A stretch of 48,841 nucleotides of DNA from Armatimonadota bacterium (GTDB lineage Bacteria > Armatimonadota > Zipacnadia > UBA1398 > JAKPQA01). How positions within the stretch are numbered: position 1 is the first letter of the stretch; each line of letters opens with the position of its first letter. Below the pieces are notes generated by a model. It was not told the origin of the DNA and did not search any database. It saw only the letters and a program-made list of their open reading frames with translations. Shown here in pieces: positions 1 through 48,841 of the stretch. The position numbers were made by a program, and so were the translations under genes. The stretch lies in contig JAKPQA010000199.1 in the NCBI GenBank assembly GCA_029547025.1, positions 1 through 48,841 on the forward strand, given 5' to 3'.

Positions 1-240
1 ATGGCGCCCCTCCGAACACCGTCCGAACCACCGTGGAGGGGCCGCACAGGGGTGCGCCCGGAGGGCGCGGGGCCCCTGACCGGCCCGAGGTTGAGGCGTG
101 CGGATCGGGCGCGTTGGGGGCCCACCACGCTGGGAGACGCGTGGTTCCCCCCATGGCGCCCCTCCGCAACCAGGCTGATGGGCCACGGGCGCCCCCAAGT
201 GACCGCCAATGCCCCTATTCGGCCCCTCCGAAAGGCATTC
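1..240. repeat. GC-rich intergenic repeat, copy 1
   Basis: No gene is seen in this stretch, which lies just beyond the 3' end of the epimerase gene. It matches the tandem array at 7801-8370 almost base for base: CCCCTCC (7-13) faces GGAGGGG (35-41), a small hairpin with GCGCCC and GGGCGC arms sits at 54-68, and a larger hairpin pairs ACCACGC (124-130) with GCGTGGT (139-145), with GGGGG (116-120) facing CCCCC (147-151). The part from 155 to 212 also matches 35854-35912. The copy probably starts before base 1. Confidence 0.8.
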
Positions 241-255
241 GGACCGCCCCTGATC

Positions 256-1095
256 CTACAGCCCCAGGATCGCGTCCACCGCAGCCGAGCTGTTGTAGAT
301 GATCTGCTGGGTGCAGTGCTTGTACGGCGGGATCATCTCCGGCGCCACCCAGCCGTCGTAACCCACCTCCCGGAACGCCTTCATGACCTCGGGCCAGTTC
401 ACGTCGCCCGCCAGCAGGTCCACAAACCCCTGCGGGAACCCGGCGTCGATCCGATAGTCCTTGAAGTGCACCCGCTTGATGCGCTTGCCGAGGATGCGGA
501 TCCACTGCTCGGGATAGCCGAACTTCACCACATTGCCCACATCGAAGTACGACCCGATCCACGGGCTGCCCGCCGCATCGATGAACCCGGCCAGCTCCAG
601 GGGGCTCATGAACAGCTTGTTCCAGACATTCTCGACACCGATGTGCACCTGGTGCTTCTCGGCCGAGGGCGCCAGGGACTTCACCAACTCGAGGGCGCGA
701 TCGTAGGCCACATCGTAGGGGATGACCTCGGAGTCGGGCATGAAGAAGACATCGACGGCGCCGGGGATCAGCAGGATGGCATCGGTGCCGAGCAGCGGCG
801 CGGCGGCGATCATCTTCTCCGCGATCTCCCGGGCCTTGGCCCGCGTGGCGGGGTTGTCGCTGGTGCCGCAGTTGCCCCAGAACAGGCCGGTGGCCAGTGA
901 GGAGACGGCCAGCCCGGCCTCGGCCGCCATGTCGGCGACCGCTCGGAGGTCGGCCTCGGTCGATGTCAGGCTCACGGGGCCCTCGTCGGCCATCTCGAGC
1001 TCGATACCTGCGAAGCCGGCGTCCTTGGCCATGCGCATCTTCTCCGCCAGGGGCAGGTCGCCGGGGAAGGACCAGATGTTGATGCTCTTCTTCAT
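256..1095 (-). CDS. Sugar phosphate isomerase/epimerase, TIM barrel
   Basis: A 279-residue soluble protein of the xylose-isomerase-like TIM-barrel superfamily, which interconverts sugars, keto-sugars or cyclitols with a divalent metal. The metal ligands expected for the fold are visible: E155 in GVENVWN, D185 in YFDVGN, H210 in RVHFKD and E253 in APEM. Length fits the family and there is no signal peptide, so it should be cytoplasmic. The ATG at 1095 has GGAGG 9 bases upstream, which supports this start. It stands alone behind the nadE operon, 175 bases away, so it may be transcribed separately. The substrate cannot be told from sequence. Two further members of the superfamily lie at 19045 and 25798. 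Confidence 0.93.
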   Translation of the reverse strand: MKKSINIWSFPGDLPLAEKMRMAKDAGFAGIELEMADEGPVSLTSTEADLRAVADMAAEAGLAVSSLATGLFWGNCGTSDNPATRAKAREIAEKMIAAAPLLGTDAILLIPGAVDVFFMPDSEVIPYDVAYDRALELVKSLAPSAEKHQVHIGVENVWNKLFMSPLELAGFIDAAGSPWIGSYFDVGNVVKFGYPEQWIRILGKRIKRVHFKDYRIDAGFPQGFVDLLAGDVNWPEVMKAFREVGYDGWVAPEMIPPYKHCTQQIIYNSSAAVDAILGL

Positions 1096-1154
1096 GCGCC
1101 GTCTCGCCTCCGGGAGCGGCCCAGCGAGCTTCCGGACCGCCCGACGTATACGCG

Positions 1155-1170
1155 GCAGCCCTCACGGGCT
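1155..1170 (-). terminator. Stem-loop after nadE, possible terminator
   Basis: CAGCCC (1155-1160) and GGGCTG (1165-1170) form a perfect 6-bp stem with a 4-base loop, about 100 bases beyond the nadE stop. There is no T-tract, so this is at best a weak or Rho-assisted terminator. Confidence 0.3.
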
Positions 1171-1270
1171 GGCGAGGGATGCAGTTCGCGCGCGACGGCC
1201 GATGGCCCTGCTGCCCGCACGGGTGGGCCGGCTCGCCCCGACGCCGCCGGCCGGCAGACGACCGCCCGCG

Positions 1271-2161
1271 CTATCCGGGCAGGGCCGCCGGCGGGGCGTA
1301 GTCCGTGGGCCGCAGGTACGACTCGCCGATGGCTGTCGATGAGATCATGGCCGTAGCCGGCAGGTGACGCTTCCAGTGGGTCTGGTTGACGCGACGCTCG
1401 ACCACGTGCACATCGGCGGGGCAGAAACCCCACTCGACCAACCGGGCGGCCGAGTAGCCCTGCAGCAGGTAGTGCAGGATCATGTCGGCGTTCTCATAGG
1501 CCACCCCGATGTCGGCCTCGTCGGTCTGACCGCGGACCAGGTCGGCCGATGGGGGCTTGGCCACAACGGCCTCGGGCACCCCAAGATGCCGGGCGAGGGC
1601 CCGCACCTGGGTCTTGAGCAAGTCTCCCAGCGGATTCACCGGAGGCGCGTCGTCGCCGTGCCAGGTGTAGTACCCGAGCATGCGCTCCGTCTTGTTGCCG
1701 GTGCCCACCGGGATGGCGTGGTGCTTGGCGGCCTGGTCGAAGAGCACGATCATCCTCATGCGCGCCATGACATTGCCCCGGCGCAGGGGGGAGGCATCGG
1801 GCTCGGAGCGGAGCAGGCCGTCCACCGCATCGGAGATGTCCACGGTCACCGACCGGATGCCCAGGCCCTCGATGACCAGTTGCGCGTGCTCCAGGCTATC
1901 GGGGCTGCTGGTCCGATAGGGCATCCGCACACCGAGGACGTTGGCGGGGTCCAGAGCGCGGGCGCACAGATGGGCGGTGACGGCCGAGTCGACGCCGCCG
2001 GAGACGCCCACGACCACGGTCCGGAACGGGCGGCGGACGGTGACCTCGTCCCGGAGGAAGGCCACGAGCCAGTCGGTGAGCAGCGCGGCATTGACGGCCA
2101 ACACCGAGTGGTCGGCCGGATCGGGCTGTGTTCCGCGCACCACGGGCAGTCTCACGCCCAC
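1271..2161 (-). CDS. nadE: NAD(+) synthetase (synthase domain)
   Basis: A 296-residue NAD synthetase that amidates nicotinic acid adenine dinucleotide in the last step of NAD formation. The ATP-pyrophosphatase P-loop SGGVDS lies at about residue 53, and GTGNKTE, PSADL and DEADIG follow in the usual order. The glutaminase domain of fused NAD synthetases is absent, but the gene directly upstream encodes a nitrilase-fold protein and overlaps this one by 10 bases. The two products therefore probably form a two-subunit glutamine-dependent enzyme, with the nitrilase supplying ammonia. The alternative is an ammonia-dependent NadE with an unrelated amidase. Start taken at the ATG at 2161, inside the end of the upstream gene, which implies translational coupling. 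Confidence 0.93.
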   Translation of the reverse strand: MGVRLPVVRGTQPDPADHSVLAVNAALLTDWLVAFLRDEVTVRRPFRTVVVGVSGGVDSAVTAHLCARALDPANVLGVRMPYRTSSPDSLEHAQLVIEGLGIRSVTVDISDAVDGLLRSEPDASPLRRGNVMARMRMIVLFDQAAKHHAIPVGTGNKTERMLGYYTWHGDDAPPVNPLGDLLKTQVRALARHLGVPEAVVAKPPSADLVRGQTDEADIGVAYENADMILHYLLQGYSAARLVEWGFCPADVHVVERRVNQTHWKRHLPATAMISSTAIGESYLRPTDYAPPAALPG

Positions 2162-3051
2162 GTCCCCTCTCCGCGGGCCTCGCGGACCGCATCGGCGAAC
2201 TCGGTGGCCAGGTCGCCCGCCGCCTCGGCCAGGTCGGTGCCCAGAGGCTGGTTCGCGCGGGCCACACTCAGGTCATCGAGATCGAGCGTGGCACACAGCA
2301 GCGCCTCGCCGAGTGAGGGGCCTCGGGCCATGATCCGGCCGTCGGGCGCCACCGCGGCCGACCCGCCGGCGAAACCCTTGCCGTTCTCGAAACCCACACG
2401 GGCCGTGTGCGTCACGAACACGGCATGCTCCTGGGCGATGCTCTGCAGCAGCTCGAGCCACTTGCCCACATTCCAGGGCACCTCGCCCGCGAAGCCCCGG
2501 GCGGGGCTCGACGACACCGTGTGGATGAACCGGGCGCCCCGAAGCGCCGCGATGGCGGCGGTCATGGAGTGCCAAACGTCCTCGCAGATCAGGATGGCCG
2601 TCCGTCCGAACCGCGTGTCGAAGGCACCGATCCGATGCCCGCGCGCCACGAAACGCTGCTCGTCGAACACGCCGTAGGTCGGCAGAAACACCTTGCGGTG
2701 CACATGCAGCAGCGCGGGCTCATCCGCGGCACTCAGCGTCGCGTACAGTGCGGAGTTGTACACGTTACTCTCGTAGAGCTCGTAGAACCCGACGAGAACG
2801 TCCAGGGGCCGGCCCGCCGGGCAGGCCGCGCGGTACGATGCGCAGAGGTCGGCCAGCACCGTGGTCGCGGGGCGCGCCACCTCGATGACGGCACCTTCGA
2901 GGAAGTAGCCCGAGAGGGCGGTCTCGGGCAGAGTCAGCAGGTCACAGCCCTCGTCCACAGCCTGGGCGGCGAGTTCGCCGAATCGGGCCAAGTTGGCGGC
3001 ATAGTCGCCGAAGACCGGGGAGATCTGCGCCTGAGCGATCCGTAGCTGCAC
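2152..3051 (-). CDS. Nitrilase-superfamily amidase, probable NadE glutaminase partner
   Basis: A carbon-nitrogen hydrolase of about 299 residues. The catalytic triad is intact: E43 in LPETALSGY, K120 in HRKVFLPTYG and C156 in LICEDVW. The reading frame opens further upstream, but GGAGGT lies 6 bases before the GTG at 3051, and this fixes the start better than the GTG at 3075. It overlaps nadE by 10 bases and lies about 30 bases behind yjbQ. That context makes it the likely glutaminase component for NAD synthesis, because this is the domain that precedes the synthase domain in fused enzymes. A free-standing omega-amidase or N-carbamoyl amidase role is possible. Confidence 0.9.
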   Translation of the reverse strand: MQLRIAQAQISPVFGDYAANLARFGELAAQAVDEGCDLLTLPETALSGYFLEGAVIEVARPATTVLADLCASYRAACPAGRPLDVLVGFYELYESNVYNSALYATLSAADEPALLHVHRKVFLPTYGVFDEQRFVARGHRIGAFDTRFGRTAILICEDVWHSMTAAIAALRGARFIHTVSSSPARGFAGEVPWNVGKWLELLQSIAQEHAVFVTHTARVGFENGKGFAGGSAAVAPDGRIMARGPSLGEALLCATLDLDDLSVARANQPLGTDLAEAAGDLATEFADAVREARGEGTWA

Positions 3052-3084
3052 TCCAGTACCTCCGGAGCCACCCACCGGCCGCGA

Positions 3085-3504
3085 TCACTCGCCGATGACC
3101 TGCACCACGAGCTCCCGGTTGCGGGGCCGGTTGTCGAAGTCCACCAACACGATCTGCTGCCATGCGCCCAGCGTCATCTTCCCGCCGATAACCGGCACGC
3201 AGATGGATGGCCCGAGCAGGGAGGCGCGCACGTGGGAATGGCCGTTGCCGTCGTGCCAGCGCTCATTGTGGGCGTACACGTCGCCCTGGGGCGCAATGCG
3301 TTCGAAGAATCCCTTCACATCGGACAGCAGGCCGGACTCGAACTCGATGGTCGTGACGCCGGCGGTCGATCCGGTGACGAAGACGTGGACGAGACCCTCC
3401 AGCAGTCCCGAGTCCTCGATGGCCTCGGCGACCTGCGGTGTGATGTCCGTGACGTCGCAGTCGCCCCGCGAACGCACCGAGATCATCCGGGTGCAGACAG
3501 CCAT
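3085..3504 (-). CDS. yjbQ: YjbQ / UPF0047 family protein
   Basis: A compact 139-residue protein of the YjbQ (UPF0047) family, whose members show weak thiamine-phosphate-synthase-like activity but whose main role is unsettled. The family signatures are clear: GSTAGVTTIEFE at about residue 45, HNERWHDGNGHSHVRASLLG at about 79, and GAWQQIVLVDFDNRPRNR near the C terminus. Several conserved histidines in the second block are expected to bind metal. Length is typical for the family. GGAGG lies about 13 bases before the ATG at 3504. It is the first gene of a three-gene operon with the nitrilase and nadE. Confidence 0.92.
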   Translation of the reverse strand: MAVCTRMISVRSRGDCDVTDITPQVAEAIEDSGLLEGLVHVFVTGSTAGVTTIEFESGLLSDVKGFFERIAPQGDVYAHNERWHDGNGHSHVRASLLGPSICVPVIGGKMTLGAWQQIVLVDFDNRPRNRELVVQVIGE

Positions 3505-3626
3505 GGTGTCCTCTCCCTCCGTGCGGCAGCGGGCACCTCATGGGCCCCAGGCCGCCGGCAACGATCGGCCCCGATAGCATACCCCATCGGTCGCCCGCGT
3601 GCCGATGGCGCGGCGCGGGCGCGAAC

Positions 3627-4334
3627 TCACATCCCGCCATCCGGCTCGGGCGGCGCCAGATGCTCGCCGTGGAGCAGGGCCAGGAGGTCGTCATGGCCGC
3701 GGGCCAAGGCTCGGTCGCGCGGCGTCAGTCCTTCGTCATCCTCCGCCTGCCGGTCGGCGCCGGCGTCCAGCAGGGCGCGAACCAGGTCGGCGAAGCCCGT
3801 GTCGGCGGCCAGGTGCAGCGCGGTCCGTCCCTCGGCATCGCGCGCCTCGATGTCGGCCCCGCGATCGAGCAACAGCCGCACCACCCGGGTCCGTCCCCGT
3901 GCGGCGGCCGAGTGCAGGGGGTGGTGGCCGTAGCCGCCCGCGGGCCCCTCGATGTCGGCGCCGCGGTCCAGGAGCAGCTCGGCCAGGTCGGCGTGGCCCT
4001 CATAGCAGGCCAGGTGCAGCGGCGTGAACCCATCCTTGTCGGCCGCGCGCACGTCCGCGCCGCGATCGAGGAGCAGCTCCGCGGCCGCCCGCTGGCACGC
4101 CGTGACCGCGTTGTGGAGGGGCGTGCGCCCGATATCATCCGTCCGGTCCACCGGCACACCGGCATCCAGAAGCTGGGTCATCACGCCCACGGCACCATGG
4201 GCCGCGGCGTGGTGCAGGTCCTTCCGGGGCCGCGCCAGGCGGTAGATCAGCGCCACCGCCAGCATGACCCCGACCGCGGCGAACCCCGCCATACACACCA
4301 GCCGGGCCGACGCATCAAACACGGCGCTGGGCAT
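3627..4334 (-). CDS. Membrane-anchored ankyrin repeat protein
   Basis: A protein of about 235 residues. One hydrophobic segment near the N terminus (VCMAGFAAVGVMLAVALIY) is followed by a basic stop and then by about six ankyrin repeats of 33 residues, each carrying the PLH..A...G...V..LLDRGAD pattern. The topology suggests a membrane anchor with the repeats probably in the cytoplasm. Ankyrin repeats bind other proteins and no enzymatic domain is present. The frame opens at 4364, but a purine-rich GAGAGGGG sits about 6 bases before the ATG at 4334, and the upstream ATG overlaps a TATAAT box, so the downstream start is preferred. No operon partner is evident and the binding partner is unknown. 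Confidence 0.85.
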   Translation of the reverse strand: MPSAVFDASARLVCMAGFAAVGVMLAVALIYRLARPRKDLHHAAAHGAVGVMTQLLDAGVPVDRTDDIGRTPLHNAVTACQRAAAELLLDRGADVRAADKDGFTPLHLACYEGHADLAELLLDRGADIEGPAGGYGHHPLHSAAARGRTRVVRLLLDRGADIEARDAEGRTALHLAADTGFADLVRALLDAGADRQAEDDEGLTPRDRALARGHDDLLALLHGEHLAPPEPDGGM

Positions 4335-4362
4335 GCCATACCCCTCTCTTCGCGCGGCCCCC

Positions 4363-4368
4363 ATTATA
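4363..4368 (-). promoter_or_regulatory. Candidate -10 box for the ankyrin gene
   Basis: A perfect TATAAT on the minus strand lies about 30 bases before the chosen ankyrin start. I find no convincing -35 at 16-18 bases, so this rests on the -10 alone. Confidence 0.35.
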
Positions 4369-4733
4369 GCCGCCGACGGGGCCCCCGGCCTTGAACTCCG
4401 CCCGGTGCCTCAGCGTTTGCCCATCGAAGACCGACGAGGTGGGGGGAGAGGCTGCCACAGCAGGGGGGGCGCCCGATCGCACACCGCGAGCTTTCCCGGC
4501 CCGTTGGCACCGCAAGCGCGCTCCGGATTCAGCCCTCCCGGATGCCTGCTGGCAGTATGAGCGCCTCCCTCTCTCGATCCGGTCTTCGGCTGCCTGGCCG
4601 CCAGGCCTCTGGCATGGAGCCACCGTACTGAAGGGGGTCGGGAGAGCCTTCGACAGCCCGTCGCCAGCCCGCGTACCAGCCCGGGTGCCGCAGGCAGGCG
4701 AGTGGCTTGCTGGGTCGAAGCGCCAGGCCATCT
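4369..4733. other. Intergenic region with no recognisable gene
   Basis: This gap of about 365 bases separates the divergent ankyrin and AAA genes. Short frames exist on both strands, but their translations are rich in Arg, Pro and Ser, have no family motif and no ribosome binding site. It presumably holds the promoter of the AAA gene; I could not pick out a convincing one. Confidence 0.5.
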
Positions 4734-6200
4734 ATGGGCGCAAAGATCACGAATCCCTACCGGAATGACAAGGACCACCTCCGCGACTTGCTCCGCCTGG
4801 TCGAGACCAAGCAGGAGCTGTACACAATCAAGACGCGGATGGGCGACTGGATGGGCGAAGCCTTCGACCGGCCCGCCCGCAGCGATGACGAAGACGAACG
4901 CGCCCGCCAGGCGCGGATCCGCCGCCTCCAGAGCGAAGTGCGGTCCCTCGAGCGCCGGGTCGCGCAGAAGGCCGCTCTCGCCCGCGCACAGGGCGCCCGG
5001 CTCAGCATCGAGCGCATGGCCGAGACCTACGGCCTGTGCGAGCTCGAACTCCACATCCTGCTGGTACTGCTCCTCGAGGACATCAGTGTGAGTGGGGCGC
5101 GAACCTACTCCCGTGGCAAGGACATCCTGGGGCTCCTGCTGGATGACCGCATGTCCGTGCTGGACGCTCGGCGGCACCTGTACGCCTCGGGGCCGCTGCT
5201 CAGCCAGTCCCTGATCGTGTGCGCCTCGCCCGAGGAGTCCAGCGTACTCGACGCCTACTTCAAGATCTCGGAGCGCGCCGTCCGCGAGCTGACGGGTGGC
5301 TTCGCCAACGCCCAGCAGTTCGGCGAGCGGTTCGGACTCCTCACCGAGGAGCCGCACCAGATCGGCGCGCCGGCCCTCCGGACTCCCACCATATCGCTCG
5401 ACGATGTGGTCCTCCCTCCCGCGTGCCGGGAGGAAGTCGGTCACCTGATCGCCCTCTCGCGCCATTCGGACCTGTTGCTCCACTCGTGGGGCTTCGCCCA
5501 GAGCTACCAGCGCGAGGGCATGACGACCGCCCTGTTCTCGGGGCCGCCCGGCACCGGCAAGACCATCACGGCCCAAGCCGTGGCGCACGCCCTGGGCCGA
5601 CCCATCCTGACCGTCAGCTACCCCGAGATGGTCAGCAAGTGGGTGGGCGAGACCGAGAAGAACATCACCCGCGTGTTCGCCCAGGCGGCGGCCCACGACG
5701 CCGTGCTGCTCTTCGACGAGGCCGACGCCATGTTCCACACCCGCGTCAGCGTCGCCAGCGCCACCGATCAGAGCTTCAACCGCGAGGTCAACGTGCTGCT
5801 TCAGGAGGTCGAGCGATTCCCGGGTGTACTGGTGCTCACGACGAACCGGGCCGATGACCTGGATCCGGCCTTCGAGCGCCGCATCTCCGTCCGCGTCGGG
5901 TTCCCGCTGCCCGATGCGGCCGCACGCGAGGAGATCTGGCGGCGCCACGTGCCCGCCTCGGCTCCCCTGGCCGACGACGTGGACTTCGCCGCCCTGGCGC
6001 GCGCGTTCCCCTTCGCCGGAGGCCACATCAAGAACGCGGTGCTTCGCGCCGCTGCCAACGCCGCCGTCCGCGGCCCCGGCCACGGGGCCCGGATCACGAT
6101 GAAGGACTTCCGCCTCGCCGCCCAGCGCGAGATGGCCACGTGCTCGACCGCCGTCTCGACCCGCCGCATGGGGCTCGGATCCGCTCAGATGGCGTCATAG
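4734..6200 (+). CDS. AAA family ATPase
   Basis: A 488-residue cytoplasmic ATPase. The first 200 residues include a charged, probably coiled-coil stretch (about 55-85) and a helical domain without a recognised signature. A single AAA module then follows: Walker A GPPGTGKT (270-277), Walker B LLFDEAD (325-331), sensor-1 Asn 371 in TTN, and arginine-finger candidates R382/R383 in FERRI. The SKWVGETEKN pore-type segment resembles classical AAA unfoldases and remodelers. The TTG at 4707 is a possible longer start, but the ATG at 4734 is preferred; both have weak ribosome binding sites. The gene stands alone and ends 16 bases from the convergent sulfatase-like gene. The substrate is unknown. Confidence 0.9.
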   Translation: MGAKITNPYRNDKDHLRDLLRLVETKQELYTIKTRMGDWMGEAFDRPARSDDEDERARQARIRRLQSEVRSLERRVAQKAALARAQGARLSIERMAETYGLCELELHILLVLLLEDISVSGARTYSRGKDILGLLLDDRMSVLDARRHLYASGPLLSQSLIVCASPEESSVLDAYFKISERAVRELTGGFANAQQFGERFGLLTEEPHQIGAPALRTPTISLDDVVLPPACREEVGHLIALSRHSDLLLHSWGFAQSYQREGMTTALFSGPPGTGKTITAQAVAHALGRPILTVSYPEMVSKWVGETEKNITRVFAQAAAHDAVLLFDEADAMFHTRVSVASATDQSFNREVNVLLQEVERFPGVLVLTTNRADDLDPAFERRISVRVGFPLPDAAAREEIWRRHVPASAPLADDVDFAALARAFPFAGGHIKNAVLRAAANAAVRGPGHGARITMKDFRLAAQREMATCSTAVSTRRMGLGSAQMAS

Positions 6201-6216
6201 GGCCGGGCGGGGGCTC

Positions 6217-7560
6217 CTACAACCGCGCGAACTCGCCGATGTACTCCTCGTCGGCCCCGCATCCGCGCATGAACTCGATCAGCGCGACTCGCAGATCCCG
6301 CGCCACCTCGGGATAGCTTCCGATCCGATTCCGAACCTGGCAGGGATCTCGCCGCCGATCGTACAACGCTCCCGCACCAGGAGGGGGGCCGGTGATCAGC
6401 GTCCACTCGGGCGTCGTCACGGTGATCCGCGAGCGCAGGTAGTCGATGCGACCCTCGCCCGTGTGGCTGTGGCATGAGGTGAACACGTGCTCGTGGACGT
6501 CCTTCGGCGAACCGCCCAGCAGCGGCATCAGCGACCGGCCGGCCATGGCGGGACCGCGCACGCCACAGGCATCCAGAATCGTCGGCGCCAGGTCGGCGAC
6601 CTGCACCAGAGCCGAGACTCGCCCGGCATGCGTCTGCCCCGGCATGCGTATCAACAGCGGAATGCGAGCGACCTGGTCATACAGCGGCCAGGGATCGTCC
6701 GGATCGACGGTGTGCTTGCCCACCCGATCGTGCTCACCCAGGTACATGCCATGGTCCGAGAGCACCACCACCATCGTGTCATCCGAACGCCCCAACACCT
6801 CGATCTGCCGTAGCAGGTGCCCGAGCCAGCGGTCCGTGAGCGCCACCTCACCCCGATACCGCGCCCTCAGGCGCTCGAGCTCGTGGGGGGCGTACCGGTC
6901 CGCATACCCGTAGTTCGGGTAGGAGTAGTCGGCCCCCCGGTAATCGGGGCTGAACATGCGCACGTAGTGCTCGGGCGGCATCCAGTCCTCGTGAGGCTCG
7001 AAGGTGTCCACCCACAGCAACAACCGATCGCGGCGGGAGTAGTCCTCCAACCACTCACACGCGGCCTGCATGGTCCGGGCCACGAACCAGTCGGCCTCAT
7101 GGCGGTAGTGCATGGTGCGGGCCCGGTCGGTGATGAAGTGAACACCGTTCTGCCGCATGTGCTCCCGGGGCACCGGGCACTCCACCCGGAACCGATTGGC
7201 CTCCCAGCCCGGGGGCGGGCCGATGAACACGCGCTCGGCGAAGTCCCGCGCCAGATCCGCTCCGACCAGGTGCGCGGTATCGTGAACCAGCCCGGTATGG
7301 TAGCCGGCCCCGCTCAGGCACTGCACGAAGGTCGTATCCGTCGGCCGGAGCCGCCGCCACCCGTACACGGGCCATCCCACCTGGCCGGTGAGGGCGTCCA
7401 TCCGCATCGGAACCGTGGGAAAACTGGCGCAGTAGGCCGCATCGAAGCGCGTCGCCCGCCGCGCGAACTCATCCAGGGCGGGAGTCACGGCCTCGGGATG
7501 CCCATAGCACCCGACATAGTCCCACCGCAGCGTGTCGATGCACACAACGACGACGTTCAT
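6217..7560 (-). CDS. Sulfatase-fold hydrolase with Thr at the nucleophile position
   Basis: A 447-residue alkaline-phosphatase-superfamily hydrolase of the sulfatase branch. Metal and active-site residues are present: D9 in CIDTLRWD, H190 in FEPHEDW, D269-H270 in LSDHGMYLGEH, and K282. The C/S-x-P-x-R site that is oxidised to formylglycine reads T49-V-P-M-R53 here, followed by the usual LTG. A Thr cannot become formylglycine, so sulfatase activity by the standard mechanism is unlikely. A Thr nucleophile, as in phosphotransferases of the same superfamily, is possible. There is no signal peptide. The open frame runs on into the repeat region, but the ATG at 7560 begins the conserved first strand and has GGGGAG about 9 bases upstream. 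Confidence 0.9.
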   Translation of the reverse strand: MNVVVVCIDTLRWDYVGCYGHPEAVTPALDEFARRATRFDAAYCASFPTVPMRMDALTGQVGWPVYGWRRLRPTDTTFVQCLSGAGYHTGLVHDTAHLVGADLARDFAERVFIGPPPGWEANRFRVECPVPREHMRQNGVHFITDRARTMHYRHEADWFVARTMQAACEWLEDYSRRDRLLLWVDTFEPHEDWMPPEHYVRMFSPDYRGADYSYPNYGYADRYAPHELERLRARYRGEVALTDRWLGHLLRQIEVLGRSDDTMVVVLSDHGMYLGEHDRVGKHTVDPDDPWPLYDQVARIPLLIRMPGQTHAGRVSALVQVADLAPTILDACGVRGPAMAGRSLMPLLGGSPKDVHEHVFTSCHSHTGEGRIDYLRSRITVTTPEWTLITGPPPGAGALYDRRRDPCQVRNRIGSYPEVARDLRVALIEFMRGCGADEEYIGEFARL

Positions 7561-7730
7561 GGCGCGAGACTCCCCGGAGGGGCGAAGCCAGCCTTTCGTA
7601 TGGTCACCCGCATGTTCGGGCATCGGGCCGACCGGGCCTCCGCTCGCCCGGGTGCAGGAGCCCGTGGCCCCGAGGCGGAACGACTCGTCGGCTCCGAGCC
7701 AGGAGAGGTGGGCGGCCATCATTGCCGGTA

Positions 7731-7796
7731 ACATAGGGCCCTGGGCCGGGCGGCTGGGTCTCGCGAAGGTCGCGCGGAACGCCCGCCTGGTCTTTC
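7731..7796. repeat. Dispersed repeat, flanking motif A
   Basis: A sequence of about 66 bases beginning ACATAGGG, with TCTCGCGAA at its centre, recurs with scattered changes at 48472-48538. Here it directly abuts the tandem array, so it may form one end of a larger element. Confidence 0.7.
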
Positions 7797-8370
7797 GGAG
7801 GGGCCCCTGGCCGGCCCGAGGTTGACGCGTGCGGATCGGGCGCATTGGGGGCCCACCACGCTGAAGCCCGCGTGGTTCCCCCCATGACGCCCCTCCGCAA
7901 GACAGGCAACGGTTGGCGTGTCGTGGAGGGGCCCCTGACCGGCCCGAGGTTGAGGCGTGCGGATCGGGCGCGTTGGGGCCCACCACGCTGGGAGACGCGT
8001 GGCTCCCCCCGTGACGCCCCTCCGCAAGACGGTCAACGGTTGGCGTGTCGTGGAGGGGCCCCTGGCCGGCCCGAGGTTGACGCGTGCGGACCGGGCGCGT
8101 TGGGGGCCCACCACGCTGAAGCCCGCGTGGTCCCCCCCATGGCGCCCCTCCGCAAGACAGGCAACGGCTGGCGTGTCGTGGAGGGGCCCCTGGCCGGCCC
8201 GAGGTTGAGGCGTGCGGATCGGGCGCGTTGGGGGCCCACCACGCTGAAGCCCGCGTGGTCCCCCCCCGTGGCGCCCCTCCGCAAGACAGGCAACGGTTGG
8301 CGTGTCGTGGAGGGGCCGCACAGGGGTGCGCCCAGAGGGCGCGGGGCCCCTGGCCGGCCCGATGTCATCT
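7797..8370. repeat. Tandem array of a 127-128 bp structured repeat
   Basis: Four near-identical units lie head to tail. The landmark GGCCCGAGGTTGA starts at 7813, 7941, 8068 and 8196, giving periods of 128, 127 and 128, and a partial fifth begins at 8356 after an extra insert of about 32 bases. Each unit can fold into two stem-loops: CCCCTCC with GGAGGGG around a loop of about 28 bases, and ACCACGC with GCGTGGT around an 8-base loop. Loop bases vary (TGAAGCCC or TGGGAGAC) while the stems stay fixed. The period is not a multiple of three, so the open frames here are not coding. The array fills the gap between two divergent genes; no promoter could be assigned. Confidence 0.9.
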
Positions 8371-8395
8371 GGCAGGAACGAGGGAGGGTCGACCG

Positions 8396-9274
8396 ATGCC
8401 CCAGACCGCGGAGCCAGGCCCGCCTGAGTCGCTGGCCGTCGCCTGCGTGCAGCTCCACTGGGCCAAGCCGCTGGCACGGAATGTCGAGGTCTGTGTCCGG
8501 CACATCCACGAGGCCGCGGCCGAGGGATGCCGTGTGGTGGTGTTTCCCGAGGCCAACCTCACGAGCTACCACTTCCCCACCGTCACGGCCCTCAGCCCGC
8601 GCGAGGTCGATGCGGCCCTCGACGCGGCCTGCGAGGCGGCGGCCTCCGCCGGCATCTGGGCCATCGTCGGCACGATCCGCGAGACCGCCGACCGCTACCT
8701 GAACCTGGCCCACGTGATCGATCCCGGGGGGCGGATCACCTACGAGTATGCCAAGGTCATGATGGCGGGACGCGACGAGCAACGCTGGTGCCGCGGCGGT
8801 GACAAGTTGGCGCTGTTCGAGATCGACGGCGTGCTCTGCACCCTGGTGATCTGCCGCGATGGCAGGCACCCCGAGCTGTACCGCATCCCCGCCATGGCGG
8901 GCGCGCAGGTGCTGTTCCACCCGTCATGCAGCTCCGACGAGATCGAGGCGGTCTGGTGGAAGCGCACCTCGGGCCGCGCCCAACAGCCCGTAGGGCCAAC
9001 CACGGCCATCTTCCATTGCGTCGCCAACACCGTGGGACAGGACCCGGGGGGGAAACAGACCTCCAGCGGAGCGTCGTTCATCCGCGACCCCCGCGGGCTC
9101 CCGCTGGCCGAGGCGGGCTACACCCAAGAGGAGCGCATCGCCGCCGTGCTCGACCTCAGCCTCGCCGACCGCAAGTACGCCCTCGACAGCTTCGATCACC
9201 CGCCGTTCCTGCGCGCACTGTGGCGGCAAGCCGTCGATGAGGTGCGCGCCCGCGCCGGCGATCCACCGGTATAG
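8396..9274 (+). CDS. Nitrilase-superfamily carbon-nitrogen hydrolase
   Basis: A 292-residue cytoplasmic hydrolase of the nitrilase superfamily, which cleaves amides, carbamoyl amines or nitriles. The triad is complete: E52 in FPEANLTSY, K120 in EYAKVMM and C153 in VICRDGRHPE. Length is typical. The frame opens at 8228 inside the repeat array, but GGGAGGG lies about 7 bases before the ATG at 8396, where the conserved domain begins. It is divergent from the sulfatase-like gene, and its 3' end faces the URO-D-like gene 23 bases away. It differs clearly from the nitrilase at 2152 and has no neighbour that fixes its substrate. Confidence 0.9.
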   Translation: MPQTAEPGPPESLAVACVQLHWAKPLARNVEVCVRHIHEAAAEGCRVVVFPEANLTSYHFPTVTALSPREVDAALDAACEAAASAGIWAIVGTIRETADRYLNLAHVIDPGGRITYEYAKVMMAGRDEQRWCRGGDKLALFEIDGVLCTLVICRDGRHPELYRIPAMAGAQVLFHPSCSSDEIEAVWWKRTSGRAQQPVGPTTAIFHCVANTVGQDPGGKQTSSGASFIRDPRGLPLAEAGYTQEERIAAVLDLSLADRKYALDSFDHPPFLRALWRQAVDEVRARAGDPPV

Positions 9275-9297
9275 CCGGGCCCGGGCAACGCAGGGCT

Positions 9298-10413
9298 TCA
9301 CCCGCCATCTGCCGCCCCCACACCCTCGTGGGCGACCTCGTACATGGCAATCAGGTTCTCCGCCCGGCAGCTGTTGTCGGCCTCGGTCGTCGAGCCCATC
9401 AGGAACCCCGGGCTGGCATCGCGGATGGCCTGTCGGCACACCTCCCGCACCTGCTCCGGCGTCCCGTTGGAGAGCAGCTGGCTCATGTCGATACCGCCGG
9501 CCAGGAAGAGCCCGGGGTACTTCCGTCGCACCTCGCGGAGGCTCATGCCCGCCACCGTCTCGATGGGGTTCAGGCCATCGATCCCCGTGGCGACCAGATC
9601 ATCCATGACTTCCATCAGATAGCCGTCCGAGTGGAAGAGGCACAGCAGACCATGCTCGTGCCAGGCATCATTGATCCGCTTCAGGCGCGGGAAGAACTCG
9701 CGCCGCAACCAGGTCGGGGAGTGCAGCAGGCGCTGCTTGTAGGCGATGTCGCCATAGGTCAGCACGGCGGGCGAGAGCCGCACATCGGCGATGGCGTGGC
9801 AGGTGGCCAGGTTCAGCTCCGTGTGGGCCTCCAGCGCCTCCGAGACCAACCCCGGATCGTCCGCATCGAGGTACGAGAACCACTCGAGCCCGAGCTCCAC
9901 ACGCACATCGTCCAGCCCCACTCCCTGCTGAGCCAGAAGATGAACCGTGTCACCAATCCGGGCCTGGATGTCCGCAAACGCCCGCGCGTGGGCCTCGCGA
10001 CAGGCCGACGGGTTGGCCCGAATCTCCGCGGCTCGGCGCAGCAGGTCGGCCGTGCGGCGCTTGAGGTACTCCGCCGCCCCGGCCACGTCGTGGAAGGGGC
10101 GCTCCACGATCCACGAGGTCTTCTCCCGAGCGCAGGTCCGGTACCGGAAGCCGTACTCGTTGGTATACTCCGAGTCCACCAGCGGCCCGAACCCTGATGA
10201 CCGCGTCGCATCCAGCATCCGGCTGATGGCAACCCCGGTCATGGCATCCACCGTGGCCCGGACCTCTGGCGTCTCCGCCAGCGGGGGCAGCTCCTGGCCG
10301 CTGAAGTGCTCGATGGCGGCGTCGCACAACAGCAGATCGTACAGCGGCACGCGGTCGGTCTCCTCGAGGCGCATCGCCCGCTCGACCCGCTCCCGCTTGG
10401 TCATCTCAGCCAT
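9298..10413 (-). CDS. URO-D-family protein, probable methyltransferase-like
   Basis: A 371-residue protein with the uroporphyrinogen decarboxylase fold. The N-terminal TKRERVERAMRLEETDRVP and the C-terminal half (CLFHSDGY, GINP-like GLNPIETVAGM, LAGGIDMSQLLSNGTPEQV) resemble cobamide-dependent methyltransferases of the MtaA/CmuA group more than true haem-pathway HemE. No heme biosynthesis gene is nearby. The open frame extends 86 codons upstream through repeat DNA, but the ATG at 10413 begins the conserved domain and has GGGGAG about 11 bases upstream. It lies downstream of the ABC importer, separated by a degenerate repeat copy, so cotranscription is possible but unproven. Confidence 0.88.
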   Translation of the reverse strand: MAEMTKRERVERAMRLEETDRVPLYDLLLCDAAIEHFSGQELPPLAETPEVRATVDAMTGVAISRMLDATRSSGFGPLVDSEYTNEYGFRYRTCAREKTSWIVERPFHDVAGAAEYLKRRTADLLRRAAEIRANPSACREAHARAFADIQARIGDTVHLLAQQGVGLDDVRVELGLEWFSYLDADDPGLVSEALEAHTELNLATCHAIADVRLSPAVLTYGDIAYKQRLLHSPTWLRREFFPRLKRINDAWHEHGLLCLFHSDGYLMEVMDDLVATGIDGLNPIETVAGMSLREVRRKYPGLFLAGGIDMSQLLSNGTPEQVREVCRQAIRDASPGFLMGSTTEADNSCRAENLIAMYEVAHEGVGAADGG

Positions 10414-10483
10414 GCGGCACCCGTCTCCCCACGCCCACGGCTTCCCGGGACCGCGCCGGGTTCCGGCAGGCCTCTGAGCAACC

Positions 10484-10676
10484 GAGGAGGGGCCGAATGG
10501 AAGGGGCCCGCGCAGCGGGAAGGGCGCCATCCGGCCCGGCGCTCGACGGCCCTCGATGGGCCAGAGAGCGCATCCAGGCGGCGCGATCGGCCTCCGGTCG
10601 ACCCGGGTCCATTGGGGGCCCACCATCCGGCTTCGCCGGACGGTCCTCGCCATGTGGCCCCTCCGCCACACACCAA
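10484..10676. repeat. GC-rich intergenic repeat, degenerate copy
   Basis: The stretch is bounded by GGAGGGGCC on the left and GGCCCCTCCG on the right, as in the array at 7797-8370, and contains the same TTGGGGGCCCACCA block. Where the array has the ACCACGC/GCGTGGT hairpin, this copy has a different perfect stem, TCCGGC/GCCGGA at 10626-10640 with a TTC loop. The structure is kept while the sequence has changed. No gene is seen here. Confidence 0.7.
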
Positions 10677-10688
10677 GACCCGCGCGGC

Positions 10689-11798
10689 CTAGAAGTCGTA
10701 CTGCTCGATGTTCTCCTTGGTGAACACCAACGGCGGGCCGAGCACAATCTGGTCGCCTTCGACGGCCACCTCACCCAGGCGCCCGGCGGCCAGCTTCGTG
10801 TCGCCCGGCTTCAGAGTGCCGTGAGCCAGCGCATAGGAGGCGTAGACCGTAAGGTAGCCCAGATCGACGGCGTTCCAGAGGATGACGCTCTCGATGTCGC
10901 CCTTCAGGACATAGTCCTTCATGGCCTTGGGGGTCGCCAGGCCGACGGCCTTGATCTGCTTCTGCTTGCCCGCGCGCACCACGGCCTCGGTGACGGCCGG
11001 GAAGGCAACGGAGGTGATGCCAAAGATCCCCTTCATCTCGGGGTACCGCTTGATGAGCGCCTCGGCCGCCTGGGTGGCCTTGGCTTGGTCCTCGCCGGGG
11101 TGCTCGACGGCCAGCTCCTTCATCTTCGGGTACTTGGCCTCGCGGCGCTCCTTCATGAACTGCCGCCAGATCAGCTGGTTGGCGGCCGTATGCGTGCCGC
11201 TGACGATGGCGTAGGCGGCATCCTCACCGGCCTGGCGGGCCATCTCGTCCATGAGCGCATAGCCGATGTCCTTGGGGCGCGCCTGGCTGACGAAGAAGGG
11301 CCGGCCGGAGCTCTCGGGGTTGGCGTCCGAGTCCCACGTCAGAGTGAAGATGCCGGCGTTCAAGGCCTTGCGCAGGCTGGCGCTGACATTGTCCGGATCG
11401 TTGCAGGCCACGGCGACCACTGAGTAGTTCTGGTCGACAAAGCCATCGATCATCTGAACCTGACGCTCGGCGGCGGCCTCGGTGGGCCCGTCGTACTTGA
11501 GCTCGCAGCCCGCGCCGATCTCCTTGGCGGCCTCCTCGGCGCCCTTCTGGCACGCTCTGAAGAAGTCGATGCCGATGAGTTTGGGGATCATCGCGATGCG
11601 GACCGTCTGGCCTTCCGGGACGGGGTCGGGAAGCTTCGCGCTGGGCTGGACGGGCTCAACGGGACCCTTCCCGGAGGTCTTCGCGGGACTCGGCTCATTG
11701 CCAGCCGGCTGGTCCGTCTTGGGGCATCCAACAACACACCACACCAGAACACAGGCCGCCAGCACGGCGGCGGCGCGAGCGATCCTCGGGGTATTCAC
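10689..11798 (-). CDS. ABC importer substrate-binding lipoprotein (AI-2/rhamnose type)
   Basis: A 369-residue periplasmic-binding-protein type 1 lipoprotein. The signal sequence ends in the lipobox VVG-C25, followed by a Pro/Lys/Ser-rich tether. The body matches LsrB/RhaS-type binding proteins, with GPTEAAAERQVQMIDGF, ACNDPDNVSASL and TWDSDA in the expected order. It should deliver a sugar, possibly rhamnose or an AI-2-like furanosyl compound, to the permeases encoded upstream. The frame is open much further, but GGAGG lies 7 bases before the GTG at 11798, which overlaps the stop of the permease gene as GTGA. It is the last gene of the importer operon. Confidence 0.92.
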   Translation of the reverse strand: MNTPRIARAAAVLAACVLVWCVVGCPKTDQPAGNEPSPAKTSGKGPVEPVQPSAKLPDPVPEGQTVRIAMIPKLIGIDFFRACQKGAEEAAKEIGAGCELKYDGPTEAAAERQVQMIDGFVDQNYSVVAVACNDPDNVSASLRKALNAGIFTLTWDSDANPESSGRPFFVSQARPKDIGYALMDEMARQAGEDAAYAIVSGTHTAANQLIWRQFMKERREAKYPKMKELAVEHPGEDQAKATQAAEALIKRYPEMKGIFGITSVAFPAVTEAVVRAGKQKQIKAVGLATPKAMKDYVLKGDIESVILWNAVDLGYLTVYASYALAHGTLKPGDTKLAAGRLGEVAVEGDQIVLGPPLVFTKENIEQYDF

Positions 11799-12817
11799 GG
11801 AGCTTCCTCCCTCACGGGGCGCATGCGACGCCCTCGAGCCACTCTGTTCGCAAGCATGGGCGCCAGCACCTGGTGCGCGAACACCGCCAACACCAGGGCC
11901 AGACCGATGATGACCGCCACGTCGGGGCTGGTGACGCTGGGCGTCAGCTCGAGCCCCCGGCGCAGGCAGCCCACGATTCCGAGCCCCAGCATCGCGCCGG
12001 GGATGGTCCCCCGGCCGCCCGTGATCGACACCCCACCGGCGACGCATGCGGTGATGACATCCAGCTCGAACCCGAGCCCGGCATCAGGCTTCGCGGTGGC
12101 CACCCGCGAGACCAGCACACTCGAAGCCAGGCCTGCCAGGCACCCCGAGAGCGTGTACACGGCGATCTTCACGCGGTCCACAGGCAGCGCTGCGTAGCGC
12201 GCGGCGGTCTCGTTGAGCCCGATGGCGTAGATGCACCGCCCGTGCCGGGTCCGACTGAGGAACACCCATGCGGCGACCGCCAGCCCCACGAGGATCAGCG
12301 TCTGCGCGGGGAGCCGGAGGCCGCCACCGATGGCGTAGTACCCCTGCCCCAGGGGCCTCAGCGACTCGGGGAAACCACTCACCGGCGTGCCGTGGCAGAG
12401 GCCCGTCGCCAGACCGCGGAACACCGCCATGGTGGCCAGAGTCACGATCAGCGGCGGGATTCGGAACGCAACCACCATGACGCCGTTGATCAGGCCGCAG
12501 AGCGCCCCGGCGCCGATGGCGACCCCCACGGCCGCCCCCACCGGCAGGCCCCACGACTTCCACGCCATGCCAAGGAGCACGGCCGAGAGGCCCACGATGG
12601 CGCCGACCGAGAGGTCGATGCCCCCCGTGATGATCACCAGGGTCATGGCCAGCGCCACGATGCCGGGCTCGACCAGGTACCGCATCGTCTCCAGCAGATT
12701 CTGCGCGATGCGGAAGTAAGGTGAGACCGCGCACATCGTACCGACGACGGCCAGGAATAGCACCAGCAGCACGCGCTCGGCACTCAGGTGGCGGGACGGG
12801 GCCGAGGACTGACTCAT
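11795..12817 (-). CDS. ABC sugar permease (BPD_transp_2 family)
   Basis: A 340-residue inner-membrane permease of the ribose/AI-2/branched-chain family with about eight to ten hydrophobic segments and the family signature ITGGIDLSVG (about residue 63). The motif GGVSITGGRGTIPG lies near the C-terminal third. It should pair with the permease domain of the fused protein at 12814 to form a heterodimeric channel. The ATG at 12817 overlaps the stop of that gene as ATGA, and its own stop overlaps the binding-protein start as GTGA, so all three genes are translationally coupled. The longer open frame upstream is only the other reading phase of the fused gene. Confidence 0.93.
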   Translation of the reverse strand: MSQSSAPSRHLSAERVLLVLFLAVVGTMCAVSPYFRIAQNLLETMRYLVEPGIVALAMTLVIITGGIDLSVGAIVGLSAVLLGMAWKSWGLPVGAAVGVAIGAGALCGLINGVMVVAFRIPPLIVTLATMAVFRGLATGLCHGTPVSGFPESLRPLGQGYYAIGGGLRLPAQTLILVGLAVAAWVFLSRTRHGRCIYAIGLNETAARYAALPVDRVKIAVYTLSGCLAGLASSVLVSRVATAKPDAGLGFELDVITACVAGGVSITGGRGTIPGAMLGLGIVGCLRRGLELTPSVTSPDVAVIIGLALVLAVFAHQVLAPMLANRVARGRRMRPVREEAP

Positions 12818-15363
12818 TCGATCCCGGCCCCCTGTCGCCGGCGGCGCGACTGGATGTAGTCGGTCATGACCGCCAGCAGCACCAGCGCGCCCTGGAAGGC
12901 GCTCTCCCAGTAATCCATCTCCGTCGACCCAAGCAAGTCGAGCCCGTTGCCGATGGCGGCCAGGAGCATCACGCCCAGCACCGTGCCGAGGACCGTCCCG
13001 CGGCCGCCCATGATGTTCGTGCCGCCAACCACCACGGCCGTGATCACGATCATCTCGAAACCGAGGCCCGTGTTCGTCTGAATGGAGGTGAAACATGGCG
13101 CGAAGGTCAGCGCGGATAGCCCCACCATGGCGCCCGCCAGCACATAGACCCGCCACTCCGTCCCCCGGCGCGACACGCCCTGGTGCTCGGCGGCCGATGG
13201 ATTGTTACCGAGTGCGTAGAGGCTCCGGCCGAAAGGTGTCCACCGCAGGACGAAGGCGACCCCCGCCGTGGCGATGGCCGCCACGACGGCCGGCACCGGG
13301 ATACCCGCCACGTAGCCCTGGCCCAGCCAAAGGTAGTCGGCCGGGAGGCCGGTGATCCAGCTCCCGCCGGTGGCGCGGATCACCAGCCCGCGATAGATGG
13401 TCAGTGTCGCCAGCGTCATGATGATCGGCGGCAGCCGCATGAACGCCACCCCCGTGGCGTTGACGGCACCGCACAGCGCGCCCGCCGCCAGCGTGCCCAT
13501 GATCACCAGCGGCAGCGGTACCCCACGCGTGGCCAGCACGCCCGAGATGATGGCGCACACCGCCAGCATGGACCCGAACGAGATATCGATGCCCGATGTC
13601 AGGATGACCATCGTCATCCCGAGGGCGCCCACCAGCAGGTAGGCCGAGTTCCGCGCCATGTCGGCGATGTTCTGCGGCGTGAGAAACTGGTCCGAGCGCA
13701 GCGCCAAAAAACCGACCAGCAGCGCCAGGAACACGGCGAGACCCAGCTCGCGGCCGCGGCCACTCCGCCGGGCCGGGCGGGCCTGGGCCCGGGCCGACGC
13801 CTCAACGCCCTTGCCGAAGGCCAGGTCGAGCACTGTCTCCTTCGTGGCCTCCCGCCGCGGCAGCACGCCCGCCACGTGCCCGCGGTGCATCACTGCCACC
13901 CGGTGGCTGAGGGCCAGCACCTCGTTCAGGTCCGAGCTGACGAGGATGATGGCCAGCCCGTCGGCGGCCAGGCCCCGCAGGAGGGTGTGGATCTCGGCCC
14001 GGGCCCCCACGTCCACACCCTGCGTCGGCTCCTCGAGGATCAGCACCTTCGGCCTCATGGCCAGCCGGCGCGCCAGCGACGTCTTCTGCTGGTTCCCGCC
14101 CGAGAGCGCATAGGTCGCCTGCTCGGCCGATGGGGTGCGGATGTCGAGTTTGCCGATGTACTCGTCGGCCAGCGCGGACTCGGCCCGGACGTTGGTCAGC
14201 GGCCCGCGGCGGAGCTCCCGCAGGAGTGAGAGCGTGATGTTCTCCCGCACGGTCATCGGGAGCACCAGCGCGCGCCCGGGCCGATCGCCCGGAGCGAGCA
14301 CCAATCCCAGCCGGCGCGCGCCGTCCGGCCCCTTCAGCCGACGGGTCTCCCCGTTCACGACCACGCGCCCCGAGGCGATGGGGAGCGCGCCACCAAGCGC
14401 GTGGGCGAGCTCGTTCCGGCCGGAACCCGCCAGGCCGGCCAGTCCGAGCACCTCCCCGGGGCGCACATCCAGCGAGACATCGGCGAACCCGGCCGGCGAG
14501 GTCACGCCTTCCAGCGCGAGGACGGGTGGCACATCGGGCCCGGGGCCCTCGTCGGCAGGTGTGTGCGAGTATTCCTCGGCCACCTCGGTGCCCACCATGT
14601 GGCGGACCAGGTCGTCGCGCGAGACCTGCGTGGTCGCGCAGGTGACCACGTGCCGGCCGTCGCGCAGCACGGTGACCTGCTGCGCGATCTCGAAGATCTC
14701 CTCGAGCCGGTGGCTGATATAGACGATGGCCACGCCCTGGCCCGAGAGCCTCCGCACCATGTCGAACAGCGCCCGCGTCTCCTCCTGCCCCAGGGCCGCG
14801 GTGGGCTCGTCGAGGATCAGCACCTTGGCGTTCTGGAGCAGCGCCCGCGCGATCTGGATGACCTGCCGATGCGCCAGGGCCAGGTCGCCCATGCGGGCGG
14901 AGAGGTCGATCTCTGCCCCCATCTGCTCGAGCATGGCCCGGGCCTGCCGCTCCATGGCGGGCCATGAGATGAGCCCCGCCTCGCGCGGCCAGCGACCGAC
15001 GAAGAGGTTCTCGAGCGCCGTCAGGTCGGCGAAGTGCTCGGGCTCCTGCGCCACCAGCGCGACACCCAGATCGCGGGCCGCGATGGGCGAGAACCGGGTC
15101 ATGCGAGTACCGTGGACCTCGATGGTGCCCGAGTCGGGGCTCTGCAGGCCGGCGATGATCTTGACCAGCGTCGACTTGCCCGCGCCGTTCTCCCCGACCA
15201 GGGCGTGGACGGTGCCCGGCTCGATCACCAGCGACACGTCGGTGAGCGCCTGAACCCCGGGGAAGCGCTTCGATATGTGATGTGCATCCAGCGCCGGCGG
15301 GGCATGGCCCCCGTCGGCAGCGGCCGAGCCGCCGGCTGTCGGCAATCCGGGTGCGGTGGTCAA
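12814..15363 (-). CDS. Fused ABC sugar importer: double ATPase plus permease
   Basis: A protein of about 849 residues. The first 520 residues are an RbsA/LsrA-type pair of nucleotide-binding domains: Walker A GENGAGKS (57-64), signature LALAHRQ (161-167) and LILDEP (182-187) in the first, then the usual degenerate GLAGSGRNEL (308-319 region), SGGNQQ (421-426) and LILEEP (441-446) in the second, where Glu replaces the Walker B Asp. A basic linker (520-540) leads to a full permease domain with TSGIDISFGS and GGTNIMGGRGTVLG. These are normally separate proteins. The gene order ATPase-permease-permease-binding protein matches lsrACDB. The frame opens at 15444, but a promoter lies inside that extension and GGAGAG sits 9 bases before the TTG at 15363, so that start is chosen. 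Confidence 0.88.
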   Translation of the reverse strand: MTTAPGLPTAGGSAAADGGHAPPALDAHHISKRFPGVQALTDVSLVIEPGTVHALVGENGAGKSTLVKIIAGLQSPDSGTIEVHGTRMTRFSPIAARDLGVALVAQEPEHFADLTALENLFVGRWPREAGLISWPAMERQARAMLEQMGAEIDLSARMGDLALAHRQVIQIARALLQNAKVLILDEPTAALGQEETRALFDMVRRLSGQGVAIVYISHRLEEIFEIAQQVTVLRDGRHVVTCATTQVSRDDLVRHMVGTEVAEEYSHTPADEGPGPDVPPVLALEGVTSPAGFADVSLDVRPGEVLGLAGLAGSGRNELAHALGGALPIASGRVVVNGETRRLKGPDGARRLGLVLAPGDRPGRALVLPMTVRENITLSLLRELRRGPLTNVRAESALADEYIGKLDIRTPSAEQATYALSGGNQQKTSLARRLAMRPKVLILEEPTQGVDVGARAEIHTLLRGLAADGLAIILVSSDLNEVLALSHRVAVMHRGHVAGVLPRREATKETVLDLAFGKGVEASARAQARPARRSGRGRELGLAVFLALLVGFLALRSDQFLTPQNIADMARNSAYLLVGALGMTMVILTSGIDISFGSMLAVCAIISGVLATRGVPLPLVIMGTLAAGALCGAVNATGVAFMRLPPIIMTLATLTIYRGLVIRATGGSWITGLPADYLWLGQGYVAGIPVPAVVAAIATAGVAFVLRWTPFGRSLYALGNNPSAAEHQGVSRRGTEWRVYVLAGAMVGLSALTFAPCFTSIQTNTGLGFEMIVITAVVVGGTNIMGGRGTVLGTVLGVMLLAAIGNGLDLLGSTEMDYWESAFQGALVLLAVMTDYIQSRRRRQGAGIE

Positions 15364-15397
15364 CGCGTGTGGCTCTCCATCGGGTACTGCGCGGCAC

Positions 15398-15426
15398 AGG
15401 ATAGCAGACCGGCAACCGGAGGCCAA
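15398..15426 (-). promoter_or_regulatory. Candidate sigma-70 promoter of the ABC importer operon
   Basis: TTGGCC (minus strand, 15421-15426) and TATCCT (15398-15403) are separated by exactly 17 bases. Transcription would begin near 15391, just upstream of the GGAGAG and TTG start of the fused importer gene. This argues against the longer start at 15444. Confidence 0.5.
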
Positions 15427-15502
15427 GGAGCGGCGCCATGCCATGGCCCATCGCCCACCCGCGTCGACGGCCGGCTGCCCCGGCCCACACGAATCCCCGG
15501 CC

Positions 15503-18500
15503 CTACTGCAACTCCGGCATGGCGATGGCCTCGCCGGCCAGCTGGCGTCGCTGGTCCTCGACGGCGTAGGTGCCGTAGAACAGGGCGTTCGCGTCGACCC
15601 AGATGGCGAGCCGCTCCCAGTCGTCGGGTGGCAACGTCACCCCGTAGTGTCCCTCATCCAGCATCCGCATGAGCCGGCTGCCGCGCGCGCCATAGCTCCC
15701 CCCCACAGCCGTCGTGTGCACCGGGTTCCATCCCCCGTAACGTGGGACCAGGGCCGCTCGGGCGTTCTCCGCATTGGTCCCGTCGGCGTAGAAGCTCGTC
15801 GTGCCCCCCGTCAGAGCCATGTAGGAAGCCGAGAAAGCACCAGAGGGCGTTCCGCTCAGATCGACGGCCGTCTGACCGCCGCCCGCGGGATGGCATCCCA
15901 CACAGTGGCGGTCGAGCACCGGCTGAACGAGCCGGGCGAAGGAAAACGGGGCCGTTCCATCGGGCCCGGGCCGGATCGCTGAGGGCCCTCGCCGCGCCGC
16001 CCGCGGCATGGGCGCCGGGGGCGATGTCGTCCGCGCCTCGTGGCAGCCGACGCACGACAGGGTCTCTCCGGGCTGCAGGTACGCCGCGCTCCGCATGGTC
16101 TGCAGTGCCATACCGCGCTCATCGAGCGCCTGGAACAGCAATGGCTTCCTCGCCGGCGCCTCGAAGTACGCCGAGCCGTCCGGCTCCACCGGCACCGTGC
16201 CCAGCACGGCCTTGGTGGGCTCCTGACCGGCCAAGCCCACCGGTGGCGCGTCGGCCACCGGCGTCGCCTTGGGCAGGATCTGAACAATCCGCAGGGCCTT
16301 CACGGCTCCCGCGCTGACCCCAGTCAGCCCACGGTAGACATCGAGCACCAGGTACTGCCCCGTGGGAGCGGGTTCAGTGCCCAATGGGAACCGGTCGGGC
16401 AGCACCGGCGGCCGCGGCCTGGCCCTCAAGGGGATCGGGTTGGTGCTGCCGATGGCCGGATCCCGGTACAACAGCTCGCGGTTGCCCCATCGGTCGACCA
16501 GATACAGCCCCAGCGCGGCCGGATCATTCGGCGACGGCTCGGGGATGAGCGGCCTCGGGCTGTAGCTGGCCAGGTAGAAATCCTCCGACAGCGGCCACGG
16601 CGTGGCGTAGTAGGAGGACGGCCAGCCCTCGGCCTCGGGGAAACACACATCGGGTGTGACCCGCTCAACGGCGTCCAGGCCGTCCACCGCGCGGGCGGGA
16701 TCAATCAGGATCAGCGACCCGGCCGTGATCGAGTGGTGCGCCGAAGCCGTGCACAGGATCTTCCGCGAGCCCGGAACCGCCTTCCCCTCGAACGAGCAGT
16801 GCGGGTTCTGCGTGTGGTTGCCCCACAGGGCCACCGGATTCGTGCCATCGGGGTGGGTTCGCCAGAGGTTCTGGTGGAGCACCGCGTGACGGTCTACGTA
16901 ATCCCACCGGGCATAGGCCAGCGATCCGTCGGCCAGCACCTCAGGGAACCACTCGTTGGTCTCGTGGACCGAGAGACCGCGAAGGTTGCTGCCATCGGGG
17001 CTCATCCGGTGCAAGGTGTAGACATGCCAGCGCTCACCAAACTGCGCGCCAAAGCACCGGGCATAGCCTCGGCGCCGCGTCGAGCAGAACACGATATCGC
17101 CGTTGGGCAGGTAGATGGGCATCAGGTCGTCATAGGGGCCCGAAGTGAGCTGCCGCACCGTCCCGCGGTCCAAATCGGCCTCGAACAGGTGAAACCAGCT
17201 GTCGGGCTCAACACACGACGACCACGAGAACAGCACCCGCTGGCCGTCATACGACAGGTGGGGCGCGAAGACACTCCCACTCGAGAAGCTCGGATCGAGC
17301 ACCGCCCGGGTTCGCAGCGATCGGCCCGGCTGCTCGAGGACGAACAGCCCGCCTCCGGGACGTGCCCGCCAGCCGAAGTACTGCATCACGAGATGGCTGT
17401 ACTCGGACGGGACGCGCTGGGCGAACAGCAGCTCGCCCGACCCGAGCAGCGGGTTCGATAGCGCGATGTGCCGCTTCAGCCAACGCACGCGGAAGTAGAG
17501 AGAACGCGCCTCCTCCGCCCCAGCCGAATCGCGCCGGGCCTCGGCGGCCAGGCGGCGAAGCTCGGACTCCTCGGCGGACAGACTCGCCGGCCCTCCCGCC
17601 GTCCGGAGCTCGCGAATGAGTCGCTCGGCCAGGGCCATGTGGCGCAGTGCGGCCGCCTTCCATGGCGCGGACGCACCCGTGAGATGGTCGGCAGTGATCC
17701 AGTCGTCCTCGACCATCGCCCACAAGTCGAGCTCGGGCCGCCTCTGCCATGCCGCCCCGGCGTCGCCCTCGGCCGCGCATCCTACGGGGGCTTCCGCCGA
17801 CAGCCGCAGGCCACGCTCGGCGACCACGGCGAACCGGCACGGCTCGCCGGCGGGCACCCCCGCAACCTCGAAGCTCGTCCCGACCACCCGGGCGGCCACG
17901 TCGCCATGGCGGATCACGATATACGCATCCGCGGGACCCGCGGCGGCCCACGACAGGATGACCGAGCCGCCAGCTCTGCGAGCGACGAGCCCGACTGGAG
18001 CCACCGGTGGCGCGGCCTCGACCCCGGACCGCGTGGGCGCGTAGCGGAACACCCGTGTCTGCCCCGGAGCCAGCGCGATGGTCAGACCGGCGGACATGAG
18101 TTGGGCGCCGTCCAGGCACGCCCGGCCCGTCCCGCCATCCTCGGTCACGAGGTACGTGGCGCCGGGCAGGAGCCCGCGCAGCGCCACGCCGGTCCGCGGC
18201 TCGCCGCCGAGCCCGCGAGAGACGGCCAGCAGGCCGCCCTCACCGTCCGCTGCCCGCCACTGCAACGCCGACCGGTCCTCCGGCGGTACCCCGGGGAACA
18301 GGTCCTCCCCCGAGGCGGGGTCACACCCAGCGGGCGCCGGAGGCGGCAAGCGCCGCTCCATCTCGTAGCTCCACACCGGATCGCCCGAGTCGAAGCCCTC
18401 CGAGGCGCGGTAGGTCCGGCCATCGGCGTAGGTCACCACGGGATCCCAACCGGTGGTGTCGCAGGTGATGGTGGCCCGCTTGCCGACGACGAAGCACAGG

Positions 18501-18874
18501 CGCTGGCCCTGCTCCAGGTCCACGCTCAGGTCGTGCTCGAAGCCCCGGGAGTCCGCAGCCTCGAGGACGCAACTCCAGACGGTGCGACCGGTCCGGATGG
18601 CGGCCCAGACGCCATCGCCCCCCTCCGTATGGAGCTTGAACACGCGTCCCGTGACCCGCACCGTGCCCGCGCGGGGCGCCGTGAAGACCCGAACACTCGC
18701 CGCTTGCTCTCCGCTATGGTGCCAGTGACGCCCGACCCGGGTCCAGTCGGGTCCCGAGTAGAAGGTGGAGCCATACCACTCCTCACTGGATCTGGTCAGC
18801 TTGGTATACTCATATGACCAATCAGCTATCGGACTGGCGATGAGAGCCGCGGCCGTCAGGGCGAGAACAGCCAT
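15503..18874 (-). CDS. HzsA-like secreted di-haem c protein
   Basis: A 1123-residue exported protein. An N-terminal signal peptide (about residues 1-18) is followed by a beta-rich domain (about 25-160), a fibronectin-III-like domain (about 290-360), a beta-propeller region typical of the middle domain of hydrazine synthase alpha (LLFAQRVPSEYSHLV, LTSGPYDDLMPIYLPNGDIV, CFPEAEGWPSSYYATPWPLS) and a C-terminal cytochrome part with CVGCH at 941 and 991. The family is known from HzsA of anammox bacteria but is widespread elsewhere with unknown function. No partner of hzsB or hzsC type is present, so hydrazine synthesis is not implied. GGAGGAGG lies 7 bases before the ATG at 18874. A redox or extracellular oxidase role is inference. 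Confidence 0.9.
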   Translation of the reverse strand: MAVLALTAAALIASPIADWSYEYTKLTRSSEEWYGSTFYSGPDWTRVGRHWHHSGEQAASVRVFTAPRAGTVRVTGRVFKLHTEGGDGVWAAIRTGRTVWSCVLEAADSRGFEHDLSVDLEQGQRLCFVVGKRATITCDTTGWDPVVTYADGRTYRASEGFDSGDPVWSYEMERRLPPPAPAGCDPASGEDLFPGVPPEDRSALQWRAADGEGGLLAVSRGLGGEPRTGVALRGLLPGATYLVTEDGGTGRACLDGAQLMSAGLTIALAPGQTRVFRYAPTRSGVEAAPPVAPVGLVARRAGGSVILSWAAAGPADAYIVIRHGDVAARVVGTSFEVAGVPAGEPCRFAVVAERGLRLSAEAPVGCAAEGDAGAAWQRRPELDLWAMVEDDWITADHLTGASAPWKAAALRHMALAERLIRELRTAGGPASLSAEESELRRLAAEARRDSAGAEEARSLYFRVRWLKRHIALSNPLLGSGELLFAQRVPSEYSHLVMQYFGWRARPGGGLFVLEQPGRSLRTRAVLDPSFSSGSVFAPHLSYDGQRVLFSWSSCVEPDSWFHLFEADLDRGTVRQLTSGPYDDLMPIYLPNGDIVFCSTRRRGYARCFGAQFGERWHVYTLHRMSPDGSNLRGLSVHETNEWFPEVLADGSLAYARWDYVDRHAVLHQNLWRTHPDGTNPVALWGNHTQNPHCSFEGKAVPGSRKILCTASAHHSITAGSLILIDPARAVDGLDAVERVTPDVCFPEAEGWPSSYYATPWPLSEDFYLASYSPRPLIPEPSPNDPAALGLYLVDRWGNRELLYRDPAIGSTNPIPLRARPRPPVLPDRFPLGTEPAPTGQYLVLDVYRGLTGVSAGAVKALRIVQILPKATPVADAPPVGLAGQEPTKAVLGTVPVEPDGSAYFEAPARKPLLFQALDERGMALQTMRSAAYLQPGETLSCVGCHEARTTSPPAPMPRAARRGPSAIRPGPDGTAPFSFARLVQPVLDRHCVGCHPAGGGQTAVDLSGTPSGAFSASYMALTGGTTSFYADGTNAENARAALVPRYGGWNPVHTTAVGGSYGARGSRLMRMLDEGHYGVTLPPDDWERLAIWVDANALFYGTYAVEDQRRQLAGEAIAMPELQ

Positions 18875-19000
18875 TGGCGCGCCTCCTCCAGGCAGCCGCC
18901 CGGCTGGTGCTCGGTTTGTCTCGGGCGGGGCCTTCCGGCCCTCGTCGAGCAGGTCCGTGGGGGGCCGGGCGGAACAACCATGGTACCACCAATCATCACC

Positions 19001-19024
19001 GTCGGGTGCCCCTCGGGGCCCGAC
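19001..19024 (+). promoter_or_regulatory. Stem-loop abutting a ribosome binding site
   Basis: GTCGGG-TG-CCCC pairs with GGGGCCCGAC across a 2-base gap, giving ten pairs with a 2-base bulge. It ends one base before the GGAGAGGA ribosome binding site of the isomerase gene. It could modulate translation or mRNA stability; this is inference from position. Confidence 0.35.
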
Positions 19025-19044
19025 TGGAGAGGACGAGTCATCCG

Positions 19045-19881
19045 ATGGCCCTAGAGCCGCTCGAGATTGGCGTGTTCATCAGCGTGGAGCCGGACCCGGT
19101 GGCCCAGTTCGCCAAGGTCCGCGACTTCGGGCTGCGGTCGTGTTTCATCGCTGGCCTGCCCGAGCCCTGGGGGACGAGCAAGGCAGACGAGTTCATTCAG
19201 GCCCGTGATTCACAAGGTATCACGGTGACGTCGATGTTCTCGATGTACCCGGACCAGGTGTGGGATGATATCGACCTGGGCAAGCGGGTGAACGGCCTGG
19301 TGCCCGAGGACCGCCGGGCTAACTGCATCGCCATCAACAAGCGCGACGCCGACGCCGCGGCGCGGGTGGGCATCCCGCGGGTGGTCTCGCATATCGGGTT
19401 CGTGCCCGAGGACGACCGGCGAACCCACGATGCCGTCCGCGACGCGGTCCGCGAGGTGTGCGACTACATGGGCGAGCGTAGCCTGGTGTTCGCCCTCGAG
19501 ACCGGGCAGGAGAAGCCCGAGGTGCTCCGCGACTTCATCGAGCAGGTCAACCGGCCGAACCTGCGGGTGAACTTCGACATGGCCAATCTGATCCTCTACG
19601 GCTCGGGTTGGCCTCTGCCCGCACTGGACGTGCTGATGGATTACGTCGACGGCACCCACTGCAAGGATGGCACGTGGCCGACCGAGCCGGGCAGGCTGGG
19701 CAAGGAACAGCCTCTCGGAAAGGGCCAGGTGAACGTGGAGGCCGTGATCCAGCGGCTGTACGATGGCGGGTACCGCGGCCCGCTGGACATCGAGCGCGAG
19801 ATCGAGGGCGAGCAGCAGCGCCTCGACATCATGGAGGCCATTGAGCTACTTCGGGGTATTCGGGCCGGTCTCGGTCTATAG
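19045..19881 (+). CDS. Sugar phosphate isomerase/epimerase, TIM barrel
   Basis: A 278-residue cytoplasmic TIM-barrel protein of the xylose-isomerase-like superfamily. The metal and catalytic residues expected at the barrel mouth are E152 in FALETGQE, D178 in NFDMAN, H205 in GTHCKDG and E250 in DIEREIEGE. Such enzymes epimerise or isomerise sugars and cyclitols. The reading frame is open from 18874, but GGAGAGGA is 11 bases before the ATG at 19045, where the conserved fold starts. It is the first gene of a plus-strand run with a glycosidase-like protein and a VanX-type dipeptidase, and is divergent from the HzsA-like gene. Its substrate cannot be fixed from sequence. Confidence 0.92.
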   Translation: MALEPLEIGVFISVEPDPVAQFAKVRDFGLRSCFIAGLPEPWGTSKADEFIQARDSQGITVTSMFSMYPDQVWDDIDLGKRVNGLVPEDRRANCIAINKRDADAAARVGIPRVVSHIGFVPEDDRRTHDAVRDAVREVCDYMGERSLVFALETGQEKPEVLRDFIEQVNRPNLRVNFDMANLILYGSGWPLPALDVLMDYVDGTHCKDGTWPTEPGRLGKEQPLGKGQVNVEAVIQRLYDGGYRGPLDIEREIEGEQQRLDIMEAIELLRGIRAGLGL

Positions 19882-19914
19882 GGGCGCCGGGTGGTTGGGG
19901 CAACTCGCCAGTCC

Positions 19915-22209
19915 ATGGGTTCGGAGCGTGCGGGGGGTAGGCATGGCCGCCCCCCGCTTGCGTTGCCGTGGGGCCTATTGGTGGTTATTGGCTTCAGTTT
20001 GGCGTCCGGGGCCTGGGCCCAGGACGAGGGGGCGGTGGCGCGGCGGGCGCGGCGGACGGATCCACGGTCGGCGGGGTCGCCGTTGGCCGACGTCCACGCT
20101 CTCCTGACGAACGCGTGGCGGCTCGACCTGGCGGGCAACTGCCTGTCGGTGATGCCCCGGCGCCCGCGCCCGGGCTTCGTGGGCAGCGTGGGCTACATCC
20201 ATCCTGTGGACTGGCCCGGGCTGTTTGAGGTGGAGGTCACCTGTGCGGGTGCCCCGGTTCAGTGGGAGCCGGCATCGCATACGTGGGGACCGGCGGGGAT
20301 GCGTGCCGAGTATGCGGGCGGCGGCCTCGCGCTACGCGAGGCCAAGACCATCACGCGGCACGATGTGGCAGCATGCCAGCTGATCGTGACCCGAACCGCC
20401 GCGGAGTCCGCCGGGATCGAGGTGTGGATTCGCCCGCTGCTTCCCGGCGCGGAGGATCTGAGGGCCGAGGGCGATACCCTGTTTGGGACGGTGGCCGTCC
20501 ATCTCCGGCCCAGCGGCCTGTCGCCCATGGACTTCGTCAAGCACTGGGCGCTTCGGTGCCCCGGAGCGGAGGCATTGGCCGAGCCCGCGGGGGTCCGACG
20601 GAGCGCCACGTTGGGCCCGGGGGAGAGCCTGACACTCACGGTGGCCCTTGCGCTCCGCGATGAGCCGGGAGCGTGCCTGATCCCGATCGGCTCGATGGTG
20701 GGTCTGAGCGACCCGGTGGCGGCCAACGCCGAGCGGGAGAACGCCTGGTACGCCGATCGGGTGCCGCCCTTCGCATGCAGCGACCCGCTGATCACGCGCT
20801 TGTACTACTACCGATGGTACCTGGCACGGCGGAACACGGTCGACGCCCGGGCGGGCTTCGCCGGGCATCCCTACGACCGCCCCTGCGTGTTCGAGAGCCG
20901 AAGCGGCCGGGCGTCCGCCCGTCTCTCGCCTCATGCCCTGGCGCAACAGCTCGTGGATCTTTCATGGATGCGAGTCCCCGATGTCGCGCAGGACCTGGCG
21001 TGGGTCGTTCTGCGGCAGGGCCAGGTGCTCGCCGAGGCGTCGGGCGGGCGCACGCCGGATCCACCCGACTGGACGCCCATGGCCCTGTGGCGTCTCATGC
21101 TCGTCCACCCCGATCCAGCCCTGCTCGCCGCGGCCTATCCCGAGGCATGCCGGCTGGTGCGCGGCTGGGCTTCAGAGAGCCACGACGTCGACCGCGACGG
21201 GCGTCCCGAGGTTCGCGGGAGCTTCGCGATGGGCCTCGAGTACCTACCCAGCTTCTTCTACTTCACGCAGCCCCGGTGGGACCATACGCAGGGCGAGGAG
21301 TTCGGACGGGCCGCCGGGCTGGAGCGGCCCGACACGCAGGGCGACTTCTACCTCAGCGCCATGGCATGTGCCGCGATGGCGGTGGCCCTGGGGCGGGAAG
21401 CCGAGGCGCGGGAGTGGCAGAGCCTTGCGGATCGGGCCAAGTCCGCGGCGCTGGAGGTCATGTGGGACGCCGGGATTGGGTTCTTCTGCCCGGTGGAGCC
21501 GCGGACCCATGAACGGGCTCCGGTCAAGGAAGCCACGGGGTTTGTGCCCTTCATCGCCGGGCTGGCGGGGCCGGAGCATGTCGTGGCCACGGCGGCGCTT
21601 TCCGACCCCAACCAGTTCGGTACGCCATTCCCCGTGCCATCGGTATCGATGGACTGCGAGGCGTTCTCGCCCAGCGATACATGGATCGCCGGACCGAATG
21701 CCTCGCCCCAGCGGCCGCACATGTACCGCCGCGCTCACAACGGTCCGAGCTGGCCGCAGCTCACGTCCCTGGTGGCCGATGCGGCGGCCTGCGCGTGCCG
21801 GCTAGCTCCCGGTGACGACACACCGCGAATGGCCTTCGCCGAGCTGTTCCGCAAGTACACCCGGATGCACTTCCGGGGTGATGACCCGCCGACTCCCTGT
21901 GTGGTCGACGAGTACCACCCGCTGACGGGCGAGTGGCTGGGCGACTCGATGGACTGTTTCGCCTCGCACTACATCGATCTCGTCGTCCGGCATGTGGCGG
22001 GTCTGCAGCCCCGTGCCGACGGCGTTCTGGAGATATGGCCCATCGACATCGGTCTGCAGGCGTTCTCGCTGCAGGATGTGCCCTACCAGGGCCATGTGAT
22101 CAGCATCATGTGGGAGCGGGGCGGCCCGGGGCTGATCGTGACCATGGATGGCAAGGCCGTGGCCCGGCAGCCGGGTCTCTCGCCCCCCATAACGGTGCAG
22201 ATGCGGTGA
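19915..22209 (+). CDS. Secreted six-hairpin glycosidase-like protein
   Basis: A protein of about 764 residues. A signal peptide with a long basic n-region ends at ASGAWA (about residue 35). The N-terminal third is beta-rich; the rest looks like an (alpha/alpha)6 barrel of the trehalase/mannosylglycerate-hydrolase type (YYYRWYLARRNTVDARAG, YLPSFFYFTQPRWDH, a stretch around EVMWDAGIGFF, and SMDCFASHYIDLVVRHVAGL). Acidic residues that could serve as general acid and base are frequent, but I cannot assign the pair or a numbered GH family with confidence. It starts about 30 bases after the isomerase stop. The GTG at 19891 is an alternative start; neither has a clear ribosome binding site. Confidence 0.82.
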   Translation: MGSERAGGRHGRPPLALPWGLLVVIGFSLASGAWAQDEGAVARRARRTDPRSAGSPLADVHALLTNAWRLDLAGNCLSVMPRRPRPGFVGSVGYIHPVDWPGLFEVEVTCAGAPVQWEPASHTWGPAGMRAEYAGGGLALREAKTITRHDVAACQLIVTRTAAESAGIEVWIRPLLPGAEDLRAEGDTLFGTVAVHLRPSGLSPMDFVKHWALRCPGAEALAEPAGVRRSATLGPGESLTLTVALALRDEPGACLIPIGSMVGLSDPVAANAERENAWYADRVPPFACSDPLITRLYYYRWYLARRNTVDARAGFAGHPYDRPCVFESRSGRASARLSPHALAQQLVDLSWMRVPDVAQDLAWVVLRQGQVLAEASGGRTPDPPDWTPMALWRLMLVHPDPALLAAAYPEACRLVRGWASESHDVDRDGRPEVRGSFAMGLEYLPSFFYFTQPRWDHTQGEEFGRAAGLERPDTQGDFYLSAMACAAMAVALGREAEAREWQSLADRAKSAALEVMWDAGIGFFCPVEPRTHERAPVKEATGFVPFIAGLAGPEHVVATAALSDPNQFGTPFPVPSVSMDCEAFSPSDTWIAGPNASPQRPHMYRRAHNGPSWPQLTSLVADAAACACRLAPGDDTPRMAFAELFRKYTRMHFRGDDPPTPCVVDEYHPLTGEWLGDSMDCFASHYIDLVVRHVAGLQPRADGVLEIWPIDIGLQAFSLQDVPYQGHVISIMWERGGPGLIVTMDGKAVARQPGLSPPITVQMR

Positions 22210-22227
22210 GGTGAGCGAGGCCAGGAC

Positions 22228-22980
22228 ATGGGGCTGTACGAGCAGGATGCGCAGCGGGGGCTGAGGGAGCCGGGTATTGGGAGGTTGGCGCGGGTCGCCA
22301 TCGTCGAGAACGGCGATCCCATGGTGCGACTCGACTCGGAGCGCCTGGGCCGGCGCGTGTTCATCCAGGCGAAGCTGCCCTGGGTGCGAGTGGCCGTGGC
22401 GGACATGCTCACACAGGCCCTTGCGTCTCTTCCTGAGCCGCTCACGCTCCGAATCTCGACCGCCTACCGGACCCTGCAGATGCAACGCCGGGGCTATGAG
22501 CGCTATATGCGGCAACTGGCGCGGGAGCACCCGGAGTGGCCCCGGGCCATCCTGGTGCGCCAGTCCAACCGGTTCTTCCATCCCGTGACCTCAAAGGCTC
22601 CCCCCGGGCACTGCACGGGCGGGGCGGTGGACGTGGCCCTGGTCCGTTCCCGCACGGGGACGCTGCTGGACCACACGTCCACCACCGTCAGTGTGCCGAA
22701 CTCGTGGCCCACATTCTGCCCCGTGCTGACTGACACCGCGCGAGCCAACCGTGCGGTGCTCTATGAGGCCATGCGTGCGGCGGGGTTCTCGAACTGCTTC
22801 GACGAGTGGTGGCACTGGTCGTACGGCGACTCCGGTTGGGCAGCTCGCTTGGGGCACCGCCATGCGGTGTACGGACTCGTGACCGAGTACCCGCCGGAAA
22901 TGGAGGAAGAGATCCTGCGCAAGCGGCCCTCCGGCATCCGCCGTCGGGACATCCGTCCCAGTCTTGAGGGCAACCGGTAG
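22228..22980 (+). CDS. D-Ala-D-Ala dipeptidase, VanX/DdpX family
   Basis: A 250-residue zinc dipeptidase that splits D-alanyl-D-alanine. The zinc ligands H128 and D135 lie in GHCTGGAVDVAL, and E193 and H196 in DEWWHWSYGD. The spacing between D and E (58) and between E and H (3) equals that of VanX. The family arginine is in TAYRT (about 77-81). No signal peptide is seen, so it should act in the cytoplasm on recycled peptidoglycan peptides. There is no vanR/S, vanH or vanA nearby, so this is housekeeping DdpX-like rather than a resistance cassette. It follows the glycosidase-like gene by 18 bases; a GAGG lies about 7 bases before the ATG. Confidence 0.92.
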   Translation: MGLYEQDAQRGLREPGIGRLARVAIVENGDPMVRLDSERLGRRVFIQAKLPWVRVAVADMLTQALASLPEPLTLRISTAYRTLQMQRRGYERYMRQLAREHPEWPRAILVRQSNRFFHPVTSKAPPGHCTGGAVDVALVRSRTGTLLDHTSTTVSVPNSWPTFCPVLTDTARANRAVLYEAMRAAGFSNCFDEWWHWSYGDSGWAARLGHRHAVYGLVTEYPPEMEEEILRKRPSGIRRRDIRPSLEGNR

Positions 22981-23017
22981 ATCGCCGATGGCGGACGTGG
23001 CGTGAGGGCCGTCTGGC

Positions 23018-24472
23018 TCAGCCCGCGCGCCGGAGTGCCACGGCCACGCCGAAGCGGCGGAGGACATCGATGGCAAACAGTGCCAGCATCCCGATGGCCA
23101 GGGCCACTGGCAACGTATAGCGGACGGTTCGGGCCAGCCACTGGAACCGGGGCGGGCCACCGGTCATCTCGAGCACTTGCGCGTACTTGGCCCGGGCGAA
23201 GCGCGTCCAGCGGTCGATCTCGACGTTCTTCGCGTCCGCCTTCTTCCACACATCGGTGGCCAGGCGGGTGGCTTCGTCCTCGGTCACCGGCATGGCGCAC
23301 ATTCGCTCCAGGACGTCCGGCGGCATGCCGGCCCGTCGGCACGCCGCCCACGCCGCCTGGAGTTCGTCGTGGGCGTCGATCACCAGGGCGCCAATGAGGT
23401 CGTTGACCAGAGCCCATCTCAATCCGCCTCGCTTGGGGTCGTAGCGGAGAGAGGAAGGGAGCGTGAAGGGATTTACCTTGGTGAGGGTCTTCGGGCCCAC
23501 CTTCTCGTAGACATCGGGCCGGACGCTCATCCTGCCCAGAGCGAACCGCTCGGGGCCACCCGGCGTGCCGGGCTCGAGCAGGAGGAGCATCTGCCCTTCG
23601 GTCGACATCACATAGTCGATGAACCGTTCAGCCACCCGCCGGTTGGGCGCCCCTTTGAGGATGCCGATGCCGTCCGGGTTCACGACCGTCTGGCCGGTGG
23701 GCATCACGAACTCCATGACATCGGAGCCACTCTCGGCGACCTGTGCCAGAGCGTACTGATCGATGGCCATGCCGACCGCTGCTTCGCCCAGGGCGACATC
23801 CTTGGGGGTCTGTGAGGAGGAGTTCGGGAAGGCCCGAATGTTGGCTCCGAGCCGGTGGATGACCTGGAAGCCCTTGTCCCACCCGTAGGCTTGGAGGATG
23901 ATCTCGTACATCATGTGGATGCTGCCGCTGGACCGCGGGTCGGCCGAACCGACCCATCCGGCGAGCTCAGGCCGTCCCAGGTCCTCCCAGGTTCTGGGCG
24001 TCGGGAGCCCCATCTGGCGGAGCACCCGATGGTTCACCAGGATGCCGAAGCCTGACAGCGCCTGGCCGTACCAGAGCAGATCCGCATCGTACATGGGAAC
24101 GCCGCAGTAGGTCGGCGGCATGGCGGCCAGCACGGCGGGATCGATGCGGTATGGCACGTACAGGCCCTCTTTGGCGAACTCGATGTGCGGATCGATCCCT
24201 CCGCCCCAGAACAGATCGATGCCGATGCTATCCTTGCCGCCGGCGAACTCGGAACGGATGAACTTGACGTCATCGGATGTGCCGCCCTGGTCGAGCCACT
24301 CGACCGTGACCTTCTCGCCGTAGCGGGCCTCGTACCAGGCCTCGAATGCCCGGCCGTACTCGTACCGGATTCCCTCCCAGTGCGGCGTGATAATGATGAC
24401 CTTGGCCGCATCCGCCGCGGGGCCACCCGCCAGGGCAGCCACGAGAGCGAACGGCACGAGCCCGCGTGCCAT
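23018..24472 (-). CDS. Extracellular substrate-binding protein with C-terminal membrane anchor
   Basis: A 484-residue exported protein with a signal peptide ending around GPAADA and a periplasmic-binding-protein type 2 body resembling iron(III)- or thiamine-type binding proteins (ITPHWEGIRYEYGRAFEAWY, GYGQ-like WYGQALSGFGILVN, TWEDLGRPELAGWV, PTGQTVVNPDGIGILKGAPN). The last 40 residues form a hydrophobic helix (TLPVALAIGMLALFAIDVL) with a basic tail. That is unusual, since these proteins are normally soluble or lipid-anchored. No permease or ATPase gene is adjacent. The frame opens at 24511, but AGGAGGT lies about 6 bases before the ATG at 24472, an almost ideal site. It may serve a transporter encoded elsewhere. 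Confidence 0.88.
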   Translation of the reverse strand: MARGLVPFALVAALAGGPAADAAKVIIITPHWEGIRYEYGRAFEAWYEARYGEKVTVEWLDQGGTSDDVKFIRSEFAGGKDSIGIDLFWGGGIDPHIEFAKEGLYVPYRIDPAVLAAMPPTYCGVPMYDADLLWYGQALSGFGILVNHRVLRQMGLPTPRTWEDLGRPELAGWVGSADPRSSGSIHMMYEIILQAYGWDKGFQVIHRLGANIRAFPNSSSQTPKDVALGEAAVGMAIDQYALAQVAESGSDVMEFVMPTGQTVVNPDGIGILKGAPNRRVAERFIDYVMSTEGQMLLLLEPGTPGGPERFALGRMSVRPDVYEKVGPKTLTKVNPFTLPSSLRYDPKRGGLRWALVNDLIGALVIDAHDELQAAWAACRRAGMPPDVLERMCAMPVTEDEATRLATDVWKKADAKNVEIDRWTRFARAKYAQVLEMTGGPPRFQWLARTVRYTLPVALAIGMLALFAIDVLRRFGVAVALRRAG

Positions 24473-24506
24473 CGGGTACCTCCTGATCCGGCGCGCACGG
24501 CGCCGC

Positions 24507-24534
24507 AACATATCGCTGCCATGGGTGCGGTCAT
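24507..24534 (-). promoter_or_regulatory. Candidate promoter of the binding-protein gene
   Basis: ATGACC (minus strand, 24529-24534) and TATGTT (24507-24512) are 16 bases apart, about 35 bases before the ribosome binding site of the gene ending at 24472. Confidence 0.35.
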
Positions 24535-24560
24535 TCGCGCCCGAACGGACGGAGCCTGCC

Positions 24561-24590
24561 TCGACACCATCAGGGGCTCAGCAGTATTAT
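24561..24590 (+). promoter_or_regulatory. Candidate sigma-70 promoter of the YchF-type gene
   Basis: TCGACA (24561-24566) and TATTAT (24585-24590) are separated by 18 bases. Each hexamer differs from consensus at one position. The start site would lie near 24597, leaving a leader of about 80 bases before the GTG at 24679. Confidence 0.55.
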
Positions 24591-24678
24591 CGAATCTTTG
24601 CGGCGATTGGCTCCGGAGGCCGCCACAGGCGTCGCGGATGACGGGGCTCTGCATGTTGTACCGGGTGAGGGATCGGTT

Positions 24679-25704
24679 GTGAAGATCGGCATCATCGGCC
24701 CCGAGGGTTCGGGGAAGTCCACGGTATTCGCGTGTCTGACCGGCCTGGGGGTGCCGGCGGCCACCCGGAGCCCGAGCCTCGGGGTCGTGCGCGTCCCCGA
24801 CAACCGGCTCGAGGTCCTCAGCGCCATGTACCAGCCCAAGAAGACGACGCCAGCAGAGATCACCTTCGTCGATCTGGGGTCGGCCGGTCGCCACGAACGC
24901 CTGTCGGCGATTACCGGCTGCCTGGCCGACGCGGATGCGCTGGCCATCGTGGTGGGAGGCCTGTCGCCTGACTCACCCGGCGTGGCGCTCGAGCGCTTCA
25001 TGCTGGACCTGATTCTGGCGGACCTTTCGGTGGTCGAAAACCGGCTCGAGCGGCTCGAAAAGGACTGGCAGCGAGGCCGCAAAGAGGCTGCAGAGGAGCG
25101 CGACCTCATGGGGCGTCTGCAAGCCGCCCTGTCCGAGGGACGTCGCATCGCCGAGGTGCCGCTGGACGAGGCCGATGAAGCACGGTTACGTGGATTCCAG
25201 TTGACCACACGCAAGCCCACCGTGGTGCTGGCCAATGTGAGCGAACAGGACCTGGGGAACGGTGTGGCGCAGTCCGTCGCGGCCATTGCCGAGCCCCGGG
25301 CCCTGCGGACCTTCGAGTTGTGTGCTCCACTGGAGGCCGAGATCGCCGAGCTGGCCCACGACGAACGGGCCGCCTTCCTGGCCGACTACGGCCTCGAGTG
25401 CGCGGCCACCGACCGGTTCATCCGGGCGGCCTATGAGATGCTCGACCTGATCTCGTTCTTCACCGTGGGGCCGGACGAGGTGCGGGCCTGGAGCGTCCGA
25501 CGCGGGACCCTGGCCCCCAGGGCCGCCGGGAGGATTCACAGCGACATCGAGCGGGGGTTCATCCGGGCCGAGGTGGTCGCGTATGAGCACCTCTCGACCG
25601 CCGGATCGATGGCAGCGTGCCGTGCCCAGGGCCAGGTTCGGCTCGAGGGCCGCGAGTACGAAGTCCGCGACGGCGACGTGATCGAGTTCCGGTTCAGCGT
25701 GTGA
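24679..25704 (+). CDS. YchF/OLA1-type GTPase with TGS domain
   Basis: A 341-residue nucleotide-binding protein of the YchF family. The P-loop GPEGSGKST lies at about residues 7-15, a switch-II-like segment VDLGSAGRHE at about 72, a long coiled-coil insertion (about 115-175), the NVSE motif where YchF normally has NVAE/NMxE, and a C-terminal TGS domain ending VRDGDVIEFRFSV. YchF proteins prefer ATP and associate with ribosomes. The DxAG of typical YchF is replaced by DLGS, so this is a divergent member. Start taken at the GTG at 24679, with GAGGG about 7 bases upstream and a good promoter before it. The gene is monocistronic or leads into the epimerase gene at 25798. Confidence 0.88.
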   Translation: MKIGIIGPEGSGKSTVFACLTGLGVPAATRSPSLGVVRVPDNRLEVLSAMYQPKKTTPAEITFVDLGSAGRHERLSAITGCLADADALAIVVGGLSPDSPGVALERFMLDLILADLSVVENRLERLEKDWQRGRKEAAEERDLMGRLQAALSEGRRIAEVPLDEADEARLRGFQLTTRKPTVVLANVSEQDLGNGVAQSVAAIAEPRALRTFELCAPLEAEIAELAHDERAAFLADYGLECAATDRFIRAAYEMLDLISFFTVGPDEVRAWSVRRGTLAPRAAGRIHSDIERGFIRAEVVAYEHLSTAGSMAACRAQGQVRLEGREYEVRDGDVIEFRFSV

Positions 25705-25797
25705 CGGCCCAGCAGGGGGCCGCGCCAGTGATGTGGAAGTGGCCGAACGTGGAGAACGGCCGGGTGTGGACGCGTTGCCAGAGAGAGGTGGTCGCGG

Positions 25798-26613
25798 GTG
25801 AAGCTGGCCATCTGCAACGAGATGTTCGAGAAGAGGCCATTGGGTGAGGTCATCGACTTCGTCGCCCAACTCGGATATGACGGGATCGAGTTGGCGCCCT
25901 TCACCCTGGCCGGCCATGCCGATGACGTGCTACCCGCCACGCGGGCACAGATTCGAAAGCATGCCAGCGATGCCGGGATCAGCGTCGTCGGCCTGCACTG
26001 GCTTCTGGTGACGCCGGCCGGCCTTCACATCGCAGCGCGCGACCCCCAGGTGCGGAAGCAGACAATCAAGTACCTCAAGTCGCTCGCGACCCTCTGCGCC
26101 GACCTGGGCGGCAAGATCATGGTGTTCGGGTCTCCCAAGCAGCGAAACGTGCCTGAAGGCGAGTCGTACGACGAGAACTGGCTTCTGGCCGTAGACACCA
26201 TCCGACAGGCCGGGCAGTTCTGCCAGGGGCTGGGCGTTGTCATTGCGATGGAGCCGCTGAGAAGTGACCTGACGAACTTCCTTCAGACCGCGGCCGAGTG
26301 TCGCCGTTTCGTCGATGAGGTTGCCCTGCCGAGTGTGCGTATGACACTCGACTGCTACAGCATGGCGCCCATGGAGGAGTCCATTCCGGCTGCCCTACGG
26401 GCCCAGGCCGACGTGGTCAGCCACGTTCACCTCAACGACGACACGGGGCGCGAGCCCGGCACGGGTTCGGTGGACTTCGTGGCCGTGGGTCAGGCGCTGC
26501 GAGACATCGGCTACCAGGGCTACGCTTCGATCGAGGTGTTCGAGTTCAAACCCGACGCCGAGACGATCGCCACGCGCGGGCTTGCGCATATTCGGCAGGC
26601 GTTCGGACTGTAG
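25798..26613 (+). CDS. Sugar phosphate isomerase/epimerase, TIM barrel
   Basis: A 271-residue protein of the xylose-isomerase-like TIM-barrel superfamily and the third in the window. Motifs in order are GYDGIELAPF, VIAMEPL (first metal Glu), MTLDCYSM (Asp), HVHLNDD (His) and YASIEVFEF (last Glu). The set of metal ligands is complete. It begins with a GTG preceded by AGAGAGGTGG. It lies between the YchF-type gene and a Gfo/Idh/MocA oxidoreductase. That pairing is common in cyclitol and keto-sugar pathways, where the oxidoreductase oxidises a hydroxyl and the epimerase processes the keto-sugar. Its exact substrate is unknown. Confidence 0.92.
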   Translation: MKLAICNEMFEKRPLGEVIDFVAQLGYDGIELAPFTLAGHADDVLPATRAQIRKHASDAGISVVGLHWLLVTPAGLHIAARDPQVRKQTIKYLKSLATLCADLGGKIMVFGSPKQRNVPEGESYDENWLLAVDTIRQAGQFCQGLGVVIAMEPLRSDLTNFLQTAAECRRFVDEVALPSVRMTLDCYSMAPMEESIPAALRAQADVVSHVHLNDDTGREPGTGSVDFVAVGQALRDIGYQGYASIEVFEFKPDAETIATRGLAHIRQAFGL

Positions 26614-26641
26614 CGGGCTGGCGCGGTGCTGAACGGCGGGG

Positions 26642-26647
26642 CATAAT
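26642..26647 (+). promoter_or_regulatory. Candidate -10 box of the oxidoreductase gene
   Basis: CATAAT lies about 65 bases before the TTG at 26713, in the gap after the epimerase stop. The sequence at the -35 position (TGGCGC) is poor, so confidence is low. Confidence 0.3.
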
Positions 26648-26712
26648 AGCGCGTTGAGCACGCATGCCGAGCGCGACCGCGCCTCGCACCAAGATCACTG
26701 GAGGGTGACACT

Positions 26713-27987
26713 TTGCATAAGAAGGACTCCATGACTCGCCGGGACTTCCTGGGCAAGACGGCCACGGTGGCCGCGGGCGTCAGCGCCTTCGCGCTCGCGT
26801 CGCCGCGGGCCCTGGGCGCCAATGAGCGCATCCGCGTGGGCATGCTCGGCCCGGGTGGTCGAGGCCGTTACCTGATGGACCGCGTCAACCAGATCGACAA
26901 TGTCGAGTTCGTTGCCGTGGCCGACATCTTCGAGGGATGGAAGAACCTGGGGCTCGAGATTGCCCGCCGCAAGAACCCGCGCGCCAAGGGCTATGACCTG
27001 CTCGAGAGGATGCTCGAGGACAAGGACGTCGATGCGGTGGTGGCGGCCACACCCGAGCATACGCACGTCGACCACATCATCAACACCATCAAATCCGGCC
27101 GCGACATCTACTGCGAGAAGCCCATGAACCACACATGGGAAGAGGGCATCCGGGTCATCGAGGCCAACAAGAAGGCCAAGAGGATCATCCAGATCGGCAC
27201 CCAGCGCCGCAGTGTGGACCTTTACTACCAGGCTCGTGAACTGGTCCAGTCGGGCGCCATCGGCCGGATCACCGCGGTCCGCGGCCGCTGGCACCGCAAC
27301 AGCAAGGACAACGACCCGCAGTGGCGTTACGCGATTCCGCCCGATGCCAGCGAGAAGAACATCAACTGGCCCGTGTTCCTGGGCAAGGCGCCCAAGGTGC
27401 CCTTCAGCCTCAATCGCTACTTCCAGTGGCGCTGCTATTGGGACTATTCCAACGGCCCGGCGGGGGATCTGATGGTCCATCAGTTGGACGCGATCAACCT
27501 CGTGATGGGCGGGCAGATGCCGAAGTCCGCCATGGGCCTGGGCGACATCTACCGTTTCCATGAGCTCGGCCGGACCACGCCGGACACGTGGTCATCCATC
27601 CTCGAGTATCCTGGTGGCAGCCCCTGGGCACCGGATGGCTACCTGGTCCAGTACAGTTGCGTCTTCAGCAACCAGCAGGACCAGTATGGCGAGATCTTTT
27701 ACGGAACCGATGGCACCATCGACATGAATGACCGCGTGCTCCGCCTGATCCCGGAGCCCGAGGGTGTCGCCATGAAGAAGGTCGAGGCCAAGGAGTTCCA
27801 GACCCAGGTCCCCGACCACGGTAAGGCGCACCTCGAGAACTTCTTCGACTGCTGCCGCACCCGGAAGCAGCCGAACTGCGATGAGTACCAGGGCCACTAC
27901 GCTGCCTCGGCGGCCCACATGGCGGTGCTCTGCCACTTCTCCGGTGAGCGCACCCTGTGGGATGACAAGAAGCAGCGGGTCGAGTAG
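26713..27987 (+). CDS. Tat-exported Gfo/Idh/MocA oxidoreductase
   Basis: A 424-residue NAD(P)-dependent oxidoreductase. The N terminus carries a twin-arginine signal, TRRDFLGK, followed by a hydrophobic stretch ending near ASPRALG, so it is probably exported folded with its cofactor. The Rossmann motif VGMLGPGGRGRY follows, then EKPMNHTWEEG, the usual EKP motif whose Lys contacts the substrate, and the C-terminal alpha/beta domain. Exported members are frequent in Planctomycetota and related phyla. GGAGGG sits 8 bases before the TTG at 26713, whereas the ATG at 26731 is too far from it, so TTG is taken as the start. A strong stem-loop follows the stop. Substrate unknown; an oxidised sugar or cyclitol is likely. 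Confidence 0.92.
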   Translation: MHKKDSMTRRDFLGKTATVAAGVSAFALASPRALGANERIRVGMLGPGGRGRYLMDRVNQIDNVEFVAVADIFEGWKNLGLEIARRKNPRAKGYDLLERMLEDKDVDAVVAATPEHTHVDHIINTIKSGRDIYCEKPMNHTWEEGIRVIEANKKAKRIIQIGTQRRSVDLYYQARELVQSGAIGRITAVRGRWHRNSKDNDPQWRYAIPPDASEKNINWPVFLGKAPKVPFSLNRYFQWRCYWDYSNGPAGDLMVHQLDAINLVMGGQMPKSAMGLGDIYRFHELGRTTPDTWSSILEYPGGSPWAPDGYLVQYSCVFSNQQDQYGEIFYGTDGTIDMNDRVLRLIPEPEGVAMKKVEAKEFQTQVPDHGKAHLENFFDCCRTRKQPNCDEYQGHYAASAAHMAVLCHFSGERTLWDDKKQRVE

Positions 27988-28017
27988 GCGGCCCCGGCCA
28001 ACCGAGTGCTGGACTTC

Positions 28018-28048
28018 GGGGGCAGCCGCGCGTGCGCCGGCTGCCCCC
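28018..28048 (+). terminator. Perfect 11-bp stem-loop after the oxidoreductase gene
   Basis: GGGGGCAGCCG (28018-28028) and CGGCTGCCCCC (28038-28048) are exact reverse complements around a 9-base loop, 31 bases beyond the oxidoreductase stop. There is no long T-run afterwards, so it may act as a Rho-assisted terminator or mRNA 3' end. It lies before the marC start. Confidence 0.6.
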
Positions 28049-28068
28049 TGTCATTCGGGAGTGGGGGG

Positions 28069-28731
28069 GTGAGTGCCATCGAGATGGAGTCGTGGGGCGG
28101 CATCGCCAAGGCCCTGGTCTCGCTCGTCGCCGTGGTGAACCCCCTGGGCTCAATCCCCGTGTTCCTCAGCGTCACCGCCGAGCGGACTCCCGACGAGCGC
28201 CGGCGCATGGCGCGCATCACCGCCATCTCCGTCGGCATCACGCTCATCGTGTCGGCCCTGGTCGGCGAACAGGTGCTGCGCATGCTCGGCATCACGCTGC
28301 CGGCCTTCCGTGTGGCAGCCGGTGTCCTCGTGTTGCTCATGTCTCTCCACATGGTGCAGGCGAGCCCCAGCCGGACCCAGCACACTCCCGAAGAGGCGGC
28401 CGAGGCTGAGGACCGGGAGGGCGCGGCCATCGTCCCACTGGCCATACCGCTGCTTTCGGGTCCCGGCTCGATGAGCACGGTGGTGCTCTACTCGCAGGGC
28501 TGCCGGCGGTGGCAGGAGATGGCGGTTCTGGTCGCGCTATGTGCCGCCATCGGCGTTCTGGTGTGGTTCGTGCTGTCGGCGGCAGCGCGTCTGCGCGCGC
28601 GGTTGGGACAAACGGGCATCCGGGTCCTCACGCGCATCATGGGCGTGTTCCTTGCCGCCATCGCCGTCGAGTTCATCACATCGGGCTTGGGCGATTTGCT
28701 GCCGGGACTGGTGACCGTCAAGGGACCGTAG
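28069..28731 (+). CDS. MarC family integral membrane protein
   Basis: A protein of about 220 residues with around six hydrophobic segments. It belongs to the MarC/NAAT family, recognised by VNPLGSIPVFLSVTAE near the N terminus, the central IVPLAIPLLSGPGSMSTVVL, and RIMGVFLAAIAVEFITSGL near the C terminus. MarC was first linked to multidrug resistance, but its transported substrate is unsettled; some members have been reported to carry amino acids. GGGAG lies 6 bases before the GTG at 28069; the ATG at 28084 is an equally possible start. A strong stem-loop just upstream suggests it has its own transcription unit. Its 3' end meets the GH95-like gene on the other strand. Confidence 0.88.
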   Translation: MSAIEMESWGGIAKALVSLVAVVNPLGSIPVFLSVTAERTPDERRRMARITAISVGITLIVSALVGEQVLRMLGITLPAFRVAAGVLVLLMSLHMVQASPSRTQHTPEEAAEAEDREGAAIVPLAIPLLSGPGSMSTVVLYSQGCRRWQEMAVLVALCAAIGVLVWFVLSAAARLRARLGQTGIRVLTRIMGVFLAAIAVEFITSGLGDLLPGLVTVKGP

Positions 28732-28744
28732 GCACGGGTCGTCC

Positions 28745-31201
28745 CTACAGGGCCTCGAGCGCGTACGCCCCCCCCGCTTCGGTCTCGAACTGGTAGATGC
28801 CGTCCTCGGGGCCTTCGACGGCCACATTCTCCCCGCTACCGACGGTCACCACACGAAACGGTGTCTCCCACGGGGAATAGAGCCGGCACACGCCGCCTCG
28901 CTCGCTCTCGATACGCACCGAGGTGACGGCGCCACCGGCGCAGCTCGCGCTGATCAGGAAGGCTCCCTCGGCGCGAAAGGTCCGGAAGCGGGCCGCCACG
29001 TGGCGCGGCCAGACAGGGAAGATGCGGATCACGCCCCCGTAGCTCTGCAGCAGCATCTCCTGCAGCGGCGCGGTGATGCCCAGCGTCTCGGTCCACGCCC
29101 CGGCGTGGCCGTAGTCCATCAGCGACATGGCCCAGACCAGACCGTTGGGATGCCGCCAGCGCTCGACGATACGCCGGAAGCCCTTGTAGGCGCGCTCGGG
29201 CTCGACGGCGCTGGCCCGCAGCTGGGCCATGGCGATGAGCGGGTACTGGCCGGCGTACCACAGATCCACCCACTGCATGGCCCCTGGCCATGGGGTGGCC
29301 GGATCGGCCCGGAGCACACCAGGCCAAGGGCGGCCCTCGCCCAGCTCGGGAGCACAGGCCTCGGCGAAGTGCCTCTCGATGCCCTGCCGCTCAACGGGCG
29401 GATTCCCGTCATCGCCGGCGGCCCGTGCGAGCCGGTCGAGCCACTGGGCGCGCAGCTCCGCATCGGTGTCCAGGGCCTCGCTGGCGGCGATGGCCGATCG
29501 CAGGCAGTAGCGCATGTGTCGCATGACCTGTCCGCGGTCGGTGTAGTCCCGGGGATCACCCGTGAAGCCGTCTTCGCCCTGATTCGAGGGGAAGATGTGG
29601 TAAAGACCGTCCTCGCCCTGGGTCATGAAGTCCAGGTAGAACAGCGCGCAGTCTCGGATCACCGGGTAGCCGACCTCGCGCAGCCAATCGAGATCGAGCG
29701 TGTACAGGTAGCGCCACCAGTACTGATTGGCGGCCCATCCCGTCATATAGGCCATGCGGCCCATCGGCACGGCTCCGAGCGGGTCGTCGTCCATCACCAT
29801 GGGGTAGCCGGTGAGCTGGATGAAGGTGCCGCGGCAACCATAGTAGCGGTCGGCGAGGATGCGCCCGACATCGACGAGGTACTTCATGCCCGTGAAGTAG
29901 GCATCGCCGATCTCCACGTGATTCGCGGTGTAGTCGCCCCAGTAGGGTTGCTGGAAGTTGTAGTTGGTGTGGTAGTCGCCGTGCCAGTGGGAATAATCGC
30001 GTACCGTGCTGGGCAGGAACAGCCCGGGCGGCGTCTTTCCGGCGCGTGTGGTGCACCGGCGGGCGTGTAGCGTCTCGTACCAGATGCCCTCGACGAGCGG
30101 ATCGGCCACCTCGAGGCCGGAGCGCGCCCAGAACGCCTCGCCAGCCTCGCGCGTCTCTTGGGCCCACTGGTCGAGGATGGCGGGGCCCGATTCGGTGTTC
30201 AGAGCCGCGTAGGGCGCAAGCTGGGCGGCAGCGGCTTCACGGCCGTTGCCCGACGGCACGGCCACGGCCACCCAGCCCGACGTGACATCCTGAGCCGGCA
30301 TCAGGTGGATGAGAGCCTCGCGGGTGGCGGGCTGGGTCGCTGGTTCCATCTGGAACCCGGGGCAGAAGGGCACCATGAGGTAGACGAATCCGGCCGGGTA
30401 GGTCAACTCCGGCGCGAACGTCTGCTCGATGGCCAGATGCCGGCCCAGATCCACGATGCCCGGGGGGGCCAGCGGGGTGGCCTGGCCGTCGTCGCTGTTG
30501 ATGAACGTGCCATGGCGTGACTCGGCGAAGAAGCGATCGCCGAACTCGCGCAGAGCGGGGTCGGCCCATCGGTAGAGCGAGAGCCACACGGGTGGCTTGC
30601 CATTGCCGATGCGTGTCTCATCGGTCCAGCCGGTCACCCCCCAGCGCACGACCAGCACATCGAGCTCGGGGTGGATGAAGGAGTCGATGGTCACCTCGAC
30701 GCCCAACGCGCTCGAAACCGCGGTCCGCAGCATGCCCTCCTCGATGCTCAGCTCGTGGCGGATACGCAGACCCGGGAGGTCCGGAGGGAGCTGGAGGGCC
30801 AGCTCACCCACGGGTTTGGGGCATGGGTAGGGCCGTCGGTTGTAGCTCGGAGGAGCGCCCCTGCAGAGCTCCCTCATGCGTTCGGGGTTGTCGGTGCCGT
30901 GGAGGGCGACAGGCTCGGCGCCGCCGTAGGGGGGGCACTTCCACCCCTCGACCGCGATGCCGTGGGCGATCTCGCTGATGTGTGGAGGCTTGGGGTCGTC
31001 GCTGGGGTCGAACCGCCGGTCCCACACGTCGCCGCGGCCGAACCGGAAGACGATGCGGTCGCGCGTCTGGTACACGCTCACGGACAGGCTTCCATTGCCG
31101 AGCAGCAAGCCATCCTCGGGCTCCAGCAGGGGCTCGGCGACGCTCACCACATGCGGGGCGGCCGGCACCGACCCGGCGAGAAGCAGCAGACTGACCAGCA
31201 T
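28745..31201 (-). CDS. Secreted GH95-like six-hairpin glycosidase
   Basis: An 818-residue exported protein with a short signal peptide (about 1-15). The order of motifs resembles GH95: LLLGNGSLSVSVYQ in the N-terminal beta domain, HWHGDYHTNYNFQQPYW entering the (alpha/alpha)6 barrel, and LQEMLLQSYGGVIRIFPVWP at the barrel end, followed by a C-terminal beta domain. GH95 enzymes remove alpha-L-fucose or alpha-L-galactose by inversion. The expected catalytic Glu and Asn/Asp set cannot be assigned with confidence here, so activity is inferred. GGGAGG lies 6 bases before the ATG. It is the last gene of the five-gene operon that begins at 35729, 27 bases behind the ceramidase-like gene. Confidence 0.85.
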   Translation of the reverse strand: MLVSLLLLAGSVPAAPHVVSVAEPLLEPEDGLLLGNGSLSVSVYQTRDRIVFRFGRGDVWDRRFDPSDDPKPPHISEIAHGIAVEGWKCPPYGGAEPVALHGTDNPERMRELCRGAPPSYNRRPYPCPKPVGELALQLPPDLPGLRIRHELSIEEGMLRTAVSSALGVEVTIDSFIHPELDVLVVRWGVTGWTDETRIGNGKPPVWLSLYRWADPALREFGDRFFAESRHGTFINSDDGQATPLAPPGIVDLGRHLAIEQTFAPELTYPAGFVYLMVPFCPGFQMEPATQPATREALIHLMPAQDVTSGWVAVAVPSGNGREAAAAQLAPYAALNTESGPAILDQWAQETREAGEAFWARSGLEVADPLVEGIWYETLHARRCTTRAGKTPPGLFLPSTVRDYSHWHGDYHTNYNFQQPYWGDYTANHVEIGDAYFTGMKYLVDVGRILADRYYGCRGTFIQLTGYPMVMDDDPLGAVPMGRMAYMTGWAANQYWWRYLYTLDLDWLREVGYPVIRDCALFYLDFMTQGEDGLYHIFPSNQGEDGFTGDPRDYTDRGQVMRHMRYCLRSAIAASEALDTDAELRAQWLDRLARAAGDDGNPPVERQGIERHFAEACAPELGEGRPWPGVLRADPATPWPGAMQWVDLWYAGQYPLIAMAQLRASAVEPERAYKGFRRIVERWRHPNGLVWAMSLMDYGHAGAWTETLGITAPLQEMLLQSYGGVIRIFPVWPRHVAARFRTFRAEGAFLISASCAGGAVTSVRIESERGGVCRLYSPWETPFRVVTVGSGENVAVEGPEDGIYQFETEAGGAYALEAL

Positions 31202-31228
31202 GAATGGCCTCCCGGTGGGCGGTCGCCC

Positions 31229-32680
31229 CTATGATGCGGCCACACGTTCGAGTTGGCGCACCGATGCATCCACGATGGCCGGGCCGGCCTCGGGCGCCAG
31301 GTAGCTGCTGCGCGCCGTACGGGTCTCGTAGCCGCCGCCGGTGAAGGCATCGGGCGTGGGGCAGTACCCGTGGCAGCCATTGGCGAGCTCCACCACGAAG
31401 GTGGGCTTCAGCGGTGAGCGCGCCTTGATGTCCAGCCCGAGCTGGCAGAAGAACTCGCACGGGTTACTGACGATCCCCACGGGCCCGATGCGGAAGGCCT
31501 GGACTTCGCCGGGCACCGTGGGCGATCGGTCGCGCATCTGGCGCACCAGCCGGACCTCGTTGGCATAGACGCGCTCCTGAAACTCGCCCGAGCCGAGCCC
31601 ATAGCCGGGCGACTCGCGGCGAAGCAGCTCCTCATCGTTGGCGCCAAGGTCGCGGATGGGCAGGGGTACGATCTCGGATGCGGCCGCCAGAGGCACGTCG
31701 CTGGCGAACTCCATCCGCACCAGCACCTTCACCGCTTCGGCGCCGACCGTGGCGCCCACGCGCCGAGCCCAGGCCTCGCCAAACTCGGCCGGTCGGCCGT
31801 CGCGGTTGTCGACCTGGGTCACGTCGCCGCATGCGCCGTTGAGGAACACGACGCCGATGTCGTCACCATAAGCGCCGCGGATGGTGTTTCGTAGGTAGTA
31901 GATCCAGTCGGCCGAGATGACGCTGCCCCCGAGTGTCGTGCCGTGGCACGTATAGTTGACGATACAGCCCAGGAGCTCGCCTTGGTCGTTGGCGATACCG
32001 ACCACGCCGACATCGGGATCGATGGGCCCAGCGGGTTCGACGATATCCGGGTTCAGCTTGCCCGGATGGGTGCGAATGGTTCCGTCCTTCATCCGGAACC
32101 GGCGGTTGAATGCCACCGAGTCCTCGCGGCCCACGCCGACGCCCACCCGAGCGGCGACGGCCCGGTCGTTAGCGGCCACGACGGCGTCGGCGATGGCATG
32201 GGCCGCGCGGTCGCAGTATGCCGGATCCGACTCGCACTCGAAGCAGTCCACCACCGGCCCGGCATTGTGCGTGTGGCTCGCGCCCATCATGATGTGCGAT
32301 CCGGGGATGCCGCACCGCGCCTCGGCCTCGGCGCGCGCCTTGGTGACGACGTCGCCGGGAAGCATGATCAGGTCAACGCCGACCAGCGCCAGCGCAATCG
32401 TGCCGTTTCGGATGACGGCGGCCTCCACCCAGAGCGGGTCATGCACGCCCTGCGCGAAGTTCTTGGAGAAGCCCCCGGGGATCTCTGAGCCCAAAGGCGG
32501 TGTGATGTCGACGCGCGCGAATCCAGCCTGAAGCACCGTCGTACCCCCTTCGTGCCCGCCGGCCGGAGCCGGTTGCCCGGCGACGGGTAGGCATGTCCAC
32601 CCGAGAGCCAGACCGCCCAAGAGCGCCGCTTGCCATCCCTGTCGCAGCCCGACCACCCCTCTTCCGTCGAGGCGATCCAT
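31229..32680 (-). CDS. Neutral/alkaline ceramidase-like exported hydrolase
   Basis: A 483-residue protein with an N-terminal signal segment (hydrophobic AALLGGLALGWTCLPVAG) and the N-terminal fold of neutral ceramidase. The features are ARVDITPPLGSEIPGG, HDPLWVEAAVIRNG, VDLIMLPGDV, GASHTHNAGPV with metal-binding histidines, NYTCHGTTLGG, and FLNGACGDVT. Many bacterial members lack proven ceramidase activity and may act on other amides or esters. It is shorter than full ceramidases, which carry an extra C-terminal domain. The ATG at 32680 has no good ribosome binding site; a GTG at 32656 preceded by GGAAGAGGG is an alternative. It lies 9 bases behind the dehydrogenase gene. Confidence 0.87.
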   Translation of the reverse strand: MDRLDGRGVVGLRQGWQAALLGGLALGWTCLPVAGQPAPAGGHEGGTTVLQAGFARVDITPPLGSEIPGGFSKNFAQGVHDPLWVEAAVIRNGTIALALVGVDLIMLPGDVVTKARAEAEARCGIPGSHIMMGASHTHNAGPVVDCFECESDPAYCDRAAHAIADAVVAANDRAVAARVGVGVGREDSVAFNRRFRMKDGTIRTHPGKLNPDIVEPAGPIDPDVGVVGIANDQGELLGCIVNYTCHGTTLGGSVISADWIYYLRNTIRGAYGDDIGVVFLNGACGDVTQVDNRDGRPAEFGEAWARRVGATVGAEAVKVLVRMEFASDVPLAAASEIVPLPIRDLGANDEELLRRESPGYGLGSGEFQERVYANEVRLVRQMRDRSPTVPGEVQAFRIGPVGIVSNPCEFFCQLGLDIKARSPLKPTFVVELANGCHGYCPTPDAFTGGGYETRTARSSYLAPEAGPAIVDASVRQLERVAAS

Positions 32681-32689
32681 CGCGACGAG

Positions 32690-33721
32690 CTACTCGCGGC
32701 TCTTCGGCGAGGGGTATATGAGCACCTTGGCGCGCGAGCGTGCTGCATCGAGGGCGAGGCCGAGTTCGCCCAGTGGGAACCGCGCCTCGACCAGCGACTC
32801 CACCGGGATGGCCCCGGTCGCCAGGGCATCGAGGGCCTTGGGGAATGGGCCGCAGCGGCTGCCGGCGAACCGGATCTCGTTGACCACGGCGCGGGTCAGG
32901 TCGAGGTCGGGTGGCGGGAGCCCACACGTCGTCTTGAGTGCCACGGTGCCTCGCGGCCGGACCAGCTCGAGAGCCCGCGAGACACCGTCCGCCGTCCCGG
33001 TGGCCTCGACGACCAGGCGGGCCATGAGGCCGCCAGTGAGTTGGCGGATCCGGGCGGCGGCCTCGCCGGCCGAGCAGGCTTCGTCGGCGCCCATGGCCCG
33101 AGCCCGGTCGAGGCTCGACGGCTTCCGGGCCACGGCGAGCACCCGCGCGCCCAGGGCTGCCGCCGCGGCGCACACGAGCACGCCGAGCCGGCCGGCACCG
33201 AGGACGACAACCCATTCGCCTTCGGCCACGGGCGTCATCTCGAAGGTCTGGAACGCGGCGGCCAGAGGCTCGACAAATACCGCGGCATCGGAGGTGATGG
33301 CATCGGGCACGGCGTGCAGGTTGGCGACGGGGGCGACCACATGGGTGGCAAAGGCACCCTCCCAGCCATCGATGCCGAGCGTCACGCGCCGGTGGCAATG
33401 GGTCGGCATGTCCGCGGCGCACGCGGGGCAGGGCTCTGCGCCGCGCGATCGGCAGGTGTCATTGATCTCGCAGACCACGCGTTGTCCTGCCCAGCCATGA
33501 CCCGAGTCCCCGACAACGTCCTCGACGGTTCCCACGAACTCGTGTCCGAGCACCCGAGGCAGCGGGACGGGGTAGTCGCCGCTGTAGATGGCGAGGTCTG
33601 TACCGCAGACGCCAGCGACGTCGACCCGCACGAGGGCCTCACCCGGCTTGAGCTCGGGCCTTCGGCTCATGGGGGCCAGCGTCCGCGGAGCGGCGAGGAC
33701 CTGGGCGTCGATGTGCCCCAT
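32690..33721 (-). CDS. Zinc-dependent medium-chain alcohol/polyol dehydrogenase
   Basis: A 343-residue MDR-family dehydrogenase. The catalytic zinc ligands are C39 in GVCGTD and H60-E61 in LGHEF. The structural zinc lobe has four Cys at 90, 98, 101 and 109. The nucleotide-binding motif LGAGRLGVL is at about 173, and VFVEPLAAAF precedes it as in threonine and sorbitol dehydrogenases. Such enzymes oxidise sugar alcohols, threonine or related secondary alcohols with NAD(P). GGAGGGAGG stands just before the ATG at 33721. It sits in the middle of the five-gene operon, 14 bases after the URO-D-like gene and 9 bases before the ceramidase-like gene. Confidence 0.93.
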   Translation of the reverse strand: MGHIDAQVLAAPRTLAPMSRRPELKPGEALVRVDVAGVCGTDLAIYSGDYPVPLPRVLGHEFVGTVEDVVGDSGHGWAGQRVVCEINDTCRSRGAEPCPACAADMPTHCHRRVTLGIDGWEGAFATHVVAPVANLHAVPDAITSDAAVFVEPLAAAFQTFEMTPVAEGEWVVVLGAGRLGVLVCAAAAALGARVLAVARKPSSLDRARAMGADEACSAGEAAARIRQLTGGLMARLVVEATGTADGVSRALELVRPRGTVALKTTCGLPPPDLDLTRAVVNEIRFAGSRCGPFPKALDALATGAIPVESLVEARFPLGELGLALDAARSRAKVLIYPSPKSRE

Positions 33722-33735
33722 GGCGGCCTCCCTCC

Positions 33736-34881
33736 TTATCCGACCAGACGAGCGAGCCGCACCCAGCCGCCCACGTGCTCAGGCAGGGTACCGGGCGTGA
33801 GCGGGCTGCCATTCGAGTGGGCGAAGGCGCCAGTCCCCGCCGCCTCGCGCTGCCATGCAAGCTCGCGCTCAAGCCGGCCGTTGGCGCCCTCCTCGAGCAG
33901 GCGGACGTCGAGATTGCCGAGCAGTGCCTGGCGAGGCCCCAGCTCTTGGCGCACGCGTGCCAGGTCGATGGTGAAGCCCTTCTTGGATTCCTCGAACGAC
34001 AACACGTTGGCGCCGACGTACTTGAGGTGGCGCAGCCGCTCCTCAATGCCCCCGCAGAAGTAGAGCACGGCCGGAAGGCCCAGCCGCTGGATGTCACCCA
34101 CCAGCCGGTGTTCGTACGGCAGCGGATAGCGCTGGAAGTCGGCTTCGGAGATCACGTCGCTTGAAGCCAGGCACTCCTCGATGAACACGATGTCGGCGCC
34201 GATCTGCTTCGCGGCCCACGCATAGGCCAAGCTGCGCCGCACCGAGCGCTCCATCATGTAGCGGACCGTCACCCAGTCGCCGGCGGCCAGCAGCCCCATC
34301 AGCCCAGCGAAGCCCACCACGCCGAAGGTCGACCAGAAGGGTGCCGCCAGGCCCGAGAACACGATGGTTCGCTCCCCCCCGTGGCGTGCAATTCGCTGCC
34401 GGGCGAGTTCGAACGCACCGGAGGCCAGAAGCTCGCACGGCTCGGGGATGGGGACTGCCTCGTTCAGCGCCGCAAGGTCCAGCGTGTCGATGCCGGTCTC
34501 CCACCGCCCGACGCACGGCTCGGGGCGAGTCAGGTTGGCGGGCCGGGAGCTTCCGGGCGGGAACCACCACAGATCGTCGCCGTCAACACGCGCCCGAGCG
34601 CCGAAGCAGTCCACATGGGTGAGGCCCAGACCGACCTCGACCCAATCGGGCAGGGGTTCAAAGAGGGCGTCGGTCCGCTCCTCGGCCTCGAGCAAAAGCG
34701 CCAGGTGGGTGTCGAAGTCCACGGCCACCGTGCGGCCCTCGCCAACTCGTTCCCGATAGGCCTCGCGCAGGAACGCCGCGCAGTACCGGTGGCGATAGAG
34801 GCCCAGGTACTGCGGCAGCACAGGCGGCGGACCAAGGACACGGCCCGAGATGAACTCCAGCACGCGCTCGCGCGGGGTCAT
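33736..34881 (-). CDS. Divergent URO-D-fold protein
   Basis: A 381-residue protein that resembles the uroporphyrinogen decarboxylase superfamily, mainly in its C-terminal half: VLYFCGGIEERLRHLKYVG, a stretch ending FEESKKGFTIDLARV, LLGNLDVRLLEEG and SNGSPLTPGTLPEHV. The N-terminal half is divergent, and the conserved Arg/Asp set of true HemE is not seen. Members like this are often encoded with sugar or one-carbon genes and may be methyltransferases. Its ATG at 34881 overlaps the metallophosphoesterase stop as ATGA, so both are translated together. It is distinct from the other URO-D-type protein at 9298. The substrate is unknown. Confidence 0.82.
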   Translation of the reverse strand: MTPRERVLEFISGRVLGPPPVLPQYLGLYRHRYCAAFLREAYRERVGEGRTVAVDFDTHLALLLEAEERTDALFEPLPDWVEVGLGLTHVDCFGARARVDGDDLWWFPPGSSRPANLTRPEPCVGRWETGIDTLDLAALNEAVPIPEPCELLASGAFELARQRIARHGGERTIVFSGLAAPFWSTFGVVGFAGLMGLLAAGDWVTVRYMMERSVRRSLAYAWAAKQIGADIVFIEECLASSDVISEADFQRYPLPYEHRLVGDIQRLGLPAVLYFCGGIEERLRHLKYVGANVLSFEESKKGFTIDLARVRQELGPRQALLGNLDVRLLEEGANGRLERELAWQREAAGTGAFAHSNGSPLTPGTLPEHVGGWVRLARLVG

Positions 34882-35729
34882 GGGCGCCGGGTCGGGAACG
34901 ACAGGTCCAGCTCCGGGACGAACTCCCGGCGGATGACGTTCCGCACGCGGACGTCAATCCGCTCCGGGGTGATCGAGACGACACGGCCCTCTTGCCGCCG
35001 GATGCCGAAGCCCTGCCAGCCACCCAGATTCGCCGTGGCCAGGTGGATGACTCCATCGTGCTCGGCCCAGGGGCCGAAGCCGTGGTCGCAGACCATGCGG
35101 TGATCGTTGTGCACATGACCCGTCAGGAACAACCTCGCCGTCGGCGAGCGCCGGAGCGTCTCGGCCATGGCCTGGCTCTGGCGGAGGAAGAGAGGAAAAG
35201 GAGGGTTCGCGGGCGGCAAGATCGCGGCCAGACAGCGATCCTCAGCGTTGTCGCATGACCAGAACGTCGTATCGCGAACCGGCGCGTGACAGAGAACGAC
35301 ACCCAACTCGTCCGGGTGATCCGCCAGATCGGCACCAATCCATGCGGGAGCATCATCGCCAATGCCGAGCCGGTGCTCGACATCGATGGCCCCGGCCGTC
35401 ACCAGCCGCACCCCCCCGAGCGATAGGGCGTGCCGCACCGGCTGGCCCACCACCCGGAGCCAGGCCGGGTCGCCCCCGGCCTCCATGTCCGCATTCCCGC
35501 GCGTGAAGATTGTGGGAACCCGCACGCGCGAGAGAATGAGTTCCCGGGCGAGATCCCAGTGGCGCTCCTCGAGGTTCACCACGTCGCCGAGGATGGCCAG
35601 CACATCGATGCCCAGCTCCTGCAGGTCGGCGACGCCCGCCGCGACATTGTCGGCCGCGGCTTGGTCATACCCCAGGTGGAGATCGGTCAGGATGCCAATG
35701 GTCAGGCAGGGGCGCTCCGGGTTGGCCAA
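34878..35729 (-). CDS. Metallophosphoesterase
   Basis: A 283-residue calcineurin-like phosphoesterase. The dinuclear metal site is complete: D16-x-H18 in LTDLHLG, D49 in GDVVN, N in RGNAD, H in VVLCHAPV and the paired His in TGHVHND. There is no signal peptide. The start is taken at the TTG at 35729, with GAGGA about 8 bases upstream; no in-frame ATG precedes the first strand. It is the first gene of the five-gene operon that ends with the GH95-like gene at 28745. Its substrate may be a sugar phosphate, a phosphodiester or a nucleotide; the family does not predict this. Confidence 0.9.
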   Translation of the reverse strand: MANPERPCLTIGILTDLHLGYDQAAADNVAAGVADLQELGIDVLAILGDVVNLEERHWDLARELILSRVRVPTIFTRGNADMEAGGDPAWLRVVGQPVRHALSLGGVRLVTAGAIDVEHRLGIGDDAPAWIGADLADHPDELGVVLCHAPVRDTTFWSCDNAEDRCLAAILPPANPPFPLFLRQSQAMAETLRRSPTARLFLTGHVHNDHRMVCDHGFGPWAEHDGVIHLATANLGGWQGFGIRRQEGRVVSITPERIDVRVRNVIRREFVPELDLSFPTRRP

Positions 35730-35853
35730 GGGTCGAGTCCTCGCTCAACAGTACGGGCCACCACGCGGCGGTGACCCGGATGGGCGACGCGCTCCAGGCG
35801 AATCATACCACGGACGAGGGCTCCGCCGCCCCGGTGCCCGCGCGCCCTCCCTG

Positions 35854-35912
35854 GGCGCCCCTCCGCAACAAGGACCGTGGGCCGTTGGATCCCCAAGCGA
35901 CCACCGATGTCC
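35854..35912. repeat. GC-rich intergenic repeat, short copy
   Basis: From GGCGCCCCTCCGCAAC onwards this matches 155-212 with about a quarter of the bases changed and similar spacing, including CCCAAG and GACC blocks. It lies between aroA and the metallophosphoesterase gene, and looks like a truncated member of the family at 1-240 and 7797-8370. Confidence 0.65.
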
Positions 35913-35933
35913 ATCGCACCTCGCCCCTGACGC

Positions 35934-37208
35934 CTACGGGACTTCGCTCAAGTCCGCACCGATGGAGCGCATCAACTCCGCGAACGTGGGGAAGGTGACC
36001 GCTGCGGACTCGGCGGTCTCGATCTCGGTGGTGCCGGTGGCGGCGAGACCCGCGACCGTGAGGGCCATCACCAGCCGGTGGTCGTGGTGGCCGTGCACCC
36101 GGGCGCCGCGCAGAGGACTCTCGTGGATGACCAGCCCGTCATCCAACTCCTCGACGCGAGCACCCATCCCCTCGAGCTCCTGACGCATGGTCGCGATGCG
36201 GTCCGTCTCCTTGATGCGGGCCTGGGGCACGTTCAGCAGACGAGTAGTCCCCCGCGCGAAGCACCCCACGACGGCCAGGGCGGGCAATGCATCGGGGGTG
36301 GCATTGAGGTCGAGATCAACGCCCCGCAGCTCACCGCCCCGAATGCGCACGAACCCGTCGCCGCAGACCACGGCAGCCCCCATGGCCGCGAGCATGTCAA
36401 CGACCGCCTTGTCCCCTTGCGGATCGGCCATGTCCAGACCCTCCAGCGTGAGCTCGGACCCGGTGATGGCCGCAGCGCAGAGAAAGAAGGTCGCCGAGGA
36501 GAAGTCGGCGGGGATCACGCCCGAGACGGGCCGATAGCACTGGCCACCCGGCAGGCGAAACTCCATGCGGTCATCACTGGCCTCAACCCGGATCCCGCAG
36601 CGCTCGAGCCACCGGAGTGTCATCTCGGCATAGGGACGCTCGTTGAGGAGCGAGAGACGGATGTGGGTCTCTTCCGGGGCGAGAGGGGCGCTGAGCAGCA
36701 GGCTCGAGAGATACTGCGACGAGCGGGCCTCGAGCACGGTCGACCCGCCCCGCATGGGCCCCCGGATCAACACCGGAGCGCAGCCGTTGTCACGAGACGA
36801 TCGGGCCAGAGCGCCGAGGTCCTCGAGCGCCGAGAGCAAGGGCTGGGCCGTGCGGCGCCGGATCTGCTCGTCGCCCGTGAAGACCGTCCAGCCATCGATC
36901 AGGGCGGCGAGGCCCATGGCCAGGTACAGTGTGGTACCGGAGTTGCCGACATCGAGAACGTCATCGGGCAGCCGGGGCGGCCCGCCCAGGCCCTCGATGA
37001 GCCAGTCGCCACCCGCCTCCTCGATGGACGCACCAAGGGCACGGCAGGCCCTCAGGCAGGCACGCGTGTCTTCGGACTCCAGAGGACCGTGAAGCCGCGA
37101 AGTGCCCGACGCCACCGACCCGATGAGCAAGGCACGAATCGTGTGCGATTTCGACGGGGGGATGCGGACCGATCCCGCGATCGATGACGGCCGGACGACG
37201 TAGCGCAT
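35934..37208 (-). CDS. aroA: 3-phosphoshikimate 1-carboxyvinyltransferase (EPSP synthase)
   Basis: A 424-residue EPSP synthase that joins phosphoenolpyruvate to shikimate-3-phosphate in the common aromatic pathway. Key blocks are PPSKSHTIRALLIGS (phosphate-binding Lys and Ser), GNSGTTLYLAMG, SSQYLSSLLLSAPLA, IPADFSSATFFL, KETDRIATMR and DHRLVMAL. Length is typical. The frame opens at 37256, but GGAGG lies 5 bases before the ATG at 37208, where the fold begins, so that start is chosen. It follows the PASTA kinase gene by about 47 bases on the same strand, so it is probably in the same transcription unit. That linkage to wall genes has no obvious functional logic. Confidence 0.95.
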   Translation of the reverse strand: MRYVVRPSSIAGSVRIPPSKSHTIRALLIGSVASGTSRLHGPLESEDTRACLRACRALGASIEEAGGDWLIEGLGGPPRLPDDVLDVGNSGTTLYLAMGLAALIDGWTVFTGDEQIRRRTAQPLLSALEDLGALARSSRDNGCAPVLIRGPMRGGSTVLEARSSQYLSSLLLSAPLAPEETHIRLSLLNERPYAEMTLRWLERCGIRVEASDDRMEFRLPGGQCYRPVSGVIPADFSSATFFLCAAAITGSELTLEGLDMADPQGDKAVVDMLAAMGAAVVCGDGFVRIRGGELRGVDLDLNATPDALPALAVVGCFARGTTRLLNVPQARIKETDRIATMRQELEGMGARVEELDDGLVIHESPLRGARVHGHHDHRLVMALTVAGLAATGTTEIETAESAAVTFPTFAELMRSIGADLSEVP

Positions 37209-37255
37209 GGCACCTCCGCTAAACCGGGACCCGTGGCAGGCTTTCCGCGTCCACA

Positions 37256-38992
37256 CTACCGCGGGGGGGGCGGGCGGTCCGCCTCCGGCGACTCCTCGCC
37301 CTCGAGTGGCTGGATGGGACGCGTCCCTCCATGGGTCTTGCCCGTGGTTCCCGAAGCCCCCGTGCCCGGCTCCACCGAGGGCGGCGTCGGCTCCACCTTG
37401 GGCGGCGCCACCGGCTCGCCTCCCCCGTTCGGCGCCGACGGCGGTGTGGGCCGGTCGAGACCATCATCCGGCGGGATGTCGATGGGCGCGGGGGGGCCGT
37501 CGCTCACATCGAGGCGGATGGGAGACCCCTTGGCCACCTGCGTCTCGGGCGGCACGTCCTGGCGCATGACCAGGCCCTTCTCGACCTCCTCGCTGGCCTT
37601 GGGTAGGGGATGAGGGTCCAGACCCAACTTCCGCAGCCGGTCCAGGGCGTCGGCGGAGTCCAGACCGACCACATTCGGCACGGTGACCAGTGAGGTCTCG
37701 GGCTCCTTGGACCGGGCGACGACCACCTGGAGCTGGGAGTTCACGGGTACATCGATACCTGCATTGGGTGACTGACTGATCACCGTGTCTGGCTCATACT
37801 CGTCGGTTGGCTGGTACTCGACGTCAAGGATCAAGTTGTACGCCGCGGCGACCTCCCGGGCTTTCCGCAGCGGCTGGAAGACGACCTGGGGGACGGTCGT
37901 CATCGCTGGGGCCTTCTCTCCGCCATGGTCGGCCGGGGGTCTGGTGAGCCACAAGAACACGATGGCGCCGATGCCGACCACGGCGGTGAGAAAGACCAAT
38001 ACCCATGTGACCGGAGACATCTGGTCGGAGTGAGCGGCCGGATTGGGCGGGATGGAGCGGCGGACGACCTCGTCCTGATAGGCTTGCCGGACGGGTTGCG
38101 GTCTACGGATCACACGGGTGGTGTCGTCGCTGGCCGCAGCAGGTGCCGCGGCACGCCCGAACTGGACGGCCACGGCCTGCTGGACCGTGTAGAGCTCGGT
38201 GATGAGCTGGTGCGCCGACGGGCAACGCTCCGAGACGCGCTTGGCGAGCAACCGCTGGAGCAGCTCTTCGACCGCCAGTGGAATCGTGGGGTCAATCGCC
38301 CGCACCGAGGGCACCGGATCCTGCACGTGCTTCAGCGCGATGGCCACGGGGGTCTCGGCATCGAAGGGCACCTGGCCGGTCAGCATCTCAAACAGCACGA
38401 TGCCGAGTGAGTAGAGGTCCGACTGAGGGACCGCGCCATCGCCCCCGGCCTGCTCAGGCGCTAGATAGCGCACCGAACCGATGATGGTGCCCGTCTGGCT
38501 GACCGAGCTAGCGGCCATGGCTCGGGCGATACCGAAGTCGCCGACTTTGACGTCGCCCTCGCGGGTGAACAGGATGTTCTGTGGCTTGATGTCGCGGTGG
38601 ATGATGCCACTATCGTGCGCGTGCCGCAGGGCAGCGGCCACCTGAGAGGCGATACGGAGAGCTTCCTCGGGTGAGAGCTTGCGCTCACGGGCCAGCCGCT
38701 CACGAAGGGTCCCTCCGGTGAGGAGTTCCATCACGAAGTAGTGGCGACCACCCTCAAAACCGATGTCAAAGACACTGGCGATATTGGGATGGCTCAGTCC
38801 GGCGGCTGCGTGCGCCTCTCGCTGAAAGCGCTCGACGAACTCGTGATCCTGTGCCAGCTCATCGCGCAGCACCTTGACCGCCACGTCACGATTGAGCGAG
38901 TGATCGCGGGCCCGGTAGACCACGGCGGCTCCGCCGTCGCCAATGCGCTCGAGCACCTCGTAGCGTTCATTGCAGAGCAGGGTACCAGTCAT
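37256..38992 (-). CDS. PASTA-domain Ser/Thr protein kinase, PknB type
   Basis: A 578-residue membrane kinase. The Hanks-type domain (about 10-270) has the glycine loop GDGGAAVVY, K40 in VAVKVL, HRD at 132-134, DFG at 152-154 and an activation loop with threonines near 168. After a basic linker comes one membrane helix (about 328-350), then two PASTA domains outside the cell (about 364-428 and 435-498) and a Pro-rich tail. PASTA domains bind muropeptides or lipid II and link wall status to phosphorylation. The gene lies directly behind the SEDS-PBP fusion, the rodA-pbpA-pkn order of Actinobacteria, so control of wall synthesis is likely. GGAGGT is 13 bases before the ATG, farther than usual. 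Confidence 0.93.
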   Translation of the reverse strand: MTGTLLCNERYEVLERIGDGGAAVVYRARDHSLNRDVAVKVLRDELAQDHEFVERFQREAHAAAGLSHPNIASVFDIGFEGGRHYFVMELLTGGTLRERLARERKLSPEEALRIASQVAAALRHAHDSGIIHRDIKPQNILFTREGDVKVGDFGIARAMAASSVSQTGTIIGSVRYLAPEQAGGDGAVPQSDLYSLGIVLFEMLTGQVPFDAETPVAIALKHVQDPVPSVRAIDPTIPLAVEELLQRLLAKRVSERCPSAHQLITELYTVQQAVAVQFGRAAAPAAASDDTTRVIRRPQPVRQAYQDEVVRRSIPPNPAAHSDQMSPVTWVLVFLTAVVGIGAIVFLWLTRPPADHGGEKAPAMTTVPQVVFQPLRKAREVAAAYNLILDVEYQPTDEYEPDTVISQSPNAGIDVPVNSQLQVVVARSKEPETSLVTVPNVVGLDSADALDRLRKLGLDPHPLPKASEEVEKGLVMRQDVPPETQVAKGSPIRLDVSDGPPAPIDIPPDDGLDRPTPPSAPNGGGEPVAPPKVEPTPPSVEPGTGASGTTGKTHGGTRPIQPLEGEESPEADRPPPPR

Positions 38993-39093
38993 GTTCAGCC
39001 GCCGACCTCCGGCCCACAGTCGTCGCTGCGGGGCCTCCTGGCACGGGGGGTGCCGAGGAACCTCGCAGCCCGCAGCGGCGTGGTGCCGCCGGA

Positions 39094-41793
39094 CTAGTTA
39101 CGTTGAAGCCAGGCACGCATAACATCCCGCGCGATCGGCGCGGCCACGCTGCCGCCCGAGCCACCGTTCTCAACCACAACCGCAACAGCGATACGCGGCG
39201 CCCGCACGGGAGCGAACCCGACGAACCAGGCATGAGGCCTGCCGTGCGGGTTCTCAGCCGTCCCGGTCTTGCCCGCCGTCGGGACCCCCGGCACCGCGCC
39301 ACCCCGGCCACTGCCCGACGTCGTCACCGCGTGCATCATCTCTGCCACCCGCCCGGCCACCTCGGGAGCAACCACCTGCCGCATCGGCTGGGCCGCCGAC
39401 CGGTGGATCACCTCATCGCCATCCGATACCGATCCGATCACGTGTGGATGCATCAGCACCCCGCGATTGGCGATGGTCCCGGCGATCATCGCCATCTGCA
39501 GCGGCGTGATCTGCAGCTGTCCCTGCCCGAATGAGCTCTCGAGCAACAGGGCCGTCGTCGCGAGATCCCCGCCGGCCGCCAGGCGGCTCACGGCCGCATT
39601 CACACCGATATCGAGGGCCTCGCCGATGCCGAACGCCCTGGCATACTGAGTGAACAAGCCCGGGCCCAGTTCGAGACCCACGTGGGCGAAGTAGATGTTG
39701 CACGAGCCCGCGAGGGCCCGCTCCATGGTGATGCGTCCGTGCCCCTGTTTCGAGGAGCACACGATACGGTCGTGCTCAATGACTTCGACGCCCGTGCACG
39801 TGGCCTCAAAGCCCTCGGTTATCTTACCAGAATCGAGAGCGGCAGCGGCGAGGAGGATCTTGAACGCCGAACCCGGCGGGTACAGCCCCTGTGTCGCCCG
39901 ATTCAGCATCAAGCCCTCCCGCTCGCCGCCCTCCGAGAGGATCTTGGCCACCTGGGCCGGGTCGAAGGACGGTTTTGCGGCCAGGGCCAGGATCTCGCCC
40001 GTGGCCGGATCCAGCGCCACCACGGCCCCACGGCGATTCCCAAGCCGGTCCCACGCCCGCCGCTGCAGGGCGGCATCGAGCGTAAGCCGGACGTCATATC
40101 CCCGGGCTCGTCGATCGCCACGCTGGATCACATCCAGGATACTGCCCTGCCGTTCGGTCAGGCCGAGCAGGTAGCCGCTGGCCTCGGCCTCAACACCAGC
40201 AAGCCCGTAGCGTTCGTCCCGGTAGCCAACGACATGGCTGAACAGACGGCCCTGGGGATAGACGCGCTCGCCGGGATTCTGGCCCGGCCCCGCCAGCACC
40301 ACGCCGTTCCGGTCGACGATCTTGCCCCGCTCGATCGAGCGTTCGACAGCGAGCAGCCGGGGGTTCCTCGGATGCACCGAGAGCTCGGGCCCCCGGACGA
40401 TCTGCCAGTAGCCGACCCACAGAGTGAGGGTCGCGAAGAGGAACACGTGGAGGCGCGCAAGGGGCCAGGGGCGAGCGCCCGGCCACGGCGTCTCGGCGAC
40501 ACACCGCTGCTCCATGGCCAGGTTGCACTCCTGCGAGAGCTTGAGCACCAGGCCGAGGGCGAGGCCCGAAGCCAGGAGGCTACTGCCTCCATGGCTGAGG
40601 AAGGGCAGGGTGATGCCCGTCATGGGGATCGCTTTGGTGACTCCGGCGATGATGATGGCGGCCTGGAGGCCGAAACCGGCCGCCAGCCCTGAGCCAAGCA
40701 GGCAGGCAAAGTCCGATCGGGCGTTCCGAGCGTGCGCCAGGATCCGGCAGGCGAGAAGGGCGAAGGCGAGGCAGAGGGCAGCTGCGCCCACATAGCCAAG
40801 TTCCTCCGCGAACGCGGAGAAGATGAAGTCGGACTCGACCACGGGGACGCGATCGGGCAACCCGCGGCCAATGCCGGTCCCGAGGGGCCCGCCTGAGGCC
40901 AGTGCGAACAACGACTGGATGATCTGGTAGCCCGGCTGGTCGTCAATGTAGGGCCAGGGGTTCAGCCAGGCGGTGACGCGGATGGCCAGGTGGGAGAAGC
41001 GGGGATAGCACACATAGGCGGCGGCCGCGAAGAGGCTCAAACCCAGGCCCACGAAGACCGGCCGGCTCGTGGCGACGTGGAGCACCGAGAGGAACACGCA
41101 GAAAAAGACGAGGGCGCAACCGAGGTCTCGCTGGCAGACGATCAAGAGAACGCTGGCGGCCCACATGACCAGCAGGGGCCCCAGGTGGCGCATGGAGGGG
41201 TAGGGGATGCCGGCGAAGCGCTCGGTCCAGTTGGCCAGAACCTCGCGCCGCTGGTCGAGATAGCCGGCGAGGAACACGCACATGAAGACCTTCGATAGCT
41301 CGGAGGGCTGGAAGGTCAGGGGCCCGATACGCAGCCACTGCCGGACGCCGTTGACCTCCACTCCGAACACCAGGGCCGCGGCCAGGAGCATGGCCGCGCC
41401 GATGCCACACAGGTAGGTGTAGCTTTCGAGCCGCTCGGACCGGCGAAGCCACGAGGCAACGCCCACGGCCAGGGCGAGGCACGTTATGGCCAGCGCGCGG
41501 TGATCGCCGGCCAGCTCGGGTTTGAGTCGGTGCATCTCGACGAGGCTGAGGCCCAGCAGGCAGGCAGCCACGGCGTACAGAGCCAGATCGACCCCGCGGA
41601 CCCAGTAGGCCAGCCAGACGGCACCCACGGCGGCCACGGCCACAAAGGGGGCCACCCAGCTGAGCTCATCGATGGCCGGCCGGCCGGTGTTGGCGGCATA
41701 ACTCGCCGCGGCCAACAGCGGGACCGCCAGGGCGGCGATGAGGCCGGCAGGGCCCATGCGCAGCCGGGCCAGAGCCGCAACGTCCCGATGCAC
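39094..41793 (-). CDS. Fused SEDS glycosyltransferase and class B PBP transpeptidase
   Basis: An 899-residue single polypeptide. Residues 15-425 form a RodA/FtsW protein with about ten hydrophobic segments, NGVRQWLRIGPLTFQPSEL, the catalytic-type D223 in QRDLG, GTGIGRGLPDRVP and LPFLSHGGSS. A further membrane helix (about 446-464) replaces the N-terminal anchor of a short PbpA-like transpeptidase with S642-A-F-K645, S697-C-N699 and K842-T-G. Both catalytic halves look intact, so it should polymerise lipid II and crosslink the product. These are normally two proteins that form a complex. GGGAG lies 6 bases before the GTG at 41793, a better start than the open frame at 41928, which runs back over the promoter region. 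The PASTA kinase gene follows about 100 bases later. Confidence 0.93.
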   Translation of the reverse strand: MHRDVAALARLRMGPAGLIAALAVPLLAAASYAANTGRPAIDELSWVAPFVAVAAVGAVWLAYWVRGVDLALYAVAACLLGLSLVEMHRLKPELAGDHRALAITCLALAVGVASWLRRSERLESYTYLCGIGAAMLLAAALVFGVEVNGVRQWLRIGPLTFQPSELSKVFMCVFLAGYLDQRREVLANWTERFAGIPYPSMRHLGPLLVMWAASVLLIVCQRDLGCALVFFCVFLSVLHVATSRPVFVGLGLSLFAAAAYVCYPRFSHLAIRVTAWLNPWPYIDDQPGYQIIQSLFALASGGPLGTGIGRGLPDRVPVVESDFIFSAFAEELGYVGAAALCLAFALLACRILAHARNARSDFACLLGSGLAAGFGLQAAIIIAGVTKAIPMTGITLPFLSHGGSSLLASGLALGLVLKLSQECNLAMEQRCVAETPWPGARPWPLARLHVFLFATLTLWVGYWQIVRGPELSVHPRNPRLLAVERSIERGKIVDRNGVVLAGPGQNPGERVYPQGRLFSHVVGYRDERYGLAGVEAEASGYLLGLTERQGSILDVIQRGDRRARGYDVRLTLDAALQRRAWDRLGNRRGAVVALDPATGEILALAAKPSFDPAQVAKILSEGGEREGLMLNRATQGLYPPGSAFKILLAAAALDSGKITEGFEATCTGVEVIEHDRIVCSSKQGHGRITMERALAGSCNIYFAHVGLELGPGLFTQYARAFGIGEALDIGVNAAVSRLAAGGDLATTALLLESSFGQGQLQITPLQMAMIAGTIANRGVLMHPHVIGSVSDGDEVIHRSAAQPMRQVVAPEVAGRVAEMMHAVTTSGSGRGGAVPGVPTAGKTGTAENPHGRPHAWFVGFAPVRAPRIAVAVVVENGGSGGSVAAPIARDVMRAWLQRN

Positions 41794-41845
41794 GCCGAAC
41801 TCCCTTCCGCCCGAGCCGCCTGTCCGCGCCCGTGGGCCGGGCCCC

Positions 41846-41853
41846 AGTATAAT
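41846..41853. promoter_or_regulatory. Overlapping -10 boxes of two divergent genes
   Basis: AGTATAAT holds TATAAT on the plus strand (41848-41853), toward the C45-coaB-coaC operon, and TATACT on the minus strand (41846-41851), toward the SEDS-PBP gene. No good -35 element is seen for either. If both are real, the two operons would compete for polymerase. Confidence 0.35.
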
Positions 41854-41899
41854 CGACACGCGAGCAGCGACGTTGGTGAGGCGCGGGAGTGTCTGGTCC

Positions 41900-42910
41900 G
41901 TGAGCGAACACGTGAGACAGCCGCGCATCCGTCACCTGACGGGTGACTACGGCGACATGGGCTGGGCTCTGGGCACCGGGCTGGACTGGACGGCGGTTCT
42001 CGCCGAGGCGGTCGGGAACCCCGAACTGGCGGCCCAGTGCGAGAGGCTCGCCGAGCGGGTATACCCGCCCGCCGTGGCGAAGTTCCATGGTATCGTCGAG
42101 GCGCTCGGCGTGCGGCCCGAGGCGCTGCGGCCGTGGTACTTCGTGCGTGGGGCGACGATCGGGTGCACGACGTTCGCGTTCGAGCAGGACGTGCCGGTCG
42201 TGGGGAGGGCCTATCATTGGTTCCACGAGGCCGCCAAGTGGTGCGAGGTGCGCCGTGTTGAGCCGCGCGGCGCGCGAGCGTTCATGGGCTACACCCACAA
42301 CGCCGTGGGGGTGCCCGACGGGATGAACGACGCCGGGCTGTGCGTGTTCCTGTCGGCCCTGCCTCCCACTCCGGTCCAACGGCCGGGGCTGCCATGGCAC
42401 GCGGTCATGGACTGGGTGCTTGGCTCGACGGCGACGGCTGGAGGCGCCGTCGAGTTGCTCACAAGCATTCCCCATGTCCGGCCGTTCGTCTACTTTCTCG
42501 CCGATGCATTCGGCGGATTGGCGGCCGTCGAGGCGTTCCCGGACGGGACTCATGTCCGGCGCGCGGAGGGCGGGCTCCTGGTCGCGACCAACTACTCGGT
42601 GTGTCGAGGCATTCCCGAGCGCCACGAGGGGCGCCATGGAGAAGCCGAGCGCCTGCTATCCGGCAGGCAGCAGCCGCTCACGGCCCAAGACGCCCGTGCG
42701 ATAGTCGCGAGCCACGATGGGCCATTCTGCGCGGGGAGGCACGCCGGCGCCATCGACGAGTTCCGCGATCCGGACTGGTACACGCTATGGGGCCTCGTCG
42801 CCGAGCCCGCGCAGCGTCGGCTGAGCTTGGCCCCAGGCCAGCCATGCCGCACGCCGTGGGTCGAGTTGCCGGTTGGCAGGGACGTGGAGGGCAACCCCGG
42901 ATGCCACTGA
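41900..42910 (+). CDS. C45-type acyltransferase/amidase (N-terminal nucleophile fold)
   Basis: A 336-residue protein that resembles acyl-CoA:6-aminopenicillanic acid acyltransferase and related Ntn hydrolases. These are cut autocatalytically so that a Cys becomes the new N terminus. The likely nucleophile is C89 in ATIGCTTFAF, with G88 before it as the cut site. YTHNAVG and GMNDAGLCVFLSAL further along fit the beta-sandwich core. No signal peptide is visible. The start is taken as the GTG at 41900, with GGGAG about 11 bases upstream. It overlaps coaB by 10 bases and opens the operon that leads to HzsA-like protein 2. A role in CoA or acyl-amide chemistry is inference only. Confidence 0.82.
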   Translation: MSEHVRQPRIRHLTGDYGDMGWALGTGLDWTAVLAEAVGNPELAAQCERLAERVYPPAVAKFHGIVEALGVRPEALRPWYFVRGATIGCTTFAFEQDVPVVGRAYHWFHEAAKWCEVRRVEPRGARAFMGYTHNAVGVPDGMNDAGLCVFLSALPPTPVQRPGLPWHAVMDWVLGSTATAGGAVELLTSIPHVRPFVYFLADAFGGLAAVEAFPDGTHVRRAEGGLLVATNYSVCRGIPERHEGRHGEAERLLSGRQQPLTAQDARAIVASHDGPFCAGRHAGAIDEFRDPDWYTLWGLVAEPAQRRLSLAPGQPCRTPWVELPVGRDVEGNPGCH

Positions 42911-43581
42911 CAGGTCGGCACGTGCTCATCACCAGTGGCCCGACCCAGGCCCCCATCGACGCGGTGCGGTACATCGCGAACACGTCCAGCGGCGCGCTCG
43001 GGGCACACACCGCCGACGCCGCTCTGGACGCCGGGGCGAGCGTGCTCCTGGTGCACGGCCCCGGGAGCATCGTGCCCCAGCCGCACCCACGCCTCACCCT
43101 CTCACCCGTGCGGACCGTCGATGACCTGATCGCCACACTGCAGCGACAGCTCGCCGCGACGCGTTTCGACGCGATCGCCCACGCCATGGCGGTGCTCGAC
43201 TATGTCCCCGAGGCTGCGGGAACGGGCAAGATCCCGTCGGGCCAAGACCACATCGACCTCCGCCTGGTTCCTACGCCCAAGGTGATCGACCGCGTCCGCG
43301 AGTGGGCTCCGGACTCCCTGCTGATCGGGTTCAAACTGGTGGCGGGTGAGAGTGACGAGGGACTGCGCCAGGCCGCCCTCACTCTCCTTCGCCGCAGCGG
43401 GGCCGATCTCGTGGTCGCGAACGACATGGTGCAGATCCAGGCCGGCGAGCATCGGGCAGTGTTCATCGAACCCAGCGGACGCACCGCGGGCGCCTTCGTC
43501 GGCAAAGCCGCGATTGCCGAGGCCCTGGTCCGGGAGATCGCTGCCCGACTGGCGGGCCGAGAGGGGAGTGGGCTATCGTGA
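42901..43581 (+). CDS. coaB: Phosphopantothenate-cysteine ligase (monofunctional CoaB)
   Basis: A 226-residue protein that matches the ligase half of CoaBC, which joins cysteine to 4'-phosphopantothenate in CoA synthesis. Visible motifs are ITSGPTQAPIDAVRYIAN and TSSGALG, a MAVLDYVPE segment, the Lys in TGKIPSG and a nucleotide site near GFKLVAGESDEG, followed by VVANDM. In most bacteria this domain is fused behind CoaC; here it is a separate gene placed before coaC. The ATG at 42901 overlaps the preceding gene by 10 bases and has GGAGG 10 bases upstream. Its stop overlaps the coaC start as GTGA, so the two are coupled. Confidence 0.9.
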   Translation: MPLTGRHVLITSGPTQAPIDAVRYIANTSSGALGAHTADAALDAGASVLLVHGPGSIVPQPHPRLTLSPVRTVDDLIATLQRQLAATRFDAIAHAMAVLDYVPEAAGTGKIPSGQDHIDLRLVPTPKVIDRVREWAPDSLLIGFKLVAGESDEGLRQAALTLLRRSGADLVVANDMVQIQAGEHRAVFIEPSGRTAGAFVGKAAIAEALVREIAARLAGREGSGLS

Positions 43582-44126
43582 GTCATCTCGAGGGCCGATC
43601 GGTCCTGGTGGGCATCACCGGAGGAATTGCGTGCTACAAGGCCGCCGAACTCGTGAGGTCGCTGAGAAAGGCCCAAGCTCAAGTGCGCGTGATGATGACC
43701 CGCGCGGCGTGCGAGTTCGTGACGCCTCTGACGTTCCAGACGCTCTCGCAGAAGCCGGTGGCGACCGACCTGTTCGCACCAGTCTCGGACTGGGAGATCG
43801 AGCACATCTCGCTGGCCCGCGGGGCCGACGTGGTGGTCGTCGCCCCGGCCACGGCGAATGTCATCGGCAAGGTGGCCCACGGCATCGCCGACGACCTGGT
43901 CACAACGGTCATCATGGCCACTCGGGCTCCGGTGGTATTCTGCCCCGCCATGAATGTGGCGATGTGGGAGAACCCCATCGTGCAGGCGAACATCCGGCGC
44001 CTGGCCGAACTGGGCTACCGCTTCGTCGAGCCCGCTGAGGGTGACCTGGCCTGCGGCGAGGAGGGCAAAGGGCGCTTGGCCGAGGTGGAGCGGATCGTGG
44101 AGGCCGTCGCGGTCGCATTGCCCTGA
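43578..44126 (+). CDS. coaC: Phosphopantothenoylcysteine decarboxylase (monofunctional CoaC)
   Basis: A 182-residue flavoprotein that decarboxylates 4'-phosphopantothenoylcysteine to phosphopantetheine. The HFCD-family motifs are clear: GITGGIACYKAAEL at the FMN site, the catalytic H76 in EHISLARGAD, PAMNVAMW with N126, and C159 in GDLACGEEGKGR. Length matches the decarboxylase domain alone. It begins with a GTG that overlaps the coaB stop. The next gene, HzsA-like protein 2, starts 22 bases later, so it appears to share the operon. The order coaB-coaC is the reverse of the domain order in fused CoaBC. Free-standing enzymes are known in streptococci and enterococci. Confidence 0.94.
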   Translation: MSHLEGRSVLVGITGGIACYKAAELVRSLRKAQAQVRVMMTRAACEFVTPLTFQTLSQKPVATDLFAPVSDWEIEHISLARGADVVVVAPATANVIGKVAHGIADDLVTTVIMATRAPVVFCPAMNVAMWENPIVQANIRRLAELGYRFVEPAEGDLACGEEGKGRLAEVERIVEAVAVALP

Positions 44127-44148
44127 GCCACTAGCGAGGAGCGCACGG

Positions 44149-47100
44149 ATGCTGTCGCCAACGGTGCGCTGTGCCGCACTGATCCCCATCGTGGTGGTCT
44201 GCTCCGACGCCTGGGCGGCGCCATCGCTTCACGATCAGGTCGAGGCCGACTGGCGGCTCCAGGACCAATCGCGCATGCGCCACATCGAGCAGCCGGGCCT
44301 GGTGCGATTCGTCGAAGGCGAGGTCCAGTGGCCCGGCGCCCAACCGTCGCAGGGCGCCCGGGTGCCGTTCGGCGAGGCGCCTCGGCTCGATGGGCTCCTC
44401 GACGATGCCTGCTGGGCCGCGGCCATGGTCGTCGAGCCCGCCGCGCCCAATCTTCCGCGGTTCCGGCTGGCCCACGATGGCGAACGCCTCTACATCGGGG
44501 CCGAAATGCCGTCGAGCACCGAGGCTTGGTACCGGGGCGAGCCCACGGGTATGGACGCGGGCGGCGCGGTAGATGGCGTGCGCGACGGGCGCTACGGCTT
44601 CCACACGGGGGGTGATACCGACCCCTGGTGGCAGGTCGACCTCGGCCGAACCACGGAGCTGGGCCGCCTCGTGGTCTACAACCGGCTGGACTACGCGCCG
44701 GGCCTGCACAACGCCGACCAGCTCCGGGTACTCCTCTCAGACGACGGGACCGGGTGGCGTGAGGTCTACCAGAATCCCGGTAGCTTCTTCGGCGGAATGG
44801 ATGACACCGGTCCACTGCGCGTGGACCTGCACGGGCAACGGGCACGTTACGTGAGGCTGCAGGTGCCGGGTGCCGTGCTGTTCCATCTCGACGAGGTCGA
44901 AGTGTACGGCCCCGACGGCATCGGCCCCAATCTCGCCCTGGGCCAGCCGGCCCAGCAGAGCAGCCTGAGCATCTGGTCGCGCGGCGGTCCGTCCGGCGGC
45001 GTGCTGGTTCAGCTGGGTGGGACGACCGTGGTGCTGCCATCCGGCCAGCCGCCGCAGGCGGTGACCGACGGGCAGGCGAAGCAGACCGGCGCCGCCGCTC
45101 GCGGGGGCGGCACGACCCGCCTCGAACTCGCACTGCCCCTCACCCAGGTCGGTGCCGCCTACCCCGGAGCCGCGCGTCTCGCCAGCGCCGAGGCGATCCC
45201 ACTGCCACTGGGCGCCCGCTTCGACGCTCGCCTTCCCGACGCCCCCGTGCTCGGCTATGGGATCATCCGCGTCCCCGTGGCCGTCGGCACAGTCCGGGGC
45301 CCTTGGCCCGGGCCCGTGGAACTATCGGCGGAGCTCATCGTGTTCACCCCGCGGCGCATGGAGCGCGTTCCGGGCCGCGTGGTGACCATTGATCGGCCGG
45401 GAACGACGGAAGTGACCGTCACCGCGCGACATGAGGGGCCGGCCGTGCTCTTCATCACAGCCCGCCAGGACGACTCGACATTCCGCGACGCGCGCACCTT
45501 CTACATCCATCCCGCTCGCGAGGCCACCGACCGGGCACGGAAGCTCCTGGCGGAGTTCGGCCGGCCCGTGCCGCCCGAACTCCATCGAATCGAGCGCGCC
45601 ATCGAGTTGCTTGAGCAGCGCGAGCGGTCCAAAGGGCCGGACCCGGCGACGCGGGCCGAACTCTACCGGCAAGCCCGATGGCTGGCGCGCACGATCGCCT
45701 TCTCGAACCCGGCGCTGGAGATGGACGGCCTGCTGCTGGTCAAGCGCTTCACCCAGCAACCCTATCCCGATGTGTGTCTGAACCACATGCCCTGGACCTC
45801 GCGTCCCGGTGGCGACATCTGCGTGCTGGCCCCGGTCCGGCCCGATGGCCAGGTCCGCCGGCTCATCAATGGGCAGCTAGGGCCGGGACACGTCCACGGA
45901 GTGAGTCTCTGGTACGACGGAGACCGCGTGGCCTTCGGGTACGCCAGGATGCCAACCGAGGACCCTGCCGAGGGCTGGCTCGACCGGCGGACGAGCTTTG
46001 ACCTGCGTCGCACGGTGGAACCGATCCACATCTTCGAGATCCGGACTGACGGGACGGGGCTCCGGCAGCTCACCTCGGGGCCCTGGAGCGACCTGGATCC
46101 CGCCTACCTGCCCAGCGGCGACATCGCCTTCGTCTCGGAGCGCTGCGGGTACTCGCTCCAGTGCAACGAGTACGATAAGGACGAAACCTCCTGCAACCTC
46201 TACGTGATGCGCCCGGACGGCAGCGGGGTGCGCCGGATGAGCGTGACCAAGGACGGGGACTACCTGCCTCACGCCCTCGACAACGGCCTGCTCACCTACA
46301 CGCGCTGGGAGTACCAGGAGCGCAACTGGGCCCACATCCAGTCGGTCTGGGTGATGAACCCCGACGGCACGGGAGCAGACGCGCTGTACAAGCAGCACTT
46401 CAACGACCCGTGGGCCATCGAGGAGGCGCATTCGATCCCCGGCAGCAACAAGCTCCTGGCCATCGCCACCGGACACCACACACTGCCCGTGGGGCCGGTG
46501 GTCCTCGTCGACCCAAAGATGGGGATCAACGACCCGCGGGGCATCGGCATCATCACGCCGGGCACCAGTCCGCCTGAGGGGGGCATGGCCGGGCGACCGG
46601 TGCCCGAGGGGGGAGTACCCGGCGGCGGAGGCCTCTATGCCACGCCATGGCCGCTGTCCGAGAAGGCATGTCTTGCCAGTTTCACCTACAGCGATGTCAT
46701 GACGGACGAGAAGGGCTATGGGCTCTATCTGCTGGACGTATACGGCACGCGGGAGTTGGTCTACCGCGACCCAGACATCTCGTGCTTCTACCCGATCCCA
46801 CTCCGGCCCCGGACGCGTCCCCCTATCATCGCGTCGGTTTGGGACCCGGGGGCGAGGGCGGCATCATGCCTGGTCACCGACGTGACGATGGGAATGGACG
46901 GGATCGAGCCCGGGCGCGTCAAGTACCTGCGGATCGCCGAGGGCGTGGCCTGGCCCTACGACCTGGCACTCGGGGGGCTCCGCTACGAGCCGGATGTCAA
47001 ACCGGTGATGATCAACTGGAACCCCGTGCGCGTGCTGGGCACCGTCCCCGTGGAACTCGATGGGAGTGCGCACTTCGAGGTGCCGCCCGACACGCCTGTC

Positions 47101-47991
47101 TACTTCCAGGCCCTGGACGAGCGGATGATGGAGCTCCGGCGCATGCGGTCCTTCATCAGTTTCCAGCCAGGTGAGCGCCGCTCGTGCTCCGGGTGCCACG
47201 AGACGCGAGGCACCGCGCCGCCGAACACCGCCGTCCCGATGGCCGCCCAGCGGGCCCCCTCGCCGCTCGTCCCGCCGCCATGGGGTGACGGCGTCATCAG
47301 CTTCCTCCGCGACGTCCAACCGGTGTTCGACCGCCACTGCGTGGTCTGCCACAGCGGGCTCCAGCCCGCAGGTGGTCACGACTTCTCGGGTGGACTCACC
47401 CCCACGGCCAACACCGCGTGGGACACCATCACCCGCGCGCGGCTCGTGGCGCGCTCCAACGTGGGCGACGATGCGCGGATCACCCCGCCGCTCGAGTTTG
47501 GCTCCAACAAGAGCCGGATCGTCGAGGTTATCGAGACCACCCATCGCGGCCGTGTCCGGCTGAGCGAGGATGACCGGATCCGCCTCGTGACGTGGATCGA
47601 CGCTAACGCGCCCTACCACTCGGGTTTCATCAACAAGCGTCCCGAACGCCCCGTCTACGACCTGGCCGCCGATGCAGCCCTGCGCGCGAGGCTGGTGGAC
47701 GTGAGCCGACGACGCTGTGGGGCCTGCCACGAGCCGGAACAGGTCGCCCGGCTGGACTGGATCGACCTTCGCGACCCGGCCCGGAGCCGTTTCCTGGCGG
47801 CGCCACTCGCCACCGAGTCGGGCGGGTGGGGCCGCTGCCAACCCGCCGCGTACGCCCGTGCCGACGACCCGGACTACGCCGCAACGCTGTCGGCAGTTCG
47901 CCATGCCGTGGTCCGAGCCTGGGCGGCCCCCCGCCGCGATCTGGCTACGTTGGACCCGCCCATAGACAGGCAGGTGGCAGACGCGCCATGA
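44149..47991 (+). CDS. HzsA-like secreted tri-haem c protein
   Basis: A 1280-residue exported protein with a signal peptide ending near DAWA. A CBM9-like segment (about 75-125: APRLDGLLDDACWAAA) is followed by an F5/8 type C (discoidin) domain (about 140-250: DPWWQVDLGRTTELGRLVVY) and a beta-sandwich region. The HzsA-type propeller comes next (LTSGPWSDLDPAYLPSGDIA, LYATPWPLSEKACLASFTY, GTVPVELDGSAHFEVP), and then a cytochrome part with CSGCH at 1013, CVVCH at 1064 and CGACH at 1190. The first protein of this family, at 15503, has only two such sites and a different N terminus. GAGGA lies about 9 bases before the ATG at 44149. It probably binds a polysaccharide and carries electrons or oxidises it; this is inferred from the domains only. 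Confidence 0.9.
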   Translation: MLSPTVRCAALIPIVVVCSDAWAAPSLHDQVEADWRLQDQSRMRHIEQPGLVRFVEGEVQWPGAQPSQGARVPFGEAPRLDGLLDDACWAAAMVVEPAAPNLPRFRLAHDGERLYIGAEMPSSTEAWYRGEPTGMDAGGAVDGVRDGRYGFHTGGDTDPWWQVDLGRTTELGRLVVYNRLDYAPGLHNADQLRVLLSDDGTGWREVYQNPGSFFGGMDDTGPLRVDLHGQRARYVRLQVPGAVLFHLDEVEVYGPDGIGPNLALGQPAQQSSLSIWSRGGPSGGVLVQLGGTTVVLPSGQPPQAVTDGQAKQTGAAARGGGTTRLELALPLTQVGAAYPGAARLASAEAIPLPLGARFDARLPDAPVLGYGIIRVPVAVGTVRGPWPGPVELSAELIVFTPRRMERVPGRVVTIDRPGTTEVTVTARHEGPAVLFITARQDDSTFRDARTFYIHPAREATDRARKLLAEFGRPVPPELHRIERAIELLEQRERSKGPDPATRAELYRQARWLARTIAFSNPALEMDGLLLVKRFTQQPYPDVCLNHMPWTSRPGGDICVLAPVRPDGQVRRLINGQLGPGHVHGVSLWYDGDRVAFGYARMPTEDPAEGWLDRRTSFDLRRTVEPIHIFEIRTDGTGLRQLTSGPWSDLDPAYLPSGDIAFVSERCGYSLQCNEYDKDETSCNLYVMRPDGSGVRRMSVTKDGDYLPHALDNGLLTYTRWEYQERNWAHIQSVWVMNPDGTGADALYKQHFNDPWAIEEAHSIPGSNKLLAIATGHHTLPVGPVVLVDPKMGINDPRGIGIITPGTSPPEGGMAGRPVPEGGVPGGGGLYATPWPLSEKACLASFTYSDVMTDEKGYGLYLLDVYGTRELVYRDPDISCFYPIPLRPRTRPPIIASVWDPGARAASCLVTDVTMGMDGIEPGRVKYLRIAEGVAWPYDLALGGLRYEPDVKPVMINWNPVRVLGTVPVELDGSAHFEVPPDTPVYFQALDERMMELRRMRSFISFQPGERRSCSGCHETRGTAPPNTAVPMAAQRAPSPLVPPPWGDGVISFLRDVQPVFDRHCVVCHSGLQPAGGHDFSGGLTPTANTAWDTITRARLVARSNVGDDARITPPLEFGSNKSRIVEVIETTHRGRVRLSEDDRIRLVTWIDANAPYHSGFINKRPERPVYDLAADAALRARLVDVSRRRCGACHEPEQVARLDWIDLRDPARSRFLAAPLATESGGWGRCQPAAYARADDPDYAATLSAVRHAVVRAWAAPRRDLATLDPPIDRQVADAP

Positions 47992-48419
47992 CCGATGCCC
48001 CAACGCGACACCCAAGCCCCCCCGCGCTGTGGTTCTTCCTGGGCGTGCTGGTGACACTCGTGCTGCTGGCCATCACGGGACTTGTCCTGTTGCGGGCTGG
48101 TGGCGTCGAGACCATCGTTGGTTCGGCCATCCGCTCGGCCGTGCACGACGTGGCCAATGACAAGGCGGTCCGCCAGTCGCTGTCAGACGCCGTCGGATCG
48201 GCTCTGACGGACGATGCCGTGCAGGACCGGGTGCGGCAGGCCGTGTCAGAGGTCGCTGACGAGGTGGCGCAGAGCGATGCGATGCGCGAGCACCTGCGCA
48301 TGGCACTCCGGGAAACACTGCAGGACGGTGCGGTGCGGAGGTCGCTGCGCGCCGCGGTCCGTGAGGCGCTCGTCGAGGTAACCAATGAGGCGCTTCGGGG
48401 GCAGCGGGCCGCAGAGTAG
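47988..48419 (+). CDS. Small single-pass membrane protein with helical repeats
   Basis: A 143-residue protein of no recognised family. One membrane helix near the N terminus (ALWFFLGVLVTLVLLAITGL, about 13-32) is followed by a charged, Ala/Val-rich helical region with roughly 25-residue repeats of the type AVRQSLSDAVGSAL and AVRRSLRAAVREAL. It would form a membrane-tethered helical bundle or coiled coil. The ATG overlaps the stop of the HzsA-like gene as ATGA, so the two are translated together. A role in assembly, haem delivery or anchoring of the HzsA-like protein is conceivable, but no residue shows it. Confidence 0.78.
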   Translation: MTDAPTRHPSPPALWFFLGVLVTLVLLAITGLVLLRAGGVETIVGSAIRSAVHDVANDKAVRQSLSDAVGSALTDDAVQDRVRQAVSEVADEVAQSDAMREHLRMALRETLQDGAVRRSLRAAVREALVEVTNEALRGQRAAE

Positions 48420-48471
48420 GAGACCACACCTCGGCGGCGGCGCACCGCGGGGCGCTGCCCCATAGGCGCTC

Positions 48472-48538
48472 ACATAGGGCTCTTGGTCGAGCGACGGGGT
48501 CTCGCGAATGTCGCGCCGAGCGCCCTGCCTAGTCTTGG
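48472..48538. repeat. Dispersed repeat, flanking motif A, second copy
   Basis: From ACATAGGG through GGGTCTCGCGAA to TAGTCTT this matches 7731-7796 with about a quarter of the bases changed and a 1-base shift. Here it is not followed by the 128-bp array but by a separate stem-loop. Confidence 0.7.
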
Positions 48539-48540
48539 TC

Positions 48541-48560
48541 GGTCGGCCTGACGGCCGACC
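48541..48560. terminator. Perfect 8-bp stem-loop, possible terminator
   Basis: GGTCGGCC (48541-48548) and GGCCGACC (48553-48560) pair exactly around TGAC, and the next bases are CCTTGAGTTT. It may end the C45-coaB-coaC-HzsA-like operon, or be part of the repeat that precedes it. Confidence 0.45.
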
Positions 48561-48639
48561 CCTTGAGTTTGGCCATTTTGCGGGAGGGGATTGGCTGGAG
48601 TGGGATAGCAGGAAGGGTAATGGTGGTGGGCTCTGGTAC

Positions 48640-48841
48640 ATGGTCCAGGGCTGTGGCATGTCCCAGACCAACCGGAAGTCTTTGAGCCCGTCTGAAGCCG
48701 AGGAGCTGGAACGCCTCCGGCGCGAGAACGAGGAGCTCAAGCAGCTCAATGAGCAGTTGGTGCGTGAGCTCGGGTATGTGAACCTGGAGAAGCTGGCGTG
48801 GGAGAGTGAGGTCCAGCGTCGAGGGTTGCGTCCGCCGAAGG
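48640..48841 (+). CDS. Partial gene, N terminus with coiled coil
   Basis: The frame from the ATG at 48640 (or 48658) runs off the window end. The visible residues begin with a short polar lead, then a heptad-rich stretch (SPSEAEELERLRREN, EELKQLNEQLVRELG) that should form a coiled coil or leucine zipper, then a basic RRGLRPPK. Transposase OrfA proteins can start in this way, and a repeat copy lies just upstream, but no helix-turn-helix or catalytic motif is in view, so I do not name it. Neither start has a clear ribosome binding site. Confidence 0.55.
   Translation, partial: MVQGCGMSQTNRKSLSPSEAEELERLRRENEELKQLNEQLVRELGYVNLEKLAWESEVQRRGLRPPK

Follow-up and report, generated by a model that had tools for sequence, protein, structure and literature searches.

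Fusion of a SEDS glycosyltransferase with a PbpA-type class B penicillin-binding protein in one reading frame beside a PASTA kinase gene in Armatimonadota

In the draft genome of an uncultured Armatimonadota bacterium, one open reading frame was found to span a SEDS glycosyltransferase and a class B penicillin-binding protein (PBP). Judged from the sequence and a structural model, the product is very probably a self-contained, one-chain peptidoglycan synthase, the fused RodA-PbpA pair of a kinase locus, present in addition to separate FtsW-FtsI and RodA-PBP2 pairs. Such fusions are already known; what is added here is that they are conserved and numerous in Armatimonadota and, in the order represented by the window, adjacent to a kinase gene. 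The window is the whole stretch of DNA analysed (48,841 nucleotides) and represents contig 6 of 369 in a 6.3-Mb draft genome that is 96% complete.

The fusion gene is located on the minus strand at 39094-41793, ending with a TAG stop at 39096-39094. These coordinates had been given correctly in the earlier note, in which the strand was left unstated; the plus strand of this interval contains several stops. The minus-strand reading frame is uninterrupted over 39094-41928, giving 944 amino acids if begun at ATG. Translation likely starts at the GTG at 41793, resulting in 899 residues, and a Shine-Dalgarno-like ggaaggga, read directly from the sequence, lies 7 nt before this codon (41801-41808, minus strand). 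Residue numbers refer to the 899-aa frame unless indicated otherwise; adding 45 converts them to the numbering of the 944-aa open reading frame.

Using Pfam, the SEDS glycosyltransferase domain (PF01098) was placed at 40528-41475 (residues 152-467 of 944; 6e-65, 220 bits, cut-off 26.4), the PbpA-type dimerisation or pedestal domain (PF21922, PBP_dimer_2) at 40150-40329 (residues 534-593 of 944; 9e-8, 32.7 bits, cut-off 27) and the transpeptidase domain (PF00905) at 39118-40029 (residues 634-937 of 944; 8e-67), all on the minus strand. Together with the uninterrupted frame, these domains bear out the original description of a complete SEDS protein running in frame into a complete class B PBP. 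The putative catalytic periplasmic aspartate of the SEDS part, D322 (D367 when counted in the 944-aa frame), falls in the alignment on the Asp of Thermus RodA (6bar) that has been replaced by Ala in 6bas. The transpeptidase motifs PGSAFK (S642, K645), SCN (697-699) and KTG (842-844) are intact by alignment, as had been claimed, and the core residues of the SEDS and transpeptidase catalytic motifs are kept across 16 aligned fused proteins. The SxxK, SxN and KTG motifs, the dimerisation domain and the predicted fold point to a class B PBP of the PbpA type.

Structure prediction with AlphaFold2 (five-model consensus, alignment of 54 rows) resulted in one confident model with a mean pLDDT of 93.6 and a pTM of 0.86; within the junction, the linker near residues 431-440 was least certain. 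The top match in the PDB was 4mnr, titled D,D-transpeptidase domain of Eggerthella lenta peptidoglycan glycosyltransferase. M. tuberculosis PbpA was among the best matches, and since the periplasmic part matches it along its length (TMt 0.86), this part is of ordinary PbpA size. The transpeptidase half had been described as short and PbpA-like with a reduced pedestal; the likeness to PbpA stands, and the pedestal is reduced in comparison with PBP2 and FtsI, not with PbpA.

The fusion missed the cut-offs of both the RodA equivalog TIGR02210 (199.6 versus 336.7) and the FtsW equivalog TIGR02614 (237.9 versus 337.5), and the free RodA and FtsW of the same genome likewise fell slightly under these NCBIfam cut-offs. 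Free counterparts of rodA, ftsW, pbp2 and ftsI, which the earlier note had proposed to look for, were all found elsewhere in the genome, ftsI in the form of an FtsI-type PBP. One free SEDS protein scored best to RodA (contig C91, 325.5 bits against 336.7) and a second one to FtsW (contig C173, 300 against 337.5); C173 also encodes an FtsI/SpoVD-type protein, C2 a PBP2 (457 against 455) and C172 a class A PBP. As a free RodA, FtsW, FtsI-type PBP and PBP2 are encoded as well, the fusion represents a third SEDS-class B PBP pair.

At the junction, a cytoplasmic linker (40471-40527, minus strand) connects the last SEDS helix to the PBP transmembrane helix (40396-40467, minus strand; model residues 443-466). 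The single helix noticed between the SEDS part and the PBP ectodomain is therefore the transmembrane helix of the PBP itself. SEDS proteins have their C-terminus in the cytoplasm and class B PBPs their N-terminus, which makes the fused topology compatible with both. Two relatives carry the same junction: G001 encodes the fusion as 955 aa with 48% identity on a 330-kb contig, and in G002 a fragment cut by the contig end still spans the SEDS-PBP junction in one frame. Over 570 codons these two relatives are 80% identical; within the 20 linker codons, a small sample from one genome pair, 10 codon differences are synonymous and 1 is nonsynonymous (dN 0.025, dS 0.92). This pattern matches that expected of a translated, constrained coding frame under purifying selection. 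The linker of both relatives contains several threonines.

An assembly or sequencing artefact, by which a stop was removed or two genes were merged, might be suspected in a draft of 369 contigs, the more so as in parts of the class both genes share a frame and are one stop apart. Against this, the identical fused frame is present in two further assemblies, one of them a 330-kb contig, divergence across the junction is dominated by synonymous changes and a stop remnant is absent. Given the fused relatives G001 and G002 and the linker dN/dS, an artefact was rejected as extremely improbable. A stop, frameshift or assembly join between residues 425 and 470, named at the outset as what would refute the fusion, did not turn up: both relatives, from separate assemblies, are open there and linker changes are mostly synonymous, a check made on the assembled sequences of the relatives.

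The frame could also be fused while its functional products are separate, the PBP being freed by proteolysis of the linker or by initiation at an in-frame internal ATG (M427 of 899; 40513-40515, minus strand). An aggag is located 12 nt upstream of this ATG, and an engineered RodA-PBP2 fusion underwent partial cleavage during purification. The spacing from aggag is long, making ATG 40515 a possible internal start that would be poorly placed; the G001 linker contains no ATG, GTG or TTG, the sole start-type codon in G002 is a GTG further upstream, within the last SEDS helix, and purifying selection acts on the linker as coding sequence. Separate products were accordingly considered very unlikely, and a single chain is the preferred reading.

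The gene 101 bp downstream of the fusion (37256-38992, minus strand) encodes a PASTA Ser/Thr kinase of the PknB/Stk1 family, scoring 491.9 bits to NF033483 (cut-off 450), and is followed downstream by aroA. The adjoining probable kinase, on the same strand as the fusion, was hereby confirmed. Most loci examined in the window's class show the order SEDS-PBP-kinase. Using a small FHA profile, FHA genes were detected next to most split Armatimonadota pairs, mostly upstream, and also beside pairs from Actinobacteria, Chloroflexota and some Bacillota; with this profile none was found beside the fusion in the window or in G001. Because the FHA partners are not adjacent at these two loci, the regulatory module may have changed. 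Two other contigs of the genome (G000), C55 (176885-177533) and C189 (19889-21529), encode paired FHA domains, which are possibly relocated partners of the locus.

In Actinobacteria, the linkage pstP-rodA-pbpA-PASTA-kinase is conserved (PMC6554272), and PbpA of M. tuberculosis was reported as a PknB substrate (PMC3989709). The fusion shares with the actinobacterial locus fhaA-fhaB-pstP-rodA-pbpA-pknA-pknB the PbpA-type dimerisation domain and fold, the position of SEDS upstream of the PBP, the adjacent PASTA kinase and, in the window's split relatives, the FHA genes; it differs in that the genes are separate there, whereas here they are fused without an adjacent FHA gene. The fusion is best read, on its domains and gene order, as the fused form of an actinobacterial-type RodA-PbpA pair from an FHA-rodA-pbpA-PASTA-kinase locus. 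In the window's order, the pair is fused, the kinase is retained and the FHA gene is not beside it.

On the other side of the fusion, a divergent plus-strand open reading frame (41738-42910) matches acyl-CoA:6-aminopenicillanic acid acyltransferase (AAT). It is followed on the same strand by two overlapping open reading frames, a CoaB-like DFP (42823-43581) and a CoaC-like flavoprotein (43578-44126), which do not form one CoaBC fusion and in which DFP comes first. A large protein encoded at 43954-47991 (plus strand) carries F5/8 type C domains and matches the middle domain of hydrazine synthase alpha and, weakly, cytochrome c.

The earlier proposal to search genomes for the same fusion and to place it on a phylogeny was carried out. 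An intact fused frame spanning both domains was found in at least 41 of 291 Armatimonadota genomes, a lower bound given the threshold applied and the maximum of three scored candidates per genome; G002 represents a partial 42nd case. The window's class was covered by 46 genomes, and in the tree all 28 kinase-linked pairs of this class from outside the window's order are split. Among 80 loci from a scan of public genomes, both domains were in one frame in eight: four from Coriobacteriia, two from Lachnospiraceae and one each from Acidobacteriota and Chloroflexota. The mention of scattered natural fusions was thus right as to their occurrence, and 'scattered' understates it, since they are widespread in Armatimonadota and recur in other phyla. 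The two Lachnospiraceae cases (L142, L144) are apparent fusions in single metagenome-assembled genomes, nested among split relatives, and could reflect recent fusion or sequencing error. For one draft genome (G236), two fused copies on different contigs were recorded (L088, L095). In three loci titled Chromatiaceae and Elusimicrobia (L157, L166, L203), the order is reversed, with the PBP upstream of SEDS. An apparent 1003-aa open frame in G007 was discarded as a fusion because stops separate its genes. Kinship with phages or viruses was likewise dismissed: only four matches came from viral contigs, and these were weak or had the two domains apart, while no match at E<=0.001 was obtained from the viral structure library.

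The Coriobacteriia fusions (Eggerthellaceae, Slackia; L137, L138, L139, L213) resemble that of the window in domain order, a frame of 935-960 aa and a kinase downstream, and differ in that FHA genes are still located upstream and in forming a separate tree branch. The title of the Eggerthella lenta entry 4mnr, the top structural match, implies a natural fusion in that genus. A natural SEDS-PBP fusion is also cited for Rhodococcus RHA1 in PMC10449877 (its reference 18), with the same architecture in a different organism. No survey of natural SEDS-PBP fusions was found in the literature searched, which contained passing mentions only; earlier reports may have been missed.

In a broad clade of fused Armatimonadota proteins, SEDS likewise precedes the PBP in one frame. 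This clade differs in that many members have a helix-hairpin-helix region at the N-terminus, in an insert before the pedestal and in a kinase that is mostly absent from the flanks examined. An N-terminal transmembrane helix and the helix-hairpin-helix region precede the fusion in L075 (3801-7067), L063 (4591-8076), L071 (3888-7310) and other members; PF12836 exceeded its cut-off in L075, and in L063, L071 and the others the region was assigned by alignment only. By the inferred topology, it would be situated outside the membrane. The helix-hairpin-helix motif is usually linked to DNA, and such a position is odd.

In a tree of 148 pairs, at least five changes between the fused and the split state were counted, four of them forced by starred branches. 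A tree of 49 rows joins the window to G001 at 99*, their nearest other rows being split pairs, and sets the broad fused clade apart at 100*. Forcing the two Armatimonadota fusion groups together cost 9.07 log units with a p-AU of 0.095, so that one origin of both groups was not rejected. A single ancestral fusion that subsequently came apart in the window's class was nonetheless considered unlikely: the best trees group the window and G001 with split, kinase-linked pairs, a fully supported branch sets the broad fused clade apart, many of its members carry the N-terminal helix-hairpin-helix region, and a TPDADG-like insert of about 13 residues before NPRL is present in the broad clade and absent from the window and from split pairs. 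This junction anatomy favours separate origins of the two groups, and fusion seems to have occurred separately several times, the window's being one such case. In split relatives the two genes show any of the three frame relations, some being one in-frame stop apart, and fusion by stop loss or a small indel is therefore easily pictured.

In the proposed mechanism, the N-terminal SEDS part would polymerise lipid II. Its cytoplasmic C-terminus would lead through the short linker into the single transmembrane helix of the PBP, which would carry the pedestal and transpeptidase outward, where the nascent strand would be cross-linked. The synthase would work alongside two pairs of separate proteins, FtsW-FtsI and RodA-PBP2; it is probably regulated by the adjacent PASTA kinase. 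Activity of the fusion, an uncleaved chain, kinase control and a role in growth or division are what we infer from these data. Engineered SEDS-class B PBP fusions are functional or largely so (PMC6207328, PMC10449877); engineered RodA-PBP2 fusions have the same architecture and are active, and were built from the E. coli elongation pair. A fixed 1:1 stoichiometry follows directly if the fused chain stays intact, and fusion may constrain how the pedestal activates the SEDS part. More speculatively, and rather improbably, kinase-linked rodA-pbpA could be a repeated, selected fusion target across phyla, with the fused linker acting as a PASTA-kinase phosphorylation switch that sets SEDS-PBP coupling.

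As the complex requires no engineering, the fusion represents a convenient structural target. A natural one-chain synthase, of which several seemingly independent versions exist and which has split genes among its close relatives, offers a test of how the pedestal activates the SEDS polymerase, and it bears on whether dissociation of SEDS and PBP is ever needed.
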